Source: Vulcanimicrobiota bacterium (lineage in GTDB: Bacteria; Vulcanimicrobiota; Vulcanimicrobiia; Vulcanimicrobiales; Vulcanimicrobiaceae). Taken from it: 64,000 bases of DNA. The position numbers were made by a program, and so were the translations under genes. The DNA is taken from NCBI GenBank assembly GCA_027306785.1, contig DAHUZB010000033.1:1-64000 (forward strand), written 5' to 3'. How positions within the stretch are numbered: position 1 is the first letter of the stretch; every line of letters starts with the position of its first letter. Positions 1-64,000 of this stretch are shown here, piece after piece. The notes beneath the pieces are model-generated. The model was given only the letters and a program-made list of their open reading frames with translations, did no database searches and was not told the origin of the DNA.

Positions 1-1
1 G

Positions 2-94
2 CCCGCGATCGTGAACGTCGGCGCGACCATCACCGGAGTGAGCGCGGGTTTACGCCGCCTCTTCACGGGAAAGAATGCAAGCGACGAAAGCTAG
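2..94 (+). CDS. 3' end of an unidentified gene cut by the window edge
   Basis: An open frame runs from the left edge to TAG at 92-94 and gives 30 residues ending LFTGKNASDES. It lies on the same strand as, and 12 bases before, the YtxH-type gene, so it is probably its operon partner. The glycine/valine/alanine-rich stretch VNVGATITGVSAGL recalls the tail of DUF948 (YtxG-like) proteins, which often precede ytxH. Too little is visible to assign it. The Shine-Dalgarno of the next gene (AGGAG, 93-97) overlaps this stop codon. Confidence 0.45.
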   Translation, partial: PAIVNVGATITGVSAGLRRLFTGKNASDES

Positions 95-106
95 GAGCAG
101 AACACG

Positions 107-445
107 ATGAATGAAGAGCATCGCGGCGGCGGTTTTTTGGCCGGATTTCTCGTCGGCGCTATCGTCGGCGGGGCGGTCGCCGTCCTCCTCACGCAGGAAG
201 ACACGCGCGATCTTTTGGTTGGAAAAGCGCGTGAAGCGGGTAACCTGGCGGTAGACGCTTCCGGCGATCTGCGCGGACGCGTCACGGACGCCGCCGCCGG
301 ATGGCAGGGCGGCGCGGCCGATCTGTACGAGCGCGGCAAACAGATCGTTGAAAATGCGCGCTCGAATTTCAACGCAGCCGTCGACGAAGGCGCGCGTACC
401 GCGGATTCGGTGCGCACCGAACTCGAACGCAAGGCCGACGCATAG
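107..445 (+). CDS. YtxH-type small membrane protein
   Basis: Encodes 112 residues. A single hydrophobic, glycine-rich membrane segment lies at about residues 9-28 (GFLAGFLVGAIVGGAVAVLL). A long polar, alanine/charge-rich tail follows, typical of YtxH-domain proteins, and the tail looks helical. An AGGAG Shine-Dalgarno at 93-97 fixes the ATG. The gene ends two bases before the rsbV start, so it is the head of, or reads into, the general-stress partner-switching operon. YtxH is itself a stress-associated protein in Bacillus, so the neighbourhood is consistent. Its molecular function is unknown. The family call rests on architecture, not on a catalytic motif. Confidence 0.75.
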   Translation: MNEEHRGGGFLAGFLVGAIVGGAVAVLLTQEDTRDLLVGKAREAGNLAVDASGDLRGRVTDAAAGWQGGAADLYERGKQIVENARSNFNAAVDEGARTADSVRTELERKADA

Positions 446-447
446 GA

Positions 448-804
448 GTGAAAAAAACGTTGGACATCAAGGTGAACGTGCGCGAGGCGCAGGGCGACTG
501 CTCCGTGGTCGAACTCGGCGGTGAGATCGACGTCTACACCTCGCCCAAGGTCAAAGATGCCGTCGGCGAACTGATCGATCGCGGCGTATACAATCTCGTG
601 ATCAACCTCGAGAAAGTGCGCTACATCGATTCCACCGGACTCGGCGTGCTGATCGGCGGCCTCAAACGCGTACGCGAACACGGCGGTTCGGTCAACCTCG
701 TCTGCACCAATCCGCAGATCAAGAAGATCTTCGACATCACCGGCCTCGTGAAGATCTTCGGCATCTACGAAAGCGAAGATGCCGCGATGAAGGCGCTCGT
801 GTGA
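448..804 (+). CDS. rsbV: Anti-sigma factor antagonist, STAS domain (RsbV/SpoIIAA type)
   Basis: 118 residues, a single STAS domain of normal length for the family. The conserved phosphorylation loop is IDSTGLGVLIGG with Ser62 as the expected target: when unphosphorylated the protein binds the anti-sigma factor RsbW and frees the sigma factor. Start is GTG at 448, two bases after the YtxH stop, with a GGAG-like stretch just upstream. The stop overlaps the start of rsbW (GTGA, 801-804), so the two partners are translationally coupled. I see no phosphatase (RsbU/RsbP) gene in the window to dephosphorylate it, so that input must be encoded elsewhere. Confidence 0.92.
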   Translation: MKKTLDIKVNVREAQGDCSVVELGGEIDVYTSPKVKDAVGELIDRGVYNLVINLEKVRYIDSTGLGVLIGGLKRVREHGGSVNLVCTNPQIKKIFDITGLVKIFGIYESEDAAMKALV

Positions 805-1229
805 ACCAGCCGGTGGCGGAATCGGCCGACGTCGACGTCGTCGAACTGCGCGTCCCCTGCAAGGCGGAATGGGTGGCGCTCGTGCGCCTCTCCGTCGCCG
901 CCGTCGCGAGCCGCTTGAAATTCTCGCTCGACGAGATCGAAGATATCAAGCTCGCCGTCGCGGAAGCGTGCACGAATGCGATTCAGCACGCGCACGGCAG
1001 CGCGTACATCGAAATCACCTGCGAAGCACGCGCCGACGGGCTGCGCGTGAACGTTCGCGACTACGGCCGCGGCACCCGGGCCGAAGCGATCCGTTCGCGC
1101 GACCTCGAAGAGGAACGCGTCGGCGGACTCGGCGTGTTTCTCATTCGCTCGCTGATGGACGACGTCACCTACGACGTGCATCCCGAGCACGGAACACGCC
1201 TCGTGATGATCAAGAAGTCGTCAGCCTGA
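801..1229 (+). CDS. rsbW: Anti-sigma factor serine kinase, GHKL fold (RsbW/SpoIIAB type)
   Basis: 142 residues with the HATPase (GHKL) boxes in order: N box EACTNAIQHA (Asn59 for Mg-ATP), G1 box VRDYGRG (Asp87), and G2-like GGLGVFLIRSLMD (109-120). Family role: it binds and silences the sigma factor, and phosphorylates RsbV on the STAS serine to switch partners. The start codon GTG overlaps the rsbV stop, and the stop lies one base before the sigma factor ATG. The order antagonist, anti-sigma, sigma is the classic SigB/SigF arrangement. Confidence 0.92.
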   Translation: MNQPVAESADVDVVELRVPCKAEWVALVRLSVAAVASRLKFSLDEIEDIKLAVAEACTNAIQHAHGSAYIEITCEARADGLRVNVRDYGRGTRAEAIRSRDLEEERVGGLGVFLIRSLMDDVTYDVHPEHGTRLVMIKKSSA

Positions 1230-1230
1230 G

Positions 1231-2040
1231 ATGACCGATCGCGAGACCGACGTTCGTTCCGATCGGGGACGGACGCGCGAACTCTTTGTCCGCTTTTCGC
1301 AGGCGCGCGCACGGCACAACGGCGATCCCCGGGGTCATGACGCCGAGTACGAGTCGATGCGCGACGATCTGGTGGTGGCGCATCTCAACCTCGTGCGCTT
1401 TCTCGCGCTCAAGTTCGGCAATCGCGGCGAACCGCTCGACGATCTGATTCAGGTCGGCACGGTGGGCTTGCTCAAGGCGATCGATCGCTTCGATCTCGAC
1501 CGCGGCGTGGAGTTCACCACCTACGCCACGCCCACGATCGTCGGCGAGATCAAGCGGTATTTCCGCGATAAAGGCTGGGCGGTAAAGGTTCCGCGCCGTC
1601 TGCAAGAGTTGAATCTCGCGGTGAATCGCGCCAACGAGAAGATGGCGATCGAACTCGGGCGTTCGCCCACGGTCGCCGAACTCGCCGAGCGCCTCAACGC
1701 GAGCGAAGAAGAGATTCTCGAGGCGCAGGAGCTGGGACAGGCCTACAATTTACTCTCGCTCGACAGCGAAGTCGCGGGCGACGGCGACAAGAAATCGCAG
1801 ACGCTCGCCGACACCGTCGGTGCGACCGATTCCGGCCTCGAATTGCTGGAAGACCGCGCGAATCTCGAGCGCGCCTTCCACGTGCTCAACGGCCGCGAAC
1901 GCGTGATCATCTATCTGCGCTTCTACGAATCGATTTCGCAGACCGAGATCGCCAAGCGCCTCAACGTCTCGCAGATGCACGTCTCGCGCCTGCAGGCCAA
2001 AGCGCTCGACAAACTCCGTGCGGTATTGAAAGAGGCATAG
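1231..2040 (+). CDS. sigB: RNA polymerase sigma factor of the SigB/SigF/SigG family
   Basis: 269 residues. Region 2 spans about 46-116 (DDLIQVGTVGLLKAIDRF core, then TYATPTIVGEIKRYFRDKGW), region 3 about 120-195, and region 4 about 210-265 with helix-turn-helix SQTEIAKRLNVSQMHVSRLQ. The TIVGEIKRYFRDKGWAVKVP stretch is characteristic of the SigB/F/G group. It is the last gene of the partner-switch operon and is followed by a hairpin at 2048-2067. It should direct general-stress or envelope genes. The exact regulon and the name sigB rather than sigF cannot be decided from the sequence. Confidence 0.9.
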   Translation: MTDRETDVRSDRGRTRELFVRFSQARARHNGDPRGHDAEYESMRDDLVVAHLNLVRFLALKFGNRGEPLDDLIQVGTVGLLKAIDRFDLDRGVEFTTYATPTIVGEIKRYFRDKGWAVKVPRRLQELNLAVNRANEKMAIELGRSPTVAELAERLNASEEEILEAQELGQAYNLLSLDSEVAGDGDKKSQTLADTVGATDSGLELLEDRANLERAFHVLNGRERVIIYLRFYESISQTEIAKRLNVSQMHVSRLQAKALDKLRAVLKEA

Positions 2041-2077
2041 GCACCGGGCCCGAACATACGTTCGGGCGCCGAGGTGC
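2041..2077 (+). terminator. Hairpin after sigB
   Basis: A perfect 8-bp stem (2048-2055 with 2060-2067, loop ATAC) is nested in an outer GCACC/GGTGC pairing (2041-2045 with 2073-2077). It begins right after the sigB stop. There is no clear T-run behind it, so it may be a weak terminator or an RNA-stabilising end. Confidence 0.5.
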
Positions 2078-2130
2078 CAAAGCGCTAGCAGGGTCCCGGC
2101 GGGGTTTGCTATCATTCTCGCTTGAGCCCT

Positions 2131-4743
2131 ATGAAAAGCCAAGAACTCCGTCAAGCCTGGATCGATTTCTTCGTCGCCAAGCAGCATAAGCTGCTTCCGT
2201 CGGCGAGCCTCATCCCCGATGAGATGAGCACCACGCTCTTCACCATCGCGGGTATGGAGCAGTTCGTGCCCGTCTTCCTCGGCGAGCAGCCGCCGGCGGC
2301 GCCGCGCGTGGTCACCGTGCAGCGCTGTCTGCGTGTCGCGGGCGCCAAGAGCGACATCGAGAACGTCGGCCGCACCGGGCGGCACGGCACCTTCCTCGAG
2401 ATGCTCGGTAACTTCAGCTTCGGCGATTACTACAAGCGCGAAGCGATCTCGTGGGCGTGGGAGTTCGTCACCAAGGTCCTCAAGCTCGATCCGGCGCGAC
2501 TGTACGTCACCGTGCATACGAGCGACGACGAGGCCGAACAGCTGTGGGTGAAGGAGATCGGACTCGATCCCGCCCGCATCTCCCGGTTTGACGAAGATAA
2601 TTTCTGGACGATGGGCCCGACCGGCCCGTGCGGCCCCTGCACGGAGATCTTCTACGATACCGGCGAGGCCTACGCGAGCGGCCCCGACGACACGGGACCC
2701 AACCTCGGCAACCGCTACGTCGAGATCTGGAACGTCGTCTTTCAGCAGTACAACCGCGCCGCCGACGGCGCGCTCTCCGAGCTGCCGAAGAAGTCGATCG
2801 ACACGGGCGCCGGTTTGGAGCGCATGCTCGCGGTGTGCAACGGTCTCGCATCGATGTACGAGACCGATCTCTTCACCGATCTGATCGCGGCGCAGCCGCC
2901 GATCGGGCAGACGTCGCTTGCGCCCGCCGAGCAGCGCGTGCGTCAGAACATCATCGCCGATCACGCGCGCGCCGTGACGTTTCTGATCAACGACGGAATC
3001 TTTCCGTCGAACAACGATCGCGGCTACGTGCTGCGCTTCCTGATTCGGCGCGCGATTCGTCAGGGTCGGCTGCTCGGCTATCCGAACGGCTTCCTCACCG
3101 AACTCGTGCCCGCGGTGGTGCAGTCGCTCTCGCCCGGCTATCCCGAACTCAAAGCCAACGTCGCGCGCATTCAGCAGACGTTGCGCACGGAAGAGCAGAC
3201 CTTCGACCGCACGCTCGAACGCGGCATGCAGATGCTCGATCGGCTGATCGAGCAGGCGAACGACGATTGCACGCGCCTGATCTCGGGTCAGGATGCGTTC
3301 ATGCTCCACGACACCTACGGATTCCCGATCGAACTCACGCGCGAGATCGCATCCGACGGCGGCGTAGCGGTCGATACCGCGGCGTTCGAAGCGGCGATGG
3401 AAGAGCAACGCGAACGCGCGCGTCGCGACGCGAAGAGCAAGCGCGCGGTGGTGACGATCGCCGAACTGCCCGCGGTGAAGTCCGTCTTTACCGGTTACGA
3501 CGGCTTGGACGCCGAGGGCGAGGTCGTCGCCATTCTTCGTGACGGCAAACCGGTCGAGATGCTCGCGAGCGGCGAACGCGGCATCGTGATTCTCGATCGC
3601 ACCTCGTTCTACGCCGAGCGTGGCGGACAGATCGGCGATCGCGGTCAGCTCGTCACCGTCGACGGCGCCGTCTTCGAGGTGGAAGACACGCAATATATGG
3701 GCGAAGCGATCGCGCATCACGGCATCGTGAAAAGCGGCGGCATCGGTGCAAACGAGCGCGTGCACACGCGCGTGTTCGACTGGTGGCGTCGCGAGATTCG
3801 TCGCCATCACACCTCGGCGCATCTCTTGCAGCGCGCGCTCAAAGACGTGCTCGGCGACGAGGTCGCGCAGGCTGGCTCGTGGGTCGGCATCGATCGCATG
3901 CGCTTCGATTTCCGCTATCCCTCGGGTGCGCTCAGCCCCGAGCAGAAGCGAGCGGTGATGTCGCGGGTGAACGAGATGATTCGCGACGACGATCGCCTCG
4001 TCACGCGCGAACTCCCGATCGACGAAGCACGTTCCACCGGCGCGATCACGATGGCGGGCGAGAAGTACGGCGAACTCGTGCGCGTGGTGCAGGCGGGTCC
4101 CTCGGTCGAGTTTTGCGGCGGCACGCACGCGCATTCTACCGGCGAACTCGGCATGTTCGTGATGCTGAGCGAATCCTCGATCGGCAGCGGTATCCGGCGT
4201 ATCGAGAGCTGCGTCTCGCAAGCGGCGGAGAACTTCGTCTCTCATCAGCAAGAGCTCGTGGGCGACGTGGCGAGCGCGCTCGCGGCGACGCCCGATGAAA
4301 TCACCGAACGCATCGGCAAGATGCAGCGCGACATCAAGGATCTGCAGACCGCCGTCGGACAGCTGAAGGCGCGTCTGGCATCGGCCGACGCGCAGGCCTA
4401 TCTCGAGAAGGTCGAACGCAACGGCGATCGCGCCTTCGTCGGCGCCGTCGTGCACGAAGCGAACGGCGAAGCGCTGCGCCATCTCACGAGCGCGCTGCGC
4501 AGCCGCCTGTCGAGCGGCGTGATCGCGCTCGCGGGCATCGACAACGGAGCGGTGAGCCTGCTCGTCTCCGCGAGCGACGATCTCGTGAAAGCGGGCGTTC
4601 ACGCGGGCAAACTCGTGCAGCTCGCGGCGCCGCTCGTCGGCGGCAAAGGCGGCGGGCAGCCCGCGCAGGCGCAAGGCGGCGGTAAGAATCCCGACGGCGC
4701 GGCGGCTGCGCTGCACGCCATCCGCGACGCCGTCCTCGCATGA
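2131..4743 (+). CDS. alaS: Alanyl-tRNA synthetase
   Basis: 870 residues, full length. The N-terminus MKSQELRQAWIDFF is the standard AlaRS opening, so I place the start at the ATG at 2131 rather than the in-frame TTG at 2122. Neither has a strong Shine-Dalgarno. The catalytic domain occupies roughly the first 400 residues. The editing domain carries the zinc ligands H560-xxx-H564 (HTSAH) and C662-xxx-H666 (CGGTH). The C-Ala/DHHA1 domain includes the glycine-rich VGGKGGGQPAQAQGGG motif near the end. It charges tRNA-Ala and clears mischarged Ser/Gly. The stop overlaps the next start (ATGA, 4740-4743), coupling it to a secreted protein gene. Confidence 0.97.
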   Translation: MKSQELRQAWIDFFVAKQHKLLPSASLIPDEMSTTLFTIAGMEQFVPVFLGEQPPAAPRVVTVQRCLRVAGAKSDIENVGRTGRHGTFLEMLGNFSFGDYYKREAISWAWEFVTKVLKLDPARLYVTVHTSDDEAEQLWVKEIGLDPARISRFDEDNFWTMGPTGPCGPCTEIFYDTGEAYASGPDDTGPNLGNRYVEIWNVVFQQYNRAADGALSELPKKSIDTGAGLERMLAVCNGLASMYETDLFTDLIAAQPPIGQTSLAPAEQRVRQNIIADHARAVTFLINDGIFPSNNDRGYVLRFLIRRAIRQGRLLGYPNGFLTELVPAVVQSLSPGYPELKANVARIQQTLRTEEQTFDRTLERGMQMLDRLIEQANDDCTRLISGQDAFMLHDTYGFPIELTREIASDGGVAVDTAAFEAAMEEQRERARRDAKSKRAVVTIAELPAVKSVFTGYDGLDAEGEVVAILRDGKPVEMLASGERGIVILDRTSFYAERGGQIGDRGQLVTVDGAVFEVEDTQYMGEAIAHHGIVKSGGIGANERVHTRVFDWWRREIRRHHTSAHLLQRALKDVLGDEVAQAGSWVGIDRMRFDFRYPSGALSPEQKRAVMSRVNEMIRDDDRLVTRELPIDEARSTGAITMAGEKYGELVRVVQAGPSVEFCGGTHAHSTGELGMFVMLSESSIGSGIRRIESCVSQAAENFVSHQQELVGDVASALAATPDEITERIGKMQRDIKDLQTAVGQLKARLASADAQAYLEKVERNGDRAFVGAVVHEANGEALRHLTSALRSRLSSGVIALAGIDNGAVSLLVSASDDLVKAGVHAGKLVQLAAPLVGGKGGGQPAQAQGGGKNPDGAAAALHAIRDAVLA

Positions 4744-5441
4744 ACGTTCGCGCGCTGCTCGCCGCGGTCGCGCTCGTCGCGGCGCTGGTCGCCGCGACCC
4801 CGGCGCAGCAGCTCGATTCGCAACTCGTGCTCGCGCGCTACGAGATGGCGATGGGCGATCTCGTCGCGCCGAAGACGATGATCTTCAGCTATACGATCTC
4901 GCAGGCGGGGCCGACCGATATCGAGCAGCGGCATCGTCTCTACCGTAGCGGCTTGAACGTGCGCGACGAGACGCTCAGCGACGACGGCGTGGGCCTCAAG
5001 CACAAGATCGTGCGCATCGGTCAGCGCGAGGATCATTACGCGGTGACGCGCCTCGCGCCGCGCGCTACGCTCTATCAACTGCTCTTTTTGCACGCCTCGC
5101 ACGTTGACGGCCGACTCACCTACGACTATCAGGCGACACCGCTTGCCGTCGCGGGCGGCGGCTTCACGGTCACGCGCGTCTCGATCGACGGCTCCACCTA
5201 TCTGCCGCGTGTCATCGCGTTCCATACCGCGAGCGCGTCCGGGCACGGATCGGGACAGATCGCATACGGCAACGTCGCGAATCACTGGGTTCCGCTCGCG
5301 GTCACGATCGACGCGGTGGTGAACGGTAAGCGCGCGCGCGAACGCATCACCTGGAGCGATTATCGCTTTCCGGCAACGCTGCCCGCCTCGACGTTCATCG
5401 CGCCGCATCCGCTGCCGCACGCAACGCTTCCGCCGATGTAA
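4740..5441 (+). CDS. Secreted protein of unknown function, coupled to alaS
   Basis: 233 residues. A signal peptide is visible at residues 1 to about 23 (LLAAVALVAALVAATPAQQ), with no lipobox cysteine, so the mature protein is probably periplasmic or extracytoplasmic. The rest is rich in beta-type alternation (FSYTISQAG, ITWSDYRF) and resembles the general layout of LolA-like or DUF-type periplasmic beta proteins, but I do not recognise a family. The ATG overlaps the alaS stop and the gene is followed 12 bases later by a GT-C-like membrane protein. The operon position suggests constitutive expression rather than a link to tRNA charging. Confidence 0.7.
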   Translation: MNVRALLAAVALVAALVAATPAQQLDSQLVLARYEMAMGDLVAPKTMIFSYTISQAGPTDIEQRHRLYRSGLNVRDETLSDDGVGLKHKIVRIGQREDHYAVTRLAPRATLYQLLFLHASHVDGRLTYDYQATPLAVAGGGFTVTRVSIDGSTYLPRVIAFHTASASGHGSGQIAYGNVANHWVPLAVTIDAVVNGKRARERITWSDYRFPATLPASTFIAPHPLPHATLPPM

Positions 5442-5453
5442 GGAGCCCGCATC

Positions 5454-6587
5454 GTGAAACTGCGCCCCTCGATCGCGGCGGGGATCGTCGCGCTCGTCGT
5501 CATCGCGCTCGTCGCGCACGGACGTTCCTCACCCTACAACAACTACGTTCTTCTCGCGGAAGCGTTTCTGCACGGGCATACCGCGATCGTGTGGCCCGGC
5601 GCGTACATCGATGCGCTGCCGTATCACGGCGCGTACTACATCATCGAAGCTCCGCTCCCGGCGATGCTGTTGATGCCGATCGTCGCGCTCTTCGGCGGTG
5701 CGAATCAAACGTGGCTTGCGATTCTCCTGGGCGCGGTCGCGATCGGCGCGGCATTCGAGTTCGGCGAACGTATCGGGCTCTCGCGCTCGACCAACGCGTG
5801 GATCTGCGCGTTTCTGCTCGCGGGCACCGATCTGCTCTGGTCGGCGATGTTGGGCGACGTGTGGTTTCTCGCGCACGTGGCGGCGGTCTGCTTCACGATG
5901 CTCGCGCTCGCCGAGCTCGCCGGGGCGAAGCGCGGGTGGCTCGTCGCGCTCTACGGCTGCTGCGCGCTGCTCTCGCGGTTCGATCTCGTCCTCGCGCTGC
6001 CGATCTACGCGTTCATGCTGCGCGATTCGCGTCGCGCGCTCGCGAGCTTCGGCGCGATGCTCGTGCCGTTCGCGGCGTTCTGGGTATGGTACAACCTCGC
6101 GCGCTGGGGCGTGTGGTACGACATCGGCTACACGGCGTGGTATCACCAGGATCAAGCCGGCATGCCGACCGGATCGCCCTTTCGCCTGCAGTACTTTCCG
6201 TACGAGCTCTGGTCGTTCTTCGTACAGGCGCCGCAACGCACGGCGCAGTTTCCGTATCTGGTTCCGTCGCTTTCTGGCGTGGCGCTCACCTGGACCTCGC
6301 CCGCGCTCATCCTCGCGCTCTTCGCGCGCAAGCCGCTCGGCTGGGTGCTGCCGCTCGCGGTTGCGACGCTGCTCACCGCGGGACCGAACTTTATCTACTA
6401 CGTGAACGGCTTCGCGCAGTTCGGCATGCGCCACGCGCTCGACTTCGAGCCCTTTCTCGTCGCGCTCATGGCCTTCGCGGTGCGCGAGAAGATGCCGCGC
6501 TTCGGCTACGCGCTGATCGCGTATTCGATCGCGGTCGGCCTCTGGGGCTGCTGGTACTGGAACGCGTTCGTCCGCGCCGGATCCTAA
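5454..6587 (+). CDS. Polytopic membrane protein, GT-C glycosyltransferase-like
   Basis: 377 residues with about nine to ten hydrophobic segments from residue 8 onward. The first loop (EAFLHGHTAIVWPGAYIDALPYHGAYYIIEAP, split here only for description) has the acidic/aromatic, extracytoplasmic character of GT-C enzymes that use lipid-linked sugars. A further periplasmic stretch follows (FRLQYFPYELWSFF). Start is GTG at 5454 with a good AAGGAG at 5440-5445. Its likely role is transfer of a sugar from a polyprenyl-phosphate donor to a surface molecule. Donor and acceptor are unknown, and the family call rests on topology plus the first loop. Confidence 0.6.
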   Translation: MKLRPSIAAGIVALVVIALVAHGRSSPYNNYVLLAEAFLHGHTAIVWPGAYIDALPYHGAYYIIEAPLPAMLLMPIVALFGGANQTWLAILLGAVAIGAAFEFGERIGLSRSTNAWICAFLLAGTDLLWSAMLGDVWFLAHVAAVCFTMLALAELAGAKRGWLVALYGCCALLSRFDLVLALPIYAFMLRDSRRALASFGAMLVPFAAFWVWYNLARWGVWYDIGYTAWYHQDQAGMPTGSPFRLQYFPYELWSFFVQAPQRTAQFPYLVPSLSGVALTWTSPALILALFARKPLGWVLPLAVATLLTAGPNFIYYVNGFAQFGMRHALDFEPFLVALMAFAVREKMPRFGYALIAYSIAVGLWGCWYWNAFVRAGS

Positions 6588-6597
6588 AGCGCAAAAC

Positions 6598-6612
6598 TTC
6601 CCGCGACGGGAA
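6598..6612 (+). terminator. Short hairpin after the GT-C-like gene
   Basis: TTCCCG-CGA-CGGGAA, a 6-bp stem 11 bases after the stop of the preceding gene. There is no T-run. It may be a weak terminator separating that gene from the small secreted protein gene, which has its own strong AGGAGG. Confidence 0.25.
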
Positions 6613-6656
6613 CTTCGGCCACGCGGCGAACGTTCGGTTGCTTAGGAGGACACCCT

Positions 6657-7073
6657 ATGAAACGCTTTGCGCTACTCTTCTCGGCCGTTCTCACGTTGCT
6701 GCTGATCGCGCTTCCGGCGCTCGCGGTGAACCTGCACAACGGCACGATCGTCGTGCATAACAAGACGAGTGACACGATCTCGGTCTGGTTCGAACACAGC
6801 TGGTCCACCGGACACTTCATGCAGGAAGCGAATATCGCTCCCGGCGGTACGTTTATCACCAGTGCTTGCTGTTTTGCGGCGGGCTCACCCTATCGGATGC
6901 GCACGTACCGTCACGCGCCTGCCCCGATGGGCGGCAATCTGACCCACTTTTCGTTTACGCCGCATCTCTGCAATCGCGACGGCATCCCGTACGGATACGC
7001 CGTGATCGTCGTGACGCAGGCCAACCGGGTCGAGGAGATCGATCGGCACTCGTGTTATGAAGGGCCTCGCTAG
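6657..7073 (+). CDS. Small secreted protein with conserved-looking cysteines
   Basis: 138 residues. A strong signal peptide occupies residues 1-23 with an ALA cleavage site before VNLHNG. The mature part of about 115 residues contains four cysteines (SACCF, HLCNRD, HSCYEG), suggesting disulfides. The opening TIVVHNKTSDTISVWFEHSW is beta-rich. Excellent Shine-Dalgarno AGGAGG at 6644-6649. The stop codon lies inside a terminator hairpin (7061-7080), so it is a single-gene unit or the last gene of one. No family recognised. Confidence 0.75.
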   Translation: MKRFALLFSAVLTLLLIALPALAVNLHNGTIVVHNKTSDTISVWFEHSWSTGHFMQEANIAPGGTFITSACCFAAGSPYRMRTYRHAPAPMGGNLTHFSFTPHLCNRDGIPYGYAVIVVTQANRVEEIDRHSCYEGPR

Positions 7074-7080
7074 AGGCCCT
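7061..7080 (+). terminator. Terminator overlapping a stop codon
   Basis: AGGGCCTC-GCTA-GAGGCCCT is a perfect 8-bp stem with a 4-base loop, followed by CGTTTCGT. The TAG stop of the preceding gene (7071-7073) sits in the loop and the first base of the second arm. It also faces the convergent TM2 gene ending at 7101 and may serve both strands. Confidence 0.7.
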
Positions 7081-7100
7081 CGTTTCGTACGTTCCGCGTG

Positions 7101-7520
7101 CTAGATGCGCTGCATGCGCATCGGCACGCCGCCGATCGTGGGGCGCGAGCCCGCGCTCTGGGTGAAGGGTGCCTGCGGCGGCGCTTCGGGCACCGGGCCG
7201 CCGTTGCCGACGTAGCGGTAGGCGAGCGAATAGGCGAGATAATCGTTGTAGGCTTCGCACTCGCCGGTAACGGTGAAGCAGCGCACGATCCACATCGGCA
7301 CCGTGACGAGCAGTCCGATGCCCGTAAAGAGGGCGAGCGACATCAGCACCCCGCGCTTGTAGTCGCCGAAGTAGTAGGCTTCGCCGCCGACGATGCCGAG
7401 CAGGATGGTGAGGATCTGCGCGAGCGCCGGATCCTTGGCGTAGCGGCGGTATTCGTACATGAACGCGGACTGGCTCTCGGTGCGGATGTAGGCGAGCAGC
7501 GACTGGACGTACGGTGTCAT
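7101..7520 (-). CDS. TM2-domain membrane protein
   Basis: 139 residues from ATG at 7520, chosen because a GGAGGAG Shine-Dalgarno (complement of 7531-7537) sits ten bases upstream. The centre ALAQILTILLGIVGGEAYYF then GDYKRGVLMSLALFTGIGL is the two-helix TM2 module (GG...YxG...G), followed by a cysteine-containing loop (CFTVTGECEAYNDY) and a proline-rich tail. TM2 proteins are small membrane proteins of unknown function. It lies 49 bases downstream of the YyaL-type gene on the same strand and probably shares its transcript. Confidence 0.75.
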   Translation of the reverse strand: MTPYVQSLLAYIRTESQSAFMYEYRRYAKDPALAQILTILLGIVGGEAYYFGDYKRGVLMSLALFTGIGLLVTVPMWIVRCFTVTGECEAYNDYLAYSLAYRYVGNGGPVPEAPPQAPFTQSAGSRPTIGGVPMRMQRI

Positions 7521-7569
7521 GATGTGAAAGCTCCTCCACCCATCCTTACGGCGCAGATGCGCCCGTGTT

Positions 7570-9255
7570 TCACGCCGGAACCACGGCGTCGTAGGCCTCG
7601 CGCAGGCGGCCGGCCTCGCTGACCGGGGCGGCGCAGACGGTGCCCAGGCAGAGGTAGGCCGCGGCTTCGGCCCCGGCGTCGCCGTAGACGGTCGTGAACG
7701 GGTCGGGCAGGCGCCGTGCGGCCTCGCGGAAGGCCGCGCCGGTCGCGGGCGCGCCCGTGACGCGGACGGAGAGCGCGGGGAGCAGGTAGCGGCGCAGCGC
7801 GCGGGCATAGGCGGCGGCGAACGATCCGGCCCCGCCGTGAGTGGCCGCGAAGAGCAGCAGCACCCGTTCGCCCTCGGCGCGGTAGCGCGGCTCGCCGGTC
7901 ATCACCGCCAGGCGCAGCAGGCTCTCGGCCGCGAGCCCGTTCTCGACGATCGGTCGATCGGGCAGCTCGAGCCGACCGATGCTGCGCTCGAGCCGGGCGT
8001 GATCGTAGAAGCCGCCGTCCTCGGCGCCGAAGTGCGCGATCAGCAGGTCCGCGAGCGCACGGGCGCGTTCCAGAAAGCGCGGCTCGCCGGTGATCTCGTG
8101 CGCGTCGAGCAGCGCGCGCAGATAGGCGTTTTGGTCGCCGAGCAGGCCGCGCACGCGCGGGGCCTCGCCGGGCGGCAGTACGTGGTAGAGCAGGCCGTCG
8201 CCATCGCGCGCACCCGCGTGCAGGCCGTCGAGCGCCGCCGTTGCTTCGGCGGCGAGCGCATCGTCGTCGAGCGCGACGGCGGCCCATGCAAAGGCGCCCG
8301 CGAGCGCGCTCGTCCAGTTCGCGTACGCGCGCCGATCCACGAAGGGGGCTTCGCGCGCCCGCCGCTCGTCGAGCGGCAGCGCGAAGTAGGCTTCGTCGGC
8401 GTCTTGGCTGCCCGCGAAGTAGCCGGTAGCCTGATCGCGCAGCACGGTGCGCACGTAAGCGAGCGCGGAGCGCATCGTCGTGTGCCACGTATCGCTCGGC
8501 GACCAGAGCTGCAACTGCGCGAGCACGCGCAGCAGACCCGCGTGATCCTCGCTCATCTTCTCGAAGTGCGGCACGCTCCAGTCGCGCGTGGTGGAGTAGC
8601 GAAAGAAGCCGCCCTCGACGTGATCGTACATGCCGCCGCCCGCCATCTCGCGCATCGTGCGCGCGACCATCTCGTGCAGATGCGGCTCGTTGCGCAGGCG
8701 CCACTCGGCGAGCAGAAACTCGAGCATCTCGGGCTGCGGAAACTTCGGTGCATCGCCGAAGCCGCCGAATTCCGCGTCGTACGACTCGGCGATCTGTTCG
8801 CGTACCGCATCGACGAGCGCGGGGCGCAGCGCGTCGGGGCGAGCGGGTTCGTACGTGCGCCGCGATGCGCGCATCTCGGCCGCCCGTTCGGCGATTTCAC
8901 CCTTCTTCTCGGCGTAAAATTGCGCGATCTCGCCGAGCGCGCGGCGCATCTGCGCGGGAGGCAGATAGGTGGCGCCGGTGAGCGTGGTGCCGTCGGGCGC
9001 CAAGAACGCGGTAGTGGGCCACCCGCCCATGTTGTAGCGCGCGTTCACGTCGGGGCGTTCGTCGTTATCCACGCGCACCGGCACGTAGTGGGCGTTGATC
9101 GCCTCGATCACCGCCGGATCGGCGTAACTCGTGCGATCCATCACGTGGCACCAATGACACCACACCGCAGAGATCGAGAGCAGCAGCGGTTTATCTTCGG
9201 CGCGTGCGCGCGCGAAGGCCTCATCGCCCCAGGGCATCCAAGCAATCTCAGGCAT
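7570..9255 (-). CDS. Thioredoxin-domain protein of the YyaL/SPATA20 (DUF255) family
   Basis: 561 residues from ATG at 9255. The N-terminal thioredoxin-like domain has CHWC at residues 33-36 (SAVWCHWCHVMD), the family hallmark, followed by an alpha/alpha-toroid of the six-hairpin glycosidase type (EMAGGGMYDHVEGGFFRYS; HFEKMSEDHAGLLRV). The biochemical role of YyaL proteins is not established; disulfide or sugar chemistry has been proposed. Start overlaps the preceding membrane-protein gene by 8 bases (9248-9255), so it is translationally coupled. Slightly shorter than many family members of about 650-700 residues. Confidence 0.88.
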   Translation of the reverse strand: MPEIAWMPWGDEAFARARAEDKPLLLSISAVWCHWCHVMDRTSYADPAVIEAINAHYVPVRVDNDERPDVNARYNMGGWPTTAFLAPDGTTLTGATYLPPAQMRRALGEIAQFYAEKKGEIAERAAEMRASRRTYEPARPDALRPALVDAVREQIAESYDAEFGGFGDAPKFPQPEMLEFLLAEWRLRNEPHLHEMVARTMREMAGGGMYDHVEGGFFRYSTTRDWSVPHFEKMSEDHAGLLRVLAQLQLWSPSDTWHTTMRSALAYVRTVLRDQATGYFAGSQDADEAYFALPLDERRAREAPFVDRRAYANWTSALAGAFAWAAVALDDDALAAEATAALDGLHAGARDGDGLLYHVLPPGEAPRVRGLLGDQNAYLRALLDAHEITGEPRFLERARALADLLIAHFGAEDGGFYDHARLERSIGRLELPDRPIVENGLAAESLLRLAVMTGEPRYRAEGERVLLLFAATHGGAGSFAAAYARALRRYLLPALSVRVTGAPATGAAFREAARRLPDPFTTVYGDAGAEAAAYLCLGTVCAAPVSEAGRLREAYDAVVPA

Positions 9256-9535
9256 CGTCCTCGTGCGCTCCTCGTAGATACGACGTGAGGTAGAACAGAT
9301 CGAACAGCACGGCGGATGCGAGCAGCCAGAACACGAGACTCGCATTGCGCACGACCACCAACGTCGCCGTGAATGCGAGGGTGAAGGCGAGCGCGATCGC
9401 CGCATAGCGGCGATGGCTCCGCGGCGTCATGCCGTAGACGTCGGCATCGTAGAATCCGCCCGGCGCGCGGCTGCGCCCGAAGGCGAGCAGCGCCGTGCCG
9501 AGCGAGATGACGAAACCGATCCAACCCCACAGCAT
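9248..9535 (-). CDS. Small membrane protein upstream of the YyaL-type gene
   Basis: 95 residues from ATG at 9535; an in-frame TTG at 9586 would add 17 polar residues, and neither start has a clear Shine-Dalgarno. Three hydrophobic segments (about 2-19, 43-62, 66-86) and a short charged tail GAHEDDA. No family recognised. The overlap with the YyaL gene suggests joint expression. Confidence 0.6.
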   Translation of the reverse strand: MLWGWIGFVISLGTALLAFGRSRAPGGFYDADVYGMTPRSHRRYAAIALAFTLAFTATLVVVRNASLVFWLLASAVLFDLFYLTSYLRGAHEDDA

Positions 9536-9624
9536 ACGGGCTGCTTCGCCGCGGGGCCGGGTTTGCGCTTGTTCCGTGCGGGGCAAAAGCGGCTCATCGC
9601 GTTCGCAGCACGAAGTGAGGCGGC

Positions 9625-9810
9625 ATGAGTGATCAAGGACCGGTGATCGTCAAACACGCCGTGGGTTCGCGGGCCGCGGGCATCGGCATGGCGCTGATCG
9701 TGCTGATCGCGGCTGCGATGGCGCTCTTCGCTTGGCACCCGTGGTCGACGTCACCCGCGCAGCCCGCGGCGTCGATCGCGCCGGCGGCCGGCACTCCCGG
9801 AGGAAACTAA
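9625..9810 (+). CDS. 61-residue single-pass membrane protein
   Basis: One membrane segment at about 17-37 (GIGMALIVLIAAAMALFAW) flanked by a short N-terminal polar region and a proline/alanine-rich tail ending TPGGN. Start ATG at 9625 is preceded by GTGAGG. It ends three bases before an even smaller membrane protein gene, and both read into the NHEJ genes. Function unknown. Confidence 0.55.
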   Translation: MSDQGPVIVKHAVGSRAAGIGMALIVLIAAAMALFAWHPWSTSPAQPAASIAPAAGTPGGN

Positions 9811-9813
9811 CGC

Positions 9814-9972
9814 ATGGGCGGACTTTTGTGGGGCATCATCGTGGTGCTCTTCGTGTTCTGGCTGATCGGACTCTCGCTGCATCTGCTCGGCGGGCTGATC
9901 CATCTCGTCCTCGTCGTCGCGATCGTACTGCTCGTCATCAAGCTCCTGACCGGACGCGCCGCCAAGACGTAA
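9814..9972 (+). CDS. 52-residue Lmo0937-like membrane protein
   Basis: MGGLLWGIIVVLFVFWLIGL followed by SLHLLGGLIHLVLVVAIVLL and a basic tail LTGRAAKT. The layout of two short helices joined by GGLIH matches the Lmo0937 family of tiny membrane proteins, which are widespread and often stress-associated. Strong GGAGGAAAC Shine-Dalgarno at 9799-9807, overlapping the end of the previous gene. The ligD gene begins 11 bases after its stop, so these three genes very likely share a transcript. Confidence 0.7.
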   Translation: MGGLLWGIIVVLFVFWLIGLSLHLLGGLIHLVLVVAIVLLVIKLLTGRAAKT

Positions 9973-9983
9973 AGCGACGCTCG

Positions 9984-11570
9984 ATGCCTGCCGGCACACG
10001 CCTTCGCGAGTACGTCAAAAAGCGCGACTTCACGGTCACGCCGGAGCCGCGCGGCAGTCACGTCAAACGCGGCGCGCGCTTGCGATTCGTCGTGCAGATG
10101 CATCGCGCGACGCGCTTGCATTACGACTTTCGCTTGGAGGCCGACGGCGTGCTCGCGTCGTGGGCCGTGCCCAAAGGGCCGACGCTCGTGCCGCTCGATC
10201 GGCGTCTCGCGATGCACGTGGAAGATCATCCGATGGCCTACCGCACGTTCGAAGGGATCATTCCCGCGGGACAATACGGTGCGGGCGAGGTGATCGTGTG
10301 GGACGAGGGGTGGTACGAGCTCGCCGAGGGCGACGATCCCGCCGACGAGATCGCGCAGGGCAAGATGAAGTTCGTGCTGCACGGCAAGAAATTGCGCGGG
10401 CTTTTCACGCTCGTGAAGATCAAGCCGCGCGCGGACGAGCACGGCGAGCCATGGCTGCTGTTCAAAGATCACGATGCGCACGAAGACCCGGCTTGGGATC
10501 CGGCCGCGCATCCGGAGTCGGTGAAATCGGGCAAGACGCTCGCCGATATCAAACGCGATCCGAAGGCGAAGACGTGGCAATCGAAGCCGAAAGCCGAGCG
10601 GGCGAAGCGCGCCGCGGCACCGGTCGATCCGCTGCCGCATCACCCCTCAGTCGAGCTCGCGACGCTCATCGACGCACCGTTCGACGATCCCGACTGGCTC
10701 TTCGAGATCAAGTGGGACGGCTATCGCGGCATCTGCACGATCGACGGGCAGGGAAAGCTCTCGCTCGTCTCGCGCAACGGGCTCGATCTGCTGGAGCGTT
10801 TTCCCGAACTCGATGCGCTCGCCGACGCATTCGCCTCGATTCCGATCGTCGTCGACGGCGAGATCGTCGCGCTCGACGACGAAGGCCGCTCCGATTTTCA
10901 GCGCCTCCAAGAGTATGAGCAGCACGGCCATCAGCTCACCTACGTCGCCTTCGATCTGCTCTACGCGGACGGACGCGATCTGCGCAAACGTCCGCTCGAA
11001 GAGCGCAAGGCGCTGCTCGAACGGACGATTCGCGACGATACGCTCGTGCTCTACTCCAAGCACGTGATCGGCACGGGGATCGCGCTCTTCGAACGAGCGC
11101 GACATCGGCGGCTCGAGGGCATCATCGGCAAGAAGCGCGATGTGCCGTACGTGGGGCGACGCACGCGCGACTGGGTGAAGATCAAAGCGCAGTTGGAGCA
11201 AGAGTTCGTGATCGGCGGCTGGACCGAACCGCGCGGCAGCCGCAAAGGCTTCGGCTCGCTGCTGCTCGGCGCGTACGTCGGCAAGAAGCTGCGCTACGTC
11301 GGTCACGTGGGCACCGGCTTCTCCGCAAAGCGTATCGAGCAGATCGCCGCGCGTCTGCAGCGTCTCTCGCGCGCGCGCTCGCCCTTCGAGGGCGAGATCG
11401 AGGCGAATACGGTCGCCCACTGGGTGAAGCCCGAACTCATCGCCGAGGTGCGCTTTACCGAGTGGACGCGCGAAGGCGTGCTGCGTCAGCCCGCGTTTCT
11501 CGGGCTGCGCGAAGACAAGGACGCGAAGGATGTCGTGCTCGAACGCGCGGAGCACCGCGGGCGCGAATGA
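9984..11570 (+). CDS. ligD: LigD phosphoesterase-ligase (NHEJ DNA ligase)
   Basis: 528 residues. N-terminal 3'-phosphoesterase domain, about 1-160: HRATRLHYDFRLEADG with His40 and His46, and HVEDHP with His78 and His82. Then an ATP-dependent ligase domain whose nucleotidyl lysine is Lys243 in EIKWDGYR, with ligase motifs VDGEIVALD (motif III region), RLEGIIGKK (motif IV) and DWVKIK (motif V), and a C-terminal OB fold. It seals double-strand breaks in non-homologous end joining with Ku. The polymerase domain found in fused LigD proteins is encoded by the next gene, overlapping by ATGA (11567-11570). Order (PE-Lig then Pol) matches fused Pseudomonas-type LigD rather than the mycobacterial order. 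Confidence 0.93.
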   Translation: MPAGTRLREYVKKRDFTVTPEPRGSHVKRGARLRFVVQMHRATRLHYDFRLEADGVLASWAVPKGPTLVPLDRRLAMHVEDHPMAYRTFEGIIPAGQYGAGEVIVWDEGWYELAEGDDPADEIAQGKMKFVLHGKKLRGLFTLVKIKPRADEHGEPWLLFKDHDAHEDPAWDPAAHPESVKSGKTLADIKRDPKAKTWQSKPKAERAKRAAAPVDPLPHHPSVELATLIDAPFDDPDWLFEIKWDGYRGICTIDGQGKLSLVSRNGLDLLERFPELDALADAFASIPIVVDGEIVALDDEGRSDFQRLQEYEQHGHQLTYVAFDLLYADGRDLRKRPLEERKALLERTIRDDTLVLYSKHVIGTGIALFERARHRRLEGIIGKKRDVPYVGRRTRDWVKIKAQLEQEFVIGGWTEPRGSRKGFGSLLLGAYVGKKLRYVGHVGTGFSAKRIEQIAARLQRLSRARSPFEGEIEANTVAHWVKPELIAEVRFTEWTREGVLRQPAFLGLREDKDAKDVVLERAEHRGRE

Positions 11571-12496
11571 GTGCCGAGCGCATCGAGGTGCGTGTCGGTA
11601 AGCGCACGCTCTCGCTCTCGAATCTCGACAAACCGCTCTATCCGCGTGACGGCCTCACCAAGCGCGACGTGATCGCGTACTATCGATCCGTCGCACCGAT
11701 CATGGTACGGCATCTGCGCGAGCGTCCGCTCACGCTGCAACGCTTTCCCGACGGCATCGACGGCGAATCGTTCTTCGAAAAGCATCTACCGAAAGGCGTG
11801 CCGGAGTGGTTCGCGCGCGCCACGCTGAGTAGCCCCGAAGGCGGTCGCGCGCGCACCACCTATCTCGTGTGCAACGATGCGCCGTCGCTCGTATTCACGG
11901 CGAATCTCGCCGCGCTCGTGCTGCACGTCTGGACATCGCGCGTCGCGACGATCGAGGCGCCGGACCTCGTCTTCTTCGATCTCGATCCGGGCGAGGGCTG
12001 TACGATCGGCACGCTCGCGCGCGTCGCGCTTTCGCTGCGGGAGCTGCTTGCGAGCATCGGTCTGCACGCGCTCGTAAAGACTTCGGGCGGCATGGGTTTG
12101 CACGTGCTGATCCCGCTCGCTCCGGATCATACGTACGAACAGGCGAAGATCTTCGCCGAAGCGGTCGCGCGCCGTTTGGCCGCGGACGATCCGCGCCGCG
12201 TCACGATCGAGCGATCGCTGCGTCTGCGCGACGATGCGGCGGTCTACCTGGATTATCTCCAGGTCGGTCGCGGCAAGACGATCGTCGCTCCCTACTCGCT
12301 GCGCGCGCGCGACGGTGCCCCGGTCTCGACCCCGCTCGACTGGGCCGAGGTGGAAGCGTACGCCCGCAGGCGCGGTACCCCGTGGGACGCATTCGCGGCA
12401 CACAACCTGCGCACCGTACCCGCGCGTCTCGAACGCGACGGCGACCGCTGGAACGCTCGTGCTTGGAAGAAGCAGCGCCTCGACCACTATATCTAG
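11567..12496 (+). CDS. ligD: LigD polymerase domain protein (NHEJ primase-polymerase)
   Basis: 309 residues, a stand-alone LigD polymerase of the archaeo-eukaryotic primase type. Metal-binding aspartates Asp138 and Asp140 are in FFDLDPGEG. The nucleotide-binding motif SGGMGLHVLIP contains His179, and the third acidic site is in VYLDYLQVGRGKTIVAPYS. It fills gaps, preferring ribonucleotides, during end joining. The ATG overlaps the stop of the phosphoesterase-ligase gene. Together they make a complete three-domain LigD in two polypeptides. Ku follows 78 bases downstream. Confidence 0.92.
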   Translation: MSAERIEVRVGKRTLSLSNLDKPLYPRDGLTKRDVIAYYRSVAPIMVRHLRERPLTLQRFPDGIDGESFFEKHLPKGVPEWFARATLSSPEGGRARTTYLVCNDAPSLVFTANLAALVLHVWTSRVATIEAPDLVFFDLDPGEGCTIGTLARVALSLRELLASIGLHALVKTSGGMGLHVLIPLAPDHTYEQAKIFAEAVARRLAADDPRRVTIERSLRLRDDAAVYLDYLQVGRGKTIVAPYSLRARDGAPVSTPLDWAEVEAYARRRGTPWDAFAAHNLRTVPARLERDGDRWNARAWKKQRLDHYI

Positions 12497-12574
12497 TAGT
12501 CGGCGCGCGCGCACATTCACGAAATAGCGAGACCCGATGCACGTCGTCGCGAACTCGGGTACACTACGAGAGCT

Positions 12575-13435
12575 ATGGCGCAAGCGATCTGGTCCGGTGC
12601 AATCAACTTCGGTCTGGTGACGATTCCGGTGAAGCTCTTCACCGCGGTCCGCACCGACGATCTCTCGTTCAACATGCTCCACGCGGGCGACGAGGGACGC
12701 ATCAAGTACGAGCGCGTCTGCTCGGTCGACGGCAAGCCCGTCCCCTGGGACGAGATCGTGAAGGGTTACGAGTACGAGAAGGGCCAGTACGTGGTGCTCA
12801 CCGACGAGGACTTCAAGAAGGTCAATCCGGTCGCCACGCAGTCGGTCGATATTCTCGAATTCGTCGATCTGGATCGGATCAATCCGATGTTCTTCGACAA
12901 GCCGTACTACCTGGAACCGAGCAAACAGGGGCGTCACGCATACGCGCTGCTGCGCGCCGCGCTCAACGAAGCGAACAAGGTCGCGATCGCGCGCGTCGTG
13001 ATTCGCACCAAAGAGTACATCGCGGCGGTCAAGCCGATCGGCGATGCGCTCGTGTTGGAACTGATGCATTGGGCGAGCGAGATCGTCGATTCGTCGACGC
13101 TCGAGATTCCGGGTGATGAGAGTCTGCCCGACGCCGAAATGAAGATGGCGAAGATGCTGATCGACACGATGAGCGTCGATGCATTCGAGCCGGAGAAGTT
13201 CACCAATCGCTATCACGACGAGTTGATGGCGATGATCGAAGCGCGCGCGCAAGGCAAGGAACTGCCGAAAGCCAAGAAGCCCGCCGCGCCGCGCGCGAAG
13301 GTCGTCAACCTCATGGACGTGCTCGCGCAGTCGCTCGAAGAGAGCAAAAAGCGGCGCACCGCGAACGGCCGCACCGCTTCTCAAGAAAAGTCGGAAAAGA
13401 AGACGGCCGCGCGGCGCAAGAAATCGGCCGCGTAG
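12575..13435 (+). CDS. ku: Ku homodimer, DNA end-binding protein
   Basis: 286 residues. MAQAIWSGAINFGLVTIPVK is the standard bacterial Ku opening. The ring-forming core (about 1-255) is followed by a lysine/arginine-rich tail (KKRRTANGRTASQEKSEKKT), as in Ku proteins with extended basic C-termini that contact DNA or LigD. A weak GAGAG precedes the ATG, and the 78-base gap before it may hold its own promoter. Ku binds broken ends and recruits the LigD proteins encoded just upstream. Confidence 0.95.
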   Translation: MAQAIWSGAINFGLVTIPVKLFTAVRTDDLSFNMLHAGDEGRIKYERVCSVDGKPVPWDEIVKGYEYEKGQYVVLTDEDFKKVNPVATQSVDILEFVDLDRINPMFFDKPYYLEPSKQGRHAYALLRAALNEANKVAIARVVIRTKEYIAAVKPIGDALVLELMHWASEIVDSSTLEIPGDESLPDAEMKMAKMLIDTMSVDAFEPEKFTNRYHDELMAMIEARAQGKELPKAKKPAAPRAKVVNLMDVLAQSLEESKKRRTANGRTASQEKSEKKTAARRKKSAA

Positions 13436-13448
13436 CCGTCGTTCGCCC

Positions 13449-14213
13449 CTAGCGGTTGCCGAACATATCGCGCAGCACCGCACCGGCGATGCCGCCCGCG
13501 ACACCGGCTTGCGTGGTCTGCTGCACCTGCTCGCCGCCCATGTAGGGCGCGAGCGCATGCGCCAGGTTCGGCATCGTGAGCGTTTGCAGCCACACTTTGC
13601 CCGGTCCCGTGAGGCGCGCGATGAAGAGCCCGTCGCCGCCGAAGATCGCGTTCATCACGCCCTTCATGAAGGTGATGTCGAAGTTGACCGTGCCTTCGAA
13701 CATGCCGATGTGCCCCGGATGCACTTGGATCGTTTCACCCGGCTGCAGATCGTAGGTGACGATCTCGCCGCCGAGTTCGATCCACGCGCTGCACGTGCCG
13801 CTCAGGCGCTGCAACACGAAGCCGTTGCCGCCGAAGATGCCCGCGCCGAGCGAGCGCTGAAAGCCCATCTGCAACTGTACGCCTTCGGTCGCGCACAGAA
13901 AGCCGTGGCGATGCACCATGTACTCTTTGCCGGGCGCGACATCGACCTGCACGATCTGCCCCGGCACCTTGGCGGCGAATGCGATCAGCCCGTTGCCGTT
14001 CGAGCTGTACTCCGTCATGAAGAGTCCGCCGCCCGAGAGCGCGCGCGTGAGCGCGCCGAAAAGCCCCTTCGCGCCGGCCGTCATCGCGGTCGTGTTGAGC
14101 TGCACGTTCTCGGTCATCCACGAGAACTCGCCGGGTTCGGCGACGATGCGGTCGCCGGGCTCGAGACCGATCTCGAGCACGGGTAGGGTGGTTCCGGTAA
14201 TCTTCGATTTCAT
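13449..14213 (-). CDS. AIM24-family (TIGR00266-like) protein
   Basis: 254 residues. Glycine-rich beta-helical sequence with repeated motifs EPGEFSWMTENVQLNT, GLFMTEYSSNGNGLIAFAAK, LQPGETIQVHPGHIGMFEGT and FGGDGLFIARLTGPGKVWLQ, which is the AIM24/TIGR00266 pattern. Function of this family in bacteria is not established. Clear GGAGGA Shine-Dalgarno (complement of 14221-14226) supports ATG at 14213. It converges on ku with only 13 bases between stops. It is transcribed in the same direction as the MFS gene 57 bases upstream. Confidence 0.88.
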   Translation of the reverse strand: MKSKITGTTLPVLEIGLEPGDRIVAEPGEFSWMTENVQLNTTAMTAGAKGLFGALTRALSGGGLFMTEYSSNGNGLIAFAAKVPGQIVQVDVAPGKEYMVHRHGFLCATEGVQLQMGFQRSLGAGIFGGNGFVLQRLSGTCSAWIELGGEIVTYDLQPGETIQVHPGHIGMFEGTVNFDITFMKGVMNAIFGGDGLFIARLTGPGKVWLQTLTMPNLAHALAPYMGGEQVQQTTQAGVAGGIAGAVLRDMFGNR

Positions 14214-14270
14214 GCCCTCATCCTCCGAGGCGTGTAGCTCCGCGTTTACGAGGGCGTTTACCTTGAGCCG

Positions 14271-15479
14271 TTAGGCGGTGTTTCGCTCTTCGCCGAGGCT
14301 CTCGCGTTCGACCGCCGCGTGCACGTCGGCTTGCACGAGCGAGTTGCGGATTCCGAGCACCAGACCGACCGTCGACATCACGAGCGATGGCAGGCCCGCG
14401 AACGACGAGCCGTAGCGCGAGAGCACGCCCGTGGAGGTTGGCGGCGCGAGAATCCCCGAGAGCGAGTCGAGCGACGAGCTGACCCCGAGGACGGTGCCCT
14501 GTTCGCGATCCGATGCGGCGCCGGAGATCATCGCGGTGAGGCCGTTCTGCGCAAAGGCGCCTCCGAGCGCGAAGATGATCATCACCGCGGCGACGGTGAG
14601 CGCGGTGTGCACGAACGGCGTGAGCGCGAAGCCGATCACGAGCAGCGCGAGTCCGAGCGTGGACATCACGCGATTGCCGAGCGATTTCGAGGCCTTGCCC
14701 ACGCCGACCGCGTTGATCAGCACGTTGACGACCGCGAAGCCGGAGAAATACTGCGTGGTCTGCACCACGTTGAAGTGCAGCTGCCCCGCGAGATAGAGCG
14801 CGATCACCGAGTACCACGCGTAGAGTGCGAGCGAGAGCGCGAACTTTTGCACGAGTAGCGGCGAGAGACGCACGTTGGTGAAGGTCGCGGCGATGTCGCG
14901 CAAGCCCACCTTCGCTTCGCTCTCTTCGAGTTTCGAGCGCGATTCGGGTAGCAAGATGAGCGTGAGGATCAGCGTGATGAGCTGCAGTCCCGACGCCGCG
15001 AGGAACGGCGCGGAGAAGCCGAACTTGGCATAGAGCAGGCCGCCACCCGCGGGCCCGAAGACCATGCCCGCCGCGAAGGTGGCGCCGATCAGCCCGAATG
15101 CGCGCGCGCGATCCTTCGCTTCGACGAGATCGGCCACGTAGGCTTGCGTGACGCCGATGTTGCCGCCCGAGACGCCCTCCACGATGCGCGCGATGAAGAC
15201 CCACATGATGCTCGGCGCAAACGCGAGCATCGCCCAGCCGATCGTCGCGCCGACCTGCGAGATCACGAGCACCATCTTGCGCCCGATGCGATCCGAGGCA
15301 TTTCCCCACAGCGGCCCCGAGATCAACTGGCAGAGCGAGAACGTGGCCATCAGCACGCCCACGATCTCCGCGCTCACGCCGAAATGCACGACGAAGTACG
15401 GCAGCAGCGGCAGCAGCATGCTGAAGCCGATGATGTCGATGAAGGTGATGCCGAGAATCGGCAGCAGCTTGCGGATCAC
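14271..15479 (-). CDS. MFS transporter, TetA/drug-efflux-like
   Basis: 402 residues with about twelve membrane helices. The MFS loop signature appears as [16 protein letters not shown] between helices 2 and 3, and [11 protein letters not shown] marks the central cytoplasmic loop. [22 protein letters not shown] in helix 4-5 matches the TetA/YajR-like proton-coupled exporters. Start is GTG at 15479, overlapping the stop of the HtrA-type gene by four bases (GTGA). Probable small-molecule or drug exporter; substrate unknown. Confidence 0.88.
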
Positions 15480-16386
15480 GAGTGCGATTCGACGGGCAGG
15501 ATGATCGTGGACACGCGTTCGCTCTTTCGGAGAAGTTCGAGTTTGTAGGGGCGGGAAAGATCGATGGAGGTCAGGCGTTGATGCAGGTCATCGACGCCGC
15601 GCAGTCGTTCGCCTTCGATAGCCACGATCACGTCGCCCGCTTGCACGCGTGCGGTATCGGCGGGGCTTCCCGCCTCGACCGACTCCACGAGCAGAGCGCG
15701 CGGATCGTCGAGTGCGAAGCGCCGAGCGGCCGCACGCGAGAGGGTCAGGTCGCTGCCGGCGATGCCGAAGTAGCCGCGACGTACTTTTCCGTCGCGGATC
15801 AGGAGAGCCGCCACGTGCTTGGCAGTGTTCACCGCGATCGCAAAGCAGAGTCCCTGACCGGGTAGCACCGCCGTGTTCACGCCGATCACGCGGCCGCGGC
15901 TATCGACCAGCGGCCCGCCCGAGTTGCCGGGATTGAGCGCCGCATCGGTTTGGATGATGTTGTCCATCAACGTGCCGGATTGCGAGCGCATGCTGCGTCC
16001 GAGCGCGCTCACCACGCCCGCGGTGACCGTATAGGCCAGGCCGTACGGGTTGCCGACCGCGATCGCGAGTTGCCCGGGGCGCAGCGCAACTCGAGTCGCC
16101 CAGTTCCGCGACGGTGAGATCGGGCGCATTGACCCGCAGCACCGCGAGATCGCTATGCGGATCGTCGCCGACCAGGCGGGCGGGCAGTTCGCGCCCGTCG
16201 AGCAACGCGAGCTCGATGCGATCGGCACCGTGAACCACATGGCTGTTCGTGAGCACGAACCCGTCGGGCGTGAAGACGAAGCCCGATCCGCTGCCCGAGC
16301 GTCGCCCGGCCCGGACCGCGATAGCCACGACCGCCGGACTCACCCGCTCCGCCGCCGCCGCCACCGCCTCCGAATACGGATCCCCC

Positions 16387-16476
16387 ACGTCCCCCCGAGC
16401 CCCTGTGTCACCCTGGGTCACCGTGTCCCGCTGAGTCGCTGTGTCCCGCTGAGCCCCTGTGTCACCCTGAGCTTGT
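16387..16476 (-). repeat. 18-bp tandem repeat, about five units, at the 5' end of the HtrA gene
   Basis: Units begin at 16387, 16405, 16423, 16441 and 16459. Four share the pattern GTGTC(A/C)C(C/G)CTG(A/G)G(T/C) with three- or four-base variable ends; the first is more diverged. A 19-bp identical copy recurs at 16397-16415 and 16451-16469. Read on the minus strand in the HtrA frame, each unit is a hexapeptide of type [12 protein letters not shown]. The array merges into the palindromic element at 16461-16487. Confidence 0.85.
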
Positions 16477-16487
16477 CGAAGGGCGAC
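16461..16487. repeat. REP-like palindromic element
   Basis: GTCACCCT and AGGGCGAC arms (one mismatch) flank a core that reads CCCTGAGCTTGTCGAAGGG at 16465-16483. I recall this core as a dispersed palindromic motif found in many unrelated GC-rich genomes. Here it lies within the first codons of the HtrA frame and supplies residues ALRQAQGD. Confidence 0.65.
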
Positions 16488-16596
16488 GAAAATCTGAGAT
16501 GCCGTCATATGTGCCCACCCGAAACCGCAAAGCTCATCAACTCGGTTGCGGGCGCGGAAGGGTGGCGGACGCGCAAGGCGAACCGGGGTCAGTCGC

Positions 16597-16683
16597 GCTC
16601 AGGTGGCGGAATTGGTAGACGCGCTGGTTTCAGGTACCAGTGGTGGCAACATCGTGGGGGTTCGAGTCCCTTCCTGAGCACCA
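16597..16683 (+). tRNA. tRNA-Leu (anticodon CAG)
   Basis: Acceptor stem GCTCAGG (16597-16603) pairs with CCTGAGC (16673-16679), followed by encoded ACCA. The D-arm contains GGCGGAATTGGTAGAC, and the anticodon arm CTGGT-TTCAGGT-ACCAG gives CAG. A long variable arm (TGGTGGCAACATCG region) and the T-arm GGTTCGAGTCC are typical of a class II leucine tRNA. It reads CUG codons, one of the commonest leucine codons in these genes. Confidence 0.95.
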
Positions 16684-16698
16684 AAGATTAGCGTAAAA

Positions 16699-16725
16699 AA
16701 AAGAGAGACGTGCCGTCTCTCTTTT
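16699..16725. terminator. Strong terminator after tRNA-Leu
   Basis: AAAAGAGAGACG-TGC-CGTCTCTCTTTT forms a perfect 12-bp stem with a 3-base loop. The right arm ends in TTTT followed by GCTTTT; the left side has an A-run, so it could act in both directions. Confidence 0.9.
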
Positions 16726-16795
16726 GCTTTTGTACGCGCGATCCGACTCCGAGGCGGTTTCCGAGCCCTGAAGAAGCGACGTTCCCGGAGGGTAT

Positions 16796-17595
16796 ATGAT
16801 CTTCGGCTCACTCATTGCGGCAGCGATGCTTCAGGCGCGGCCGCCCTCGGCGACGATGTATTATGTCGAAGCGTTGCGAGCGACGCGCGCGGCACAGCAG
16901 CCTGCATCACTGCGTTTTGAAGAGCGCCTGGGTTCGCAGGGCATGAAGTTCGAAACTCGTTGCCGTCAAAGACGACGCGAGCTTTGCGATCGGCTACGGC
17001 AAGGAAATGCGCAACGCGCTTGATCTGCATGCGTCGTACACGCGCGGGCGTCTCGGTCGCACTCGACGGTGCGCAAAAGCACGTTGAAACGCCGATCTTC
17101 AACCCGACGTGGAGCGGGGTCGAAGCGTGGATGAAGTACGGTTTCGACGGTCCTCCGCCGGGAGATGCGATCGGACAAACAAGCGCTGCGCCAAGTCCTA
17201 CCCCGAATCCGCATAGCCCGAAGACGATCGCGGTGGTGGCAGCCGTCGATCCCGGCGCGTATCACATCGCCGACGGCGGGAGCGCGAGATGCGCGAACGG
17301 CGCGCCGGGACATCGACTGCTGCTCTACGCACTGTCGAAGCCGGAGATCCATCCACTCACGAGCGTCGTCGTGGATCAGGCGACGATGCGATTCTGCACG
17401 ATGGACTTTCGCATGGGGGCCGCGTCCGGCTTGAGTTTCACCGGAGCGTTCGAGTTGCACTTGGGCGCGGTCGGTCCGTACTGGCTCGTCCAGGACGGCA
17501 CCGCCGATTTTCAAGTCCGGGTGCTCGGCCTAAGCGCGCAGCACAGTCGTATCGCGTTTGCATATTCGGAACTCGATCCCTTCGCAACGCCGTAA
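16796..17595 (+). pseudogene. Secreted protein gene broken by two apparent frameshifts
   Basis: Three frames join into one plausible protein. Frame 1 starts at ATG 16796 (signal-peptide-like MIFGSLIAAAMLQA) and runs to GMKFE (GAA at 16952-16954). Removing one A (AAA at 16953-16955) continues into LVAVKDDASFAIGYGKEMRN and LDLHASYTR. Removing one base near 17046 (CGCGCGGG tract) continues into AGVSVALDGAQKHVE through to SELDPFATP and TAA at 17593. The reconstructed protein is about 266 residues, exported and of unknown function. GGAGGG at 16787-16792 is only three bases from the ATG; ATG at 16826 is an alternative. Two separate one-base insertions suggest either decay or poor base-calling here. 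Confidence 0.6.
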
Positions 17596-17608
17596 CTCGT
17601 CGTTACGG
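17590..17608 (+). terminator. Hairpin overlapping the stop of the broken secreted-protein gene
   Basis: CCGTAAC-TCGTC-GTTACGG, a 7-bp stem containing the TAA stop at 17593-17595. No T-run follows. Position rather than strength suggests a terminator or 3' end stabiliser. The 100 bases after it up to the next gene show nothing else clear. Confidence 0.4.
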
Positions 17609-17714
17609 GACGTGAACACACCGCGATGATGCTCGAATCGCACACGGAGCGGCTGCTCGTCACGCCGCCGCTCCGCGCGCGCTGCAGCTTACGCTGCGGG
17701 ACGGTGGCGCGGTT

Positions 17715-18017
17715 TCAGAGGTACGACCACGCGATTTTACAACTTGCGGCGGGGCCCTGGATGATCAGGTAGTCGCCGGCATTCACGGAGTATTGCGCGA
17801 CGCCTTGCGTGACTTGCGTCGTCGACCCGCCCTGGTGAAAGATGTACACGTTCGTCGGCTGCGGTTGACCATAGCCGCAATTCAGCTGCACGGTCCCGGT
17901 GCTCGGAAAGTACGCGAATGATTCGCCCGGCATATAGTTCGGGCAGAAGAAGGTGTACCCGTTCGCATCGACCGAGAGACCGAGGTCTGCGGCGCTCGGA
18001 AGTTTCGTGGTAGTCAT
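17715..18017 (-). CDS. 100-residue protein of unknown function
   Basis: Start ATG at 18017 has GAGAGGA upstream (complement near 18030). The sequence begins MTTTKLPSAADLGLSVDANG and continues with FFCPNYMPGESFAYF and NAGDYLIIQGPAASCKIAWS. There is no signal peptide or membrane segment. Three cysteines and a beta-rich pattern. I recognise no family. The upstream 170 bases (18018-18187) contain no gene. Base usage resembles the neighbours. Confidence 0.65.
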   Translation of the reverse strand: MTTTKLPSAADLGLSVDANGYTFFCPNYMPGESFAYFPSTGTVQLNCGYGQPQPTNVYIFHQGGSTTQVTQGVAQYSVNAGDYLIIQGPAASCKIAWSYL

Positions 18018-18187
18018 GTTTTATGGTCCTCTCATTCGTTCGCATGATGGGAACGAGCGGAGGCATGCGCGCTGAACGACAGACTGTTCTTGCTCGCACA
18101 CCCAACGCCGAGCGATCCCAGCCGTCCGCAATAGACGGTGCGGAACAGCTTCCGTAGGCATTGGAACGGTTCCCTGAGTCTTACGAA

Positions 18188-18799
18188 TCAATTCGAAAGC
18201 GAGCGTTCGCTCCTTGTCTCGGCCCACGCGATCGCATCATCGAGCGCCTCTTCGCCCCAGAAGAGTTCGCCGTCGACGGTGCACGTCGGTGCGCCGAACA
18301 CGCCCAGAGCGATCGCTCGCTCGGTGTTGGCGCGCAGCCGCGTGCTGCGCGGTGGTGTCGATGCGGCATCGAGCACGTCCGCTGCATCGAGATCGAGCGA
18401 GGCGAGGAGCGATCGCACCAAACTACGATCGTTGAGGTCCGCGTCGCTGCCGAACGCCGCCGCGAACGACGCGCGTACGAAGTCGCCGAGCCAGGGCGCG
18501 CCGTCATATGCCGCCGCTACGCGCGCCGCGAGCGTCGCGACGCGCGGAAAGCTGCTCGGGCGCTGCCACGGCAGGCCGAATTTCGCGGTCAGACGCTCCA
18601 TGTCGCGCCACATATACGCGCCCCGCTGCGGGTTCAGCACGAAGGGCGACGTCTTCCAACCTTGCAGCGCAAAGATCGGGCCGAGCTGCATCGGGCGCCA
18701 GGTGAGCGGCACGCCCTTCGCGCCGCAGAGCGCCTCGATGCGCATCGCAGCGATGTACGAATAGGTGCTCGCAAAATCGAACCAAAACTCGAGCGGCAT
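18188..18799 (-). CDS. DsbA-family 2-hydroxychromene-2-carboxylate isomerase-like protein
   Basis: 203 residues from ATG at 18799; the frame extends upstream but the family start is PLEFWFDFASTYSYIAAMR. The Ser in FDFASTYSY replaces the CxxC of true DsbA proteins and is the glutathione-contacting residue in HCCA isomerases. The closing motif ALGVFGAPTCTVDGELFWGEE with its cis-Pro loop GAPT is typical. A glutathione-dependent isomerase or related transferase is likely, with substrate unknown. It is divergent from the GNAT gene (116-base gap 18800-18915). Confidence 0.85.
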   Translation of the reverse strand: MPLEFWFDFASTYSYIAAMRIEALCGAKGVPLTWRPMQLGPIFALQGWKTSPFVLNPQRGAYMWRDMERLTAKFGLPWQRPSSFPRVATLAARVAAAYDGAPWLGDFVRASFAAAFGSDADLNDRSLVRSLLASLDLDAADVLDAASTPPRSTRLRANTERAIALGVFGAPTCTVDGELFWGEEALDDAIAWAETRSERSLSN

Positions 18800-18915
18800 G
18801 CTGCGCACCTTGTACGCTCCCGGTAGACCGACCCGTATACTTCGGCGCACCGGCTTCTGTCGTACGATGTCGCTCCGGCGGCGGTGTACGCTCGTCGAAC
18901 GTTCGGGAGGATAAC

Positions 18916-19386
18916 ATGGACGACCGGCACCTGCGCATCGTCCGCGTGGACGAGACGCTGCGCGTTGCGACGGCGGAGATCATCGCGGAGTACATTCGCG
19001 CGATCCACGGCGACCAGACGCGCGAGAAAATCGACGCCGAGATCGCGAGGCATCTTGCGCACGCGTCGTCCGCATTGTGGCTCGCGTACGCGGGAGACGA
19101 TCCGGTCGGCTGCATCGAGCTGCATCCGCTCGACGCCGAGCCGTTGTCGTTCGAGATCAAGCGCGTCTACGTGCGCGCGCAGGCTCGTCGTCTCGGCGTC
19201 GCGCTCGAGCTCATGCGCACGGCCGAAGCGCATGCGCGCGCGCTCGGCGCAACCCGTATCCTACTCGACACCAAGCCCTCGATGGAAGCCGCGATTGCGC
19301 TGTATCGCTCACTCGGCTACGTCCCGATCGATCCCTATAACGAGGATTCCGAATGCCGACTCCACTTCGGAAAGGCGTTGTCATGA
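18916..19386 (+). CDS. GNAT-family N-acetyltransferase
   Basis: 156 residues. Acetyl-CoA-binding core FEIKRVYVRAQARRLGVALE (motif A, with the Q/RxxRxG/A pattern) followed by ATRILLDTKPSMEAAIALY and SLGYVPI, typical of GNAT motif B. Strong GGGAGGA before ATG 18916. It overlaps the next gene by ATGA (19383-19386), so it is coupled to a nitronate monooxygenase-like enzyme. Acceptor substrate unknown. Confidence 0.88.
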   Translation: MDDRHLRIVRVDETLRVATAEIIAEYIRAIHGDQTREKIDAEIARHLAHASSALWLAYAGDDPVGCIELHPLDAEPLSFEIKRVYVRAQARRLGVALELMRTAEAHARALGATRILLDTKPSMEAAIALYRSLGYVPIDPYNEDSECRLHFGKALS

Positions 19387-20450
19387 ATCGTCGCCCGTCG
19401 TTTCTCCCTTCGCCGATCGTGCTCGCGCCGATTGCCGGTCCGGCGACTGTGGAGCTTGCTGCGGCCGCTGCGAATGCAGGCGCGTTTGCGATCCTCGCGT
19501 GCCCGTACAGCGATCCGGTCGCCATGCGGCGTGACACACAGCGCCTGCGTGAACTCACCGACGCACCCTTCGGGATCAATCTCTTCATCGATCCGCCCGC
19601 GTCGCCGGTCGCGCCGCAGCTGCTCGCCGATGCGGATCGCGTGCTCGACGCCTATCGCGACGAGCTCGGTATCCCGCATCGCCCGGAGCCGCCGCAACCT
19701 CCGTATCACTACGACGCGCAGATCGATACGCTGATCGAGCTGCGTCCCCGCGTCTTCAGCTTCACATTCGGGATACCGTCGCCGCAGATCGTCGCACGCC
19801 TCAAAGCGGCGGGAATCGCCACGCTCGGCACCGCGACCACCGTCGAAGAAGCATGCGAACTGGAAGCGGCGGGCATCGACGCGATCTGCGCGCAAGGCGC
19901 CGAGGCGGGCGGCCATCGCGGCAGTTTCACGAACGGCGCCGTGCCCGCGTTGATCGGCACGCTCGCGCTCGTGCCGCAGGTCGTCGACGCCGTGAAGGTG
20001 CCGGTGATCGCCGCGGGCGGCATCACCGACGGACGCGGGATCGCGGCGGCACTCGCGCTCGGCGCATGCGCGGCGCAAATCGGCACCGCGTTTCTGCTCG
20101 CCGACGAGGCGAGCACGGCACCTGCGTATCGCGACGCGTTGGGCGCCGCATCGTCGGCCGATACCGCGCTCACGCAGGCCTTCTCCGGCCGCTGGGCGCG
20201 CGGCATCCAAAATCGCGCGATGCGCGAACTCGCCGATCCGCGGCTCCGCGCGCCGTACCCGTATCAAAACGCGCTTACGCGCGACGTTCGCACGGCTGCC
20301 GCGCAGCAAGGACGGGCGGAGTTTCTCTCGCTGTGGGCCGGTCAGGCATTTCCGCTCGCGCGTGCCGAATCCGCCGCCGCAATCGTCACGCGTCTGATCA
20401 CCGAAGCGCGGGAAGCGGCTCGCTCCGTGCTAGGTGCGCTCGACGTGTGA
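19383..20450 (+). CDS. Nitronate monooxygenase (2-nitropropane dioxygenase family)
   Basis: 355 residues, FMN-binding TIM barrel. The opening PSPIVLAPIAGPATVELA, the motif GAEAGGHRGSF with catalytic His178, and IAAGGITDGRGIAAALALGA (phosphate-binding region) define the NMO/2-nitropropane dioxygenase family. These enzymes oxidise alkyl nitronates and detoxify propionate 3-nitronate; some relatives are enoyl reductases. The ATG overlaps the GNAT stop. It converges on the CopD-like gene with three bases between stops. Confidence 0.88.
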   Translation: MNRRPSFLPSPIVLAPIAGPATVELAAAAANAGAFAILACPYSDPVAMRRDTQRLRELTDAPFGINLFIDPPASPVAPQLLADADRVLDAYRDELGIPHRPEPPQPPYHYDAQIDTLIELRPRVFSFTFGIPSPQIVARLKAAGIATLGTATTVEEACELEAAGIDAICAQGAEAGGHRGSFTNGAVPALIGTLALVPQVVDAVKVPVIAAGGITDGRGIAAALALGACAAQIGTAFLLADEASTAPAYRDALGAASSADTALTQAFSGRWARGIQNRAMRELADPRLRAPYPYQNALTRDVRTAAAQQGRAEFLSLWAGQAFPLARAESAAAIVTRLITEAREAARSVLGALDV

Positions 20451-20453
20451 CGT

Positions 20454-21032
20454 TTAGCCGACGACGAAGCGGCTCATCACCACGATGATCGCTACCTGCA
20501 ACATACCCTGCACGCCCGCGAGCGTGAAATTGATGCGTGCGAGGCGCCCGATCAGATCGCGATTCGGCTCGGGTTTGCGCAGTTCGAGCCACATCCGAAT
20601 CGAATTGGGAAGAAAGACGCCGAGCCCCTGAATCGTCAGCAGGGTGACGATCACGAGCGCCGCGACGGCCCAGGCGAACTGCGGTGCCGACGGCATAAGG
20701 TAGCCGAGCTTCGCCGCCAGGCACCAGCCGCCGATTGACGTCGTGAACGAGACGGCCGGAAAGTAGAGCAGCGTGCGGGGAACGAGATAGGCGATCACCG
20801 CGCCGCGCTGCGGCGGTGCGAGGCGCCGCATGACCGGCCCGAGCATGAAGCCCATGAAAATATCCGCGCCGGTCCAGAGCGTGCCCGAGAGCACGTGGAT
20901 CCAGTTCAGCAGGGCGAAGTTCGCGGTTGCGAGCGCGACGATCAACACGACGGGAAAGGCGAGGCTCCACCACGTGAGCTGACGCGCGAGGGGCTGCGGA
21001 GCCTCGGAGACGACTGCGGTTGCTGCGGTCAT
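20454..21032 (-). CDS. Integral membrane protein, CopD/DUF2269-like
   Basis: 192 residues with about five hydrophobic helices. The first helical hairpin contains NWIHVLSGTLWTGADIFMGF, a His-Ser-Gly/Trp-x-Gly motif resembling CopD and DUF2269 proteins, which bind haem or copper in membranes. No enzyme domain is attached. The divergent partner is the diacylglycerol kinase-like gene (gap 21033-21122). Function uncertain. Confidence 0.6.
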   Translation of the reverse strand: MTAATAVVSEAPQPLARQLTWWSLAFPVVLIVALATANFALLNWIHVLSGTLWTGADIFMGFMLGPVMRRLAPPQRGAVIAYLVPRTLLYFPAVSFTTSIGGWCLAAKLGYLMPSAPQFAWAVAALVIVTLLTIQGLGVFLPNSIRMWLELRKPEPNRDLIGRLARINFTLAGVQGMLQVAIIVVMSRFVVG

Positions 21033-21122
21033 GCCGAGCAGAGTAAGCAGTCGGTCCGACGACTCCTGCTACGCCGAGCGGCGGGTGGTCTCCACGGGTA
21101 CGCGCGCGAATGCCCACCGAGC

Positions 21123-21959
21123 ATGCTCGCGCAACTCGTGCTCAATCCCCATTCGCGACGCGGTCGTGAAGCGGCGGCGCAGGTGCGCGAGACCCTGGGC
21201 CGGGCGGGCATTATCGTCGTCGAGGACGGTTGGCCCGCGGAGATCGCGCCCGAAGCCGACTGTATCGTGAGCGCCGGCGGCGACGGCACGCTGCTCGGTG
21301 CAATCGATGCGGCAATCGCGCGCGGCCTGCCGATCGGCATCATTCCGCTCGGCACGTTCAACGAACTCGCGCGCACGCTCGGGGTTCCGCTCGAGATCGA
21401 GGCCGCGGTGCGCGTGATCGCTGAGCGTCGCGAGCGCGCGATCGACGTCGCGAGCGTGAACGGCGTCCGATTCGTGAACGAGGCCAGCATCGGCATTTCG
21501 AGCCGCATCACGCGCCTGCAAACGCCCGAACTCAAGCAGCGTTTCGGCGTGTTCGGCATCGTCGGCACGGCGGTGCAAGCGTTCCGTCACGCGCGCCCGA
21601 TCCACGTGGAGGTCGAGCACGACGGCGGGCGCGAGCGTCTGCGCACGGTGCAGCTTACGATCGCGAACAGCCATCGCTTCGGCGGCGTCGTCAGCGTCGC
21701 CGACGCGGCGATCGACGACGGGTGGCTCGATCTCTACAGCGTCGATATTCGCACGTTCCGTCAGGCGTTCGCCGTGGCGCGCGCGCTCCTCGCGGGCAAG
21801 CGCACGCAAGCCGACGGTCTGCGCACGATCCGCGCGCATGCCTTCACCCTGCGCACGCGGCACGCGCATCGCATCACCGCCGACGGCGAGGCCGCGGGCG
21901 TCACACCCGCGCGCTTCGAGCTGCAGCCGAAGGCACTGCGCGTCTACGTGCCGCAGTAG
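21123..21959 (+). CDS. Diacylglycerol kinase/sphingosine kinase family lipid kinase
   Basis: 278 residues, DAGK catalytic fold. NPHSRRGREAA at the N-terminus, the nucleotide-binding SAGGDGTLLGA with GGDGT at 52-56, GIIPLGTFNELARTLG (PxGTxN) and the C-terminal beta-domain ending RFELQPKALRVYVP are the conserved blocks. It phosphorylates diacylglycerol or a similar lipid, feeding phospholipid turnover. I use the ATG at 21123 just before LAQLVLNPHS; the frame is open further upstream. The aldo/keto reductase starts six bases after its stop. Confidence 0.88.
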   Translation: MLAQLVLNPHSRRGREAAAQVRETLGRAGIIVVEDGWPAEIAPEADCIVSAGGDGTLLGAIDAAIARGLPIGIIPLGTFNELARTLGVPLEIEAAVRVIAERRERAIDVASVNGVRFVNEASIGISSRITRLQTPELKQRFGVFGIVGTAVQAFRHARPIHVEVEHDGGRERLRTVQLTIANSHRFGGVVSVADAAIDDGWLDLYSVDIRTFRQAFAVARALLAGKRTQADGLRTIRAHAFTLRTRHAHRITADGEAAGVTPARFELQPKALRVYVPQ

Positions 21960-21965
21960 CGACGC

Positions 21966-22940
21966 ATGCAGTATCGTACGCTCGGACATTCGGGACTCAA
22001 ACTCTCGGTCATCGGCCTCGGCTCGTGGCTGACCTTCGGCAACACCGTCGAACGCGAGGCGACGCGCGCGTGCGTGCTCGAGGCATGGGAGCACGGCGTC
22101 AACTTCATCGACACCGCCAACGTGTACGCCAAGGGCGCCGCGGAAGAAGCGCTCAGTCCGGTTCTGCGCGAGCTCAACCGCGACGAGCTCGTCCTCGCGA
22201 CCAAAGTCTATTTCCCGATGGGAGACGGCGTGAACGAGCGCGGTCTCTCACGCAAGCACATTCGCGCGCAGATCGAACGCTCGCTGCGCCGACTCGACGT
22301 GGAGTACGTCGATCTCTATCAGTGCCATCGATACGACCTTGCGACGCCGCTCGAAGAGACGTGCGAGGCGATGAACGATCTCGTACGGCGCGGTCTCGCG
22401 CTCTACTGGGGCGTCTCGGAATGGACGGCCGATCAGATCGTCGCCGCGGTCAATCTCTGCCGCGCGCGCGGATGGGCGGTGCCGATTAGCAATCAGCCGC
22501 AGTACAGCGCGCTCTGGCGCCGCGTCGAAGCGCGCGTGCTGCCCGCGTGCGAACAGTACGGTTTGGGCAACGTGGTCTGGTCGCCGATCGCGATGGGTAT
22601 CCTGAGCGGCAAATACACCGACGCCGCGCGGCCGCCCGCCGGAACGCGCGCGGCCGGGCCGTATCGCGAGATGATGGAGGACTATTTCACGCAGCCGGTG
22701 CTCGACGCGGTGCAGCGATTGAAACCGATCGCCGATCGGCTCGGCATCACGCTCGTGCAGCTCGCGCTCGGCTGGGTGCTCCAGCAACCCGCGGTGACGA
22801 GCGCGATCGTGGGCGCGTCGAATCCGAAGCACGTGAACGAGAACGTCGCCGCGGGCGACGTCGTGCTCGATCGCGCGACCGTCGACGAGATCAACGCGAT
22901 TCTCGAACCCGTCACGCCGTTCGAACCGTATCTCGCGTAA
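21966..22940 (+). CDS. Aldo/keto reductase (Kv-beta/YghZ-like)
   Basis: 324 residues. The catalytic tetrad is complete: Asp49 and Tyr54 in FIDTANVYAKG, Lys80 in VLATKVYF, His121 in YQCHRYD. The C-terminal cofactor region LGWVLQQPAVTSAIVGASNP is typical for NADPH binding. Similar proteins reduce methylglyoxal and other aldehydes. It forms a pair with the lipid kinase gene. A long terminator hairpin follows at 22950-22983. Confidence 0.93.
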   Translation: MQYRTLGHSGLKLSVIGLGSWLTFGNTVEREATRACVLEAWEHGVNFIDTANVYAKGAAEEALSPVLRELNRDELVLATKVYFPMGDGVNERGLSRKHIRAQIERSLRRLDVEYVDLYQCHRYDLATPLEETCEAMNDLVRRGLALYWGVSEWTADQIVAAVNLCRARGWAVPISNQPQYSALWRRVEARVLPACEQYGLGNVVWSPIAMGILSGKYTDAARPPAGTRAAGPYREMMEDYFTQPVLDAVQRLKPIADRLGITLVQLALGWVLQQPAVTSAIVGASNPKHVNENVAAGDVVLDRATVDEINAILEPVTPFEPYLA

Positions 22941-22949
22941 CGCGGAAAA

Positions 22950-22983
22950 CAAGATGGGCCGGCATTGCTGCCGACCCATCTTG
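22950..22983 (+). terminator. Terminator after the aldo/keto reductase gene
   Basis: CAAGATGGG pairs with CCCATCTTG (9 bp), with an inner CGGCA-TTGC-TGCCG stem separated by a small mismatch. It begins 9 bases after the stop. The following CTTGCTGC is not a true T-run, but the stem is long. Confidence 0.75.
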
Positions 22984-23011
22984 CTTGCTGCACTCTACGA
23001 ATTGGAGTCCT

Positions 23012-23046
23012 AAGGGGCGCGTTGGTGGAGGACAACGTCGCCCCTT
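23012..23046 (-). terminator. Long hairpin downstream of the GWGPK peptide gene
   Basis: AAGGGGCG (23012-23019) pairs with CGCCCCTT (23039-23046), extended by CGTTG/CAACG with one bulged T. On the minus strand the loop reads TCCTCCAC, complementary to a Shine-Dalgarno. It lies 43 bases after the peptide gene stop on the minus strand. Probably that gene's terminator, without a T-run. Confidence 0.5.
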
Positions 23047-23088
23047 TCCATCTCACACGAAACGTGCGGATGAAACTTTAGGTTTTGA

Positions 23089-23250
23089 TTAGTTCCAGCG
23101 AACGAGGCCGCTGGAGAGGCCGACAACTTTCGGTCCCCAGCCGCCGAACGAGGAGCTGCTCGGCGCGGCTTCGATCACTTGCGTGAACGAGACCACGGGG
23201 CGGCGCTCTTGTTCTTCGACCACGGCCTGCGGTTGCGAGGGCGTATTCAC
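23089..23250 (-). CDS. 53-residue peptide with GWGPK motif
   Basis: Start GTG at 23250 is chosen because AAGGA (complement of 23257-23262) lies seven bases upstream; an in-frame GTG at 23280 would add ten residues but lacks this. The N-terminal half is charged and polar (PSQPQAVVEEQERRPVVSF). The C-terminal part is SSSSFGGWGPKVVGLSSGLV ending RWN. FxGWGPK recurs in the 36-residue peptide at 30443-30553. There is no signal peptide or membrane helix. It is a single-gene unit between two terminator-like hairpins. I know no named family. A modified or secreted peptide precursor is one possibility, unproven. Confidence 0.55.
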   Translation of the reverse strand: MNTPSQPQAVVEEQERRPVVSFTQVIEAAPSSSSFGGWGPKVVGLSSGLVRWN

Positions 23251-23370
23251 AACGATATCCTTCCGGACTTCACCGGACACGAGCAGTTGCCCGATCCGTT
23301 AGTCACTCTACACTTCGCAGTACGCGGTATCTATGAGTTTTGTTTCACACGTTTTTCGCCACGATGCGAG

Positions 23371-23395
23371 AAAAAAGCGTCAGGCCGTGGGACCT
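23371..23395 (-). terminator. Terminator of the DUF5916 gene
   Basis: On the minus strand AGGTC-CCAC-GGCCT forms a 5-bp stem (one G-U pair), followed by GACGC and six T (complement of 23371-23376). It starts five bases after the stop of the gene ending at 23401. Confidence 0.5.
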
Positions 23396-23400
23396 TCGGA

Positions 23401-25641
23401 CTAGGTACCCGCATCGCCGCCCGCTCGAATCACGTATTTCACGATGAAGCGATCGAGGGTGGCGTTCGCCGCGGGCGTGCCGTAGTTCAGATAGAGGTCG
23501 CCGTGCGCGAGCTGCATGTGAAACGCACCGGCGAGATTCAGCCCGGGCGCGCTTGCGAAACCGCCGCGTCCGTTGATTGAACGCAGCGAGATCGTGAAGT
23601 TACTTTCGCGGCCCGTCTCGACGCCGAGCGAGATACGTCGCAACCACTGCGAATCGAGGATTCCGGTTGCGCGATCGCGTTCGTAGCTACCGTCGTACTC
23701 GAAACCGAGCGTCATGTGCGTACCGAGCGGCCGTGAGGTCGATGCGGTGTAGAGATGCACGCGATTCGAACCGAAATTTCCCCAGGCGGCGCTCAGGTCG
23801 ATCGGGTGCGGTGTGCCGTCGTGATATCCGATCGGCACGCTCATCAGGTTGAACGGGGTGGTGATGCCGTTTTGGTAGCAGGGCGCGCCGCTGAAATACG
23901 AGGTGCCGAGGATCGTTCCGCTGCATCCGGGCCCCGCGAAGACACTATAGCCCCGCAGGGTACTGACGACCGGGCCGACGCCGTTGAGCGAGAAGCCGTT
24001 GTCGAACGAGGCGCTGTAGGTGATGCCCGCATCCGATTCGTGCACGGCGCCGCTGCGATCGAGCAGACGATCGGCGCCGATGTTCAAATCCCAGTTCTTG
24101 ATCCCGCGCGCGCTCCCGACGAAGTTGAGCATCGATTGCAGGCCGCGGATATCCGACGTGGTCGTATAGCCGTCGATCGGATCGTAATTCGGCGAGATGT
24201 CGTCGTAGCCGACCAGGGCTTCCCAATTCGGTTTGTGCACGTCGAGAAAGCCGGTGGTGTTGTGGGCGATACCGCCCGGCACCCAGCTTCCGCGTTCGAC
24301 CGCGCTGTCGAACGAATACACGAACCCGGTGTGCGCGTTGCGACCTTTGACGCCCGCTTCGACGGTGCTGTCGTTTCCCGCGATGCTGTGGTGGGCGAGT
24401 ACGCCGTCGGACCAGTATTCGAACGATTCGTTCTGCATCGCGTGCTTGAAGCCGTAGGCGATGTCGTCGAACGTGTTGCCGCTCACCTGATCGAACCCGC
24501 GGTACGAGAGCACGCCGAAGCTCTGCAGGCCGTAGGTCCCTTCGATCTTGGCACCGCGGTCGAACGGGCCGACGCTCGGCGAGTAAAAGATCGTGTCGGG
24601 CGGCGAGAAGGTGGTTGCGAAGCCCGATGGGTCGGGGTTCAGGTACTGCGCGCCCTGCGCGAAGAACGGACGATATTCTTGCAGCTGCCGCCGAAACTCT
24701 TGCGGCGCGATCGTCTGCTGATCCACCTCGACGTTCGAGAAATCCGGGTTCGCGGTGCCCACGAAGTTGATCGTCGAGGTCAGCGGCACGCTCACGTCCA
24801 CCCCGAGCGGGCGCACGTTCTGCGAACGGAACGAGCCGTCGGCCTGCTGGAAGAGCTCGCGGTCGCCGCCCACGCTCGAGAGCGCATAGATCTCGGCGCG
24901 CGGCTTCGGCCGCGTCGCGACGCGGTCGTCGAGCGCGATCGGGCCCGCCGCGGGCCAAAAGCGCAGTTCGTAGAAGTTCGGCCAGTTGCCCGACCCGCCG
25001 TCCTGCATGACCCCGTCCCAGACCCACGAGTAGTGTTCGCCGAGAGCCGAGACTTGCCGGTAGAAGTTCACGCGCCAGGTCTGGTGCTTGCCGGGACGGA
25101 TGCGCAGCACGTCGAGGGGGATGACGAGCACCGCCTTCCAGCCGTCCGGCGTGCGCTTCGCGGCGGCCCGCCACTGCGGGCGGTAGCGGGCGTTCTCGCT
25201 CGCCTGTTGGTAGCGCACCCCGCGAGGGGTGACCTCGAAGAGGTAGGCCTGCGATCCGTCGCCGCTCGTGTCGATGCCCACCGCCACGAAGTCGTCGGTC
25301 CCGAATCCCACGTCGTCGGTGCTTTGGGTGTCGGTGATCGGCACGCCCGGCTGCGCCGCGTCGAAGGCCACGTAGAGGTTCTTCTGGTCGTAGAGCAGGT
25401 AGGCGGTGGTGGTGTTCGAGACGGCCCGGCGCCGCTTCGTCACGTTCTGCCAGGCCCCATCGCTCTCGATCTTGCCGGCCTTCCACGCGGGGTCGCGCAG
25501 CGACGGGTCGAGCGCCATCGGATGGGGAGCCGCGGCCGGTGTGAACGAAAAGGTATCGGGTACGGCGGCGGGAGCCGGTTGACTGAAACCGGCGACCAAA
25601 AGAGCCGTAGTTAAAGAGAGGGCGAGTGCGCGGGCATACAT
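23401..25641 (-). CDS. Exported DUF5916 protein with CBM9-like N-terminal domain
   Basis: 746 residues from ATG at 25641, where a signal peptide begins (MYARALALSLTTALLVAGF, cleavage near APAA-VPD). Residues about 30-240 form a CBM9-like/DOMON-type domain (DPAWKAGKIESDGAWQNVT, GWKAVLVIPLDVLRIRPGKH, and YRQVSALGEHYSWVWDG). The remainder matches DUF5916: QNVRPLGVDVSVPLTSTINF, NPDFSNVEVDQQTIAPQEFR, and a C-terminal stretch of alternating strands suggesting a beta-barrel. These proteins are large, exported, probably outer-membrane and of unknown function. Divergent from a CadC-like regulator (gap 25642-25726) that could control it. Confidence 0.85.
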   Translation of the reverse strand: MYARALALSLTTALLVAGFSQPAPAAVPDTFSFTPAAAPHPMALDPSLRDPAWKAGKIESDGAWQNVTKRRRAVSNTTTAYLLYDQKNLYVAFDAAQPGVPITDTQSTDDVGFGTDDFVAVGIDTSGDGSQAYLFEVTPRGVRYQQASENARYRPQWRAAAKRTPDGWKAVLVIPLDVLRIRPGKHQTWRVNFYRQVSALGEHYSWVWDGVMQDGGSGNWPNFYELRFWPAAGPIALDDRVATRPKPRAEIYALSSVGGDRELFQQADGSFRSQNVRPLGVDVSVPLTSTINFVGTANPDFSNVEVDQQTIAPQEFRRQLQEYRPFFAQGAQYLNPDPSGFATTFSPPDTIFYSPSVGPFDRGAKIEGTYGLQSFGVLSYRGFDQVSGNTFDDIAYGFKHAMQNESFEYWSDGVLAHHSIAGNDSTVEAGVKGRNAHTGFVYSFDSAVERGSWVPGGIAHNTTGFLDVHKPNWEALVGYDDISPNYDPIDGYTTTSDIRGLQSMLNFVGSARGIKNWDLNIGADRLLDRSGAVHESDAGITYSASFDNGFSLNGVGPVVSTLRGYSVFAGPGCSGTILGTSYFSGAPCYQNGITTPFNLMSVPIGYHDGTPHPIDLSAAWGNFGSNRVHLYTASTSRPLGTHMTLGFEYDGSYERDRATGILDSQWLRRISLGVETGRESNFTISLRSINGRGGFASAPGLNLAGAFHMQLAHGDLYLNYGTPAANATLDRFIVKYVIRAGGDAGT

Positions 25642-25726
25642 CGATGTTCGAGCATGGCGCGGGTGCGCCGAACCCGTCCTCAGAACGGCATCAAAGATTT
25701 CTCGCGATAGGAAACCGGATACCACC

Positions 25727-27151
25727 ATGAGCGTCTACGAGTTCGGCCCGTTCCAGCTCGATGTCGAGCGACTGCTCCTTCTCCACGAGGGAGCCCCGGT
25801 CGCACTCGGTCCGAAGGTCGTCGAAACGCTCCTCGCGCTGGTCGAACATCCGGGTGACGTGCTTGCCAAGAGCGCGCTGCTCGATCGCATCTGGCCCGAA
25901 GGCTTCGTCGAGGAGGCCAACCTCGCCCAGAACATCTACGTGCTGCGCAAGACGCTGCGCGCCACCTGGGGCGTCGACGCGATCGAGACGGTGCCGCGTC
26001 GCGGCTACCGCTTCGTGGCCGAAGTCCGCCGTGTGGAGCACGTGCCGCTCGCGGAGCCGCCGCTCGTTCGCGAGACGGTGCCCGCGCCCGCGCCGCAGCG
26101 GCACCCGGGCTACCGTCGGCTGCTCGCCGCGGCGAGCGTGGCGATCGCCGCGCTCGGCTTCGCGCTGACCGCCGCGTTCGCGCATCGCGCACCGTCGGGT
26201 CCCGTGCTCTCTCCGAACGGCGCGCGCCTGTACCAGATCGGCCGTTACTACTGGAATCAACGCACGCGCAGCGGCGTGGAAAAGAGCCTCGCGTACTTCT
26301 CGCAAGTGATCGATACCGATCCGCGCGACGCGCGCGGCTACGCGGCGCTCGCGGAGGCGAACGCGATCATGGGCGACTACAGCTACGGCAACCAGTCGCC
26401 GAACGTCTACTTCGAGCGCGCGCGCGGGTATGCGGAGCGTGCGCTCGCGATCGACGCGAATTCGGCCGAGGCGCACGCGTCGCTCGGGCTCATCGCGCTC
26501 GACAAGAACGACATCGATACCGCCATCGACGAACTCGAACGCGCGCTGCAGGTCGATCCCTCGTCCGGGCCCGCGCACGAATGGTTCGGCATCGCGCTGC
26601 TCTACAAGGGCCGCGCTCACGAAGCGTTCCGTCAGTTGCAAACGGCGGCGAACTTGGATCCGCTCTCGGTCTCCACGACCGCGTGGCTCGGTTCCGTCGC
26701 GTATCTCGACCATCACTTCAACGAAGCGATCGCGTATTCGCGTCAAGCGCTCGATCTCGAGCCGCAGCGTACCGATGCGCTCACCACGATCGGCGAAGCG
26801 TACGAAGCCGAAGGCAACTATGCCCGTGCGGTCGCGACGTTCAAGCGCTACGGCATGGAGCCCGATAATCGCGCGGAGGCGGCGGCGTTGCTCGCGCACG
26901 TGTACGCGCTACAGCATCACCTGCGCGATGCTCGCATGCAGCTCGCATTCGCGAGCAAACATCAGCGCGACGTCGATCCCACCGACCTTGCCGCCGCGGC
27001 GGCGGCGGTCGGCGATCGATCGGTCGCGATCGAACTGCTGCGTCGCTTGAAAGGGCGCCTCGCGTGGTTCGCGATCGAAAACGATCCGCGGTTCGCCCAG
27101 TTGCGCGCCGACGCGGCGTTCCGTCAGCTCTCGCTTCGGCAACCGGCGTAA
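25727..27151 (+). CDS. CadC/ToxR-like transmembrane winged-helix regulator with TPR domain
   Basis: 474 residues. The N-terminal OmpR/CadC-type winged helix (about 1-100) includes the recognition region EEANLAQNIYVLRKTLR and wing ETVPRRGYRFVAEV. A single membrane helix lies at about 131-152. A C-terminal TPR superhelix (about 190-470) is seen as repeated helices such as YAALAEANAIMGDYSYG, AEAHASLGLIALDKNDIDTA and LTTIGEAYEAEGNYARAVAT. DNA would be bound in the cytoplasm while the TPR part senses outside. It is divergent from the DUF5916 gene 85 bases away, the most obvious target. Confidence 0.87.
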   Translation: MSVYEFGPFQLDVERLLLLHEGAPVALGPKVVETLLALVEHPGDVLAKSALLDRIWPEGFVEEANLAQNIYVLRKTLRATWGVDAIETVPRRGYRFVAEVRRVEHVPLAEPPLVRETVPAPAPQRHPGYRRLLAAASVAIAALGFALTAAFAHRAPSGPVLSPNGARLYQIGRYYWNQRTRSGVEKSLAYFSQVIDTDPRDARGYAALAEANAIMGDYSYGNQSPNVYFERARGYAERALAIDANSAEAHASLGLIALDKNDIDTAIDELERALQVDPSSGPAHEWFGIALLYKGRAHEAFRQLQTAANLDPLSVSTTAWLGSVAYLDHHFNEAIAYSRQALDLEPQRTDALTTIGEAYEAEGNYARAVATFKRYGMEPDNRAEAAALLAHVYALQHHLRDARMQLAFASKHQRDVDPTDLAAAAAAVGDRSVAIELLRRLKGRLAWFAIENDPRFAQLRADAAFRQLSLRQPA

Positions 27152-27153
27152 CC

Positions 27154-27612
27154 GTGGCGTACGGATCGCTCTTCGAGGCGCTCGCCGAGCAGCCCGAAAT
27201 CGCGCGCACGCTCGCCGCGCACCTACGCGCCTGCGGCGACGACGGCACGGTCGGTCGGCGCGTCAAGGAATTGATCGCGCTCATGGTCGGCTGGCTCAAC
27301 GCCTGCGACTACTGCACCTGCGTCCACGAAGAGATCGCGCAGCACCTCGGCATCTCGACCGAGACGCTCGCATCGCTCGGCGACTACGCGCGCAGTCCGC
27401 ACTTCAGCGATGCCGAGCGCGCGGCGCTCGCCGCGACCGTTTCACTCACGCGCGAGCCGCGTGCGCTGCCGCCGAACCTGATGGATGCGCTGCACGCACA
27501 CTACACGCCCGAACAGTGCGTGGAGATCGTCGCCGCGATCGGTCTCAATAACTATCTGAGTCGCGTGAGCAACGCGCTCGGCGTCAAACCGCCTTCGTCG
27601 GCACCGGCGTAA
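27154..27612 (+). CDS. AhpD-like carboxymuconolactone decarboxylase-family protein
   Basis: 152 residues from GTG at 27154, two bases after the regulator stop. The AhpD-type centre is NACDYCTCVHEE with Cys51-xx-Cys54 and His58; Glu39 in VKELIALMV is the family's proton-relay glutamate. Such proteins are alkylhydroperoxidases or thiol-disulfide reductases. An extra Cys56 sits inside the motif. The 3' end overlaps the convergent M48-RDD gene by 29 bases (27584-27612). Confidence 0.85.
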   Translation: MAYGSLFEALAEQPEIARTLAAHLRACGDDGTVGRRVKELIALMVGWLNACDYCTCVHEEIAQHLGISTETLASLGDYARSPHFSDAERAALAATVSLTREPRALPPNLMDALHAHYTPEQCVEIVAAIGLNNYLSRVSNALGVKPPSSAPA

Positions 27613-29020
27613 CCGCGTTCGCGGCGCGCGCCATGATGCGCTCCGCGCGAATCAGCCGCGTACCCGAGAGACGGTCGTGCAGCATGATCCGGTGCATGAA
27701 CGGACTCAGCACGAGGATCAGCGGCCAGAGCGCGAGACCGAGCGCGTAGCGCGCGAACGAACGCACGAGGCCCGGCTGACGGTAGTCGGTCGTCACGATA
27801 CGCAGGCCGACGATCATCATGCCGAAGCTCTGTCCGGCGAGGCCGACCAGCAGCCACAGGTAGAGTGCGGTGACGTCGATCGTTAGATTTCCGACGATGC
27901 CGGAGACGCGCGAGAGCGCGCGTCCGATCGGCGTGTCGGCGCCGTCGAAGTGGAAGCCGTTGCCGTCGAGCCGAATCGGCGCGAACACCACCGTGGTGCT
28001 GTCGCCGGAGCCGTGGCTCGCGGAACTCTTGGTGGTGGTGGTCGTCGTCGTCTTAGGAGCGCCGCCGCTGCTCGCCTGGTTCGTGAAGGCGAGGATCAGC
28101 GTGCTGACCACGATCAGGTCGATCGTGACCGCCCACGTGCGGCGCCACCAGCCCGCGCAGTCGGAACGCGTGACGAGCGAACCGGCGATCGCCGCGGGCA
28201 TCGGCGCGGTGCGAATCTCGCGGTCGTACCACGCGGCGGCGGGCGCGTAGAGCGGTGAGTGCAGGAACGCATCCATCGCGGCGATGCGGCGCGTGGCGTA
28301 CGGCTCGGAGCCGAGCCACTCGCCCCAGCGCAGCACGCTGTCGGTCGCGATCTCGCGCCCTTGCTCGATGAACTGCGAGGTATCGACGCGGCGCCCGAAT
28401 TCGTGAAACGAGGCGATCGCGATCGAGCGGATCGCCGCATCGAGCGAGCCGCACGCGAGCAGACCGATACGATCGCAGGTGAACGTACACGTGCGCAGCC
28501 AGCCGCCGAAGACCAGCGAGACCAGCGCGTTCTCGTTGCCGTTCACGCTCAACAGCGAAAGAAAGCGCGTGTGTCCGGCGGCGATGTGCCCGAGTTCGCG
28601 TCCGATCGCAAAGGCGAGTTCGTCGTCTTCGAAGGTCTCGATCCAATGACTCGAGAGCACGAGCGAGTACGGTTCGCCGAAGCCGAGCGCTACCGCGGGA
28701 ACGTTATTGTCTTCGCGCACGAAGACCAGCGGCATCGGAATCTCGAGCTGCGTGCAGATGCGCTGCACGAGCGCGAAGACGCGCGGATACTGTGCTTCGT
28801 GCACCATCACCGACGATCCGATCAGACGCCCGCGCGCGAGCGTGACGTAGAGCATCGCGATGACGATGAAGAGCGCCACCTCGGGCGGCCCGATTTTCTC
28901 GTGAATCACCGTCCCGATCGCGTAGGCGATCGGGAGCGCGAAGACCAGCGTGAGGACGAAGGCTAGACGCTCTCGAGGGTGACGAAGCGTCGCGGGGCCT
29001 TCGAAGAGTGGGCTTGGCAC
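27584..29020 (-). CDS. M48-like peptidase fused to an RDD membrane domain, HExxH changed to RExxH
   Basis: 478 residues from GTG at 29020; no clear Shine-Dalgarno, but it is the only start that keeps the first membrane helices. Residues about 20-62 hold two helices, and 68-270 resemble an M48 peptidase (YPRVFALVQRICTQLEIPMP, ALGFGEPYSLVLSSHWIE, CDRIGLLACGSLDAAI). The zinc motif reads GRELGHIAAGH: Arg141 replaces the first His, leaving Glu142 and His145. The C-terminal third is an RDD domain (GWWRRTWAVTIDLIVVSTL; GQSFGMMIVGLRIVTTDYR). A Thr-rich stretch encoded by repeated ACC/ACG codons links them. Possibly an inactive pseudoprotease or chaperone. It overlaps the diguanylate cyclase gene by 58 bases. 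Confidence 0.8.
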   Translation of the reverse strand: MPSPLFEGPATLRHPRERLAFVLTLVFALPIAYAIGTVIHEKIGPPEVALFIVIAMLYVTLARGRLIGSSVMVHEAQYPRVFALVQRICTQLEIPMPLVFVREDNNVPAVALGFGEPYSLVLSSHWIETFEDDELAFAIGRELGHIAAGHTRFLSLLSVNGNENALVSLVFGGWLRTCTFTCDRIGLLACGSLDAAIRSIAIASFHEFGRRVDTSQFIEQGREIATDSVLRWGEWLGSEPYATRRIAAMDAFLHSPLYAPAAAWYDREIRTAPMPAAIAGSLVTRSDCAGWWRRTWAVTIDLIVVSTLILAFTNQASSGGAPKTTTTTTTKSSASHGSGDSTTVVFAPIRLDGNGFHFDGADTPIGRALSRVSGIVGNLTIDVTALYLWLLVGLAGQSFGMMIVGLRIVTTDYRQPGLVRSFARYALGLALWPLILVLSPFMHRIMLHDRLSGTRLIRAERIMARAANAVTPVPTKAV

Positions 29021-30240
29021 ACGCTCTTCTCGGAGGAGGCGACGACGGTTTCCTTCCGGGGCGATGCAAGTTTGATCCCGCAGCCGCCGTTGCGCTTGAC
29101 TTCGTACATCTCGCGATCCGCGAGCGCGACCACGTCGCGGGCGGTCGAACCGCTGCCGGGGTAGGTCGCGACGCCGATGCTCGCCCGCACGCTGAGCGGC
29201 ACGCCGTCGATCATGAACGGCTCGTCGAGACTGCGCAGAATCTTGCGTGCCGCGTCGACGGCCGCGTCGTCGGTGTAGAGCTCGTCGATCAGCACCACGA
29301 ACTCGTCGCCGCCGAAGCGGGCGACCGTGTCGGATGCACGCACGTGACGCGAGAGGCGGTCGGCCACGGCGATGAGGACGCGATCGCCGTAGGCATGGCC
29401 GTGACGATCGTTGAGCGCTTTGAATCCGTCGAGATCGAGGAAGAGCACGGCGCAGCGGCGCTCGTTGCGGCCGCAGCGCGCGATCGCCGATTCCAGTCGC
29501 TCTTCGAAGGCGGGGCGATTCGGCAGACGCGTGAGCGCGTCGCAAAGCGCGAGCTCGGTGAGCTGCGCCTCGCGCTCCTTCAGATCGCTGATATCGAGCA
29601 TCGTCCCGACGCGCGCGATCGCCATGCCGCGCTCGTCGTAGACCGTGCGCAGGCGCTCGCGCACCGAGCGTATGCGGCCGTCGGCGCAGAGGATGCGATG
29701 ATCCGAAGAGTAGGCGTCCTCGCCGTCGTGTTCGGCGAGCGTCGCGGCGACCTGCGCGCGATCGTCGGGGTGGTCGAAGGCGCGAATATCGAGGTGCAGC
29801 GTATGGCGCGGCGTGCCGAGAATGCCCGCGAGGCCTTCCGAGATGGTCACCACGCCGGTCCGCAGGTCTTCGTACCAGGTGCCCATGCCGATCGTGCGTT
29901 CCGCGGCGGAGATGGCGCGCGGATCCATACCGGTGAGCGCGTGGAGTTCGACCGCGCGGCCCGCGACGCCCACGATCTCGCCCCGCGCATTCACGAGCGG
30001 CGCGAGTTCGAATCGCAGCAGCGTGTCGTGAGCCGAGGCTTCGAAGGTGAGGGTCTCACCGTCGAGCGCCCACTGATGGGCGACGAGCGTGACGTCGGTG
30101 GGGGTAAAGCTTCCCCAGAGGTCGCTCACGTGGATGGAGTCCGCGTGCTCGCCGATCCCCGCAAAGCCGCGCAGCCGAGCCGTAAGCGACGTGACCTGCA
30201 GGTTGGTGTCGGTGTTCCAGACGAGAGCCTGGTCGAGCAT
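28963..30240 (-). CDS. Diguanylate cyclase with two PAS-like sensor domains
   Basis: 425 residues. Two PAS-type segments (about 1-100 and 115-220; the second ends in the PAC-like VGTMLDISDLKEREAQL), then a GGDEF domain (about 225-390). The signature FGGDEF is intact at 309-314, and the inhibitory I-site RASD is at 301-304, five residues before it. Metal-binding Asp is in LFLDLDGFKALND. It should make cyclic di-GMP with product feedback inhibition. No membrane helix or EAL domain. Its 3' end contains the start of the M48-RDD gene in another frame. Confidence 0.93.
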   Translation of the reverse strand: MLDQALVWNTDTNLQVTSLTARLRGFAGIGEHADSIHVSDLWGSFTPTDVTLVAHQWALDGETLTFEASAHDTLLRFELAPLVNARGEIVGVAGRAVELHALTGMDPRAISAAERTIGMGTWYEDLRTGVVTISEGLAGILGTPRHTLHLDIRAFDHPDDRAQVAATLAEHDGEDAYSSDHRILCADGRIRSVRERLRTVYDERGMAIARVGTMLDISDLKEREAQLTELALCDALTRLPNRPAFEERLESAIARCGRNERRCAVLFLDLDGFKALNDRHGHAYGDRVLIAVADRLSRHVRASDTVARFGGDEFVVLIDELYTDDAAVDAARKILRSLDEPFMIDGVPLSVRASIGVATYPGSGSTARDVVALADREMYEVKRNGGCGIKLASPRKETVVASSEKSVCQAHSSKAPRRFVTLESV

Positions 30241-30358
30241 CCGAGGGCCTTTCCGGTGAGCGAGTCTCTGGTGCGCTCATAGTACCTAAGGCCCATGGCC
30301 GCCAACATCCGGGGAAACCCCTGGTCTGGGCACGCCGGAAAATCCCCGTGGTACCCCC

Positions 30359-30387
30359 TTGACGGCGCGGGCGGCCTGTCCTATTGT
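30359..30387 (+). promoter_or_regulatory. Sigma-70-type promoter of the peptide-GntR-ABC operon
   Basis: TTGACG at 30359-30364, a 17-base spacer, then TATTGT at 30382-30387. The best-looking vegetative promoter in the window, 56 bases before the GWGPK peptide ATG. Its -10 end overlaps the operator palindrome. Confidence 0.75.
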
Positions 30388-30403
30388 ACTAGTGTACTAG
30401 TAC
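30386..30403. promoter_or_regulatory. Palindromic operator, probable GntR (YtrA-type) site
   Basis: GTACTAGT-GT-ACTAGTAC is a perfect 8+8 inverted repeat around two bases, placed across the -10 end and the expected transcription start. YtrA-type GntR repressors typically autoregulate through such palindromes, and the GntR gene is second in this operon. Assignment of the regulator to this site is inference. Confidence 0.75.
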
Positions 30404-30442
30404 GACAGCACGTTGGTACTGGGACGGAAAGAAGGCAGCACC

Positions 30443-30553
30443 ATGACCCGTTTCATCGATCGTCCGACCGAGACCGAGAGCCGCGAGACCCGCGTTCGCG
30501 TTCCGCAGCAGATGCCCGCCCCGATGTTCCAAGGCTGGGGCCCGAAGTTCTAA
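30443..30553 (+). CDS. 36-residue peptide ending in GWGPKF
   Basis: MTRFIDRPTETESRETRVRV, then PQQMPAPMFQGWGPKF and stop. AGAAGG at 30430-30435 is a fair Shine-Dalgarno. It is the first gene after the promoter/operator and ends six bases before the GntR start. The final FQGWGPK repeats the FGGWGPK of the peptide at 23089-23250, while the rest differs: a charged leader-like half followed by the conserved end. No secretion signal is visible. Its place at the head of an ABC-transporter operon makes a signalling or exported peptide possible, but nothing in the sequence proves it. Confidence 0.6.
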   Translation: MTRFIDRPTETESRETRVRVPQQMPAPMFQGWGPKF

Positions 30554-30559
30554 ACGGCC

Positions 30560-30958
30560 ATGCCCGTCGTTCTCACGGTCGACCCGCGTAGCGGCGTCCC
30601 GATCTATCTCCAGGTGATCGAGCAGGTCAAGCGCTCGGTGGCGCTCGGGATCCTCGCAGGCGGGGAACAGCTCCCGACGGTCAAGCAGCTCGCGCTCGAT
30701 CTCACGATCAATCCCAACACCGTTGCCAAAGCCTATCGCGAGCTGGAGCGCGACGGCGTGATCGAGACCTCGCCGGGGCGCGGCTCGTTCGTCAAGAGCA
30801 ACGGCGCCGCCGACTCCACCAAATCCGCCGCGCGCGATGTCGCTCGCGACGCGTTCGATGCGGCGGTGCGAGAAGCAAAATCGATCGGACTCGGCGCGGC
30901 CGAGGTACGAGACCTGGCCGCCGCGGCGATCGACCGCTGGTTCACGGAGGAGCAATGA
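30560..30958 (+). CDS. GntR-family transcriptional regulator, YtrA subfamily
   Basis: 132 residues. Winged helix at about 10-80 (GVPIYLQVIEQVKRSVALG, LPTVKQLALDLTINPNTVAK, ELERDGVIETSPGRGSFV), followed by only a short helical tail. This small size is typical of the YtrA subfamily, which controls ABC transporters rather than metabolic enzymes and lacks a large ligand domain. It overlaps the ABC ATPase gene by ATGA (30955-30958). Likely repressor of its own operon at 30386-30403. In Bacillus the equivalent operon responds to cell-wall antibiotics. Confidence 0.92.
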   Translation: MPVVLTVDPRSGVPIYLQVIEQVKRSVALGILAGGEQLPTVKQLALDLTINPNTVAKAYRELERDGVIETSPGRGSFVKSNGAADSTKSAARDVARDAFDAAVREAKSIGLGAAEVRDLAAAAIDRWFTEEQ

Positions 30959-31869
30959 GCAGCACCCTTACCGTTTCGCATCTTCGCAAGACGTACGGAC
31001 CGTACGTCGCGGTCGACGATCTCTCGTTCGAGGTCCCCGAAGGCTGCGTCTTCGGATTGCTCGGCCCCAACGGCGCCGGCAAATCGACCACCTTCAAATG
31101 TATGCTCGGTCTCGCTCGCGCGACCGCGGGCAGCGTGCTCTTCGGCGGCAAGCCGCTCGAGCCCGCGCTCTTCGAGTCGATCGCGTACGTGCCGGAGCGC
31201 AGCGTGCTCTACGATTGGATGACGGTCGCCGAACACGTCGAGATGCAGCGCCGCGCGTTTACCTCGTTCGATCCGAAAGCAGCGTACGAATTGCTCGCGC
31301 AGTTCGGCATCGATCCGCGCAAAAAAGCGCGCGCGCTTTCCAAAGGCATGAAGACGGCGACGATGGTCGCGCTCGCGATCGCACGCCGCGCGCAAACGCT
31401 CATTCTCGATGAACCCACGAGCGGGCTCGATCCGATCAACCAGCGCCACGTCCTCAATTTGATCATCAACGAATCGGCGCGCGGCGCGACCGTGATCTTC
31501 TCGTCGCATCAGATCGGCCAGGTGGAACGCGCCGCGGAGAGCATCGCGGTGATCGATCGCGGACGACTCGCGCTCGAAGGCGCGGTCGACGATCTGAAGG
31601 CCGGACGCAAGATCGTCGAAGCGATCTTCCCGTCCGAAACGTACGCGCTCGACGGCGTGAGCGGCGATTCGCGCGTGGCTCGTCTGGATCGCACCGGACG
31701 TATCGTACGCGCGCTCGTGACGAGCGACGCCGGCGAATTCGTCACGCGGCTGGAAGCGCTCGGCGGCAGCGGCGTGCGCATCGTCGACCTCAATCTCGAA
31801 GACATCTTTTTGTACGCGGTCGCGCCGAGCGATGCAACGGCCGACGTGGTGGGAGGCGCATCGAAATGA
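30955..31869 (+). CDS. ABC transporter ATP-binding protein (YtrB-like)
   Basis: 304 residues. Walker A GPNGAGKS at 37-44, signature LSKGM at 128-132, Walker B LILDEPTSGLDP at 149-160, and switch His in FSSHQIGQVERAAE. The Q-loop position reads YVPERSVLYDWMTV: Glu81 stands where Gln is usual, a change seen in some exporter ATPases with short families but worth noting. The C-terminal 90 residues form an accessory beta-rich domain. It couples to the permease encoded next (overlap 31866-31869). Confidence 0.93.
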   Translation: MSSTLTVSHLRKTYGPYVAVDDLSFEVPEGCVFGLLGPNGAGKSTTFKCMLGLARATAGSVLFGGKPLEPALFESIAYVPERSVLYDWMTVAEHVEMQRRAFTSFDPKAAYELLAQFGIDPRKKARALSKGMKTATMVALAIARRAQTLILDEPTSGLDPINQRHVLNLIINESARGATVIFSSHQIGQVERAAESIAVIDRGRLALEGAVDDLKAGRKIVEAIFPSETYALDGVSGDSRVARLDRTGRIVRALVTSDAGEFVTRLEALGGSGVRIVDLNLEDIFLYAVAPSDATADVVGGASK

Positions 31870-32888
31870 CCTATGTCGAATGGCTGCGCGTGCGAAACGT
31901 GCTGCGCGTCACCGCGATCGTGCTCGGGGCGCTCATCGTGCTCGCCCTTGCCGTGCGCTTGAGCCTAATGCATTACGGCTCGGTCGATGCGTACGTCAAT
32001 CAGCTGCGCCACGAGCAGGGTGCGAAGGTGAGCACGACCACGCTTCCCGACGGAACGCGCCGCACCACGATCGACACGCCGAAGGGCGAGCACGTGGTGA
32101 TCGACGATCGCGGGTATCGCGGCCAACATATCGTGATCACGCAGGCTAAGCGCGGAACGCATGACGGCGGACACTTGTTCGTCGGCATCGGCAGCGTGCG
32201 CGTCGATGAGTCCACGACGGGCAACAAAACGACGACGGTCGCCGATACCGATTCCGCGACACCCTTCTACTATCTGCTCGGCTTCGCCCAAATCGTCGCG
32301 TTGATCGTGGCAACCGTGCTCGCCGCACCGTTCGCGCGCGAAAACGACGGCCATCTCGAACTCGCTCTCACCAAACCGATACGACGCGACGCGTACGCCT
32401 TGCGGACGATGGGCGTCGATGCGCTCGGCATCCTGGCCGCCGCCGCGCTCACGATCGTCGCCGCGATGGTGAGTCAAACGATCTTCGAGGTGCCACGTTA
32501 CGAGTTCGGCGGTCCGATCGTCTTCGTCGCGCTCATTACAATCGTGCTCCCGCTCGCGTGGTATGCGATGCTCGCGGCGGCGACCGCATCGATGCGACGT
32601 AGCCACGGTGTGCTGCTCGGCCTCTCGTGGCCGATCGTGGGCATCACCCTGCTCCTTGCGGCGCTTCCGATGCAAGGCTCGATCGTCGGCGTCTTCGTGC
32701 ACGCGGTCGCGCATGCGCTCTCGTGGCTGATTCCGGTCAGCTACGTCAACTTCAACGTGTCGTATCCGACGACCGGTACCCCCACGTTCTACGATCCGAC
32801 CTTCGGTCCGCGTTTCGCCGCGGTCACCCTTCTCACGCTGATCTATGGTGCGCTCGCCGTGTGGCAGTGGCGGCGCGTGGAGGCCTAA
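31866..32888 (+). CDS. ABC-2-type transporter permease
   Basis: 340 residues. Helix 1 lies at about 14-36, followed by a soluble extracytoplasmic region of about 90 residues rich in Thr/Asp (TTTLPDGTRRTTIDTPKGEH). Five more helices follow from about residue 135 (PFYYLLGFAQIVALIVATVL, then SWLIPVSYVNFN near the end). PFARENDGHLELALTKPIRR between helices 2 and 3 is the ABC-2 coupling-type motif. With the preceding ATPase it forms an exporter. Substrate unknown; the large outer loop could bind a peptide or lipid. Confidence 0.85.
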   Translation: MTYVEWLRVRNVLRVTAIVLGALIVLALAVRLSLMHYGSVDAYVNQLRHEQGAKVSTTTLPDGTRRTTIDTPKGEHVVIDDRGYRGQHIVITQAKRGTHDGGHLFVGIGSVRVDESTTGNKTTTVADTDSATPFYYLLGFAQIVALIVATVLAAPFARENDGHLELALTKPIRRDAYALRTMGVDALGILAAAALTIVAAMVSQTIFEVPRYEFGGPIVFVALITIVLPLAWYAMLAAATASMRRSHGVLLGLSWPIVGITLLLAALPMQGSIVGVFVHAVAHALSWLIPVSYVNFNVSYPTTGTPTFYDPTFGPRFAAVTLLTLIYGALAVWQWRRVEA

Positions 32889-32890
32889 TC

Positions 32891-33052
32891 ATGATGGAGA
32901 TTTTCGGAACAAACTTTTCGATTACGCTCGGGTCGTGGCGCCTGCGCTTCTGCCTCGCGCTCGAAGATACCGATATGCCGGTCCCGGCGAAGGCCGCGAC
33001 GCCGCACCGCGTGCGGATCGTGCCCGAAGACGAATTCTCGCGCCGAGCCTAG
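32891..33052 (+). CDS. 53-residue protein ending the ABC operon
   Basis: Starts at ATG 32891, two bases after the permease stop (a second ATG follows at once): MMEIFGTNFSITLGSWRLRF, then CLALEDTDMPVPAKAATPHR and VRIVPEDEFSRRA. The first 25 residues are beta-like and hydrophobic, the rest polar. The gene is tightly linked to the transporter and on the same transcript by position. Its TAG stop shares the bases CTAG (33049-33052) with the stop of the convergent gene. No family recognised. Confidence 0.55.
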   Translation: MMEIFGTNFSITLGSWRLRFCLALEDTDMPVPAKAATPHRVRIVPEDEFSRRA

Positions 33053-34194
33053 ACGACGAACCCCGTCGCGATCGCGGACTTCGCAAAGGTGAAGCCCGTG
33101 CTCGCGACGGTGTAGAAGTAGATGTTGGGTTCGTTCGCGTCGCCGCTGAAGGCGAAGGTGTACTGCCCGACGAGCAGATTGTAGCTGCCGCCTTGCTGCA
33201 ATTCGGTGAGGACTTGAAAACGATTGGTCGCATTCGCGCGGCCCGCGGCTTGAATGATCAGCTGCGCCGCCGCGTAGCCGTAGGCGGAGAATGCCGAGAC
33301 GCTCCCCACCTCGTTTTGAAAGTCGCGCAGATACGCGACGATCGAGGGCACGCGGTCGAGCGGCGCGAGTGACGATGCGACGAGCGCGCCGTCGAGCGCC
33401 TTGCCGAAGTTTTCGGTCGTGACCGGGGTGTAGAACGCGTCGCAGGCGGCGAACGGGGCCGTATATCCTTGAGCGCGCATCGTCTGCGCGACGGGTCCGA
33501 GCGCTTCGGGTTTGCCGCAGAGCACCACGTACGAGGGCGTACGGGCGATCGCGACCGCCGCGGCGTTCTTGGGATCTTCGTGTGCGTCGAAGGTGACGAT
33601 CTCGGCGGTAAAATGCTTGGCTTTCGCCTGCGCGACGAACGCGCGGGCGATGCTCGCGCCGTAGGCGTCGCCCGCGGTCGTGAGGGCGAGCACGTTCGAC
33701 CCGTTGTGTCGATCGAGCAGCGCGAGCGCGAGTAGACGCCCTTCGTTCGCGTTGCTGGTGGGCAGGCGGAAAACGTTGCGGAAGCCGCGCGCGGTGATCA
33801 CGTCGTCGGTGACCGACGGCACCACGACCGCGAAGTTTGCGTTCGCGTACTGCGGGAGCGCGGCGAGCGTAACGTCGGCGGTGAGATCGCCGACCATGCC
33901 GACGACGGTCGGATCGGATGCGGCGACGAAAACGTTCGAGCTCGCGACGGTGCCCGAGTTGCGATCGTCGTAGGTGCGCACGCCCCAGGCGCGCGTGAGC
34001 GTGGAGGTGTAGCGGTTCGTCTCGTCCACCGCGGCCTGCACGCCGGTTACGATCTGTTTGCCGTATTGGGCGTACTCGCCGGTGAGCGGCACGTTCACGC
34101 CGATGGTGGACTGCTGCAGATAGCCGCCCTGCGTTCCGAACGGAGCGATCGCGGCGGCGAGTCCGCTCGTCAGAAAATCTCCGCGCGAGATCAT
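33049..34194 (-). CDS. ABC-type substrate-binding protein, Leu/Ile/Val-binding fold
   Basis: 381 residues from ATG at 34194. N-terminus ISRGDFLTSGLAAAIAPFG is an export-type leader with weak charge. The mature part is a type I periplasmic binding protein: IGVNVPLTGEYAQYGKQIV, AASDPTVVGMVGDLTADVTL, FAVVVPSVTDDVITARGF and NVLALTTAGDAYGASIARAF. No permease or ATPase of the branched-chain type is adjacent, so it is an orphan receptor here. It overlaps the UbiA gene by ATGA. It may bring or sense an aromatic or amino-acid substrate used by that pathway, which is inference. Confidence 0.85.
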   Translation of the reverse strand: MISRGDFLTSGLAAAIAPFGTQGGYLQQSTIGVNVPLTGEYAQYGKQIVTGVQAAVDETNRYTSTLTRAWGVRTYDDRNSGTVASSNVFVAASDPTVVGMVGDLTADVTLAALPQYANANFAVVVPSVTDDVITARGFRNVFRLPTSNANEGRLLALALLDRHNGSNVLALTTAGDAYGASIARAFVAQAKAKHFTAEIVTFDAHEDPKNAAAVAIARTPSYVVLCGKPEALGPVAQTMRAQGYTAPFAACDAFYTPVTTENFGKALDGALVASSLAPLDRVPSIVAYLRDFQNEVGSVSAFSAYGYAAAQLIIQAAGRANATNRFQVLTELQQGGSYNLLVGQYTFAFSGDANEPNIYFYTVASTGFTFAKSAIATGFVV

Positions 34195-35039
34195 CGGATC
34201 ACGAATCCCGCGACGGTGGTCGCGAGGAACGCCACCGAGAAGAGCATGTTGCCGGTGAAGATGCGTTCGTTGAGCACGAAGACGTTCTCCGAGCGCCCGT
34301 AGAGCCGGTTCTCGTATAGCGTGACCGCGAGCGCGGCGGCAACGCCGAGATAGTACGGTCGTCCCGCGTCGGCGAGGACGCCCGCGAGACCGAGCAGCAG
34401 CACCATGACGAGGTGTAACGCGATCGGCAACCAGCGCCCGCTCCATTCACCGAAGCGTGCCGGAACCGAGTTGATCCCCTGCTCGCGATCGGTCGGCAGA
34501 TCCATCAGCGCGTAGGCGATATCGAACCCGGCCACCCAGACGGTGACCGCGAGAAAGAGCAGTACCGCACTCGGGCTGATCGTACCCGTGATGCCGATAT
34601 ACGCGCCGAGCGGCGCGAGACCGTCGACCGCGCCGAGCACGAAGTGCACGAGCCAGGTGAAGCGTTTGCAGAGCGGATAGACCAGCACGCCGAGCGCCGC
34701 GATCGGCATGAGCTTCACGCAGAGCGGATTGAGCATCCACGCCGCGATCAGCAGTAGCGCGAAGCCGAGCACGATCGCCCAGATCATCACCGCCGGGTCG
34801 AGCGCGCCGCTTGCGACCGCGCGACGCGCGGTGCGCGGATTGCGCGCGTCGATCTCGCGATCGAAGTACCGGTTCGCCGCCATCGCCGCGGTGCGCGCGC
34901 CGAAGACCGCGAGCGTGATCCAGAGCAGCGACCACCACGACGGCACGCCGCGCGCCGCGAGCACCGCGCCCACGTACGCGAACGGAAGCGCGAAGAGCGT
35001 ATGCTCGATGCGGATCTCTTTGAGAAAGAGCTTAACCAC
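34191..35039 (-). CDS. UbiA-family prenyltransferase
   Basis: 282 residues with about eight to nine helices. First Asp-rich motif NRYFDREIDARNPRT (Asn56, Asp60, Asp64), second motif ALMDLPTDREQG. These bind the Mg-prenyl diphosphate and place the protein in the 4-hydroxybenzoate/menaquinone-type UbiA family. Start GTG at 35039 overlaps the UbiD stop by 8 bases. The UbiA-UbiD pair is typical of late ubiquinone or futalosine-route menaquinone steps (MqnP/MqnL). Which one cannot be told here, as no mqnA-D genes are visible. Confidence 0.88.
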   Translation of the reverse strand: MVKLFLKEIRIEHTLFALPFAYVGAVLAARGVPSWWSLLWITLAVFGARTAAMAANRYFDREIDARNPRTARRAVASGALDPAVMIWAIVLGFALLLIAAWMLNPLCVKLMPIAALGVLVYPLCKRFTWLVHFVLGAVDGLAPLGAYIGITGTISPSAVLLFLAVTVWVAGFDIAYALMDLPTDREQGINSVPARFGEWSGRWLPIALHLVMVLLLGLAGVLADAGRPYYLGVAAALAVTLYENRLYGRSENVFVLNERIFTGNMLFSVAFLATTVAGFVIR

Positions 35040-36546
35040 GGCGCAACCGCTCGAAGGCGAGCGGTCCTTGGCCCGACCACACGTCGGGCGCGAGCATCTT
35101 GCCGATCCGATCGAGCCCGTACTCTTTCCAGCGCTTGTCGACCAGTTGCTTCGTCTTGCCGTCCATCACGATATCCGGCGGCCATTCACGTTGATAGCCT
35201 TCGCTCGCGCTCTTGCGCGTGGCGTCGATACCGAGCTTGGTGCCGTAGGCGACGTTGTACGAGCCGTGATCGAGATCGTCGACCGGACCCGGCATCATCA
35301 CCACGTCGCGATCCGGCGCGAGGTTGTTCAGCACGAACCAGGCCACGCTGCGCGTATCCTGCACGTCGACATCGGCGTCGACCACGATCAGCACGCGCGT
35401 GAGCATCATCATGTGCCCGAGGCCCCACAGCGCGTTCATCACTTTTTTCGCGTGGCCGGGATACTGCTTTTTGATCGAGACGATCGCGAGATTGTGGAAC
35501 CCGCCTTCGACGGGAAGATTCATGTCGACGACTTCGGGTAGCACCATCTGCAGCAGCGGCAGGAAGATTCGTTCGGTGGCCTTACCCAGCCACGCGTCTT
35601 CCATCGGCGGTTTGCCGACCACGGTCGCGGCGTAGATCGGGTTGCGACGGTGCGTCACGCACGTCACTTTGAACGTGGGATACTGATCGGCGAGGCTGTA
35701 GACGCCGGTATGATCGCCGAACGGACCTTCGGTGCGCAGATCGGTGTTGTCGACGTAGCCTTCGAGCACGAATTCCGCATCGGCGGGGACCTTCACGTCG
35801 ATCGTCTTGGCTTTGACGAGCTTCACGGGTTTGCCGCGCAGCAGGCCGGCGAAGGCGAATTCGTCGAGCACGGGCGGCAGCGGGGCGGTCGCGGCGTAGG
35901 TGAGCGCCGGGTCGCTGCCGATCGCGACGGCGACCGGAATCTTGTCGCCCCATGCCTGCGCGTGCGCGCGGCCTTGCTTGTGGCGCTGCCAGTGCATGCC
36001 CGTCTCGCGCGCGTTGTAGCGCTGCATGCGATACATGCCGACGTTCGGACGCCCGGTTTTGGGATCGTTGGTGATCACGAGCGGTAGCGTGATGAACGGC
36101 CCGCCGTCCATCGGCCAGGTGGTCAGCACCGGAATCTTGGTCAGATCGGGATTCTTGATCACGACCTCTTGGCACGAGCCCTCGCGCACGGTCTTCGGCA
36201 GCGCGTTGGCGAGCGGCGCGAAGCGCTTGAGCGCCCCCAGTTTGTCGCCGAGCGAGGCGCCGGGCGGCGTGAGGTCGAGCAGGGAGCGCAGGCGAGCCGC
36301 GATCTCGTCGAGATGCGAGGCGTCGAACGCCATCGCCATGCGGCGCTGCGACCCGAATTGGTTCGTGAGCACGGGAAACTTCGAGCCTTTGACGCGCTCG
36401 AAGAGCAGGGCCGGTCCGCCCGCCTTCACGACGCGGTCGGTGATCTCGGCAATCTCGAGGTACGGATCGACGGGGGCGCTGACCGTGTGCAGCTCTCCGG
36501 CCCGGCGCAGCGCATCGACGTACGCGCGCAGCGAATCGAACGGCAT
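35032..36546 (-). CDS. UbiD-family prenylated-FMN decarboxylase
   Basis: 504 residues from ATG at 36546 (MPFDSLRAYVDALRRAGEL). Conserved UbiD blocks: GGPALLFERVKGSKFPVLTN, NVGMYRMQRYNARETGMHWQ, GDKIPVAVAIGSDPALTYAA, LEGYVDNTDLRTEGPFGDHT and MEDAWLGKATERIFLPLLQM. The Arg and Glu residues of EGPFGDHTG/E belong to the prFMN active site of the family. It should decarboxylate an aromatic or prenylated aromatic acid. Needs a UbiX partner, not in this window. First gene of the ubiD-ubiA-binding-protein operon, divergent from the DUF5069 gene. Confidence 0.92.
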   Translation of the reverse strand: MPFDSLRAYVDALRRAGELHTVSAPVDPYLEIAEITDRVVKAGGPALLFERVKGSKFPVLTNQFGSQRRMAMAFDASHLDEIAARLRSLLDLTPPGASLGDKLGALKRFAPLANALPKTVREGSCQEVVIKNPDLTKIPVLTTWPMDGGPFITLPLVITNDPKTGRPNVGMYRMQRYNARETGMHWQRHKQGRAHAQAWGDKIPVAVAIGSDPALTYAATAPLPPVLDEFAFAGLLRGKPVKLVKAKTIDVKVPADAEFVLEGYVDNTDLRTEGPFGDHTGVYSLADQYPTFKVTCVTHRRNPIYAATVVGKPPMEDAWLGKATERIFLPLLQMVLPEVVDMNLPVEGGFHNLAIVSIKKQYPGHAKKVMNALWGLGHMMMLTRVLIVVDADVDVQDTRSVAWFVLNNLAPDRDVVMMPGPVDDLDHGSYNVAYGTKLGIDATRKSASEGYQREWPPDIVMDGKTKQLVDKRWKEYGLDRIGKMLAPDVWSGQGPLAFERLRRG

Positions 36547-36604
36547 AGTCCTGGCAACTACGCTAAGGGAGGGTTCGGTTCCGCTCGGCGCGACTAATGT
36601 CGCC

Positions 36605-37051
36605 ATGGAACCGCTGGATTTACGGACGCGCCCGCCGCGCAGCTGCTATGCCGAACTCGACGGCCTGATCTTCATGCCGCGCACGATCGATAAGCTGCGC
36701 GGTTTTCTCCCCGGCGGTAATCCCGGCGAATTCGTGATCAACGCGCGGATCAAAGGGATGTCGGGATTTCTATTCGAGCAGCTCGGCGTGACCGAAGCGC
36801 AGATGCTCGATGTCGTGGCGCGGGCCGCGACCGACGACGACGTGGCGGCGTGGCTGCGCGAGCACGTCGACCCGGCGACGTATCCCGCGCTCAACGAAAC
36901 GATGCGGCGGATCAAGCCCAAGCACGCCGAGGACCCGGCCTTCTTCGCGGAGTTCTATGCGCCGACGCTCGCGCGGCATCCCGAGCTCGAAACGATTCTC
37001 GAGATCATCGAGGCGGATGATCGCCGCCTCTTTCCGTCGCATTTCAGTTAG
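36605..37051 (+). CDS. DUF5069-family protein
   Basis: 148 residues. PLDLRTRPPRSCYAELDGLI, then FMPRTIDKLRGFLPGGNPGE and MLDVVARAATDDDVAAWLRE match the DUF5069 pattern, a small soluble helical family of unknown function. Start at ATG 36605, the only one fitting the family opening; the frame is open upstream inside ubiD on the other strand. It is followed one base after its stop by a small dimeric-barrel gene. Confidence 0.8.
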   Translation: MEPLDLRTRPPRSCYAELDGLIFMPRTIDKLRGFLPGGNPGEFVINARIKGMSGFLFEQLGVTEAQMLDVVARAATDDDVAAWLREHVDPATYPALNETMRRIKPKHAEDPAFFAEFYAPTLARHPELETILEIIEADDRRLFPSHFS

Positions 37052-37052
37052 C

Positions 37053-37340
37053 ATGCAGATTCTCGCCGTACTCCGCCGCCGCACCGAAGCATTCACCGAC
37101 GCGCAATTCGCGCCGTTGCTCGACGATGAAGCCGAGGCGCTGCGTCGCCTCTACGCCGAAGGCATCGTGCGCTCCGCATGGAGCCGCGACGACGTGCCGG
37201 GCGCGTGTCTGCTGCTCGAATCCGATTCGCCGGAGCATGCACGCGCCGCACTCGAACGCCTGCCGCTCTTCGCCGCGCAGATGCTCGAAGCGCAGATCGT
37301 TCCGCTCAAAGGCTACCGCGGCTTCGGCCCGAGAGCTTGA
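37053..37340 (+). CDS. 95-residue muconolactone isomerase/YCII-like protein
   Basis: MQILAVLRRRTEAFTDAQFA, central SAWSRDDVPGACLLLESDSP, and end ALERLPLFAAQMLEAQIVPL. This is the compact ferredoxin-like alpha/beta layout of muconolactone delta-isomerase-like and YCII proteins. No catalytic assignment. It starts one base after the DUF5069 stop, and its 3' end overlaps the convergent GNAT gene by 35 bases (37306-37340). Confidence 0.65.
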   Translation: MQILAVLRRRTEAFTDAQFAPLLDDEAEALRRLYAEGIVRSAWSRDDVPGACLLLESDSPEHARAALERLPLFAAQMLEAQIVPLKGYRGFGPRA

Positions 37341-37896
37341 GCTTGACCGACGGCCATTCCGACGCGATCACGCTGTAGAACGAGGTGTCGCGGACCGCGC
37401 CGCTGCCGGGCTGCACGCGGAAATTCCGCAACGTGCCTTCGTACACGGCACCGATGCGTTCCATCGCGGCGCGCGAGCGGCTGTTGATCGCTTCTCCTTT
37501 GAGCTGCACGCGGTTGGCACCCCACACCTCGAACGCGTAGCGCAATAAGAGATACTTGCTCTCCGTGTTCACGTGCGTGCGCCAGTGGCGCCGCGCGAGA
37601 AACGTGTAGCCGATCTCGAGCTTGCGGTGCGCGGGTTGGATATCGAGATACCGGGTCGAGCCCGCGATCTCGCCCGAGCGTTTGTCCACGATCGCGAACG
37701 CGAGCACGTCTTGCGCGCGCGTCGCGTCGTGGAGCCAGCGCATGGTATCCGCATCGTTCGTGAACGGATTCGCACCGAACGTGAACTCCCAGAGTGCGGG
37801 ATCGTTGCCGGCCCGCGCGACCGCGGGTACGTGATGCGCCTGAAGCGGCTCCAAACGCACGCCGTCGGATTCGAGAATGATGTCGCGGTCGATCAT
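37306..37896 (-). CDS. RimJ/RimL-type GNAT acetyltransferase
   Basis: 196 residues. VRLEPLQAHHVPAVARAGND opening, GEIAGSTRYLDIQPAHRKLE, IGYTFLARRHWRTHVNTESK (acetyl-CoA pyrophosphate loop in variant form) and YAFEVWGANRVQLKGEAINS, RSRAAMERIGAVYEGTLRN are the RimJ/L-like blocks. Such enzymes acetylate protein N-termini or small molecules. The C-terminal basic tail (KLKLSGRSRGSL) falls in the overlap with the convergent gene. Confidence 0.88.
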   Translation of the reverse strand: MIDRDIILESDGVRLEPLQAHHVPAVARAGNDPALWEFTFGANPFTNDADTMRWLHDATRAQDVLAFAIVDKRSGEIAGSTRYLDIQPAHRKLEIGYTFLARRHWRTHVNTESKYLLLRYAFEVWGANRVQLKGEAINSRSRAAMERIGAVYEGTLRNFRVQPGSGAVRDTSFYSVIASEWPSVKLKLSGRSRGSL

Positions 37897-37931
37897 GGGG
37901 TGATCTCACCACATGGGGTCAATAGCGACAC

Positions 37932-38786
37932 TCAGTCGAGCTTCATCACCTTGCGAATGAGCCGATCGCGCGTGCCGGCCGGGAGCGCCGCGACGATGCG
38001 CTGCATCTTCGCCTGTCGTCCGATGACGTAGCGTTCGCGCGGATGCGCGTCGGTGAGCGCGTGATAGACGGTCTCGGCGATCACCCGCGGCTCCATGCCG
38101 ACGCGCTCTTCGTGTTTGGTCTGTGCGACGACCGCGTTGACGATCTTGCCGTAATACGTCATCGCTTGCGGGGGCATCTTCGCGACGAGTTCGTCTTTGC
38201 CGCGTCGGCCTTTCGCCCAGATCGGCGTCTTTACCGCGGCGAACTCGAGCAGGCTCACGCGAATGCCGCTCGGCGCAAGTTCCATGCGCATCGCGTCGGT
38301 CAGCGATGCGATTGCGGCCTTCGATGCGCTGTAGGGACCGACGAACGGCGCCGACATACGCCCCGCGATCGAGCCGATCACCACGATGCGCCCCTGCGTC
38401 TCGCGCAGCAGCGGCAGTGCGGCCTGCGCCATCGCGATCGGACCCACCACGTTCACCTCGAATTGCGTGCGCAGATCCTCGATGGGGAGAAATTCCAACG
38501 GGCCCGCGACCGCGATGCCCGCGTTGTTCACGAGACCGCGCAGCACGGCGCCCGTTTCGCGAACCGAGTCGATCGCGCGCGACACGTCGGCGGGAACGGT
38601 GACGTCGAGAATGATCGGGCGGATGTTCGGGTGCTCGGCTTCGAGCGCTTCGCGATCGCCCTCTTTGCGCACGCCCGCGAAGACGGTGTAGCCGCGCTCG
38701 GCGAGCAGCAGCGCCGTGGCGTGTCCGATGCCCGTCGAGGCGCCGGTTACGAGGATCGCGTCGGCGGGTTCGTGTGAGGCAGCCAT
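37932..38786 (-). CDS. Short-chain dehydrogenase/reductase
   Basis: 284 residues, classical SDR. Cofactor motif TGASTGIG (14-21), NNAG at 87-90, catalytic Ser139, Tyr152 and Lys156 in GPYSASKAA. The C-terminal extension (VYHALTDAHPRERYVIGRQA) resembles retinol dehydrogenase-like SDRs. Substrate unknown. Single gene; the VOC gene upstream on the same strand ends 60 bases before it and may share its transcript. Confidence 0.92.
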   Translation of the reverse strand: MAASHEPADAILVTGASTGIGHATALLLAERGYTVFAGVRKEGDREALEAEHPNIRPIILDVTVPADVSRAIDSVRETGAVLRGLVNNAGIAVAGPLEFLPIEDLRTQFEVNVVGPIAMAQAALPLLRETQGRIVVIGSIAGRMSAPFVGPYSASKAAIASLTDAMRMELAPSGIRVSLLEFAAVKTPIWAKGRRGKDELVAKMPPQAMTYYGKIVNAVVAQTKHEERVGMEPRVIAETVYHALTDAHPRERYVIGRQAKMQRIVAALPAGTRDRLIRKVMKLD

Positions 38787-38846
38787 GACGCGGTGCTTTG
38801 CGCGGAGTGCGCTCGCACCCCTCGCGAGTGGTGCGAGCGCCGGGCG

Positions 38847-39608
38847 CTATTTGCGTTGATGGACGATCGCGGTATTGCCGAACGGGTCGTCGGTGAAGGC
38901 CATGAAGCAGACCGGCGTCTCCATCGGATCGGCGATCTGCACGCCCTTCGCGCGCAGCTCTTCCACCTTCGCCTTCGCATCGGCGACGGCGAACATCGTG
39001 AATCCGCCGCTGGTCTTACCGCCCTCCGGCAGGCGCCAGAAGCCGAACGTGCTGCCGTCGGCAAGCGTGAATTCGACGCCGCGCGCCTGTTCGTCGATCT
39101 CGGTCGGAGTGAGGCCGAGCACGTCGCGATAGTACGCGAGCGAGCGCTGCACGTCGCTCACGAAGAAGCCGTACAGATCGGCGCCGTTCACGCTCGTCGC
39201 GCTACGCGGATGCTGCGGAACGGGTTCGTCGTCGGGCGTCTTGCGCTCGTGGACGATGACGCGGTTACCGTCCGGGTCGTTGCCGAGGCCCATGTAGCAG
39301 ACCGGCGACTCCATGACGTCCATGAACTCGGCGCCGCGCGCGCGCAGTTCGTCGACGGCCTTGCGTGCGTCTGCGACGCGGAACATGACCGAGTAGTGTC
39401 CCGGCATTGCCTCGTCGGGCTGCCAGAGCCCGAACGTGATACCGTCGTTCATCGTGAACTCGGCGCCGTTGCCGTCGGTCGGAGAGGTGGGGACGAGGCC
39501 GAGCGTGTCGCGATAGAACGCGACGGCAGCCTTGATGTCGGGAACGATCGCGCCGATCAGATCGACGCCGGTGATCGCGGTGGCGCTCGCCGTGGAGGGT
39601 GCGGCCAT
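38847..39608 (-). CDS. Two-domain VOC (glyoxalase/bleomycin-resistance fold) protein
   Basis: 253 residues from ATG at 39608 with GAGGAG upstream. Two VOC modules: about 10-120 (GVDLIGAIVPDIKAAVAFYR... GNRVIVHERK) and 135-253 (NGADLYGFFVSDVQRSLAYY... GNTAIVHQRK). The repeated DPDGN/DPFGN and IVHERK/IVHQRK ends show internal duplication. Function could be small-molecule binding or lactone/dioxygenase-type chemistry. The leader contains a terminator-like hairpin and a palindrome, suggesting regulation by attenuation and a repressor. Confidence 0.85.
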   Translation of the reverse strand: MAAPSTASATAITGVDLIGAIVPDIKAAVAFYRDTLGLVPTSPTDGNGAEFTMNDGITFGLWQPDEAMPGHYSVMFRVADARKAVDELRARGAEFMDVMESPVCYMGLGNDPDGNRVIVHERKTPDDEPVPQHPRSATSVNGADLYGFFVSDVQRSLAYYRDVLGLTPTEIDEQARGVEFTLADGSTFGFWRLPEGGKTSGGFTMFAVADAKAKVEELRAKGVQIADPMETPVCFMAFTDDPFGNTAIVHQRK

Positions 39609-39629
39609 GGGGTGCTCCTCGTAAAAGAA

Positions 39630-39659
39630 AGGCTCGGGGTTGTTCTGTACCCCGAGCCT
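39630..39659 (-). terminator. Terminator-like hairpin in the VOC leader (possible attenuator)
   Basis: AGGCTCGGGGT and ACCCCGAGCCT form a perfect 11-bp stem with an 8-base loop. On the minus strand it is followed immediately by TTCTTTTAC and then GAGGAG and the VOC ATG 21 bases away. An intrinsic terminator in a 5' leader, with no leftward gene upstream of it, points to attenuation. Confidence 0.7.
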
Positions 39660-39670
39660 AGAGCACCCTA

Positions 39671-39689
39671 CCTGACAGCTGCTGTCAGG
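39671..39689. promoter_or_regulatory. 19-bp perfect palindrome upstream of the VOC gene
   Basis: CCTGACAGC-T-GCTGTCAGG, nine-base arms around one base. This is the size and shape of a dimeric repressor operator; as RNA it would also fold. It lies 12 bases upstream (minus strand) of the leader terminator. The cognate regulator is not obvious in the window. Confidence 0.6.
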
Positions 39690-39867
39690 ATTAGCGAGCA
39701 TAGTCGCTTATCACGAAGCCGTATAGGCAAGCATTTTAAGGCGTGATTCTATAGAGGCTCAATTGACGACGTAAGCTTTACTCAGAGAGCCCACATTCCG
39801 AACGGAAAAACCTGGCGATCTACAGGCGACGCGCGCTCGGTAGGGAGTAACTCCGGCTGAGGGCCGC

Positions 39868-39896
39868 TTTACAGCTTGTCACAGTCCTGTTATCCT
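39868..39896 (+). promoter_or_regulatory. Candidate promoter of the AIPR-like gene
   Basis: TTTACA at 39868-39873, 17-base spacer, TATCCT at 39891-39896; 77 bases before the proposed ATG at 39974. Plausible by spacing and match only. Confidence 0.35.
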
Positions 39897-39973
39897 TACG
39901 CAGTTGTCTCGTCTGGTCCCGACAGGTAGTCGGCGACCCTTTGATGGCGGTCAACGGTTCTGGAGAAAATTTA

Positions 39974-41140
39974 ATGGCCACTAAGACGGCTGCCGCGAAG
40001 GCATCTGTATACGTTTTTCGCTACCATTCATGCCGGAACATCACCTCGCCCGAAGATGAGAAGGCCGGTCGCAGAGTTTATGCCGGTCACGCTCCTGCGT
40101 CGGCTGTCCTCGACCTTGAAGACAACGATAACGTGCGCGAGTACCTCGTTGACGCGCCAGGCAAAGAAAAACGCTCACCCACGCTTGTTCATCAGGCTAT
40201 CCGTAAAACGCTACAGGAGAATCCGGAGGATTTTTCTATCCTGAATGGCGGTATGGTCCTTGTCGCGCGCCACGCGGAAGTGATCGACAAAGAAAAGAAA
40301 ATCCTTCTAACGTCGCCGAGCATCATCAACGGTTCACAGACTCAGGGCGAATTGAAGCGTCATTTCGCTATGAACTCGCGCTATCCGGATTTCGTGGAGC
40401 CGAGCGTGAAGTACGAGTTGATCGTCACGACCGATGACGATTTGATCGCTGAAGTATCAATCGCGCGTAATTTTCAGAATGACGTTCGAGCGATCTCCAT
40501 CGCCGGCCGTCGCGGTCAACTCGAAGAACTCGAAGGCGCAGTTCAAGAGGTTCTGCCCAACGTGAAATTGCGAAAGTCGGAAACCGATATTGTTTCCGAT
40601 GGGCAATTTCTGGATACAGAAAAGCTGATTCAAGTTGTTTTCGCGCTCATGCCCGAAGACTTGCTAGCTGCACTCGACGTTCGCGATGGCAAGGTTTTTA
40701 CATACAGTCAAAAGACGCGATGCCTTAAACTGTTTCAAAAAATCGTCGATGGCCAGGCCGACCCGGAAATTCGTAAAGCCTATCGCTATTTTCTCGACAT
40801 TGCGGGCCAAGCCTGGCTCCTGTACGAGCGGTGGAAGTCGCACGCGGGCTTCCGCGGAACCCGCATCCGATCGATCGTTCGAGAACGGGGGCAGATCGAG
40901 GATGTACCCGATGGTATCGTGTTCCCGATCATTGCCTCGCTCGAGTCATTTGTGAAAAAGACGCGTAACGGTTGGGTTATCAGAATCCCGAACGAGTTCG
41001 ATGAGGCGGTCCTTATCGATACGGCCGATCAGGCCTATAAAGAAATAGCTGCTCATAATCCGCAAACGATGGGAAAGAGCAAGGCCTGTTACTCAGCCTT
41101 GCTTCGTGTTACCAGCATCTACGCAAAACTCATCGGCTAA
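39974..41140 (+). CDS. AIPR-like (abortive infection phage resistance family) protein
   Basis: 388 residues from ATG 39974, with GGAG at 39962-39965; TTG 39941 and ATG 39944 in frame are less likely. The AIPR-type core is visible: NPEDFSILNGGMVLVARHAE (the FxxxNNG-like block, here LNGG) and LTSPSIINGSQTQGEL (the INGxQT block), followed by the helical VSIARNFQNDVRAISIAGRR. AIPR proteins are associated with phage defence; the biochemical activity is not known. Codon use differs from neighbours, with many AAA, GAA, ATT, TTT and TCA codons, and it sits in a lower-GC insert. No partner gene is present, so if it defends it does so alone. Family call is from motif memory. Confidence 0.65.
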   Translation: MATKTAAAKASVYVFRYHSCRNITSPEDEKAGRRVYAGHAPASAVLDLEDNDNVREYLVDAPGKEKRSPTLVHQAIRKTLQENPEDFSILNGGMVLVARHAEVIDKEKKILLTSPSIINGSQTQGELKRHFAMNSRYPDFVEPSVKYELIVTTDDDLIAEVSIARNFQNDVRAISIAGRRGQLEELEGAVQEVLPNVKLRKSETDIVSDGQFLDTEKLIQVVFALMPEDLLAALDVRDGKVFTYSQKTRCLKLFQKIVDGQADPEIRKAYRYFLDIAGQAWLLYERWKSHAGFRGTRIRSIVRERGQIEDVPDGIVFPIIASLESFVKKTRNGWVIRIPNEFDEAVLIDTADQAYKEIAAHNPQTMGKSKACYSALLRVTSIYAKLIG

Positions 41141-41301
41141 AGTAAGAGCTCGTCGTACACCGCCTGCGGGCGCTGCGCTTCGTTCGGCTTTTCTTCTGAG
41201 AGTTTGACAACAAAAATTGGCGCGTGCAGCCGCGTTCTGTGATAGTCAATATTGACGCGGACGAGTCAACCGCATTAGTGCCAAAAAATCAGAGATCCTC
41301 G

Positions 41302-41348
41302 CAATAGCCACGAACGAGACCGGAAATCGGCCCCGTTCGCGGCTATTG
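41302..41348 (-). terminator. Large hairpin after the DUF1761 gene
   Basis: CAATAGCC-a-CGAACG (41302-41316) pairs with CGTTCG-c-GGCTATTG (41334-41348) with a single internal mismatch; a small CCG/CGG pairing lies inside. On the minus strand it follows the stop at 41351 by two bases, and a TTTTTT run (complement of 41283-41288) lies about 13 bases further. The 160 bases to its left (41141-41301) hold no gene that I can see. Confidence 0.7.
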
Positions 41349-41350
41349 GA

Positions 41351-41758
41351 TTATGCCGCCTTGGGTTTCCAGGCGGCGATGATCGCGCCCATGATCGCCA
41401 TGCCGATGGCGACGTAGCCGATGTCGATGCCGCCGAGCGCCGGGCCGCGCATTTCGAACGCGTACGTCATCCAGGTCATGCTGCCGTAGATCAGCAGGCC
41501 GATCGAGAAGCCGATGAAGGCGCCGCGCCCGACGTCCACGTTGCCGCGCCAGCTGAAGACGCGCGCGATCCCGTAGGCGGCAAAGAACGCCATGATGACC
41601 GCGACGACGTATTGATAGGTGCCGCCGGTCGGGGCCGACGTCGCGCCGAGGCTCATCGCCTGCATCCATTGGCTCTTGAAGAGCACGCCGTACCAAAGCC
41701 CGCCGAAGGCGAAGAACACGATCGCACTCACCACGATCGCAAGCCAGTTGACCCGCAT
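41351..41758 (-). CDS. DUF1761-family membrane protein
   Basis: 135 residues, four helices: MRVNWLAIVVSAIVFFAFGG, then GTYQYVVAVIMAFFAAYGIA, GAFIGFSIGLLIYGSMTWMT and DIGYVAIGMAIMGAIIAAW. The start MRVNWLAIVVSAIVFF...GGLWYGVLF matches DUF1761, small membrane proteins of unknown function. Ideal AAGGAGGA before ATG 41758. It is separated from pnp by a terminator hairpin. Confidence 0.82.
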   Translation of the reverse strand: MRVNWLAIVVSAIVFFAFGGLWYGVLFKSQWMQAMSLGATSAPTGGTYQYVVAVIMAFFAAYGIARVFSWRGNVDVGRGAFIGFSIGLLIYGSMTWMTYAFEMRGPALGGIDIGYVAIGMAIMGAIIAAWKPKAA

Positions 41759-41788
41759 AAATTCCTCCTTTTGTCGCAGCAAACGATT

Positions 41789-41814
41789 GAGGGCTCGCAT
41801 TGCTGCGAGCCCTC
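41789..41814 (-). terminator. Terminator after pnp
   Basis: GAGGGCTCGCA-TTGC-TGCGAGCCCTC, a perfect 11-bp stem, 15 bases after the pnp stop on the minus strand. It is followed by AATCGTTTGC, a weak T-rich tail. Confidence 0.8.
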
Positions 41815-41828
41815 TCGTTGTCCTGCCC

Positions 41829-44141
41829 TTAGTCGTCGTGGCGGCCCGGGGGGCGTCGGCGACGACGCTGCGGCGGCGCACCGGGTGCGTCGGCGGGCGG
41901 GGGCGGGTTGTCGCCGTGATCGCGGCTGCCGCCGTGGTCGCCGCGACCGCCGTGGTCGCCGTGATCGCGACGGGGGCGGAACTCGCCGTTGCCGCGGCTG
42001 CCGCGACCGCTATCGCCGGTATCTCCGCCCGGCATCAGCGCCTTGCGGGAGAGATTTACGCGGCCTTGGCCGTCGATCTCCATGACCTTGACGTCGATCT
42101 CGTCGCCGACGTTAACCACGTCTTCCACCTTCGCGACGCGCTCGGGAGCGAGTTGCGAGATGTGGACCAGGCCTTCTTTGCCGGGAAGGATCTGCACGAA
42201 CGCGCCGATCGCGATCACGCGCGTGACGACGCCGTGATAGGTCTCGCCGACCACGATCTCCTTGGTGATCGATTCGACGTACTTCTTCGCCGCGTCTCCG
42301 CTCTCGCCGTCGAGCGAGGTGATGTACACGGTGCCGTCGTCTTCGATATCGATCTTCTCGACGCCGGTCTCTTGGATGATCTTGTTGATCACCTTGCCGC
42401 CCGGTCCGATCACGTCCTTGATCTTGTCCGGGTTGATCTTGATCACGATCATGCGCGGCGCGTACTTCGAGAGTTCGGTGCGCGGTGCTTCGATCGTTTC
42501 GGTGAGCTTATCGATGATGAAGAGACGCGATTTCTTCGCTTCCACCATCGCTTCGCGCATGATGTCGATCGTGATGCCCTGCACCTTGATGTCCATCTGA
42601 ATCGCGGTGATGCCCTTCTTGGTGCCCGCCACCTTGAAGTCCATCTCGCCGAGCGCGTCTTCCAAGCCTTGGATGTCGGTGAGGATCGCGTACTGCTTGC
42701 CCTTGAGGATCAAGCCCATCGCGACGCCCGCGACGTGGCCCTTGATCGGCACGCCCGCATCCATCAGCGCGAGGGTCGAACCGCAGACCGACGCCATCGA
42801 CGACGATCCGTTCGATTCGAGCACTTCGCTCATCAGGCGCATCGTGTACGGGAAATCTTCCTTGGGCGGAAGCACCGGCACGAGCGCGCGTTCGGCGAGG
42901 TGGCCGTGGCCGATCTCGCGGCGGCCGGGTCCGCGCATCGGGCGCGTCTCACCGACCGAGAACGGCGGGAAGTTGTAGAAGTGCATGTAGCGCTTGTCTG
43001 CGAGATCGACGATCCCGTCGAGACGCTGCGCGTCGCCCGACGAACCGAGCGTCGCGGCGGTGAAGACCTGCGTCTGTCCGCGCGTGAAGACGCCCGAGCC
43101 GTGCACGCGGGGCACGTAGTGCACCTTGCTCCAGATCGGACGGATCTCGTTCGGCTTGCGGCCGTCGGGACGGATCTTTTCGTCCACGACCATCGTGCGC
43201 AGCTCGTCCTCTTCCATCGCCTTGACGATCTTGCCGAAATCTTTGGCGAAGGCGGGATCTTCGAGCATCGCTTTGATCGCTTCGTCTTTTTTGCCGCAGC
43301 GCGCGATCGCTTCTTCGCGCGTGATCGCGTCGAAGGCGTCTTCGCGCTCGCCCTTCTCGACGACGCGCATCGCTTTGGCGACGTCCTTGGCGAACGTCTT
43401 GCGCACCCACTTGTCGAGATCGGCGTTGACCTTCTTGAGCGGGAACTCGCGCTTCTCTTTGCCGACCTTCTTCGCGAGCTTGTTGATCGCCGCGACGATG
43501 GTTTTGATCTCCGCGTGCGCGAACTCGACCGCGCCGAGGAAATCTTCCTCGGAGATCTCGTTACCGCCGCCTTCGACCATCATCACCGCGTCGGCGGTGC
43601 CGGCGATCACGATGTCCATGCCGCCGGTCTCGTACTGTTCGAGCGTCGGATTGCAGATGTAGTTCCCGTCTTCGTCGCGTCCGACGCGCACCGCCGCAAC
43701 GGTCTTGTCGAACGGGATATCCGAAAACGCGAGCGCCGCACCGGCGGCGCAAACGCCGATCACGTCGGCGTCGAGCTGCGGATCGATCGAAAGCACCGTC
43801 GCGACGATCTGAACGTCGTTGTGGAAGCCTTCGGGGAAGAGCGGACGGATCGGACGATCGATCTGACGCGAGCTGAGCACGGCGTGCTCGGGCGGACGCC
43901 CTTCGCGTTTGATGTAGCCGCCGGGGATTTTGCCCGCGGCGTACATCTTCTCTTCGAAATCGCAGGTCAGGGGAAAGAAGTCGATGCCTTCACGAGGTTT
44001 GTCGGAGGCAGTGACGGCGCAGAGCACGACGTTTTGGTCGCCGTAACGAATCAGCGCGGAGCCGTTTGCTTGCTTCGCGAGTTCGCCGGTCTCGATGACC
44101 ATCGTGCGCCCGCCGACCGTAAGGGTCACGGATTCGGGCAC
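41829..44141 (-). CDS. pnp: Polyribonucleotide nucleotidyltransferase (PNPase)
   Basis: 770 residues from GTG at 44141 with AGGAG upstream. Two RNase PH cores (about 10-220 with GGYIKREGRPPEHAVLSSRQ, RPIRPLFPEGFHNDVQ; 315-545 with RPNEIRPIWSKV, GSGVFTRGQTQVFTAATLGS, and the catalytic-region SNGSSSMASVCGSTLALMDA, GVPIKGHVAGVAMG). A KH domain follows (IGPGGKVINKIIQETGV), then S1 (YHGVVTRVIAIGAFVQILPG, KEGLVHISQLAPERVAKVED), then an Arg/Gly/Asp-rich tail of about 60 residues (HGDHGGRGDHGGSRDHGDN). It degrades and tails RNA with phosphate. Usual neighbour rpsO is absent here; a cupin gene precedes it. The RGG-like tail may add RNA contacts. Confidence 0.97.
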   Translation of the reverse strand: MPESVTLTVGGRTMVIETGELAKQANGSALIRYGDQNVVLCAVTASDKPREGIDFFPLTCDFEEKMYAAGKIPGGYIKREGRPPEHAVLSSRQIDRPIRPLFPEGFHNDVQIVATVLSIDPQLDADVIGVCAAGAALAFSDIPFDKTVAAVRVGRDEDGNYICNPTLEQYETGGMDIVIAGTADAVMMVEGGGNEISEEDFLGAVEFAHAEIKTIVAAINKLAKKVGKEKREFPLKKVNADLDKWVRKTFAKDVAKAMRVVEKGEREDAFDAITREEAIARCGKKDEAIKAMLEDPAFAKDFGKIVKAMEEDELRTMVVDEKIRPDGRKPNEIRPIWSKVHYVPRVHGSGVFTRGQTQVFTAATLGSSGDAQRLDGIVDLADKRYMHFYNFPPFSVGETRPMRGPGRREIGHGHLAERALVPVLPPKEDFPYTMRLMSEVLESNGSSSMASVCGSTLALMDAGVPIKGHVAGVAMGLILKGKQYAILTDIQGLEDALGEMDFKVAGTKKGITAIQMDIKVQGITIDIMREAMVEAKKSRLFIIDKLTETIEAPRTELSKYAPRMIVIKINPDKIKDVIGPGGKVINKIIQETGVEKIDIEDDGTVYITSLDGESGDAAKKYVESITKEIVVGETYHGVVTRVIAIGAFVQILPGKEGLVHISQLAPERVAKVEDVVNVGDEIDVKVMEIDGQGRVNLSRKALMPGGDTGDSGRGSRGNGEFRPRRDHGDHGGRGDHGGSRDHGDNPPPPADAPGAPPQRRRRRPPGRHDD

Positions 44142-44231
44142 AGGTTCTCCTAGTTTCTGTTGTTTGCTCTTGTTAATGAACCGTGCCTCGTTCTGGAAAA
44201 ACCGCCACTGCCCCTCGTCGTGCGTTCCGAA

Positions 44232-44600
44232 TTACGCCTTCTTGGCGTACGTCGGGGCGCCGGTCAGGTCGAAGACGACGCACTCGTCGGAGCCGATGAC
44301 CCAGGCATCGTGCCCCGGCGGGATCGCCATCGCGTCGCCCGGTCCGTAGTCCATCGTGGTCCCGTCGTCGCAGCGGACGTGCAAGCGCCCGGAGATCACG
44401 TAGCCCAGATGCGAACTGCGGCAGGTGGGGGTTCCGGCGAGCGTCTGCACGCAGTCCGACCACTTCCAGCCGGGTTCGAAGGTGGCGCGGCCGACCTGTT
44501 GGCCGCCGACGGTGACGATCTCGATGCGGCCCTTGGGAAAGGTGCGCACCTCGTCGGGCTTACTGAAGTTCTTGCGCTCGATGAGCGTGGCAATCGCCAT
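44232..44600 (-). CDS. Single-domain cupin protein
   Basis: 122 residues from ATG at 44600 with GAGGAGGG upstream. One double-stranded beta-helix: GRATFEPGWKWSDCVQTLAG (the W/H region of motif 1), SSHLGYVISGRLHVRCDDGT (GxxxxGxxxxH-like) and YGPGDAMAIPPGHDAWVIGS (motif 2, with His). Metal-binding histidines are only partly kept. Typical of small cupins acting as sensors or isomerases. Located 90 bases upstream of pnp on the same strand; may be co-transcribed. Confidence 0.83.
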   Translation of the reverse strand: MAIATLIERKNFSKPDEVRTFPKGRIEIVTVGGQQVGRATFEPGWKWSDCVQTLAGTPTCRSSHLGYVISGRLHVRCDDGTTMDYGPGDAMAIPPGHDAWVIGSDECVVFDLTGAPTYAKKA

Positions 44601-44677
44601 TGATGACCCTCCTCGTGTGCTTGGGTCACCTGATGCTACCAGCGCCGTCGCGCGTTGGCAGTGGTTATGCGAGCGCC

Positions 44678-45112
44678 CTACTGTTTCGGCGGCAGCGGAT
44701 TTGTCCAGACCGAGCCGTCGGCGTAGCGCACCGAGAGCACGACGCAGTGCGGGAACTCCGTGCCTAGCGGAAAGATTTGGTCGCTCACGGGAAAGCTGTG
44801 CTCGATCAGCGCGCCGTTCGAGAAAACGCCGGTGTCCTGCGCCGCGGCGACCATCCAGCCTTTGACGACGAAGGCGAAGGTGATCTCGCTCAGCGGGCGC
44901 GCGCCGTCGTTCACGTACGAAATGTAGAGCAGATCCTGACCGCGTTTGTGATAGCGCGTGCGGATCTTCCCTTTGTCGTTGGTGTAGGTATCCGCGTACG
45001 GAGCGGGCGCGCGATACGCATCGCAGCGCGTGACGCGCACGTGCGGCGGCGGTGCGGGCGGTGCCGTTCCGGCGTAGGCGAGCGCGGTTACGGCGAAGAG
45101 CGCGGCGAGCAT
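44678..45112 (-). CDS. Secreted protein of unknown function
   Basis: 144 residues. Signal peptide MLAALFAVTALAYAGTAPPA with cleavage near AYA-GTAP. The mature part is beta-rich, with CDAYRAPAPYADTYTNDKGK, DLLYISYVNDGARPLSEITF and FSNGALIEHSFPVSDQIFPL. Two cysteines. No recognised family. It lies between a small Ala/Ser-rich protein and the cupin on the same strand, with gaps of 36 and 77 bases. Confidence 0.68.
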   Translation of the reverse strand: MLAALFAVTALAYAGTAPPAPPPHVRVTRCDAYRAPAPYADTYTNDKGKIRTRYHKRGQDLLYISYVNDGARPLSEITFAFVVKGWMVAAAQDTGVFSNGALIEHSFPVSDQIFPLGTEFPHCVVLSVRYADGSVWTNPLPPKQ

Positions 45113-45148
45113 CGATTGCGCTCGTTCGCGCGAGGCGGCGCGACTCTT

Positions 45149-45496
45149 CTACGCGAGCGTGTTGATGCCCGAGCCGTTGCCGTAGAGACCCTGCTGCACG
45201 GCGGGCGCGATCTGTCCGAGGAGCGTGGTGAGCTGCGCGAAGGACGACGCAGTTCCACCCGCGGTGAATTGCGGAATCTGCGGTGCGCCGAACTCGACGG
45301 CTTGGAGTAGATAGGTGTCGGACCACGATGCCAGCGAGTCGTAGCTCTGCTGGTACGGATTCGCGGAGGCGCTCGCGGGCGACGCAGCGGGCGCCGTCTG
45401 TGCGGGCGCGCCGTTGCCGCTCAGGCCGAGCACGCCGAACCCGGCCACGGTCGACGGGGCGGGGAGCGGGGTGGAGCCGATCGACGAAACGCTCAT
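45149..45496 (-). CDS. 115-residue Ala/Ser/Gly-rich protein of unknown function
   Basis: Begins MSVSSIGSTPLPAPSTVAGF, with a low-complexity QTAPAASPASASAN region, then NPYQQSYDSLASWSDTYLLQ and a C-terminal helix AQLTTLLGQIAPAVQQGLYG. No signal peptide of classical type. Low-complexity N-terminus and amphipathic C-terminus recall small secretion- or appendage-associated proteins, but I cannot assign it. An AAGGGT precedes ATG 45496. Confidence 0.6.
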   Translation of the reverse strand: MSVSSIGSTPLPAPSTVAGFGVLGLSGNGAPAQTAPAASPASASANPYQQSYDSLASWSDTYLLQAVEFGAPQIPQFTAGGTASSFAQLTTLLGQIAPAVQQGLYGNGSGINTLA

Positions 45497-45542
45497 GTGA
45501 CCCTTGCATCATAGCGCACGACGCGCGCGCGGCCAAGCGGCG

Positions 45543-46397
45543 CTAGTCAATCTTTACCGAGTATTGGCGGTTTTTGAAGGCCGGATACTCGCGCTCCCAG
45601 CTCTGCGGCCACGCGTCGCCGAGTCCGGCCGCGGTGGCGGTGTAGCCGCCGCCGTAAGCGTAGATCGCGGCGCGTTGGTCGGCGGCATCCTCGCCCGCGA
45701 GATTCTCGGGCCGCGACGCCGTTGCGTACATCGCGTACCAGGTCGCGGTAAGCCCCTCGCAGCGCGGGAGCAGTTCCAGCAGCGCCTGCGAGGTGGCGCG
45801 ATGATCGTCGTGATCGCCGGGATTGCGCTCGGGGTCGGGATCCGCGGCGAAGACGCGGGCCGGGCCCGGCTCGCGTTCGTGCCGCACGATCGCCTCGAGC
45901 ACGGCGACGAACTCCGCCCAAGTGCGATACGGGGGCGCATCGGCGGGCCAGCGCACCGCGAGCGGGCGGCTCTCGTCGCGCAGCGCGGCGAGCGATGCCG
46001 ATCCGTCGCCGCTGCGGCCGTCGCGCGCGTGCAGCAGGTAGATGCGCACCGACGCCGCGCGCTCGTCGGTCACGTCGGCACGCAAGACCGCCTTTTCCGC
46101 GATGTGTTCGAGCGCGTAGGCAACCGTGCACGACGACGGCAGCGCCTCGTCGTCGGCGAGATAGGGATTCCACGAGGGCAGTGCGCGCATGATCGAGAGC
46201 ACGCAGCCGTTGAGTCGGGCGCGCCAGTGCCGATCGTCGTGGCGGCCTTCGCCGGCCGTCGCAATCACGAAGACGACGTGTTCGCGCGGATCGCGCAACG
46301 CGCGATAGACGTCGGCGCCCATGAAGAGCTGCCAATCATCCTGGTGCGCGCAGACCACGAACGTGGTGCGGCGCGCGTTACGCGCGGTCGCGTACAT
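45543..46397 (-). CDS. PIG-L-like deacetylase with altered metal motif
   Basis: 284 residues. The N-terminal motif reads VVCAHQDDWQLF where PIG-L/LmbE deacetylases normally have AHPDDE: His18, Asp20 and Asp21 stay, Pro becomes Gln19 and the Glu becomes Trp22. The second metal motif is present as NPGDHDDHRATSQALLELL. The family removes acetyl groups from GlcNAc-type sugars. Start ATG 46397 overlaps the glycosyltransferase gene by 20 bases, so the pair probably works on the same surface sugar. Activity is likely but the Trp substitution may change the substrate pocket. Confidence 0.8.
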   Translation of the reverse strand: MYATARNARRTTFVVCAHQDDWQLFMGADVYRALRDPREHVVFVIATAGEGRHDDRHWRARLNGCVLSIMRALPSWNPYLADDEALPSSCTVAYALEHIAEKAVLRADVTDERAASVRIYLLHARDGRSGDGSASLAALRDESRPLAVRWPADAPPYRTWAEFVAVLEAIVRHEREPGPARVFAADPDPERNPGDHDDHRATSQALLELLPRCEGLTATWYAMYATASRPENLAGEDAADQRAAIYAYGGGYTATAAGLGDAWPQSWEREYPAFKNRQYSVKID

Positions 46398-47385
46398 AGG
46401 CGTTCAATGCCTCCGAAAACAGCGAGCATTCCCGTTCGAGCGAGTGCCGCGCGGCGACGAGCGATGCCTCGTGCGCGAGCCGGTCGGTCCGCGCACGGTC
46501 GCGCAGAAGTGCGGCGGCCGCCTTCGCGAGCGCGGCGCCATCTTCGGTCGCCACGACGCAGGTGCGATCGTCGATGCAGAAGTCGGCGGTGCCTTCGCAC
46601 GGCGGCAGCACGACGGCGGTGCCGAGCGCCATCGCCTCGAGTGCGGGGAGATAGAAGCCCTCGTATGCGTGCGGCAGCAGCACCGCCACGCGGCTCGCCG
46701 CGATACGGCGCAGAAAGGCCTCGCGCGGAATCAACACGGTTTCGAGATCGGTCTCCACGCCGCGTTCGCGCAAGTGCCGCGCGATCGCTTCGGCGCGCGG
46801 CGCATCCTTCGCGCCGCCGATGAAGACGCGCTCGGCGCGTTCGCCGCGCAGGCTCGCGAGCCCCGACACGTCGATGCCGTTCGGAATCGCGACGATCGGT
46901 CCGTTCACGCCGTTGGTCGCCCGCAGCGCGCGCGCCACGCGCTCGCTTACGCAGACGCGCAGCGCGCGCCGTCCGAGCTCGGCGCGGCGCGGATCGCCGG
47001 GGGTCGCATGCCGCATGCTCTGGATCAAACTCACGACCGGCGCGTCGCCCATCTCGATCCCCGCCTCATCGAAGATGCGCCAGTTCATGCCCGCCGTGAA
47101 ATAGGCATCGGCCGCGATCGGCTCGCGCACGATGCGGCATCCGGGCGGCAGTAATTCGGCCGGAGGCAGCGCGGCGCTCTCGGCGGTGAGCCAGAGCACC
47201 GGTTCGTAGATGCCGCTTGCGGCGACGTGACGCAGGTAATCGAACACCTTGAGATGCCCGCCGAGCATCGAATGATAGGTGCGAACGAAGAGCATCCGGC
47301 GCGCGGGGGCCGATTCCGACACGTGCAAATGATTGGGTTCACGCAGTGGGAACCCTGCGCTTGGGCGAATCTCGAACGCCTGCAT
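46378..47385 (-). CDS. Glycosyltransferase family 4-type (GT-B) enzyme
   Basis: 335 residues. GT-B layout: N-terminal half with RRMLFVRTYHSMLGGHLKVF, C-terminal nucleotide-sugar domain with NGPIVAIPNGIDVSGLASLR, and the donor-binding block LLPHAYEGFYLPALEAMALG (the E-x7-E motif: Glu in YEGFYLPALE). Likely adds a sugar to a surface polysaccharide, with the PIG-L-like enzyme downstream. Start at ATG 47385 lacks a good Shine-Dalgarno; ATG at 47295 (MLFVRTYHS) is an alternative. Only 21 bases separate it from the divergent ggt gene. Confidence 0.85.
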   Translation of the reverse strand: MQAFEIRPSAGFPLREPNHLHVSESAPARRMLFVRTYHSMLGGHLKVFDYLRHVAASGIYEPVLWLTAESAALPPAELLPPGCRIVREPIAADAYFTAGMNWRIFDEAGIEMGDAPVVSLIQSMRHATPGDPRRAELGRRALRVCVSERVARALRATNGVNGPIVAIPNGIDVSGLASLRGERAERVFIGGAKDAPRAEAIARHLRERGVETDLETVLIPREAFLRRIAASRVAVLLPHAYEGFYLPALEAMALGTAVVLPPCEGTADFCIDDRTCVVATEDGAALAKAAAALLRDRARTDRLAHEASLVAARHSLERECSLFSEALNAYVRDRA

Positions 47386-47406
47386 GCTCGGAGGATCGGA
47401 ATTTCG

Positions 47407-49137
47407 ATGAAACGTGTCGTTGCCGCCGTCGCGGCTCTAGCACTCGCGGCGCTCGCCGCGCGCTCGTTCACGCTGCACGCGCGCGCCGCTACGCCGTCGC
47501 CCGGCTACCGTGCGATGGTCGTCACCGAGCAGCACCTCGCCTCGCAAGCGGGGATCGACGTGCTCGAGCGCGGAGGCAATGCGATCGATGCGGCGGTCGC
47601 GGTCGCGTACACGCTCGCGGTGGTCGATCCGTGCTGCGGCAATATCGGCGGCGGCGGCTTCATGCTCGTACGCATGCACGACGGCCGCGCGCGCTTCATC
47701 GATTTTCGCGAAAAAGCGCCGATGCGCGCCACGCGCGACATGTACCTCGACGCGCACGGAAACGTGGTGCCGATGCGCTCGCGTAAAGGGTGGCTCGCGA
47801 TCGGCGTGCCCGGCACCGTGATGGGCCTCGATCGCGCGCTGCACCAGTTCGGCACGATGCCGCGCGCCGCGGTGATGGCGCGTGCGATCGCGCTCGCGCG
47901 CGACGGCTTCGTACTGCAGCCGGGCGACCTGCTGCCGTTCAAAGGCGCGGCGAGCGAGGGCTACAGCGGACTCTATTCGTTCGAGAATCAGCCGAACGTG
48001 CGCGCCATCTGGATGCCGCACGGCAGATTTCCGTACGCGGGCGAGCGCATCGTGCAGACGAACCTCGCGCACACGCTCGAGCTGATCTCGAAGGACGGCA
48101 GCGCGGCATTCTACCACGGCCCGATCGCGCGCGCGGTCGTCGCCGCGAGCGAACGCAACGGCGGGCTGCTCACGATGAGTGATTTCGCGCACTACACGGT
48201 CGACGAATACGCGCCGACGACGTGCGGCTACCACGGGTACGAGATTCTCTCCGCGCCGCCGCCGAGTTCGGGCGGCGTGACGCTCTGCGAGATCCTCGAC
48301 ATCGTCGCGCCGTATCCGTTCTCGGCGTGGGGTTGGCACAGCGTGAAGGAGACGCACTATCTCATCGAGGCGGAGCGGCGTGCCTATGCCGACCGCAACG
48401 AGTATCTCGGCGATCCCACGTTCGTGAAGAATCCGGTCGCGCAATTGCTCGCGCCGGCCTATGCGGCGCATCTGCGCTCCACGATCGCGCCCGCCGCCGC
48501 GACGCCCTCGAAAGACGTGAAGCCGGGGCTGCACGTCACCGTGCACGAAAACAACGACACCACCCATATCTCGATCGTCGATGCACACGGGAACGCGGTG
48601 AGCATGACCTACACGATCAACGACTGGTTCGGCGCGGGCGTGATCGCGGGCAATACCGGCTTCTTCCTGAACGACGAGATGGACGACTTCACCTCGAAGC
48701 CCGGCGTACCGAACATGTACGGTCTCGTGCAGAACGAACGCAACGACATTCAGCCAGGCAAACGCCCGCTCTCGTCGATGTCGCCCACGATGGTACTGCG
48801 CGGCGGTAAACTCGTGATGGTGACGGGAAGCCCGGGCGGCTCGCGCATTCCCACGATCACGCTCGAGACGATCTTGAACGTGCTGGATTTCGGCATGAAC
48901 GCGCAGCAGGCGGTCGACGCGCCGCGCATCCACAATCAGTGGCTGCCCGACGAGATCCAGTACGAGCCGCATGCGTTCACCGCCGCGACGATGGCGACGC
49001 TGCGTGCCGACGGCTATGCGTTTAAAGAGATTCCGTTCTGGGGCTCGGCGCAGGCGATCGTGGTGAATCCGAATGGCACGCTGCAGGGCGGTACCGATCG
49101 GCGCCATCCCGCGGGAGCCGCGCTCGGCATTCGGTGA
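47407..49137 (+). CDS. ggt: Gamma-glutamyltransferase (glutathione hydrolase precursor)
   Basis: 576 residues with signal peptide 1 to about 28 (VVAAVAALALAALAARSFTL). Large-subunit motifs ERGGNAIDAAVAVAYTLAVV and DPCCGNIGGGGFMLV; small subunit begins at the autoprocessing Thr385 in DTTHISIVDAHGNAVSMT. Active-site loop RPLSSMSPTMVLRGGKLVMV and GSPGGSRIPT complete the family pattern. It cleaves gamma-glutamyl bonds of glutathione or related peptides outside the cytoplasm. GGAGGA lies about 12 bases before the ATG. Overlaps the HNH gene by GTGA (49134-49137). Confidence 0.94.
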   Translation: MKRVVAAVAALALAALAARSFTLHARAATPSPGYRAMVVTEQHLASQAGIDVLERGGNAIDAAVAVAYTLAVVDPCCGNIGGGGFMLVRMHDGRARFIDFREKAPMRATRDMYLDAHGNVVPMRSRKGWLAIGVPGTVMGLDRALHQFGTMPRAAVMARAIALARDGFVLQPGDLLPFKGAASEGYSGLYSFENQPNVRAIWMPHGRFPYAGERIVQTNLAHTLELISKDGSAAFYHGPIARAVVAASERNGGLLTMSDFAHYTVDEYAPTTCGYHGYEILSAPPPSSGGVTLCEILDIVAPYPFSAWGWHSVKETHYLIEAERRAYADRNEYLGDPTFVKNPVAQLLAPAYAAHLRSTIAPAAATPSKDVKPGLHVTVHENNDTTHISIVDAHGNAVSMTYTINDWFGAGVIAGNTGFFLNDEMDDFTSKPGVPNMYGLVQNERNDIQPGKRPLSSMSPTMVLRGGKLVMVTGSPGGSRIPTITLETILNVLDFGMNAQQAVDAPRIHNQWLPDEIQYEPHAFTAATMATLRADGYAFKEIPFWGSAQAIVVNPNGTLQGGTDRRHPAGAALGIR

Positions 49138-49529
49138 CGAAGAGCCTCTCGCTGCTCGCCGCGTGCACGCTCGCGCACGGTGCCGTACCGGGCCGATGCG
49201 CGTGGTGCGGTGCCGAGTTGCCCAAGCGTCGTCGCACCTGGTGCAGCGACCGCTGCGGCGACGCGTTTTGGGCGAATCATTGGTGGTCGGTCGCGCGCCG
49301 CACCGTCCGGCGGCGCGATCGCTACCGCTGCAAACGCTGCGGTCACAAGCCTCCGGGTCGCACGCACCCTCGCTATCGCACGCTACGCAAGACCGATCGC
49401 CTGGAGGTCAACCACATCGTTCCCGCGCGCGGCGATCACCGTCGGCTGAGCTGCGCGCATCACCTGGAAAATCTGGAGACGCTCTGTCTCACCTGCCATA
49501 AAGCCTATACGAAGGAGCAGCGCGCATGA
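49134..49529 (+). CDS. HNH endonuclease-like zinc protein
   Basis: 131 residues from GTG 49134. First zinc ribbon RCAWCGAELPKRRRTWCSDR then C (CxxC...CSDxC), followed by an HNH domain: RYRCKRCGHKPPG, LEVNHIVPARGD and HHLENLETLCLTCHKAYTKE. The His-Asn-His centre is in NHIVP...H. HNH proteins of this small type cut DNA; role here unknown. It is translationally coupled to ggt before it and the HAF-repeat gene after it (ATGA, 49526-49529), an odd set with no shared pathway. Confidence 0.85.
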   Translation: MTKSLSLLAACTLAHGAVPGRCAWCGAELPKRRRTWCSDRCGDAFWANHWWSVARRTVRRRDRYRCKRCGHKPPGRTHPRYRTLRKTDRLEVNHIVPARGDHRRLSCAHHLENLETLCLTCHKAYTKEQRA

Positions 49530-50662
49530 TCTTCCCGGCGCTCACCTTGGCGGCCGCACTCTATCGCATCGTCGCGATACCGACGCCCACCGGCGTGACC
49601 TCGCATGCTTTCGCGATCAACGATCGCGGCGTCGTCGCCGGGCAGATGGGGCCGGGCGCTTTCACGTGGGACGGAACGCACCTCGTACGCTATCGTGCGG
49701 ACGCGTTCTACTACCTCGACGGTGACTACACGAGCGTCGCGGTCTCGATCGACGACCATGGGTTCGCCGTCGGCCGCGACGCGAGCTACCGGATGCTCAG
49801 CATGAGCGGACTCGAAGTCGCGACTGCGGTCACGTTTCGTCACGGCACGATGCGTTATCTCAATCGAAAGATGCCTTCGACGTTCGAAGCCGACGGCGTG
49901 AACGATGCGGGATGGATCGTCGGAGCCTCTGCCTATCGCGGTTTCGTGCGCAGGCCCAACGGTCGCTACGTGGAGGTCGAGCCGCTCTCGACTCGCCCCG
50001 AGTACAACGGCACGCGCGCGACCGCGATCGACGACGAGAACGATATCGTCGGCGCGACGACGATTCCGGTTCCTTGGGCGCTCGACGGTAACGATCCCAA
50101 CGGTCCGGAGGGCGTCTCGTCTCTGCCCGTTCATGCGTTCTTGCTGCACCTCGTCGGGAACTCGCAGCGCATGATCGATCTCGGTACGATCCCCGGCTTT
50201 CTCGATAGCTACGCGACGGCGATCGCGGAGGACGGTACCGTCGTCGGATTCAGCGGAAGCACCGCGGATCCGAAAACGGTTCAGATCGACGGACTGAGCC
50301 ATGCGTGGATGTGGTATCACGGGCGCATGAGCGATCTTGCCGCCCTCTCGATGCGCGATTCCAGCGCGGCCTTCGGCGTGAACGATCGCGGTATCGTGGT
50401 CGGCTGCGATTCGAGTAACGCCGGTTACCGGTGGGGCAATACGAGTCCCGACGACACGCTTGCGACGCTGACCGCGGTGCGCTGGGTCGACAAACGCATC
50501 CAAAATCTCAACACGCTCGTCGCTCCGGGGTCAGGATGGTATCTGAGTTGCGCTCGCGCCGTCTCGCGTAACGGAACGATCGTCGGCGAGGGCCTCGATC
50601 GCGGGATCGCGCGCGCCTTCATGCTCGTGCCGCGCGAGCGCCGCGGCGCCCATGCCGAGTAG
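49526..50662 (+). CDS. HAF-repeat exported protein
   Basis: 378 residues. Repeated units of the HAF type: SHAFAINDRGVVAGQMGPGA, SVAVSIDDHGFAVGRDASYR, EADGVNDAGWIVGASAYRGF, SYATAIAEDGTVVGFSGSTA, SAAFGVNDRGIVVGC and ARAVSRNGTIVGEGLDRG. Such repeats build beta-propeller-like extracellular proteins of unknown function. The N-terminus MIFPALTLAAALYRIVAIP is a short hydrophobic export-like segment. The C-terminal 132 bases overlap the convergent O-antigen-ligase-like gene (50531-50662), the longest gene overlap in the window. Confidence 0.8.
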   Translation: MIFPALTLAAALYRIVAIPTPTGVTSHAFAINDRGVVAGQMGPGAFTWDGTHLVRYRADAFYYLDGDYTSVAVSIDDHGFAVGRDASYRMLSMSGLEVATAVTFRHGTMRYLNRKMPSTFEADGVNDAGWIVGASAYRGFVRRPNGRYVEVEPLSTRPEYNGTRATAIDDENDIVGATTIPVPWALDGNDPNGPEGVSSLPVHAFLLHLVGNSQRMIDLGTIPGFLDSYATAIAEDGTVVGFSGSTADPKTVQIDGLSHAWMWYHGRMSDLAALSMRDSSAAFGVNDRGIVVGCDSSNAGYRWGNTSPDDTLATLTAVRWVDKRIQNLNTLVAPGSGWYLSCARAVSRNGTIVGEGLDRGIARAFMLVPRERRGAHAE

Positions 50663-52390
50663 GATGAACCACATGACGCCGACCTTCGGATAGAGCGCCA
50701 TGCAGTCCACGATTTGGTGGAAGGCGAGCGCGATCGATCCGAGGCATGCGCCGAGCGCGAGCGGTTCGTTCGCTCGTCGTACGAAGGCGCCGATCGACGC
50801 AGCGACGAGCCCCGCGTAGGTCGCGAGGCCGAGCAGCCCCTGCTCGGCCAGCGCTTGGAAGAACGCACTGTTGGCATGCGTTCGCACGCCGGGCACAAAA
50901 CGCCCGACCGCGAGTTCGAAGTTTCCGGGCCCGATGCCGAGGAGCGGGTGCGCGCGCCACAGGCGGAACGCCGCGCTCCAGAGCTCGGTGCGCGAGCCGA
51001 GTCCGCCCGCGAACGCATCGCCGTGTCCGGCGAAGAGTGCCTGCAACGGCGCCGCTCCCGCGAACGCGGCGAACGCCGCGAGGGATGCCGCGAGATAGAG
51101 GCCGAGCGTCGCCGCGGCGGCGCGCCGCACGAGCGCGGGGCGAAGCGCGATTGCGAGCAGCAGCGCGAGTGCGATGAGCAGCGAGACGAACCCGGCACGC
51201 GAAAATGTGAGCGCACAGGCGAAGATGCCGAATCCGGCGGCGGCCCGCTCGAACGCTCGGCCGTCGCGGCGGAGCGCGAAGACGGCGAGCATGGGAACGA
51301 TCAGGCCGAGGAATCCCGCGAGTTGGTTGGGGCCTTCGAGCGGCCCGGCGATGCGCGGCACGGTGTGTCCGCCGATGAGCTCGGCTTGCGGCGCGCCGAG
51401 GCGCTCTTGCGCGAGCGCGGGGAGCATCACGGCGAGCGCGACGGTTACGAGAGCGACGCGTGCGATGCGCTCGTCGGGATCGAGTCGGTACGCCGCGTAG
51501 GCGACCAGCAGCGTCGCGAGATACTGCGCGCCCTTGAGCAGCTCTCGCAGTGCGGGCGCGTGCTGAGCCGCGTGCGGCGTCGAGAGCGCGAGCGAGATCA
51601 CGACCGCGAACTGCGCAGCGGCGAGGGTGACGAGCGCGGGCGACGCGCGCAGACCGCCGCGCAACGCGCGCGGCAGGAGCGCGGCCGCGACCGCGATCAG
51701 CGTCACCTTCGGCAGCGTGATCGTCGTGCCGTGCACGTAGGCGGCGATGAGGAACGGATCGGTGAGCAGCAGCGCCGCGAGTCCGTAGATCGGGCGGCGC
51801 AACGTCGCGCCGAAGATGACGAGCCCGGCGAGCGCGAGCAGGACGAAGGCGACGCGCGGCGGGAGCCACGGCTTGGGTGCCGGATCGAAGCGTTCGCCGC
51901 TGCGGGCGTTCAGAAACGCGACGTCGCGTATCAGAATGCTGAGTGCGCGCGGATCGTCGTTGAGGCCGCGCTCCTTCGGCACGAAGGTGCGGTCCGCGCG
52001 CAGGCTGATCTCGATCGTGCCGCGAGCCCCCGGCGGAAGATGAAAGGCTAGCTCCCGTTCGCCCGGCGCGATGCAGCAGATGCGCTGCTCCGGCATCGAG
52101 CCGATGCGCGCGCGCAGCGTCTCGCCGCCCGGTTCCCGCGCGAACGGGGGCAGATAGACGTTGAAGAGCAGGGTGTCGGCCTTCGGCGGCACCGTCACGC
52201 GCAGGCGCGCGGCCGGACCCATCCAGCAGCAGTTTCCGGGGTCGGTGCCGGGATAGAGGCCGTCGCGCACGTTCTCGCGCGTGAGACCGCTCGGATAGAT
52301 GCTCGGCGCCGATTGGGCGCGGACGCCGCCGACGCACGAGGCGACGAGAACGAGCGCGATCGCGATGACGCGCCGGATGAACCGCGGCAT
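50531..52390 (-). CDS. O-antigen ligase/polymerase-like membrane protein with N-terminal double-Cys domain
   Basis: 619 residues from ATG 52390. Signal-like helix (RRVIAIALVLVASCVGGV), then a soluble domain at about 35-165 with GLYPGTDPGNCCWMG and QRICCIAP (Cys105-Cys106), then about ten to twelve helices. The Wzy_C-type block has FSRAGFVSLLIALALLL, RAHPLLGIGPGNFELAV and THANSAFFQALAEQGLLGL. It likely joins or polymerises polyprenyl-linked polysaccharide outside the inner membrane. The N-terminal domain is not part of standard ligases and is repeated in the lipoprotein at 57525-58061. The C-terminal tail (HEHEGARDPAIEALADD) lies in the overlap with the HAF gene. Confidence 0.82.
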   Translation of the reverse strand: MPRFIRRVIAIALVLVASCVGGVRAQSAPSIYPSGLTRENVRDGLYPGTDPGNCCWMGPAARLRVTVPPKADTLLFNVYLPPFAREPGGETLRARIGSMPEQRICCIAPGERELAFHLPPGARGTIEISLRADRTFVPKERGLNDDPRALSILIRDVAFLNARSGERFDPAPKPWLPPRVAFVLLALAGLVIFGATLRRPIYGLAALLLTDPFLIAAYVHGTTITLPKVTLIAVAAALLPRALRGGLRASPALVTLAAAQFAVVISLALSTPHAAQHAPALRELLKGAQYLATLLVAYAAYRLDPDERIARVALVTVALAVMLPALAQERLGAPQAELIGGHTVPRIAGPLEGPNQLAGFLGLIVPMLAVFALRRDGRAFERAAAGFGIFACALTFSRAGFVSLLIALALLLAIALRPALVRRAAAATLGLYLAASLAAFAAFAGAAPLQALFAGHGDAFAGGLGSRTELWSAAFRLWRAHPLLGIGPGNFELAVGRFVPGVRTHANSAFFQALAEQGLLGLATYAGLVAASIGAFVRRANEPLALGACLGSIALAFHQIVDCMALYPKVGVMWFILLGMGAAALARHEHEGARDPAIEALADDRSVTRDGASATQIPS

Positions 52391-52442
52391 GACGCAAGGT
52401 CGTTCTCGCGCGCGGGGCCAAATGCTTGCGTGAGGTCCCGCA

Positions 52443-53525
52443 TTGTCAGGTTCGTCCGTCACGCCCGAGCCGAAAGTCGTCTCGGTCGTGCTCAATTGGA
52501 ACGGATGGCTGGATACGATTGAGTGTCTGGAGAGTTTGCTGCGGGCCGAGTACCGCAATCATCAGATCGTCGTCTGCGATAACGGCTCGCACGATCACTC
52601 GGTCGAGCGTCTGACCGAATGGGCGGACGGTCTGCTCGACGTCACGGTCGTTCGCGACGGCTCCGCCGCATGGTCCTATCGTCCGGCGCCCAAACCCGTA
52701 TCCTACGCACTCTTCGGGAGCGCCGCCGAGGCCTTCGCCTCCGGCGACGCGCCGACCGAACGCATCGTCTTCATCCGCAACGGCGCGAATCTGGGCTACG
52801 CGGGCGGCAATAACATCGGCATGCGTTTTGCGGTCGAACGCCTGCGTGCCGCATACGTCTGGATTCTGAACAACGATACGATCGTCGAGCGCGGCGCGAT
52901 CGCGGCGCTCACCGATCAACTGGCGCTCGCACCGGATACCGCGATCCTCGGGTCGCGCCTGATGCGACACGGCGATCCGGTGACGATTCAAGCGCTCGGC
53001 GGCGGCGCGATCGATGCGCGTCGCGCGCGGGAGACGCAGATCGGGCGCGGCCGCACCACGCACGAATCCATCGACGAACGCATCGAGCTCGAGCACGTGG
53101 TCGGAGCGAGCATGTTCGTGCGCGCCGAAGCGTTCGCCGATGCGGGACCGATCGACGAGTCCTACTTTCTCTATCGCGAAGAGACCGATTGGTGCATCGA
53201 ACTACGCAAGCGCGGCTGGCGGCTCGCCTACTGTCCGGAGAGCGTCGTGTGGCACAAAGAGGGCCGGTCGTTCGGTTTCAAGAGCGTGCTGCACGACTAC
53301 TACGCGGTGCGTAACATGCTCTTTCTGATCGACAAGCATTATCCGCGCGAACTTCCTTTCGCGTTCGTCACCTCGTTCGTACGCGCGACCGCTCCGAAGC
53401 TCGCGCGGCTGCAATTCCGACGGCTCCGTTACGTGCTCAAAGCCTACGTCGACTTCTTACGGGGCGTTCGCGGAAAAACCGAAGTGAACCCGGACTTGTT
53501 CTACATGCTGGAGCGCGGCGTCTAG
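52443..53525 (+). CDS. Glycosyltransferase family 2 (rhamnosyltransferase-like)
   Basis: 360 residues. GT-A fold: SVVLNWNGWLDTIECLESLL at the start, NLGYAGGNNIGMRFAVE, the metal-site AYVWILNNDTIVERGAIAAL (DxD-type NND), HVVGASMFVRAEAFADAGPI and DESYFLYREETDWCIELRKR are the blocks of dTDP-rhamnosyl-type GT2 enzymes. It extends a cell-surface glycan in the cytoplasm. Start TTG at 52443 has GAGG at 52432-52435; no ATG fits the fold. 3' end overlaps the convergent GT fusion by 69 bases. Confidence 0.88.
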   Translation: MSGSSVTPEPKVVSVVLNWNGWLDTIECLESLLRAEYRNHQIVVCDNGSHDHSVERLTEWADGLLDVTVVRDGSAAWSYRPAPKPVSYALFGSAAEAFASGDAPTERIVFIRNGANLGYAGGNNIGMRFAVERLRAAYVWILNNDTIVERGAIAALTDQLALAPDTAILGSRLMRHGDPVTIQALGGGAIDARRARETQIGRGRTTHESIDERIELEHVVGASMFVRAEAFADAGPIDESYFLYREETDWCIELRKRGWRLAYCPESVVWHKEGRSFGFKSVLHDYYAVRNMLFLIDKHYPRELPFAFVTSFVRATAPKLARLQFRRLRYVLKAYVDFLRGVRGKTEVNPDLFYMLERGV

Positions 53526-55529
53526 CGCGCGCTCGACCAGCGGGGTGACCGCGGTGTCCTCGAACGTACGCGCGGCATCGTAACCGCCGTCGGCGATGCG
53601 GCGCCAGAGTTCTTCATCGTTGTAGATCGCGAGCAGCGCGTCGGCGAATTCCAGCGCATCTTCGCGTACGATCGCGCTGTGCCCGTCGGCGAGTCCGATG
53701 CCTTCGGCGCCGATCGCGGTCGTGACGACGGGAAGTCCGCGCGCGATGCTCTGCACGATCTTGCCCTTCATGCCGGCGCCGTAGCGTAGCGGCGCGGCGA
53801 AGACGCGAGCGCGGTCGATCAGCGTCTCGACGTGTTCCACGTATCCGGTTACGCGCACGCGCTCGCTCGCCAGGCGCAGCACGGCCGGGGTCGGATCGGC
53901 TCCCGCAAGCTCGACGCCGAGATCGGGAGCCCGCTCCCAGACGAGCGGCATGATTTCGCGCACGAGTCGAACGACGGCATCGACGTTCGGTTCGTGACTG
54001 TAGTTCCCGACGAAGAGCAGATCGCGCCGCGCGCCGTACGATACGCGCAGATCGGCGCGGCGTTCGACGATCGGCACCACGTGTGCGCCGATCCCACCCT
54101 CGGCGAGCACGACGGCGTCGGACTCACTCGTCACGACCGTCACTTCCGCCTTGCGTGCGAGATCGAGCTCGATGCTTTGCATCGCCTCCCAATGCGTCTC
54201 GGTTCCGCGCACGTCGCCTTCGCGGCGCCTGCGCACGAAGTGCAGATCGACGGTATCGTAAACGATCGGCGCGCGCACCGCGCTGCGCAGCACGGGCAGG
54301 TAGCGCGAGAGCACATCTGGCCGCGCGATCCACGCGACATCGATCGGGACCGGCAGCGCTCGCAGTGCCGCCTCCGCGTCGCCGCGATGCGGAATCACCT
54401 CGATCCCGAGTCGGCGCGCGCGCGCGGTATAGGGCTCGTACGCGCCGCCGTCGTGCGCGACGAAGATCACGTGCCACCCGAGCGCGCGTATCATCCGCAT
54501 GATCGCGAGCATGCGCCGCGCGCCCGCCGAGCGATCGTCGAACGGGACGAAGGAGTCCATCACGAGCGCCGTGCGCCGACCGGCGATGCGCCGCGCCGCG
54601 CGCTCGATCAGCAGATCGTCGGGCGGCAGGTGTCGGGCGAGATCCTCCTCCCAGCGCCGCACGAAACCGGCCGGTGCGGATCGCACCTCGGATGCGTCGT
54701 CGAAGCGGATCGCGACGGAGGCGGGTTCGTAGAGCACGCGATACCGCGCGCGATGCAGGCGCATCGCAAGCTCGAGCGCACAGGCGTTCGCGTCGGCGAG
54801 TTCTTCGGGCACGCCGCCGACCGCACGCACCGCGTCGATGCGCAGCAGCACGCTCGCGCAGGAGAACGCGTCGATCTCGCGCGGAAACGCGCTCGCGTGC
54901 GCACGCGTGTTCGCATCCGCGCCGAAGGGTGAGACGGAGCCGTCGCGCCAGATGATGCCGCCCGCGTGCACGGTGCGGCCGTTCGGAGCGCAGAGCCGCG
55001 AACCGACCGCCGCGATGCGCTCGTCACCCCGGCAGGCGGCGACGAGCGTGCCGAGCCAGTCGGGCGCCACGATCACGTCCTGATCGAGAAACGCGATGAA
55101 ACGTCCGCGTGCCGCCGCGACCGCGCGCGCGGCGCTGCGTCCGAAGCCGAGCGCCGCCTCGTGGTGCAGCACGGTGATGCCGGAGCAGGCGGCGAGATAG
55201 CTGCGTACGGCGTCGGGGGCGGCGTCGTCGACGACCATCACCTCGCAGGGCAATGCGTCCAACTGCCGCAGCAATGCGTTCAAGCACGAAGCCAGGCGCG
55301 TGCCGTGCTCGGTCGCGACGATCGCGACCGTGACCATCGGCGCGCGTCGGCGCGGAAAATAGACGGGGCCGGATCGCACCCGCTCCACGAGCGCTCGCCA
55401 CGCGCGCCGGCGGGCGCGTGCCTCGATGCGCGCGTTGAGCAGCTTGCGCAGGCGCGCGGAGGTGCGCGCCGCTAAGGCGCGCACGCCGTGCGTGCGGGCG
55501 ATGGTTCTCGCGCGCGCCAAGAACGACAT
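53457..55529 (-). CDS. Bifunctional glycosyltransferase, GT2 domain fused to a GT4-type domain
   Basis: 690 residues from ATG 55529. Residues about 60-300 are a GT2 domain: APMVTVAIVATEHGTRLASC, EVMVVDDAAPDAVRSYLAA, and RGRFIAFLDQDVIVAPDWLG (DQD metal site). Residues about 330-680 form a GT-B domain: SFVPFDDRSAGARRMLAIMR, RDLLFVGNYSHEPNVDAVVR, AGADPTPAVLRLASERVRVT and VFAAPLRYGAGMKGKIVQSI, ending with GIGLADGHSAIVREDALEFA. It can add two successive sugars. Similar fusions occur in O-antigen and exopolysaccharide clusters. Confidence 0.87.
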   Translation of the reverse strand: MSFLARARTIARTHGVRALAARTSARLRKLLNARIEARARRRAWRALVERVRSGPVYFPRRRAPMVTVAIVATEHGTRLASCLNALLRQLDALPCEVMVVDDAAPDAVRSYLAACSGITVLHHEAALGFGRSAARAVAAARGRFIAFLDQDVIVAPDWLGTLVAACRGDERIAAVGSRLCAPNGRTVHAGGIIWRDGSVSPFGADANTRAHASAFPREIDAFSCASVLLRIDAVRAVGGVPEELADANACALELAMRLHRARYRVLYEPASVAIRFDDASEVRSAPAGFVRRWEEDLARHLPPDDLLIERAARRIAGRRTALVMDSFVPFDDRSAGARRMLAIMRMIRALGWHVIFVAHDGGAYEPYTARARRLGIEVIPHRGDAEAALRALPVPIDVAWIARPDVLSRYLPVLRSAVRAPIVYDTVDLHFVRRRREGDVRGTETHWEAMQSIELDLARKAEVTVVTSESDAVVLAEGGIGAHVVPIVERRADLRVSYGARRDLLFVGNYSHEPNVDAVVRLVREIMPLVWERAPDLGVELAGADPTPAVLRLASERVRVTGYVEHVETLIDRARVFAAPLRYGAGMKGKIVQSIARGLPVVTTAIGAEGIGLADGHSAIVREDALEFADALLAIYNDEELWRRIADGGYDAARTFEDTAVTPLVERALDAALQHVEQVRVHFGFSANAP

Positions 55530-55579
55530 GGCGCTTGCGTTGGAGGCCGGAGTCCCCGCACCCTTGAACACCGCGCGCC

Positions 55580-57553
55580 ATGACGTATGCCCAGCGTCAA
55601 GTTTTGGTCGGCGCGCTCGTCGCGCATGCATTGTGGGCGCTCTTCTTCGTTACCGGCTCCGTCTTCGATACCGCGCTCGAACGGCCGTCGTCGCAGGGGC
55701 GTTCGATGCTGCGCGTGGTCGCCTACACGCTCGCCGGTATCGCGATCTGGTGCTTCGAAGCGTTCGTGCTCGGCTCGCTGCATGCGCTCGATCGCGGCGG
55801 ACTCGCGGTCGCGGCGTGCGCGAACGCGCTCGCGCTCTACGTCGTCGGTCGGCGCGCGATCGCGCAGCGTCGCTTCTGGGCGCGTCGCGTGGGGCTCGTA
55901 CGCGACGCGCTGCGTGGCCCCGGGCTGCTCGTCTATCTCGCCGCGCTCGTGCTCTGCACGCCCGCGTCGATCCCGGATTTCTCCTCCGACGGCGTGCGCG
56001 TGCACCTCGCCAATGCCTACGAGTGGTTTCGCGCGCAGCGCATCTACGCCGAGCCGAGAATGCGTTTTCCGTACTACGCTTTCAATTCCGAGTTAACGTA
56101 TGCGGTGCTGATGGTGCTCGGCGCCGGGCGCTACATTCCGTTTTTCGGGTGGCTCACCGGCACGCTCGCGTGTCTCGGCATCGAAGGGTTGATCGCGGGC
56201 GTCGACGATGCGGCGCAGCGCGCGCGCACGCGGGTTCCCGCCCTCGTCGCTTCGGCGGTCGCGGTGCTGCTGCCGCTCTCGTTCATGCTCTCGGCCGTCT
56301 TTCTGCGCTGGTGGCCGACCGCGATGACCGACGCGTTTGCGAGCGCCGCCTTCCTCGTCACGGTCGCTTCGCTCGTCATGCTCGCGATCGAAGGCGACGG
56401 CGCGTGGTTGCTCATCGGTGCGCTCGTCTGCGCGTTTCTCGCCGGGATGAAGCCGTCGTATCTGTTCTTCACGCCGTTCGTCGGTGCGGCGCTCGCATTC
56501 GCCGCCCATCGCCGCGGCTGGTCGCGCGGCGCGATCCTCGCGCTGCTCGCGATGCTTTTCATCGGCGCCTCGCCGTGGTACGTGCGGAACCTGGTGCGCG
56601 ACGGCGATCCGATTCCGCCGGTCTTCAATCTCGCGCTGCGCGGCCACGACCCCAACTTCTCGCAGGCCGACTGGGATGCGATCGTCGCCGATCTTCACAC
56701 CAAGCGCACGATCGCGCAGTGGGAACGCTTTCCGCTCGATGAGTTCGAGGATCCGCAGACGATCGTGTTCCGCGAATACGGTGTCACGGCGGTCGTGCTC
56801 ACGGTCTATCTCTTTCCGATCGCGGTCGTGCTCTTGCTGCTTCAACGCAGGCGGTCGCCCGGCGAACGGGCGTTGCTCGTGCTCGTCGCGGGCACCGTAC
56901 TCGGGATCGTCTACGTGATGGCCACCTCCGCGCTCACGCGCTATACGATGATCGTCTACCCCGAAGTAGCGGCCGCCGCCGGATTGGTCTTCCTGCGATT
57001 CGGCTTCACGACGACGCTCGGTACGATCGTCGCGCTCGTCGCGTCGGCGCTCTGCGTGCTCCCGTCACCCGGATCGAAGCCGTTTTACGTCCAGTTCCGC
57101 GGGCTCTACTACTCGCAGCTCTCGGCGTTCATGCCGAGCGACGACGTGGTGCTCGGCCGATTGATTCCCGGCTATGCCGAGGCTGCGCCGATGCTCGGAT
57201 CGGGCGCGCATACCGCCGCGCCCTTTCACAACGTGATGCTGGTCGAGGCTCCGATTCAATACTACGTCGAATTGCACGGCGCGCAGCCGTGGGGCGATTG
57301 GAGCGGCCCGGGCCGCTACCGCGATATCGCGCGCGCGATCGATGCGGGAACGCTCGCCGCGTACGTGCGCGAGCACGATATCGGTGCGGCGGTGGTCAAG
57401 CGCGTCGGATCGCCGATCCTGCCTGAAGAAGCGGAGTTCATGCGCGAACAGCTGCTCGCGGACGGCTTCGTGGAATACCCGAGCTCCGATGCGTATTTCT
57501 ACGTGTTCGCGCGCCGCGCGGCGCTTAATAAAAGAAAAGCCGCAGCAAGATAA
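55580..57553 (+). CDS. GT-C-type polytopic membrane glycosyltransferase
   Basis: 657 residues with about twelve helices. The first large outer loop SIPDFSSDGVRVHLANAYEW (with Asp and His) and MRFPYYAFNSELTYAVLMVL then WWPTAMTDAFASAAFLVTVA carry the acidic and aromatic pattern of dolichyl/undecaprenyl-phosphate-sugar users. The C-terminal soluble part (about 490-657) follows the last helix. Probably transfers or modifies a glycan outside the membrane. Divergent from the GT2-GT4 gene (50 bases). 29-base overlap with the convergent lipoprotein gene. Confidence 0.75.
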   Translation: MTYAQRQVLVGALVAHALWALFFVTGSVFDTALERPSSQGRSMLRVVAYTLAGIAIWCFEAFVLGSLHALDRGGLAVAACANALALYVVGRRAIAQRRFWARRVGLVRDALRGPGLLVYLAALVLCTPASIPDFSSDGVRVHLANAYEWFRAQRIYAEPRMRFPYYAFNSELTYAVLMVLGAGRYIPFFGWLTGTLACLGIEGLIAGVDDAAQRARTRVPALVASAVAVLLPLSFMLSAVFLRWWPTAMTDAFASAAFLVTVASLVMLAIEGDGAWLLIGALVCAFLAGMKPSYLFFTPFVGAALAFAAHRRGWSRGAILALLAMLFIGASPWYVRNLVRDGDPIPPVFNLALRGHDPNFSQADWDAIVADLHTKRTIAQWERFPLDEFEDPQTIVFREYGVTAVVLTVYLFPIAVVLLLLQRRRSPGERALLVLVAGTVLGIVYVMATSALTRYTMIVYPEVAAAAGLVFLRFGFTTTLGTIVALVASALCVLPSPGSKPFYVQFRGLYYSQLSAFMPSDDVVLGRLIPGYAEAAPMLGSGAHTAAPFHNVMLVEAPIQYYVELHGAQPWGDWSGPGRYRDIARAIDAGTLAAYVREHDIGAAVVKRVGSPILPEEAEFMREQLLADGFVEYPSSDAYFYVFARRAALNKRKAAAR

Positions 57554-58061
57554 CGCCGAGGCGTCGCGGATCGGCGACGGCGGGATCGACGTCGTGGGGG
57601 ACCGCTGCGCCTTCGACGCGCAGGCGGATCGGCACGTTGCCGATCGTATCGCGCAGATTCACGGGCACGGCGACGTGCAGGCTGCTCATTCCACCTTTGA
57701 AACAGCAGCGTCGCTGCATCGGCCCGTTGCCGACCGCGACGTCGATCGCCACGGGATGCGCGTTGTACCAGCGCCGCGCCGCAGCGCTGCCGTTGGGCAC
57801 ATAGAAGATCAAGGCGAGTCGTGCGGCGCGGCGCGGCTTGTGCAGCACGAAGCGCGCGTTCGGAGCGGTCCACACGCCGAGACCGGGTTCGCGGCTGGGA
57901 TAGAGACCGCCGTAAACGCGACCCGGTACGAGCGGCGCCGTGGTGACGATTCCGTTCGGCAGCGCGGGCTGTTCGACGTGCGCGCGCGGTGCGCGATGCG
58001 CGCAGGCGGCGAGGGCGACGAGCGTCGCGAGCGCGAGCGCGCGACGGCGGATGCGGCGCAC
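57525..58061 (-). CDS. Lipoprotein sharing a double-Cys domain with the O-antigen-ligase-like protein
   Basis: 178 residues from GTG 58061. Signal and lipobox ALALATLVALAAC with Cys20 as lipidation site. The mature domain has GRVYGGLYPSREPGLGVWTA, LALIFYVPNG, MQRRCCFKGG (Cys119-Cys120) and ends DPRRLGVILLRLFFY. The same layout is seen in residues 35-165 of the protein at 50531-52390: GLYPGTDPG, LLFNVYLPP, EQRICCIAPG, DPRALSILIRDVAFL. A lipid-anchored partner binding the same ligand is plausible. The gene follows the GT2 gene by eight bases on the same strand. Confidence 0.72.
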   Translation of the reverse strand: MRRIRRRALALATLVALAACAHRAPRAHVEQPALPNGIVTTAPLVPGRVYGGLYPSREPGLGVWTAPNARFVLHKPRRAARLALIFYVPNGSAAARRWYNAHPVAIDVAVGNGPMQRRCCFKGGMSSLHVAVPVNLRDTIGNVPIRLRVEGAAVPHDVDPAVADPRRLGVILLRLFFY

Positions 58062-58069
58062 GTGCGACG

Positions 58070-59062
58070 TCAGCCCAGGCGCCGCGCGAGCGTGGTTTCG
58101 CGATCCTTGGCGCGCACGCCGCGCTCGCGAATCGTCTTGGGCGCGAACTGCACGTCGTACATCAAGGCGTTCGAAAGAAATTGAAAGCCGATCAGAATGG
58201 GGAGCACGGCGAGCATCACGGTGCCGGCGGTGCGCACGTGTCCGGTCTGCAGCGTGCGAACCCACTCGATCCCGCCGATGATCGTCCCCGCGAGCAGCGA
58301 GAGCACGCCGAAGAGCAGGTAGAGCGAGCCGAGATTCACGTCGAAGACGAAGTAGTGCAGCAGGATGCGTCGCCAGAACAGGCGCGCGAGCTTGGGCGGA
58401 AACTCGAAGATCACGCGTCGGATCGAGAGCGAGCTCTGCTCGGTGCCGTAGATCGTCGGCATCTCGACTTCGCCGATCGGCACGTTGCGCAGTCCCAATT
58501 CGCCGAGAACGCTCGTCTCGAAAAAATACGAATCGGCGAAGCGCCGCCACGGCAGCTCGCGCAGCACGTCGGCACGAAACGCGACGTAGCCGTTGGTGGG
58601 ATCGAGTAGATTCCAGTAGCCCGACGCGAACTTGACCAGCAGCGAGAGGACGGCGTTTCCGAAGAGCCGGATCGGCGGCATCTCCCGCACCAGGCTTTCG
58701 CCCGTGAAGCGATTGCCTTTCACATAGCCGAGCGAGGGGTCGCGTTCGAAACACGCGACGAGATGCGGAACGAACGCCGGGTCCATCTGTCCGTCGGCGT
58801 CGAGCTTGACGATCACGTCGGCGCCCGCCGCGAGGCAGTACTCGATGCCGGTCTTCATGGCCGCGCCCACCCCGCCGTTGCGCTCGCGGATGAGCGTCGC
58901 CACGCGGGGATTGCCGCGATAGGCGCTTTGAACCGCCGCGCCCGAGTGTTCGGGGCATGCGTCGTCGACGACCACCACGAGATCCGCCACGGCGAGCAGC
59001 GACTCGACGACGGATCGCACCGTGTCGCTCGCGCGATACGCCGGAACGACGCAGGCAATCAT
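58070..59062 (-). CDS. Dolichol-phosphate mannosyltransferase-like GT2 with C-terminal helices
   Basis: 330 residues from ATG 59062. GT2 domain: IACVVPAYRASDTVRSVVES, LVVVVDDACPEHSGAAV, VIVKLDADGQMDPAFVPHLV (DAD metal site), NRFTGESLVREMPPIRLFGN. Two helices close the protein (about 262-285 and 298-318), as in DPM1/ArnC-type enzymes that load sugars onto polyprenyl phosphate. This gives the lipid-linked donor needed by the GT-C enzymes at 5454 and 55580. Frame is open further upstream, but the fold begins at this ATG. Confidence 0.88.
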   Translation of the reverse strand: MIACVVPAYRASDTVRSVVESLLAVADLVVVVDDACPEHSGAAVQSAYRGNPRVATLIRERNGGVGAAMKTGIEYCLAAGADVIVKLDADGQMDPAFVPHLVACFERDPSLGYVKGNRFTGESLVREMPPIRLFGNAVLSLLVKFASGYWNLLDPTNGYVAFRADVLRELPWRRFADSYFFETSVLGELGLRNVPIGEVEMPTIYGTEQSSLSIRRVIFEFPPKLARLFWRRILLHYFVFDVNLGSLYLLFGVLSLLAGTIIGGIEWVRTLQTGHVRTAGTVMLAVLPILIGFQFLSNALMYDVQFAPKTIRERGVRAKDRETTLARRLG

Positions 59063-59142
59063 GCCGACGAGCTTCGCAGGGGCGCCGCCGCAACCTGCAC
59101 GATGCCAGGCGAACGCCGAGCGCACGAACAACCTACACGCCG

Positions 59143-59970
59143 ATGTACGTCGTCGGGATCACGGGTGCGAGCGGATTCATCGGATCGCATCTCGTCGCTG
59201 CGTGCCTCGAGCGCGGGTGGTCGCCCATCGCGCTCGTACGCCGCGGCTCCCCGGAGCTCGCGGCGCTCGGCATTCCCGTTCGCAGCTATCGCATCGGCGA
59301 GGCGCCGCCCGATCTCGCCGGCATCGATCTGCTGGTGCACTGCGCCTACGATGCGCAGGCCGACAACGCGTCGGCGTGCGAGGCGCTCATCCGACGCGCC
59401 GCCGCGAGCGGCGTGCGGCGCCTGCTCTTCGTCTCCTCGCTCAGCGCCGATCCGCAGGCCGCCTCGCGCTACGGCCGTGAAAAAGCGGCCTGCGAGGCGA
59501 TCGTGGCCGCCGCCGACGGCATGGTCGTGCGTCCGGGTCTGGTGCTCGGGGCAGGCGGACTCTTCGCGCGGATGCGCGACGCGGTGCGCGGTATCGGCGT
59601 CGTTCCGTTGGTCGACGGGGGCAGGCAGCCGGTCTATACGGTGACGGTCGGCGAGCTCGCCGCCGCGATTCTGGATCTGCTCGCGGCCGACGCGCGCGGA
59701 ACCTTTGCGATCGCTGCCAGCGAGCCGGTGTCGATGGCCGAGCTCTACCGCGCGATCGCGCGCGCGTGCGGACGCCGCGTGCTGCTCGTGCCGATCCCTT
59801 ACGCGCCGCTGCTGCTCGGTGCGCGGTTGGCGGAGGCGCTGCGCATCCCGCTCGCGCTCACGGTGGAGCGCGTGCGCTCGCTGCGGAATCTGCGAGCGGT
59901 GACGATCCCGTCGTATCCGCAGCTTCCGCGCGCGCCGCGGCCGTTCTCGCCCGAGGACTGCCGATGCTGA
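59143..59970 (+). CDS. NAD-dependent epimerase/dehydratase (extended SDR)
   Basis: 275 residues. Cofactor loop GITGASGFIGSHLVAACLER, LLVHCAYDAQADN, LLFVSSLSADPQAASRYGRE (catalytic YGREK) and VVRPGLVLGAGG are the extended-SDR blocks. It is the first gene of a coupled operon running to the window edge. Likely acts on a sugar-nucleotide or a lipid-linked sugar. The stop overlaps the next start by seven bases (59964-59970). Confidence 0.87.
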   Translation: MYVVGITGASGFIGSHLVAACLERGWSPIALVRRGSPELAALGIPVRSYRIGEAPPDLAGIDLLVHCAYDAQADNASACEALIRRAAASGVRRLLFVSSLSADPQAASRYGREKAACEAIVAAADGMVVRPGLVLGAGGLFARMRDAVRGIGVVPLVDGGRQPVYTVTVGELAAAILDLLAADARGTFAIAASEPVSMAELYRAIARACGRRVLLVPIPYAPLLLGARLAEALRIPLALTVERVRSLRNLRAVTIPSYPQLPRAPRPFSPEDCRC

Positions 59971-60170
59971 CGCGTTTGCAGCCCGGGCAGGCCGAGATCG
60001 AACGCCTCGCGCGGCGGGAGACCGACCCGCGCCGCGCGGCGTCGTTCGAGCCGCTCGCGCTCGGTCCGTTACCGACCGTGCTCGCGCTCGCCGCGCTCGG
60101 GATCGCGGCGGCGCTCGTCGCGCTGCCACGCCTGCTCGTGCGTCTCGTCAGCGAGCGAGGCGCGCGATGA
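59964..60170 (+). CDS. 68-residue single-helix membrane protein
   Basis: MLTRLQPGQAEIERLARRET, then DPRRAASFEPLALGPLPTVL and a helix LALAALGIAAALVALPRLLV (about 38-58). The basic amphipathic N-terminus suggests a cytoplasmic anchor. It is sandwiched by overlaps with the epimerase (7 bases) and the GMC-like oxidoreductase (ATGA, 60167-60170), and could tether one of them to the membrane. Unknown family. Confidence 0.6.
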   Translation: MLTRLQPGQAEIERLARRETDPRRAASFEPLALGPLPTVLALAALGIAAALVALPRLLVRLVSERGAR

Positions 60171-61798
60171 TTCCCGATCTGCTCGTCGTCGGCTCCGGGC
60201 CCGCGGGCGCTCAAGCCGCCAAGGCCGCGATCGACGCGGGCGCGAGCGTGCAGATGCTCGATTTCGGCAACGACGATCCCGCAGGTCGCGCGAGCGTGCC
60301 CGATGCGCCGTTCTCGGTGGTGCGGCGCACCGACCCCGAGCAGGCACGCTACTTGTGGGGTGCGCGCGATGTGTGGAACCCGTATGAGGGCAATCGTGTG
60401 GCCGGGCATCTGACCGCGCCGCGCGCGTTCGCGCTCGCCGACGCGGATCGCCTGCTGCCCGTCGCATCCGACACCTTTACGCCGGTGCGCAGCCTCGCGC
60501 TCGGCGGGCTCGGAGCGGCGTGGGGGGCCGGAACGCCCTGCTTCGAGGATCACGAACTGGTCGCGATGGGGCTGCCGGTCGAGGCGATGGCGGCGGCGTA
60601 CGACGAGGTGGTGCGCGACATCGGCGTGAGCGCCGCGTGGGACGATGACACCGCGCCCTACGTGCTGCGCAGCCGCGCGACGCAGCCCGCCGCCGAACCC
60701 GACACCAACGCGCGCGCACTGCTCGCCGCCTATGCGCGGCGACGCGATGCCGTGCGCGCGGCGGGCTTCACGCTCGGCCGCGCGCCGCTCGCGCTACTCA
60801 CGCAGCCGATTCGACGCCCGGGCTGCGAGCGCGACGCCAATCCGTATTTCGACATGGATTTCTACGGGGACGCACGACGCTCGATCTATCGCCCGCGCTA
60901 CACGATCGACGAACTGCGCGCGCATCCGCGTTTCACGTACACCGAGGGCGTGCTCGTGCATGCGTTCGCGAGCGAGAGCGATCGTGCGGTCGTGCACGGC
61001 ACGGATCGGCGCGGCGAGCCCGTCGCGTTCGCGGGGCGGCGCGCGATTCTGGCGACGGGGGCGCTCAACTCGGCGCGAATCGCGCTGCGTTCGTTCGGCA
61101 TCGCGGGCGAACGTCAACCGCTGCTGTCCAACGAGATGTCGTTTCTAATCGCGCTCAACCTCGCGATGCTCGGGCGCACCGCCGACGACCGTCGCCACAG
61201 CCTCGCGCAGTTGCTCGCGATCTATGCGCCCGACTACCGCGGCGGCGAGCGCGTCGCGGCTTCGATCTACTCGTATCGCTCGCTGCTCAACGTGCGCTTG
61301 GCGACGGAGTTTCCCATGCCGACCCGGCTCGGCGTGCCGACGGCGCGGCTGCTGACGAACGCGCTCACGATCGCGGGCGTGCACCATCCCGAGCGCCGCA
61401 GCGCGCGCAAGTGGGTCGCGCTCGCGCGCGCCGACGGAGATCTGCTGAACGCGCACTACGAGCTCGACGGCGACGAGCGGCGGGCCAACGCGCGCGACGC
61501 GGCGGGCATCGCGGCCGTGCTGCGCCGTCTCGGCTGCGTGACGCTCCGTCGCATCGCCACGCCGCACGGCGCGAGCATCCACTACGCGGGCACGCTCCCG
61601 ATGCGCGCGCCCGGCGAGCGCGCGCCGCTGCAGACCGACGAGGCGGGGCGGATCGTCGGCGCGGAGCGCGTGCACGTGGCGGATTCCGCCACCTGGCGCG
61701 CCCTGCCAGCGAAGGGCTTGACGCTCACGATCATGGCCAACGCGCGCCGCGTCGCGCGGCTGGCGGTCGAGACGTTGCGCGCGGAGGCACGCGCGTGA
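60167..61798 (+). CDS. GMC-type FAD-dependent oxidoreductase
   Basis: 543 residues. FAD-binding DLLVVGSGPAGAQAAKAAID at the N-terminus; SLALGGLGAAWGAGTP resembles the GMC substrate-loop Gly-rich signature; RRAILATGALNSARIALRSF is the second FAD motif; the C-terminal domain ends HYAGTLPMRAPGERAPLQ, then ERVHVADSATWRALPAKGLT and LTIMANARRVAR, with the catalytic His near HYAGT. It probably oxidises or isomerises a sugar, sterol-like lipid or lipid-linked sugar. The 1-base TGATG overlap leads into a GtrA gene. Confidence 0.8.
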   Translation: MIPDLLVVGSGPAGAQAAKAAIDAGASVQMLDFGNDDPAGRASVPDAPFSVVRRTDPEQARYLWGARDVWNPYEGNRVAGHLTAPRAFALADADRLLPVASDTFTPVRSLALGGLGAAWGAGTPCFEDHELVAMGLPVEAMAAAYDEVVRDIGVSAAWDDDTAPYVLRSRATQPAAEPDTNARALLAAYARRRDAVRAAGFTLGRAPLALLTQPIRRPGCERDANPYFDMDFYGDARRSIYRPRYTIDELRAHPRFTYTEGVLVHAFASESDRAVVHGTDRRGEPVAFAGRRAILATGALNSARIALRSFGIAGERQPLLSNEMSFLIALNLAMLGRTADDRRHSLAQLLAIYAPDYRGGERVAASIYSYRSLLNVRLATEFPMPTRLGVPTARLLTNALTIAGVHHPERRSARKWVALARADGDLLNAHYELDGDERRANARDAAGIAAVLRRLGCVTLRRIATPHGASIHYAGTLPMRAPGERAPLQTDEAGRIVGAERVHVADSATWRALPAKGLTLTIMANARRVARLAVETLRAEARA

Positions 61799-62247
61799 TG
61801 CGGATCGATGCACGCGAACGCCTGCTCTTCGCGCGCTACGCGGTAATCGGCGCATCCGGTGTCGGCATCTATCTGGGGCTCGTCTGGGTGCTCGCACGCA
61901 TCGGGTGGCCGCCGCTCGCGGCGACGATCGCGGGGTATCTAGTCGGCGCTTCGTGGCAGTTTTTGCTCAACCGCTATTATAACTTTCGCGCATACGATCG
62001 ACACGTCGCGCATCAGGCGAGCAGCTACCTCGTCGTGATGATCGTGAACTTCGGCCTGACGGTCGCGGTGGTGGCGTTCGGTATCCACGTGCTGCGCCTC
62101 TCGACCTTCGCGGCGAACCTGCTGCAGCTTCCGGTCACCTTTCCGATCGCCTATCTGGCCAATCGTCATCTCACCTTCGGGCCCGGAATCATCGCCCGGT
62201 TGCGCGGGCTTATGCGCCGCGATGCCGAAGGCGGAGAGCGGCGCTGA
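61798..62247 (+). CDS. GtrA-family flippase-like membrane protein
   Basis: 149 residues, four helices, in the GtrA pattern: LLFARYAVIGASGVGIYLGL, ATIAGYLVGASWQFLLNRYY, then NFGLTVAVVAFGIHVLRLST and LLQLPVTFPIAYLANRHLTF. The motif FLLNRYYNF with NRHLTF is the GtrA hallmark. Such proteins move polyprenyl-phosphate-linked sugars across the membrane and pair with GT2 and GT-C enzymes, which are present in this region. ATG 61798 shares a base with the previous stop and its own stop with the next start. Confidence 0.9.
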   Translation: MRIDARERLLFARYAVIGASGVGIYLGLVWVLARIGWPPLAATIAGYLVGASWQFLLNRYYNFRAYDRHVAHQASSYLVVMIVNFGLTVAVVAFGIHVLRLSTFAANLLQLPVTFPIAYLANRHLTFGPGIIARLRGLMRRDAEGGERR

Positions 62248-62810
62248 TGGGATTTCTCAAGAACAAGCTCGCCGGTGTACGGCTGAGCGATCTGCTCGTG
62301 TCGCAAGCCGAGGCGGTGGTCTACTGGCTCGTCGGCGGTCTGCCGGGCGCGATCGGTTTTACGGTGCGCACCGCCGCGTACAAACTCTTCTTCGCGCGGC
62401 TCGGCGGGTTTGCGTGGGTGCAGCACGGCGTGACGATCGTGCAGAGCAATCGCCTGCGCGTCGGGCGGCACTTCGGCTGTAACACCGGCTCGTATATCAA
62501 CGCAGTCGGCGGCATCGAGATCGGCGACTACGTGCTCATCGGCTCGAACGTCACGATCTCGTCGGGCATGCATCCCATCGACGGGGCCGAGCCGCCGGTC
62601 TTCGCGCGGCCGGTGATTCCCAAGCCGATCCGTATCGAAGACGACGTGTGGATCGGCGCGGGCGCGGTGGTCATGCCCGGCGTCACGCTTCGGCGCGGAA
62701 GCGTGGTCGGCGCGAACGCGGTCGTGACGCGCGACACCGAGCCCTACTCCGTCAACCTGGGTGCGCCCGCGCGCAAGATTCGCTCGCGTCTGCCCGAGGA
62801 GTCGGAGTGA
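62247..62810 (+). CDS. Left-handed beta-helix acyltransferase (hexapeptide family)
   Basis: 187 residues. Repeated hexapeptides: GRHFGCNTGSYINAVGGIEI, GDYVLIGSNVTISSGMHPID and GAGAVVMPGVTLRRGSVVGA, NAVVTRDTEPYSVNLGAPAR. His in SSGMHPI is the usual catalytic base of WbbJ/maltose-O-acetyltransferase types. The N-terminal hydrophobic AVVYWLVGGLPGAIGF may contact membrane. It probably O-acetylates a sugar of the surface glycan. Starts at a TGATG overlap; the acyl-AMP-ligase start overlaps its stop (GTGA, 62807-62810). Confidence 0.87.
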   Translation: MGFLKNKLAGVRLSDLLVSQAEAVVYWLVGGLPGAIGFTVRTAAYKLFFARLGGFAWVQHGVTIVQSNRLRVGRHFGCNTGSYINAVGGIEIGDYVLIGSNVTISSGMHPIDGAEPPVFARPVIPKPIRIEDDVWIGAGAVVMPGVTLRRGSVVGANAVVTRDTEPYSVNLGAPARKIRSRLPEESE

Positions 62811-64000
62811 ACGACGAGGGGACCGTCGCCGACTGTCTGCGCGCGCACGCGCTGCAGCGGCCCGACGCGACCTTTTGCACCTTTCTCGCACAGGGCGGAG
62901 CGGAGCGCATCACGTTCGGCGAGCTCTATCGGCGAGCCGCAGCGTATGCGCGGGTCTACCGGCGGCTCGGCATCGCGCGCGGCGATATCGTGCTCGTGAT
63001 GCTCAAGCACACGCCGCATCTCTACTATAGTTTTCTCGGCGCGATACTGGCCGGTGCGATACCGTCCTTCATGCCGTTTCCCACGCCGAAACAGCGACCC
63101 GAGTTGTTCTGGCGCGAGCACCGCGCCCTCTTCGCGCTGATCGAACCGCGGCTGATCGTTTCGTACGACGAGCAGATCGCGGCGGCGCGCGCCGAGCTCG
63201 GCGACATGACGATTCCGATGCTCGCGGCCGACGATGCGCTCGCGGCGGACGAGGAGACATCGCACGTCGAGCATACGGGCGGTCCCGACGACGTGGTCTG
63301 TCTGCAGCACAGCTCGGGCACGACCGGCCTGAAGAAGGGCGTGATGCTCACCAATCGCGCGATCGTCGGCGAGATTCTCGCCTACGCCGAGCGGCTGGGA
63401 CTGCACGAACGCGACACGATCGCGTCGTGGCTGCCGCTCTATCACGACATGGGATTCGTCGCCTGCTTTATGACCTCGGTCGTGCTCGGAACGCGGCTGA
63501 TCGCGCTCGATCCGTTCGAATGGGTCATGCGCCCGACGATGCTGCTCGATGCGATCGAGCGCTACGGCGCAGCGTTCGCTTGGCTGCCGAACTTCGCGTT
63601 CTCGCACATCGTCAATCATGCGCGCGGCGATCGGCGCTGGGATCTCGGTACGCTGCGCGCGCTCGTCAACTGTTCGGAACCGTGCAAGCCGCGTACGTTC
63701 GAACGTTTCGTCGAACGTTTCGCCGCTTCGGGCATCACCGCCGAGCGTCTCGGCGTCTGTTACGCGATGGCCGAGAACGTCTTCGCGGTCACGCAGACCG
63801 CGCCGGGCCATCCGGTCCGCACGATCGCGGCCGAAGCGCACGCCTTCGCGCACGGCGAGATCGTCGACGCGCATGAGGGCGCCTCCGCGATCGCGCTGCT
63901 GTCGTGCGGCACCCCGATCGCGGGCGTGCAGGTCGCCGTGCGCGATGCCGCGGGCGAACCGCTCGCCGATCGCCGGGTCGGCGATATCCACGTGAGCGGC
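62807..64000 (+). CDS. Fatty-acyl-AMP ligase-like enzyme, cut by the window edge
   Basis: 398 residues visible from GTG at 62807; open to the right edge. ANL-superfamily motifs: adenylate-binding HSSGTTGLKKGVMLTNRAIV (about 168-187), then WLPLYHDMGF, which is the FAAL-type substrate-loop signature, and CYAMAENVFAVTQT near the adenylate contact. ITFGELYRRAAAYARVYRRL is the standard N-terminal block. FAALs make acyl-adenylates for transfer to an acyl carrier or lipid. Expect a missing C-terminal domain with the catalytic Lys beyond 64000. With the preceding genes it suggests acylation of a glycan or glycolipid. Confidence 0.88.
   Translation, partial: MNDEGTVADCLRAHALQRPDATFCTFLAQGGAERITFGELYRRAAAYARVYRRLGIARGDIVLVMLKHTPHLYYSFLGAILAGAIPSFMPFPTPKQRPELFWREHRALFALIEPRLIVSYDEQIAAARAELGDMTIPMLAADDALAADEETSHVEHTGGPDDVVCLQHSSGTTGLKKGVMLTNRAIVGEILAYAERLGLHERDTIASWLPLYHDMGFVACFMTSVVLGTRLIALDPFEWVMRPTMLLDAIERYGAAFAWLPNFAFSHIVNHARGDRRWDLGTLRALVNCSEPCKPRTFERFVERFAASGITAERLGVCYAMAENVFAVTQTAPGHPVRTIAAEAHAFAHGEIVDAHEGASAIALLSCGTPIAGVQVAVRDAAGEPLADRRVGDIHVSG

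Follow-up and report, generated by a model that had tools for sequence, protein, structure and literature searches.

Within the window analysed here, a 64,000 nt stretch of DNA, two short ORFs on opposite strands carry the motif F-x-G-W-G-P-K close to their C-termini (Table 1). The first, a 53-residue ORF on the minus strand (hereafter 23089), was found as originally predicted, complete with its GTG, TAA, motif codons and ribosome-binding site, and it indeed lies between terminators: a terminator-like hairpin upstream (23395..23382) and a strong hairpin followed by TTTT downstream, which is kept in relatives. The second, ~7 kb away, was likewise recovered; it begins with ATG and ends in ...MFQGWGPKF-stop. 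Searching the whole 3.14 Mb assembly for GWGPK returned two occurrences, i.e. these two ORFs. The earlier description of 23089 as monocistronic stands as far as protein genes are concerned (the next gene, encoding an aldo/keto reductase, is convergent and 148 nt away), but not with respect to a conserved structured RNA predicted on the same transcript. Neither this RNA, with its anti-Shine-Dalgarno loop, nor the predicted ECF-type promoter of the unit figured in the earlier description. Start codons were assigned by rule, and genes in relatives were called with a simple purpose-made caller.

Table 1. Features of the 23089 unit and of the GntR operon at 30443 (window coordinates)
Feature	Position	Strand	Remarks
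ECF-sigma-type promoter TGAAAC-N17-CGTA (predicted)	23321..23347	-	TGAAACAAA in 13/13 tailed-type loci
Ribosome-binding site GGAAGGA	23258..23264	-	7 bases 5' of GTG
53-aa FxGWG small protein, tailed subfamily	23089..23250	-	GTG start, TAA stop; 13 tailed-type loci read
FGGWGPK motif codons	23128..23148	-	Third positions vary synonymously between members
3'-UTR stem-loop 1 (TTTCATC...GATGGAAA)	23045..23075	-	Read in sequence
3'-UTR stem-loop 2, CCUCCACC loop at 23024..23031	23014..23044	-	Covariation; model R1 match
Conserved linker TCGTAGAGTGCAGCAA	22985..23000	-	Little or no variation in 7 sequences
Intrinsic terminator hairpin + TTTT	22946..22983	-	Kept in relatives
Promoter TTGACG-N17-TATTGT overlapping palindrome GTACTAGTGTACTAGTAC (putative GntR operator)	30359..30403	+	Kept in most relatives compared
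36-aa FxGWG small protein, first in GntR operon	30443..30553	+	ORF read
GntR (YtrA-like) regulator	30560..30958	+	Pfam GntR 4.8e-14
ABC transporter ATPase	30955..31869	+	Pfam ABC_tran 1.4e-25
ABC permease-like membrane protein	31866..32888	+	Recurrent third operon gene (family F0); function inferred from position and sequence

Across this genome and its relatives, FxGWGPK gave 39 matches versus three with the reversed pattern, and in the 32 loci read around such matches it always closed a short open frame, nearly always one residue before the stop. Relaxing the pattern to FxGWGP[KR] gave 105 matches in 71 of 149 phylum genomes versus six controls, whilst the stop-anchored form F-x-G-W-G-x-x-[LIFV]-stop gave 169 matches in 97 of 117 Eremiobacteria genomes versus six reversed. 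Nearly all stop-anchored matches that were read are the ends of short ORFs preceded by a good ribosome-binding site, and a genome often holds two to four FxGWG ORFs. A stop-anchored FxGWGPK scan of 84,980 species returned 50 stretches, 37 of them from Candidatus Eremiobacterota, four from unlabelled bacteria and nine scattered among others; those unlabelled stretches that were read contain the same kind of ORF, and the nine scattered ones are taken as chance. To judge from these relatives, the assembly itself would belong to Eremiobacterota. A lack of further GWGPK small ORFs in relatives had been named beforehand as grounds for dismissing the match, and the opposite was found (105 versus six). 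These three comparisons contradict the view that two spurious ORFs resemble each other by chance; nothing is left in its favour, and with a probability of practically nil it counts as refuted. No match was found to any Pfam family (E 0.01, 30 members) or to any NCBIfam family, and a literature search returned no paper with GWGPK, in agreement with the original remark that no named family with this motif was known; nor did we find small-protein or sRNA literature on class Eremiobacteria. We regard the FxGWG ORFs as an undescribed family of tiny predicted proteins, almost confined to the class Eremiobacteria (soil bacteria), which with ~150 genes or more is ready to be named.

F, G, W and G of the motif were fixed by the query itself. 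Among the 130 members collected, FxGWG is followed by P (104) or V (23), one member in five having V or I instead of P, then by K (78) or R (41), and then by L, I, F or V. The stop codon lies three residues past FxGWG in 121 members and exactly 14 residues past it in six tailed ones, and the tails of this 23089-type group mostly end in -WN or -LN. The median length is 39 aa and the net charge is near +2, with Arg making up 11.9 % of the residues before the motif; a Shine-Dalgarno-like sequence precedes most members. A constant end is joined to variable N-terminal parts, bearing out the original picture of a short conserved core on variable leaders. The companion claim that the two window peptides have no other similarity is nearly right, except for a weak R-x-P-[VI]-x-[LI]-P stretch that many members carry ~8-14 residues before F. 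Members are hydrophilic, and neither a transmembrane segment nor a hydrophobic signal-like stretch was seen in their sequences. AlphaFold2 returned a low-confidence model (mean pLDDT 63) without secondary structure, so that no binding mode can be argued from it.

Pairwise comparison of five tailed orthologs gave dN values of 0.10-0.34 versus dS values of 0.49-1.07, and dN was also below dS in a set of related GntR-group members, which indicates purifying selection in both ortholog sets. Furthermore, TGA is avoided as a stop codon (13 of 131 members versus 350 of 854 neighbour genes, and none of 65 in the GntR group), a bias whose p-value is overstated because the members are related rather than independent. 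An apparent enrichment of AGA and AGG at the K/R position was discarded, as the search pattern FxGWGP[KR] admitted only A[AG][AG] there and the enrichment is therefore at least partly ascertainment.

A downstream gene could be read for 79 members; it is on the same strand in 61, mostly within 42 nt, and convergent in 18. The arrangements that recur on the same strand are GntR-ABC ATPase-permease, toastrack DUF4097 with DUF6249, and PadR-HAAS, contexts confirmed by Pfam with the HAAS score below its curated cut-off; in these groups the sORF stop and the start of the next gene are mostly separated by -19 to +42 nt. Single members stand in front of a BlaI-type repressor gene with an M56 BlaR1-type peptidase gene, an ECF sigma gene and a PadR gene; at the first of these (L186) the peptidase is fused to pentapeptide repeats. 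At L054, L056, L066, L167, L169, L171, L173, L203 and L205 an FxGWG sORF stands first in a toastrack DUF4097 plus DUF6249 operon that is divergent from an ECF sigma gene, and eight of these loci carry a TGAAAC-N16-CGTA promoter. The shared theme of these predicted contexts is regulator and envelope-stress operons, with most members directly upstream. No partner gene common to the FxGWG paralogs was found, and no recurrent maturase was seen in the neighbourhoods read.

At the GntR operon, the GntR-type palindrome overlaps the -10 element and is strongly conserved in the class. Throughout the GntR group the regulator gene starts a few bases past the sORF, and no separate ribosome-binding site is obvious for the GntR gene in the window. 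At two loci of genus g25 (L138 and L140) promoter, operator and ribosome-binding site are kept, the FxGWG sORF is cleanly missing, and the GntR gene lies directly 3' of the GGAAAGGA site. The idea that genus g25 had naturally lost the family altogether was considered and rejected: a model of the 23089 RNA (see below) matches in five g25 genomes, and tailed ORFs with GWGPR occur in two. Only the GntR-operon member is therefore missing there, as seen in two g25 genomes, and the loss argument was dropped. A small protein gene within a GntR (YtrA) and ABC-transporter operon is also known in the YtrG system, where YtrG is a small transmembrane protein (PMC12772383), unlike the hydrophilic FxGWG members.

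Upstream of 23089, TGAAACAAA is followed ~17 bases on by a GTA element, 188-204 nt before the motif in all 13 tailed-type loci, and no sigma-70 type site was seen in this region. The unit carries a predicted ECF-type -35/-10 promoter, as membership of an ECF-sigma regulon requires. Downstream of the ORF, covariation supports stem-loop 2: six pairs changed on both sides (2.9 in shuffles), there were 12 such cells (3.6 in shuffles), and 88 % of cells were paired versus 31-51 % with partners slid, all from seven sequences and hence of modest depth. The CUCCACC loop is invariant and complementary to Shine-Dalgarno sequences; in the relatives L052 and L055 the loop of the terminator hairpin likewise bears CTCCACC. 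A CTCCACC-loop hairpin was found downstream of a small protein gene at eight loci, and more were found by searching with model R1, which comprises hairpin and linker only and no part of the ORF. R1 matches the window at 22985..23045 (E 3e-18, the window being among the model's own sequences); with E values up to 0.01 accepted, it has matches in 21 of the 148 genomes from the phylum. Unseen matches with the loop have an FxGWG ORF just upstream, namely ...FAGWGPNV...RWN (g7), ...FSGWGPRV...KRLN (g25) and ...FAGWGPRFN (G012). As an RNA-only model thus recovers FxGWG ORFs in further genera, RNA, promoter and peptide are inherited together. R1 matches lacking the CTCCACC loop are weak, as are the two outside the family, and all of these may have arisen by chance. 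Rfam gave no match near threshold, and the element would be a new structured RNA for class Eremiobacteria. Anti-Shine-Dalgarno loops were not found after any of the other subfamilies, one match 260 nt away being inside the GntR gene; as the sRNA-like element accompanies the tailed subfamily only, the rest of the family is not explained by RNA.

In Alphaproteobacteria, ccaF1-CcsR, CIN1 and cuckoo loci carry CCUCC anti-Shine-Dalgarno loops, and each genome holds several small-protein paralogs, most of them without the RNA, as is also the case for the FxGWG family. In Rhodobacter, the RpoH promoter of ccaF1-CcsR precedes the gene for an RNA-binding DUF1127 protein of 71 aa, and RNase E matures the four sRNAs encoded downstream of it (PMC10253847). 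DUF1127 proteins are rich in Arg, and protein-protein contact is the mode of action of some (PMC12501420). Like the ccaF1-CcsR1-4/CIN1/cuckoo RNA family, 23089 runs from a stress-type promoter through an Arg-rich small protein to hairpins with anti-Shine-Dalgarno loops and a terminator, with a CCUCC-type loop hairpin downstream of the small protein gene. In contrast, the 23089 protein is not DUF1127 (no Pfam match); the profile matched none of 30 members, whose Arg-richness, size below ~70 aa and several paralogs are resemblance only. Its promoter is ECF-type where theirs is RpoH-type, its loop is CCUCCACC where theirs is CCUCCUCCC, the 23089 type has one or two hairpins, the phylum is unrelated and no curated RNA family in Rfam matches. 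These differences in protein family, promoter class and loop, together with the lack of an Rfam match, mean that 23089 is not a ccaF1-CcsR member; we conclude by analogy that it would work like such a locus without being homologous to it. This suggests an independent origin, in another phylum and with an unrelated protein, of the plan of small protein plus anti-Shine-Dalgarno RNA known from alphaproteobacterial stress loci.

For 23089 we favour, with slightly better than even confidence, an ECF-controlled unit that combines a trans-acting FxGWG protein, docking on a partner shared by the paralogs, with a 3'-UTR sRNA lowering translation through its anti-Shine-Dalgarno loop. An ECF sigma factor would transcribe the unit under stress, giving one transcript with two products. 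One would be the 53-aa protein, probably unfolded and most likely acting in trans, whose FxGWGP[K/R]-hydrophobic segment would dock on the presumed partner common to all paralogs. The other would be an sRNA derived from the 3'-UTR; because its CCUCCACC hairpin loop is complementary to Shine-Dalgarno sequences, we infer that it pairs with those of target mRNAs, which would lower their translation under stress. An mRNA led by GGTGGAGG is the kind that stem-loop 2 RNA would be expected to repress. The loop's role could also be limited to mRNA stability or termination. Other paralogs would be produced from the first gene of a regulator or stress operon (GntR-ABC, toastrack/DUF6249, PadR-HAAS and BlaI-BlaR1), and a trans docking motif would explain operon-head and stand-alone members alike. 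That the family stands before several unrelated types of stress regulator makes a shared partner directly testable. A wider proposal, tentative and rather doubtful, takes FxGWGP[K/R]-hydrophobic as a class-wide C-terminal code through which many small proteins, otherwise unrelated and each produced along with a stress regulator of its own, address one shared partner, with one subfamily also releasing a global anti-Shine-Dalgarno RNA; if true, stress-regulator operons would be wired together via a common peptide plug.

The FxGWG ORFs might instead be cis-acting leader peptides, with the motif, sitting in the ribosome tunnel at the stop, controlling termination and re-initiation on the next gene. 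Such a nascent-chain role would fit the tight coupling to the next start, the motif's place in the last eight codons, the rarity of TGA stops and the GntR gene, which lacks an obvious ribosome-binding site in the window and directly follows GGAAAGGA in sORF-less g25. Leaders of the TnaC, SecM and ErmCL kind likewise are short ORFs directly upstream of a regulated gene and conserved at the C-terminus. In the GntR, toastrack and PadR groups a candidate regulated gene does lie downstream on the same predicted transcript, but none does at 23089, where the 14 residues past FxGWG are followed only by RNA and terminator. Many FxGWG members in fact have no downstream gene of this sort, the 18 of 79 facing a convergent gene must act otherwise than as cis leaders, and, unlike in arrest leaders, one motif is common to unrelated operons. 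The exchange of P for V or I and the inflated p-value of the stop-codon bias also weaken this reading, and to our knowledge the motif matches no known arrest motif. We therefore consider it unlikely as an account of the whole family, although docking and nascent-chain roles may each be true for different subfamilies.

Two further readings are less probable still. If FxGWGPK were the core of a peptide that is modified or secreted (a RiPP or pheromone), its precursors would show the constant short C-terminus and variable N-termini seen here, and R-x-P-[VI]-x-[LI]-P could serve as recognition sequence; yet no recurrent modifying enzyme was seen in the neighbourhoods read, nor a signal-like stretch in the sequences, and typical RiPP clusters neither stand at the head of regulator operons nor are kept across genera in this way. 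Processing into leader and core is not supported, and we hold this reading to be quite improbable. That the RNA alone matters at 23089, the ORF being a passenger needed, for example, in transcript processing, would agree with the strong covariation of the stem and with the RNA being kept at loci whose peptide motif has diverged (GWGPN, GWGPRFN); the low dN relative to dS and the motif's occurrence in many genes without 23089-type RNA speak against it and make it very improbable.

With regard to possible targets of the favoured sRNA, a 6-mer complementary to the loop occurs at 59 of 847 gene starts versus 13 control positions, and the predicted targeting is no more specific than general Shine-Dalgarno pairing. 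Within the window, GGGTGGAGGAG upstream of the minus-strand gene start at 7101 is complementary to the loop, making this gene a possible target. Additionally, GTAGAGTG occurs twice on the minus-strand 23089 transcript, at ~23311..23304 after the promoter and at ~22999..22991 in the 3' linker; the repeat, also present in several relatives, is possibly a binding site.

Follow-up and report, generated by a model that had tools for sequence, protein, structure and literature searches.

A lineage-restricted family of predicted FxGWG micropeptides heads a YtrA-type GntR/ABC transporter operon and unrelated operons in Vulcanimicrobiota

Introduction

The ytrGABCDEF operon of Bacillus subtilis begins with YtrG, a small transmembrane protein encoded before YtrA (PMC12772383). 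YtrASa of Sulfolobus acidocaldarius is a short YtrA-type GntR regulator that represses its own operon via a palindrome near the transcription start and commands a very small regulon (PMC6746942). Small leading genes are also known from antibiotic responses. For example, peTrpL of Sinorhizobium meliloti is a leader peptide whose target in trans is the mRNA encoding the repressor of a transporter operon (PMC7298713), and in E. coli a short upstream open reading frame (uORF) before the TopAI-YjhQ toxin-antitoxin pair senses ribosome-targeting antibiotics (PMC12121999). Finally, apidaecin and other type II proline-rich peptides arrest terminating ribosomes; the penultimate arginine of apidaecin touches the release factor, the carboxylate of its final leucine lies near the P-site tRNA, its N-terminal half is variable, and the peptide is active when made intracellularly (PMC11347161).

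Here we analyze a locus within a 64,000-nucleotide stretch of Vulcanimicrobiota DNA (the window). An earlier note had proposed it as a candidate new system of a peptide, a YtrA-type repressor, an ABC exporter and a trailing small protein under one palindromic operator, an interpretation that is partly supported. Like ytrGABCDEF, the locus places a small first cistron before a YtrA-type GntR predicted to repress an ABC transporter operon; it differs in possessing one ATPase, one permease and an additional 53-aa tail protein, and its peptide, unlike YtrG, has no hydrophobic segment and occurs also outside transporter operons. Because YtrG takes the same place in B. subtilis, a small leading gene is not a new layout, and the proposal that a leading peptide falls outside the known arrangement fails with respect to its position, while standing with respect to the non-transmembrane peptide itself, which is new. 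The operon as such is therefore a YtrA-ABC variant of known layout. The resemblance to YtrASa lies in the short YtrA-type GntR and the palindrome near the transcription start, although for YtrASa neither a peptide gene nor an ABC transporter is reported and the operator sequence is different.

Results

All five predicted open reading frames were found where the earlier note had placed them, on the forward strand. The first (30443..30553) encodes a micropeptide of 36 aa, MTRFIDRPTETESRETRVRVPQQMPAPMFQGWGPKF, preceded by the Shine-Dalgarno sequence GAAGG (30431..30435) and ending in the octapeptide FQGWGPKF (codons at 30527..30550). It is followed by a YtrA-type GntR repressor of 132 aa (30560..30958), whose N-terminal winged helix was recognized in a Pfam profile search (PF00392, E 4.8e-14, residues 16-78). 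Its best relatives in the PDB, 121-134 aa in length, are 3by6, 4ham, 2du9 and 6sbs, a 121-aa chain named "Regulatory protein" that we take to be YtrASa. The short C-terminal domain agrees with the YtrA subfamily, whose members are about 120-135 aa long, as does the linkage to membrane or ABC transporter genes, a subfamily trait that the window GntR shares. The third gene (30955..31869) encodes an ABC transporter ATPase of 304 aa (PF00005, E 1.4e-25). Its best NCBIfam matches, all under the cut-off, are of the DrrA, lantibiotic protection and PmtA types, and by its sequence it is a standard ABC exporter type.

The fourth gene (31866..32888) encodes the ABC-2 type permease of 340 aa, for which profile searches returned no match in Pfam or NCBIfam. 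Its transmembrane-like segments at residues 7-42 and 130-161 are separated by about 88 residues, in agreement with the large outer loop previously proposed. An AlphaFold model of the permease (mean pLDDT 72) folds this predicted extracytoplasmic loop (31992..32255) into a seven-stranded beta domain. A Foldseek search with the model gave no match with E below 0.001; weak similarities linked the outer domain to E. coli RseB, a periplasmic stress sensor (E 0.02, prob 1.0), and the membrane part to NosY and ABCG. The last gene (32891..33052) encodes the 53-aa tail protein, with the conserved pattern ME[IL]xGTNFxIxLGxWRLRF... PHRxRIVPEDE. The permease is followed by a homologue in almost every operon displayed; the homologue is present as a single copy in 29/60 relatives and, whenever the positions of both are known, lies close to the GntR operon, including in genus g25. 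The tail protein is thus conserved and co-located with the operon. Indeed, the proposal of a conserved five-cistron operon under one regulation is borne out, with selection acting on both the leading peptide and the tail protein.

The predicted promoter consists of a -35 box, TTGACG (30359..30364), and a -10 box, TATTGT (30382..30387), both on the forward strand. The -10 box is overlapped by an 18-bp palindrome, GTACTAGT-GT-ACTAGTAC (30386..30403, forward strand), the predicted autoregulatory operator of the GntR protein. Describing this promoter as the best in the window was an overstatement, since its score of 9/12 (TTGACG-17-TATTGT) is tied with those of ten other window sites. Likewise, the palindrome is present over the promoter as reported, but the window contains 33 such perfect 8+8 palindromes (spacer 0-4), and this one is distinguished by its conservation. 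Promoter and palindrome are therefore credible because they are conserved, and are not exceptional on their own. The -35 box is kept as TTGAC[AG], 17-18 nt before a conserved TATTGT, in most GntR-linked loci, and across the class this operon is preceded by TTGAC[AG]-N17-TATTGT leading into GTACTAGTNNACTAGTAC. An operator site with at most 3/16 mismatches was present in 66/71 GntR-linked loci, whereas shuffled sequences never fell below 5; the 56 peptides without a GntR gene showed no operator-like site, with one or two exceptions. In addition, the exact palindrome occurred in 18/98 genomes of relatives, each time only at the GntR-ABC operon, and a reversed palindrome used as control occurred in none of the 98. 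Since the exact operator is confined to its own operon, the GntR protein apparently has just one site, the autoregulatory one. In aggregate, the locus has the features of an autoregulated YtrA-type GntR/ABC-2 transporter operon, with repressor binding as a prediction.

The 36-aa reading frame retains its length, frame, Shine-Dalgarno sequence and C-terminus, with homologues at the same position across the host family. We collected 131 distinct relatives of the peptide (28-52 aa, median 39) in Candidatus Eremiobacterota, the host group now listed as Vulcanimicrobiota at NCBI. Their hallmark is a terminal octapeptide, F-x-G-W-G-[PV]-[KR]-[LIF], that ends directly at the stop codon, and we refer to them as FxGWG peptides. 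Residues F-8, G-6, W-5 and G-4 are each found in at least 110/111 peptides; position -3 is P or V, position -2 is K or R in 108/111, and position -1 is L, I or F in 100/111. F-8 lay outside the first search pattern, and its presence in 110/111 peptides therefore serves as an independent check. Altogether 87/131 peptides end in P-[KR]-[LIFV]. The penultimate basic residue is absent from the genus g9 variant, FRGWG[VI][TS][LI] (e.g. FRGWGVTL), and there are a few other exceptions.

A pattern search found one to four peptides per genome in the majority of f1 and f3 family members. With F-8 added, the pattern gave about 150 matches in 87/149 genomes of the phylum as compared to 2 for the reversed pattern, an excess of about 75-fold. 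The window's own genome holds two clear copies, the second of which (G000:C15:20805-20879) lies in a DUF4097 context. Coding signal is evident in the last eight codons, where pS is 0.56 and pN 0.22, as compared to about 0.27 and 0.32 in shifted frames; synonymous changes exceed nonsynonymous changes only in the peptide frame. A Shine-Dalgarno match of at least 4 nt precedes 94% of family members, a figure slightly favored by the procedure used to pick starts, versus 47% of genes generally. By these sequence criteria the peptide gene is real and its reading frame is under selection.

The peptides are rich in proline (10.8%) and arginine (10.1%; P+R 21%), with a net charge of +2, and contain no transmembrane segment, the highest 15-residue hydropathy in the family being 1.33 (median 0.27). 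An AlphaFold model (pLDDT 66, pTM 0.13) had practically no secondary structure and was uninformative. Two statistics, both inflated by shared ancestry, concern the end of the gene: TGA is the stop codon of 1/73 GntR-linked peptides versus 42% of genes, and the rare arginine codons AGG/AGA make up 14/52 at the penultimate position versus 24/459 elsewhere in the same peptides.

Searches for the family in Pfam, NCBIfam and the PDB gave no match, nor did the string GWGPK in the papers searched. Of 38 matches in 84,980 genomes, 3 fell outside the phylum, none of them in a gene-like setting, and the motif was not found in viral contigs or plasmids. On this sequence evidence, FxGWG peptides constitute a new, lineage-restricted micropeptide family. 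Separately, a 223-aa protein of the sister family f2 ends in FQGWGPRL+1, an ending that is probably coincidental.

Contexts were tallied over 134 stretches, of which 3 are chance matches in other phyla; gene calls came from an in-house codon model, and "solitary" denotes copies with no convincing same-strand gene close downstream. A GntR gene follows 73 of the peptides, and the rest stand in other contexts. About 21 head operons encoding DUF4097 and/or DUF6249 proteins, and in 20 of these an ECF sigma gene is divergent; another 10 point away from the gene of a CGNR/ABATE regulator (PF07336, PF11706) in divergent orientation; and single peptides lie in front of PadR, ECF sigma or VOC genes. About nine copies stand alone or close their transcript, with a convergent gene or nothing after them (L034, L112, L114, L116, L121, L039, L113, and second copies in L035 and L038). 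The next gene starts 2-30 nt past the peptide stop in most loci, including those with GntR. Three promoter architectures accompany these contexts, namely the GntR operator, an ECF-type GAAACA-N-CGTA, and TTGACAGGTTA with repeats. The second is represented in the DUF4097 group by divergent GAAACA...CGTA and TACG...TGTTTC elements, as expected of ECF promoters, and the third in the CGNR group by TTGACAGGTTA plus repeated GGTTAC elements. Therefore, the peptide is not specific to one transporter, and its earlier portrayal as a signal, product or accessory of the transporter does not hold, given that the motif heads transporter-free operons (CGNR, ECF, PadR) and also occurs in solitary copies.

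Two further candidate features were considered and rejected. The GGGG within the GWG codons was evaluated as the Shine-Dalgarno sequence of the next gene; it lies too far off, at about 19 nt in this locus, and is also present in solitary copies. Similarly, translational coupling was evaluated on account of a missing GntR Shine-Dalgarno sequence, and the strength of that site proved to equal background (52% vs 47%).

Loss of the peptide from otherwise syntenic operons, which the earlier note had named as the finding that would count against it, is not general. Among the lineages examined, only g25 has lost the peptide while keeping the operator, GntR and the tail protein; no peptide lies between operator and GntR, and the FxGWG motif was found nowhere in this genus. 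In that genus, at least, the operon can therefore do without the peptide. The loss of a shared partner along with all g25 peptides was considered as an explanation, and was weakened by the absence of the entire second locus from g25 and, further, by other genera in which the second locus is present and lacks only the peptide.

Discussion

The find is larger than the operon, in that it comprises a peptide family kept under selection in most of a class of uncultured bacteria and placed under no fewer than four unrelated controllers of the stress type. When unrelated regulons have their first product in common, a common target is indicated, and the peptide is probably a shared stress-response part and not a component of a single transporter. 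Since peptides of one kind are the first product of unrelated regulators, and for some of these the only one, we consider the best reading of the peptide, at a probability of roughly 0.5, to be that of a stress-induced cytoplasmic micropeptide that acts in trans via its free C-terminus and is neither subunit nor cargo of the transporter. According to this model, departure of the repressor from the operator overlapping the -10 box would allow transcription of the operon, whereupon translation would begin with the peptide, at a strong ribosome-binding site, and go on to the repressor, the transporter and the tail protein. Other controllers (ECF sigma, CGNR/ABATE, PadR, a sigma-factor operon) would make the same type of peptide first. 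The peptide would thus serve as a common stress-induced effector whose trans action falls on a general target in the cell, and the target would recognize its free, invariant C-terminal end, F-x-G-W-G-[PV]-[KR]-[LIF]-COOH. The leading candidate for that target would be the ribosome, at or near translation termination, as suggested by the fixed position of the motif at the stop codon, the penultimate basic and final hydrophobic residues, the richness in proline and arginine, and the rarity of TGA stops among GntR-linked copies. The family would then offer a candidate natural peptide acting on the translation or stress machinery of the cell that makes it. Two observations speak against a trans effector: the g25 operon is, as far as sequence tells, intact without the peptide, and most loci have a close downstream gene, as a cis-acting leader would predict.

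The comparison with apidaecin bears on this candidate target. Both have eight conserved C-terminal residues, a variable N-terminal half, a penultimate basic and a final hydrophobic residue, and a free carboxylate. However, apidaecins are insect antimicrobial peptides with the core PRPPHPRL, whereas the core of the FxGWG family is FxGWGPKL, its overall proline content is only the 10.8% given above, and the g9 peptides do without the penultimate basic residue. We regard the two as resembling one another and claim no homology, and termination arrest by FxGWG peptides is hypothetical. Similarly, peTrpL is an attenuator leader peptide of unrelated sequence, and the TopAI-YjhQ element is a single cis-acting uORF, whereas FxGWG constitutes a paralogous peptide family.

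A possible but doubtful alternative is that the peptide is a cis-acting leader whose C-terminus pauses the ribosome at its own stop codon, covering or releasing the next start; in the GntR operon such a pause would block repressor synthesis. The fixed position of the motif relative to the stop codon would suit this role, as would the near absence of TGA from GntR-linked copies and the enrichment of rare arginine codons at the penultimate position. Moreover, the short gap before the GntR start makes a cis effect on repressor synthesis possible alongside another function. Nevertheless, direct placement upstream of a controlled gene, as is typical of a uORF, holds for most copies and fails in the about nine that have no gene to control, so that a purely cis leader role is unlikely. 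Downstream genes and gap lengths are also highly variable, shared ancestry inflates the stop and codon statistics, and the codon skew, which we rejected as proof of pausing, is explained equally well by K/R exchange via AAG-AGG-CGG.

The trans and cis actions might also be combined, in that FxGWG peptides could be genome-encoded termination-arrest peptides. Each stress regulator would first make a peptide whose [PV]-[KR]-[LIF] end, at the stop, holds the release factor on the ribosome, thereby braking translation in trans and, if the gene of a repressor begins only a few bases on, shutting off that repressor in cis. We consider this specific proposal unlikely.

The prospect that the cell exports the C-terminal octapeptide as a modified or cleaved product (a RiPP or pheromone), with the full-length chain as its precursor, is slim. 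Short precursors with a fixed C-terminal block would be in keeping with it, as would the ABC exporter behind the peptide in the GntR group and one copy (L088) located about 450 nt before a YcaO gene. However, YcaO was absent from all f3 genomes tested, most of which hold 2-4 peptides each, and SPASM proteins were absent from the carriers G007, G013, G032, G038 and G065. These maturases are thus not co-distributed with the peptide, and the L088 YcaO is an isolated case. Most other copies have no nearby exporter, no signal peptide was evident, and the tail of the peptide is far too conserved for a strain-specific signal.

We give similarly little credence to an accessory subunit or regulator of the adjacent ABC transporter. 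The GntR-ABC operon is indeed a constant neighbor in most of the class, but the same family heads transporter-free operons and occurs alone, g25 keeps the operon without the peptide, and the peptide is not a membrane peptide. Lastly, a chance leader-region ORF with no protein function, which small size and the lack of a family match might suggest, is refuted as far as sequence evidence allows by its conservation in different genera and families, purifying selection in the peptide frame, a strong Shine-Dalgarno sequence and the excess over the reversed pattern. With its 131 natural variants of an eight-residue motif, the family supplies a ready test set.

Among the 73 FxGWG peptide genes that precede a GntR gene, only one ends in TGA, as against 42% of genes at the same loci (raw counts, with shared ancestry ignored). 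Within the window's own operon, the structural model of the permease shows its outer loop (31992-32255) as a beta domain of seven strands, which weakly resembles RseB, a periplasmic stress sensor. Permeases of family f3, and some others in these operons, are shorter and seemingly miss this domain. At locus L141 the peptide is followed on its 3' side by an operon variant in which two permease genes flank a 49-residue tail protein.

Other members of the peptide family are found beside other regulators. For example, a CGNR/ABATE regulator is encoded divergently to f3 peptides at eight loci (L113, L114, L116, L120, L121, L032, L111 and L124), and upstream of these peptides we found TTGACAGGTTA together with repeated GGTTAC elements, which look like a candidate operator of this regulator. 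PadR regulators lie directly 3' of the peptides at L073:13842 and L031:3305, followed in the former by a large FtsX/MacB-like permease and in the latter by a HAAS-domain protein. Outside the window, the second FxGWG peptide of the same genome (L051:4880; G000:C15:20805-20879) heads a DUF4097-DUF6249 operon, from which an ECF sigma/anti-sigma operon diverges, and mirrored ECF-type promoters (GAAACA...CGTA and TACG...TGTTTC) are positioned between the two.

Small FxGWG peptides were absent from the sister family f2. Three f2 loci (L221, L222 and L227) encode a 223-residue protein with a C-terminal FQGWGP[RH]L plus one residue, which is possibly a coincidence.

From L088:4687 onwards, an FxGWG peptide is followed by a 98-residue protein with no family match and then by a YcaO protein (PF02624, E 1e-40). 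The window's own genome carries two adjacent YcaO genes (G000:C26:74872-77982) and a third on contig C33.
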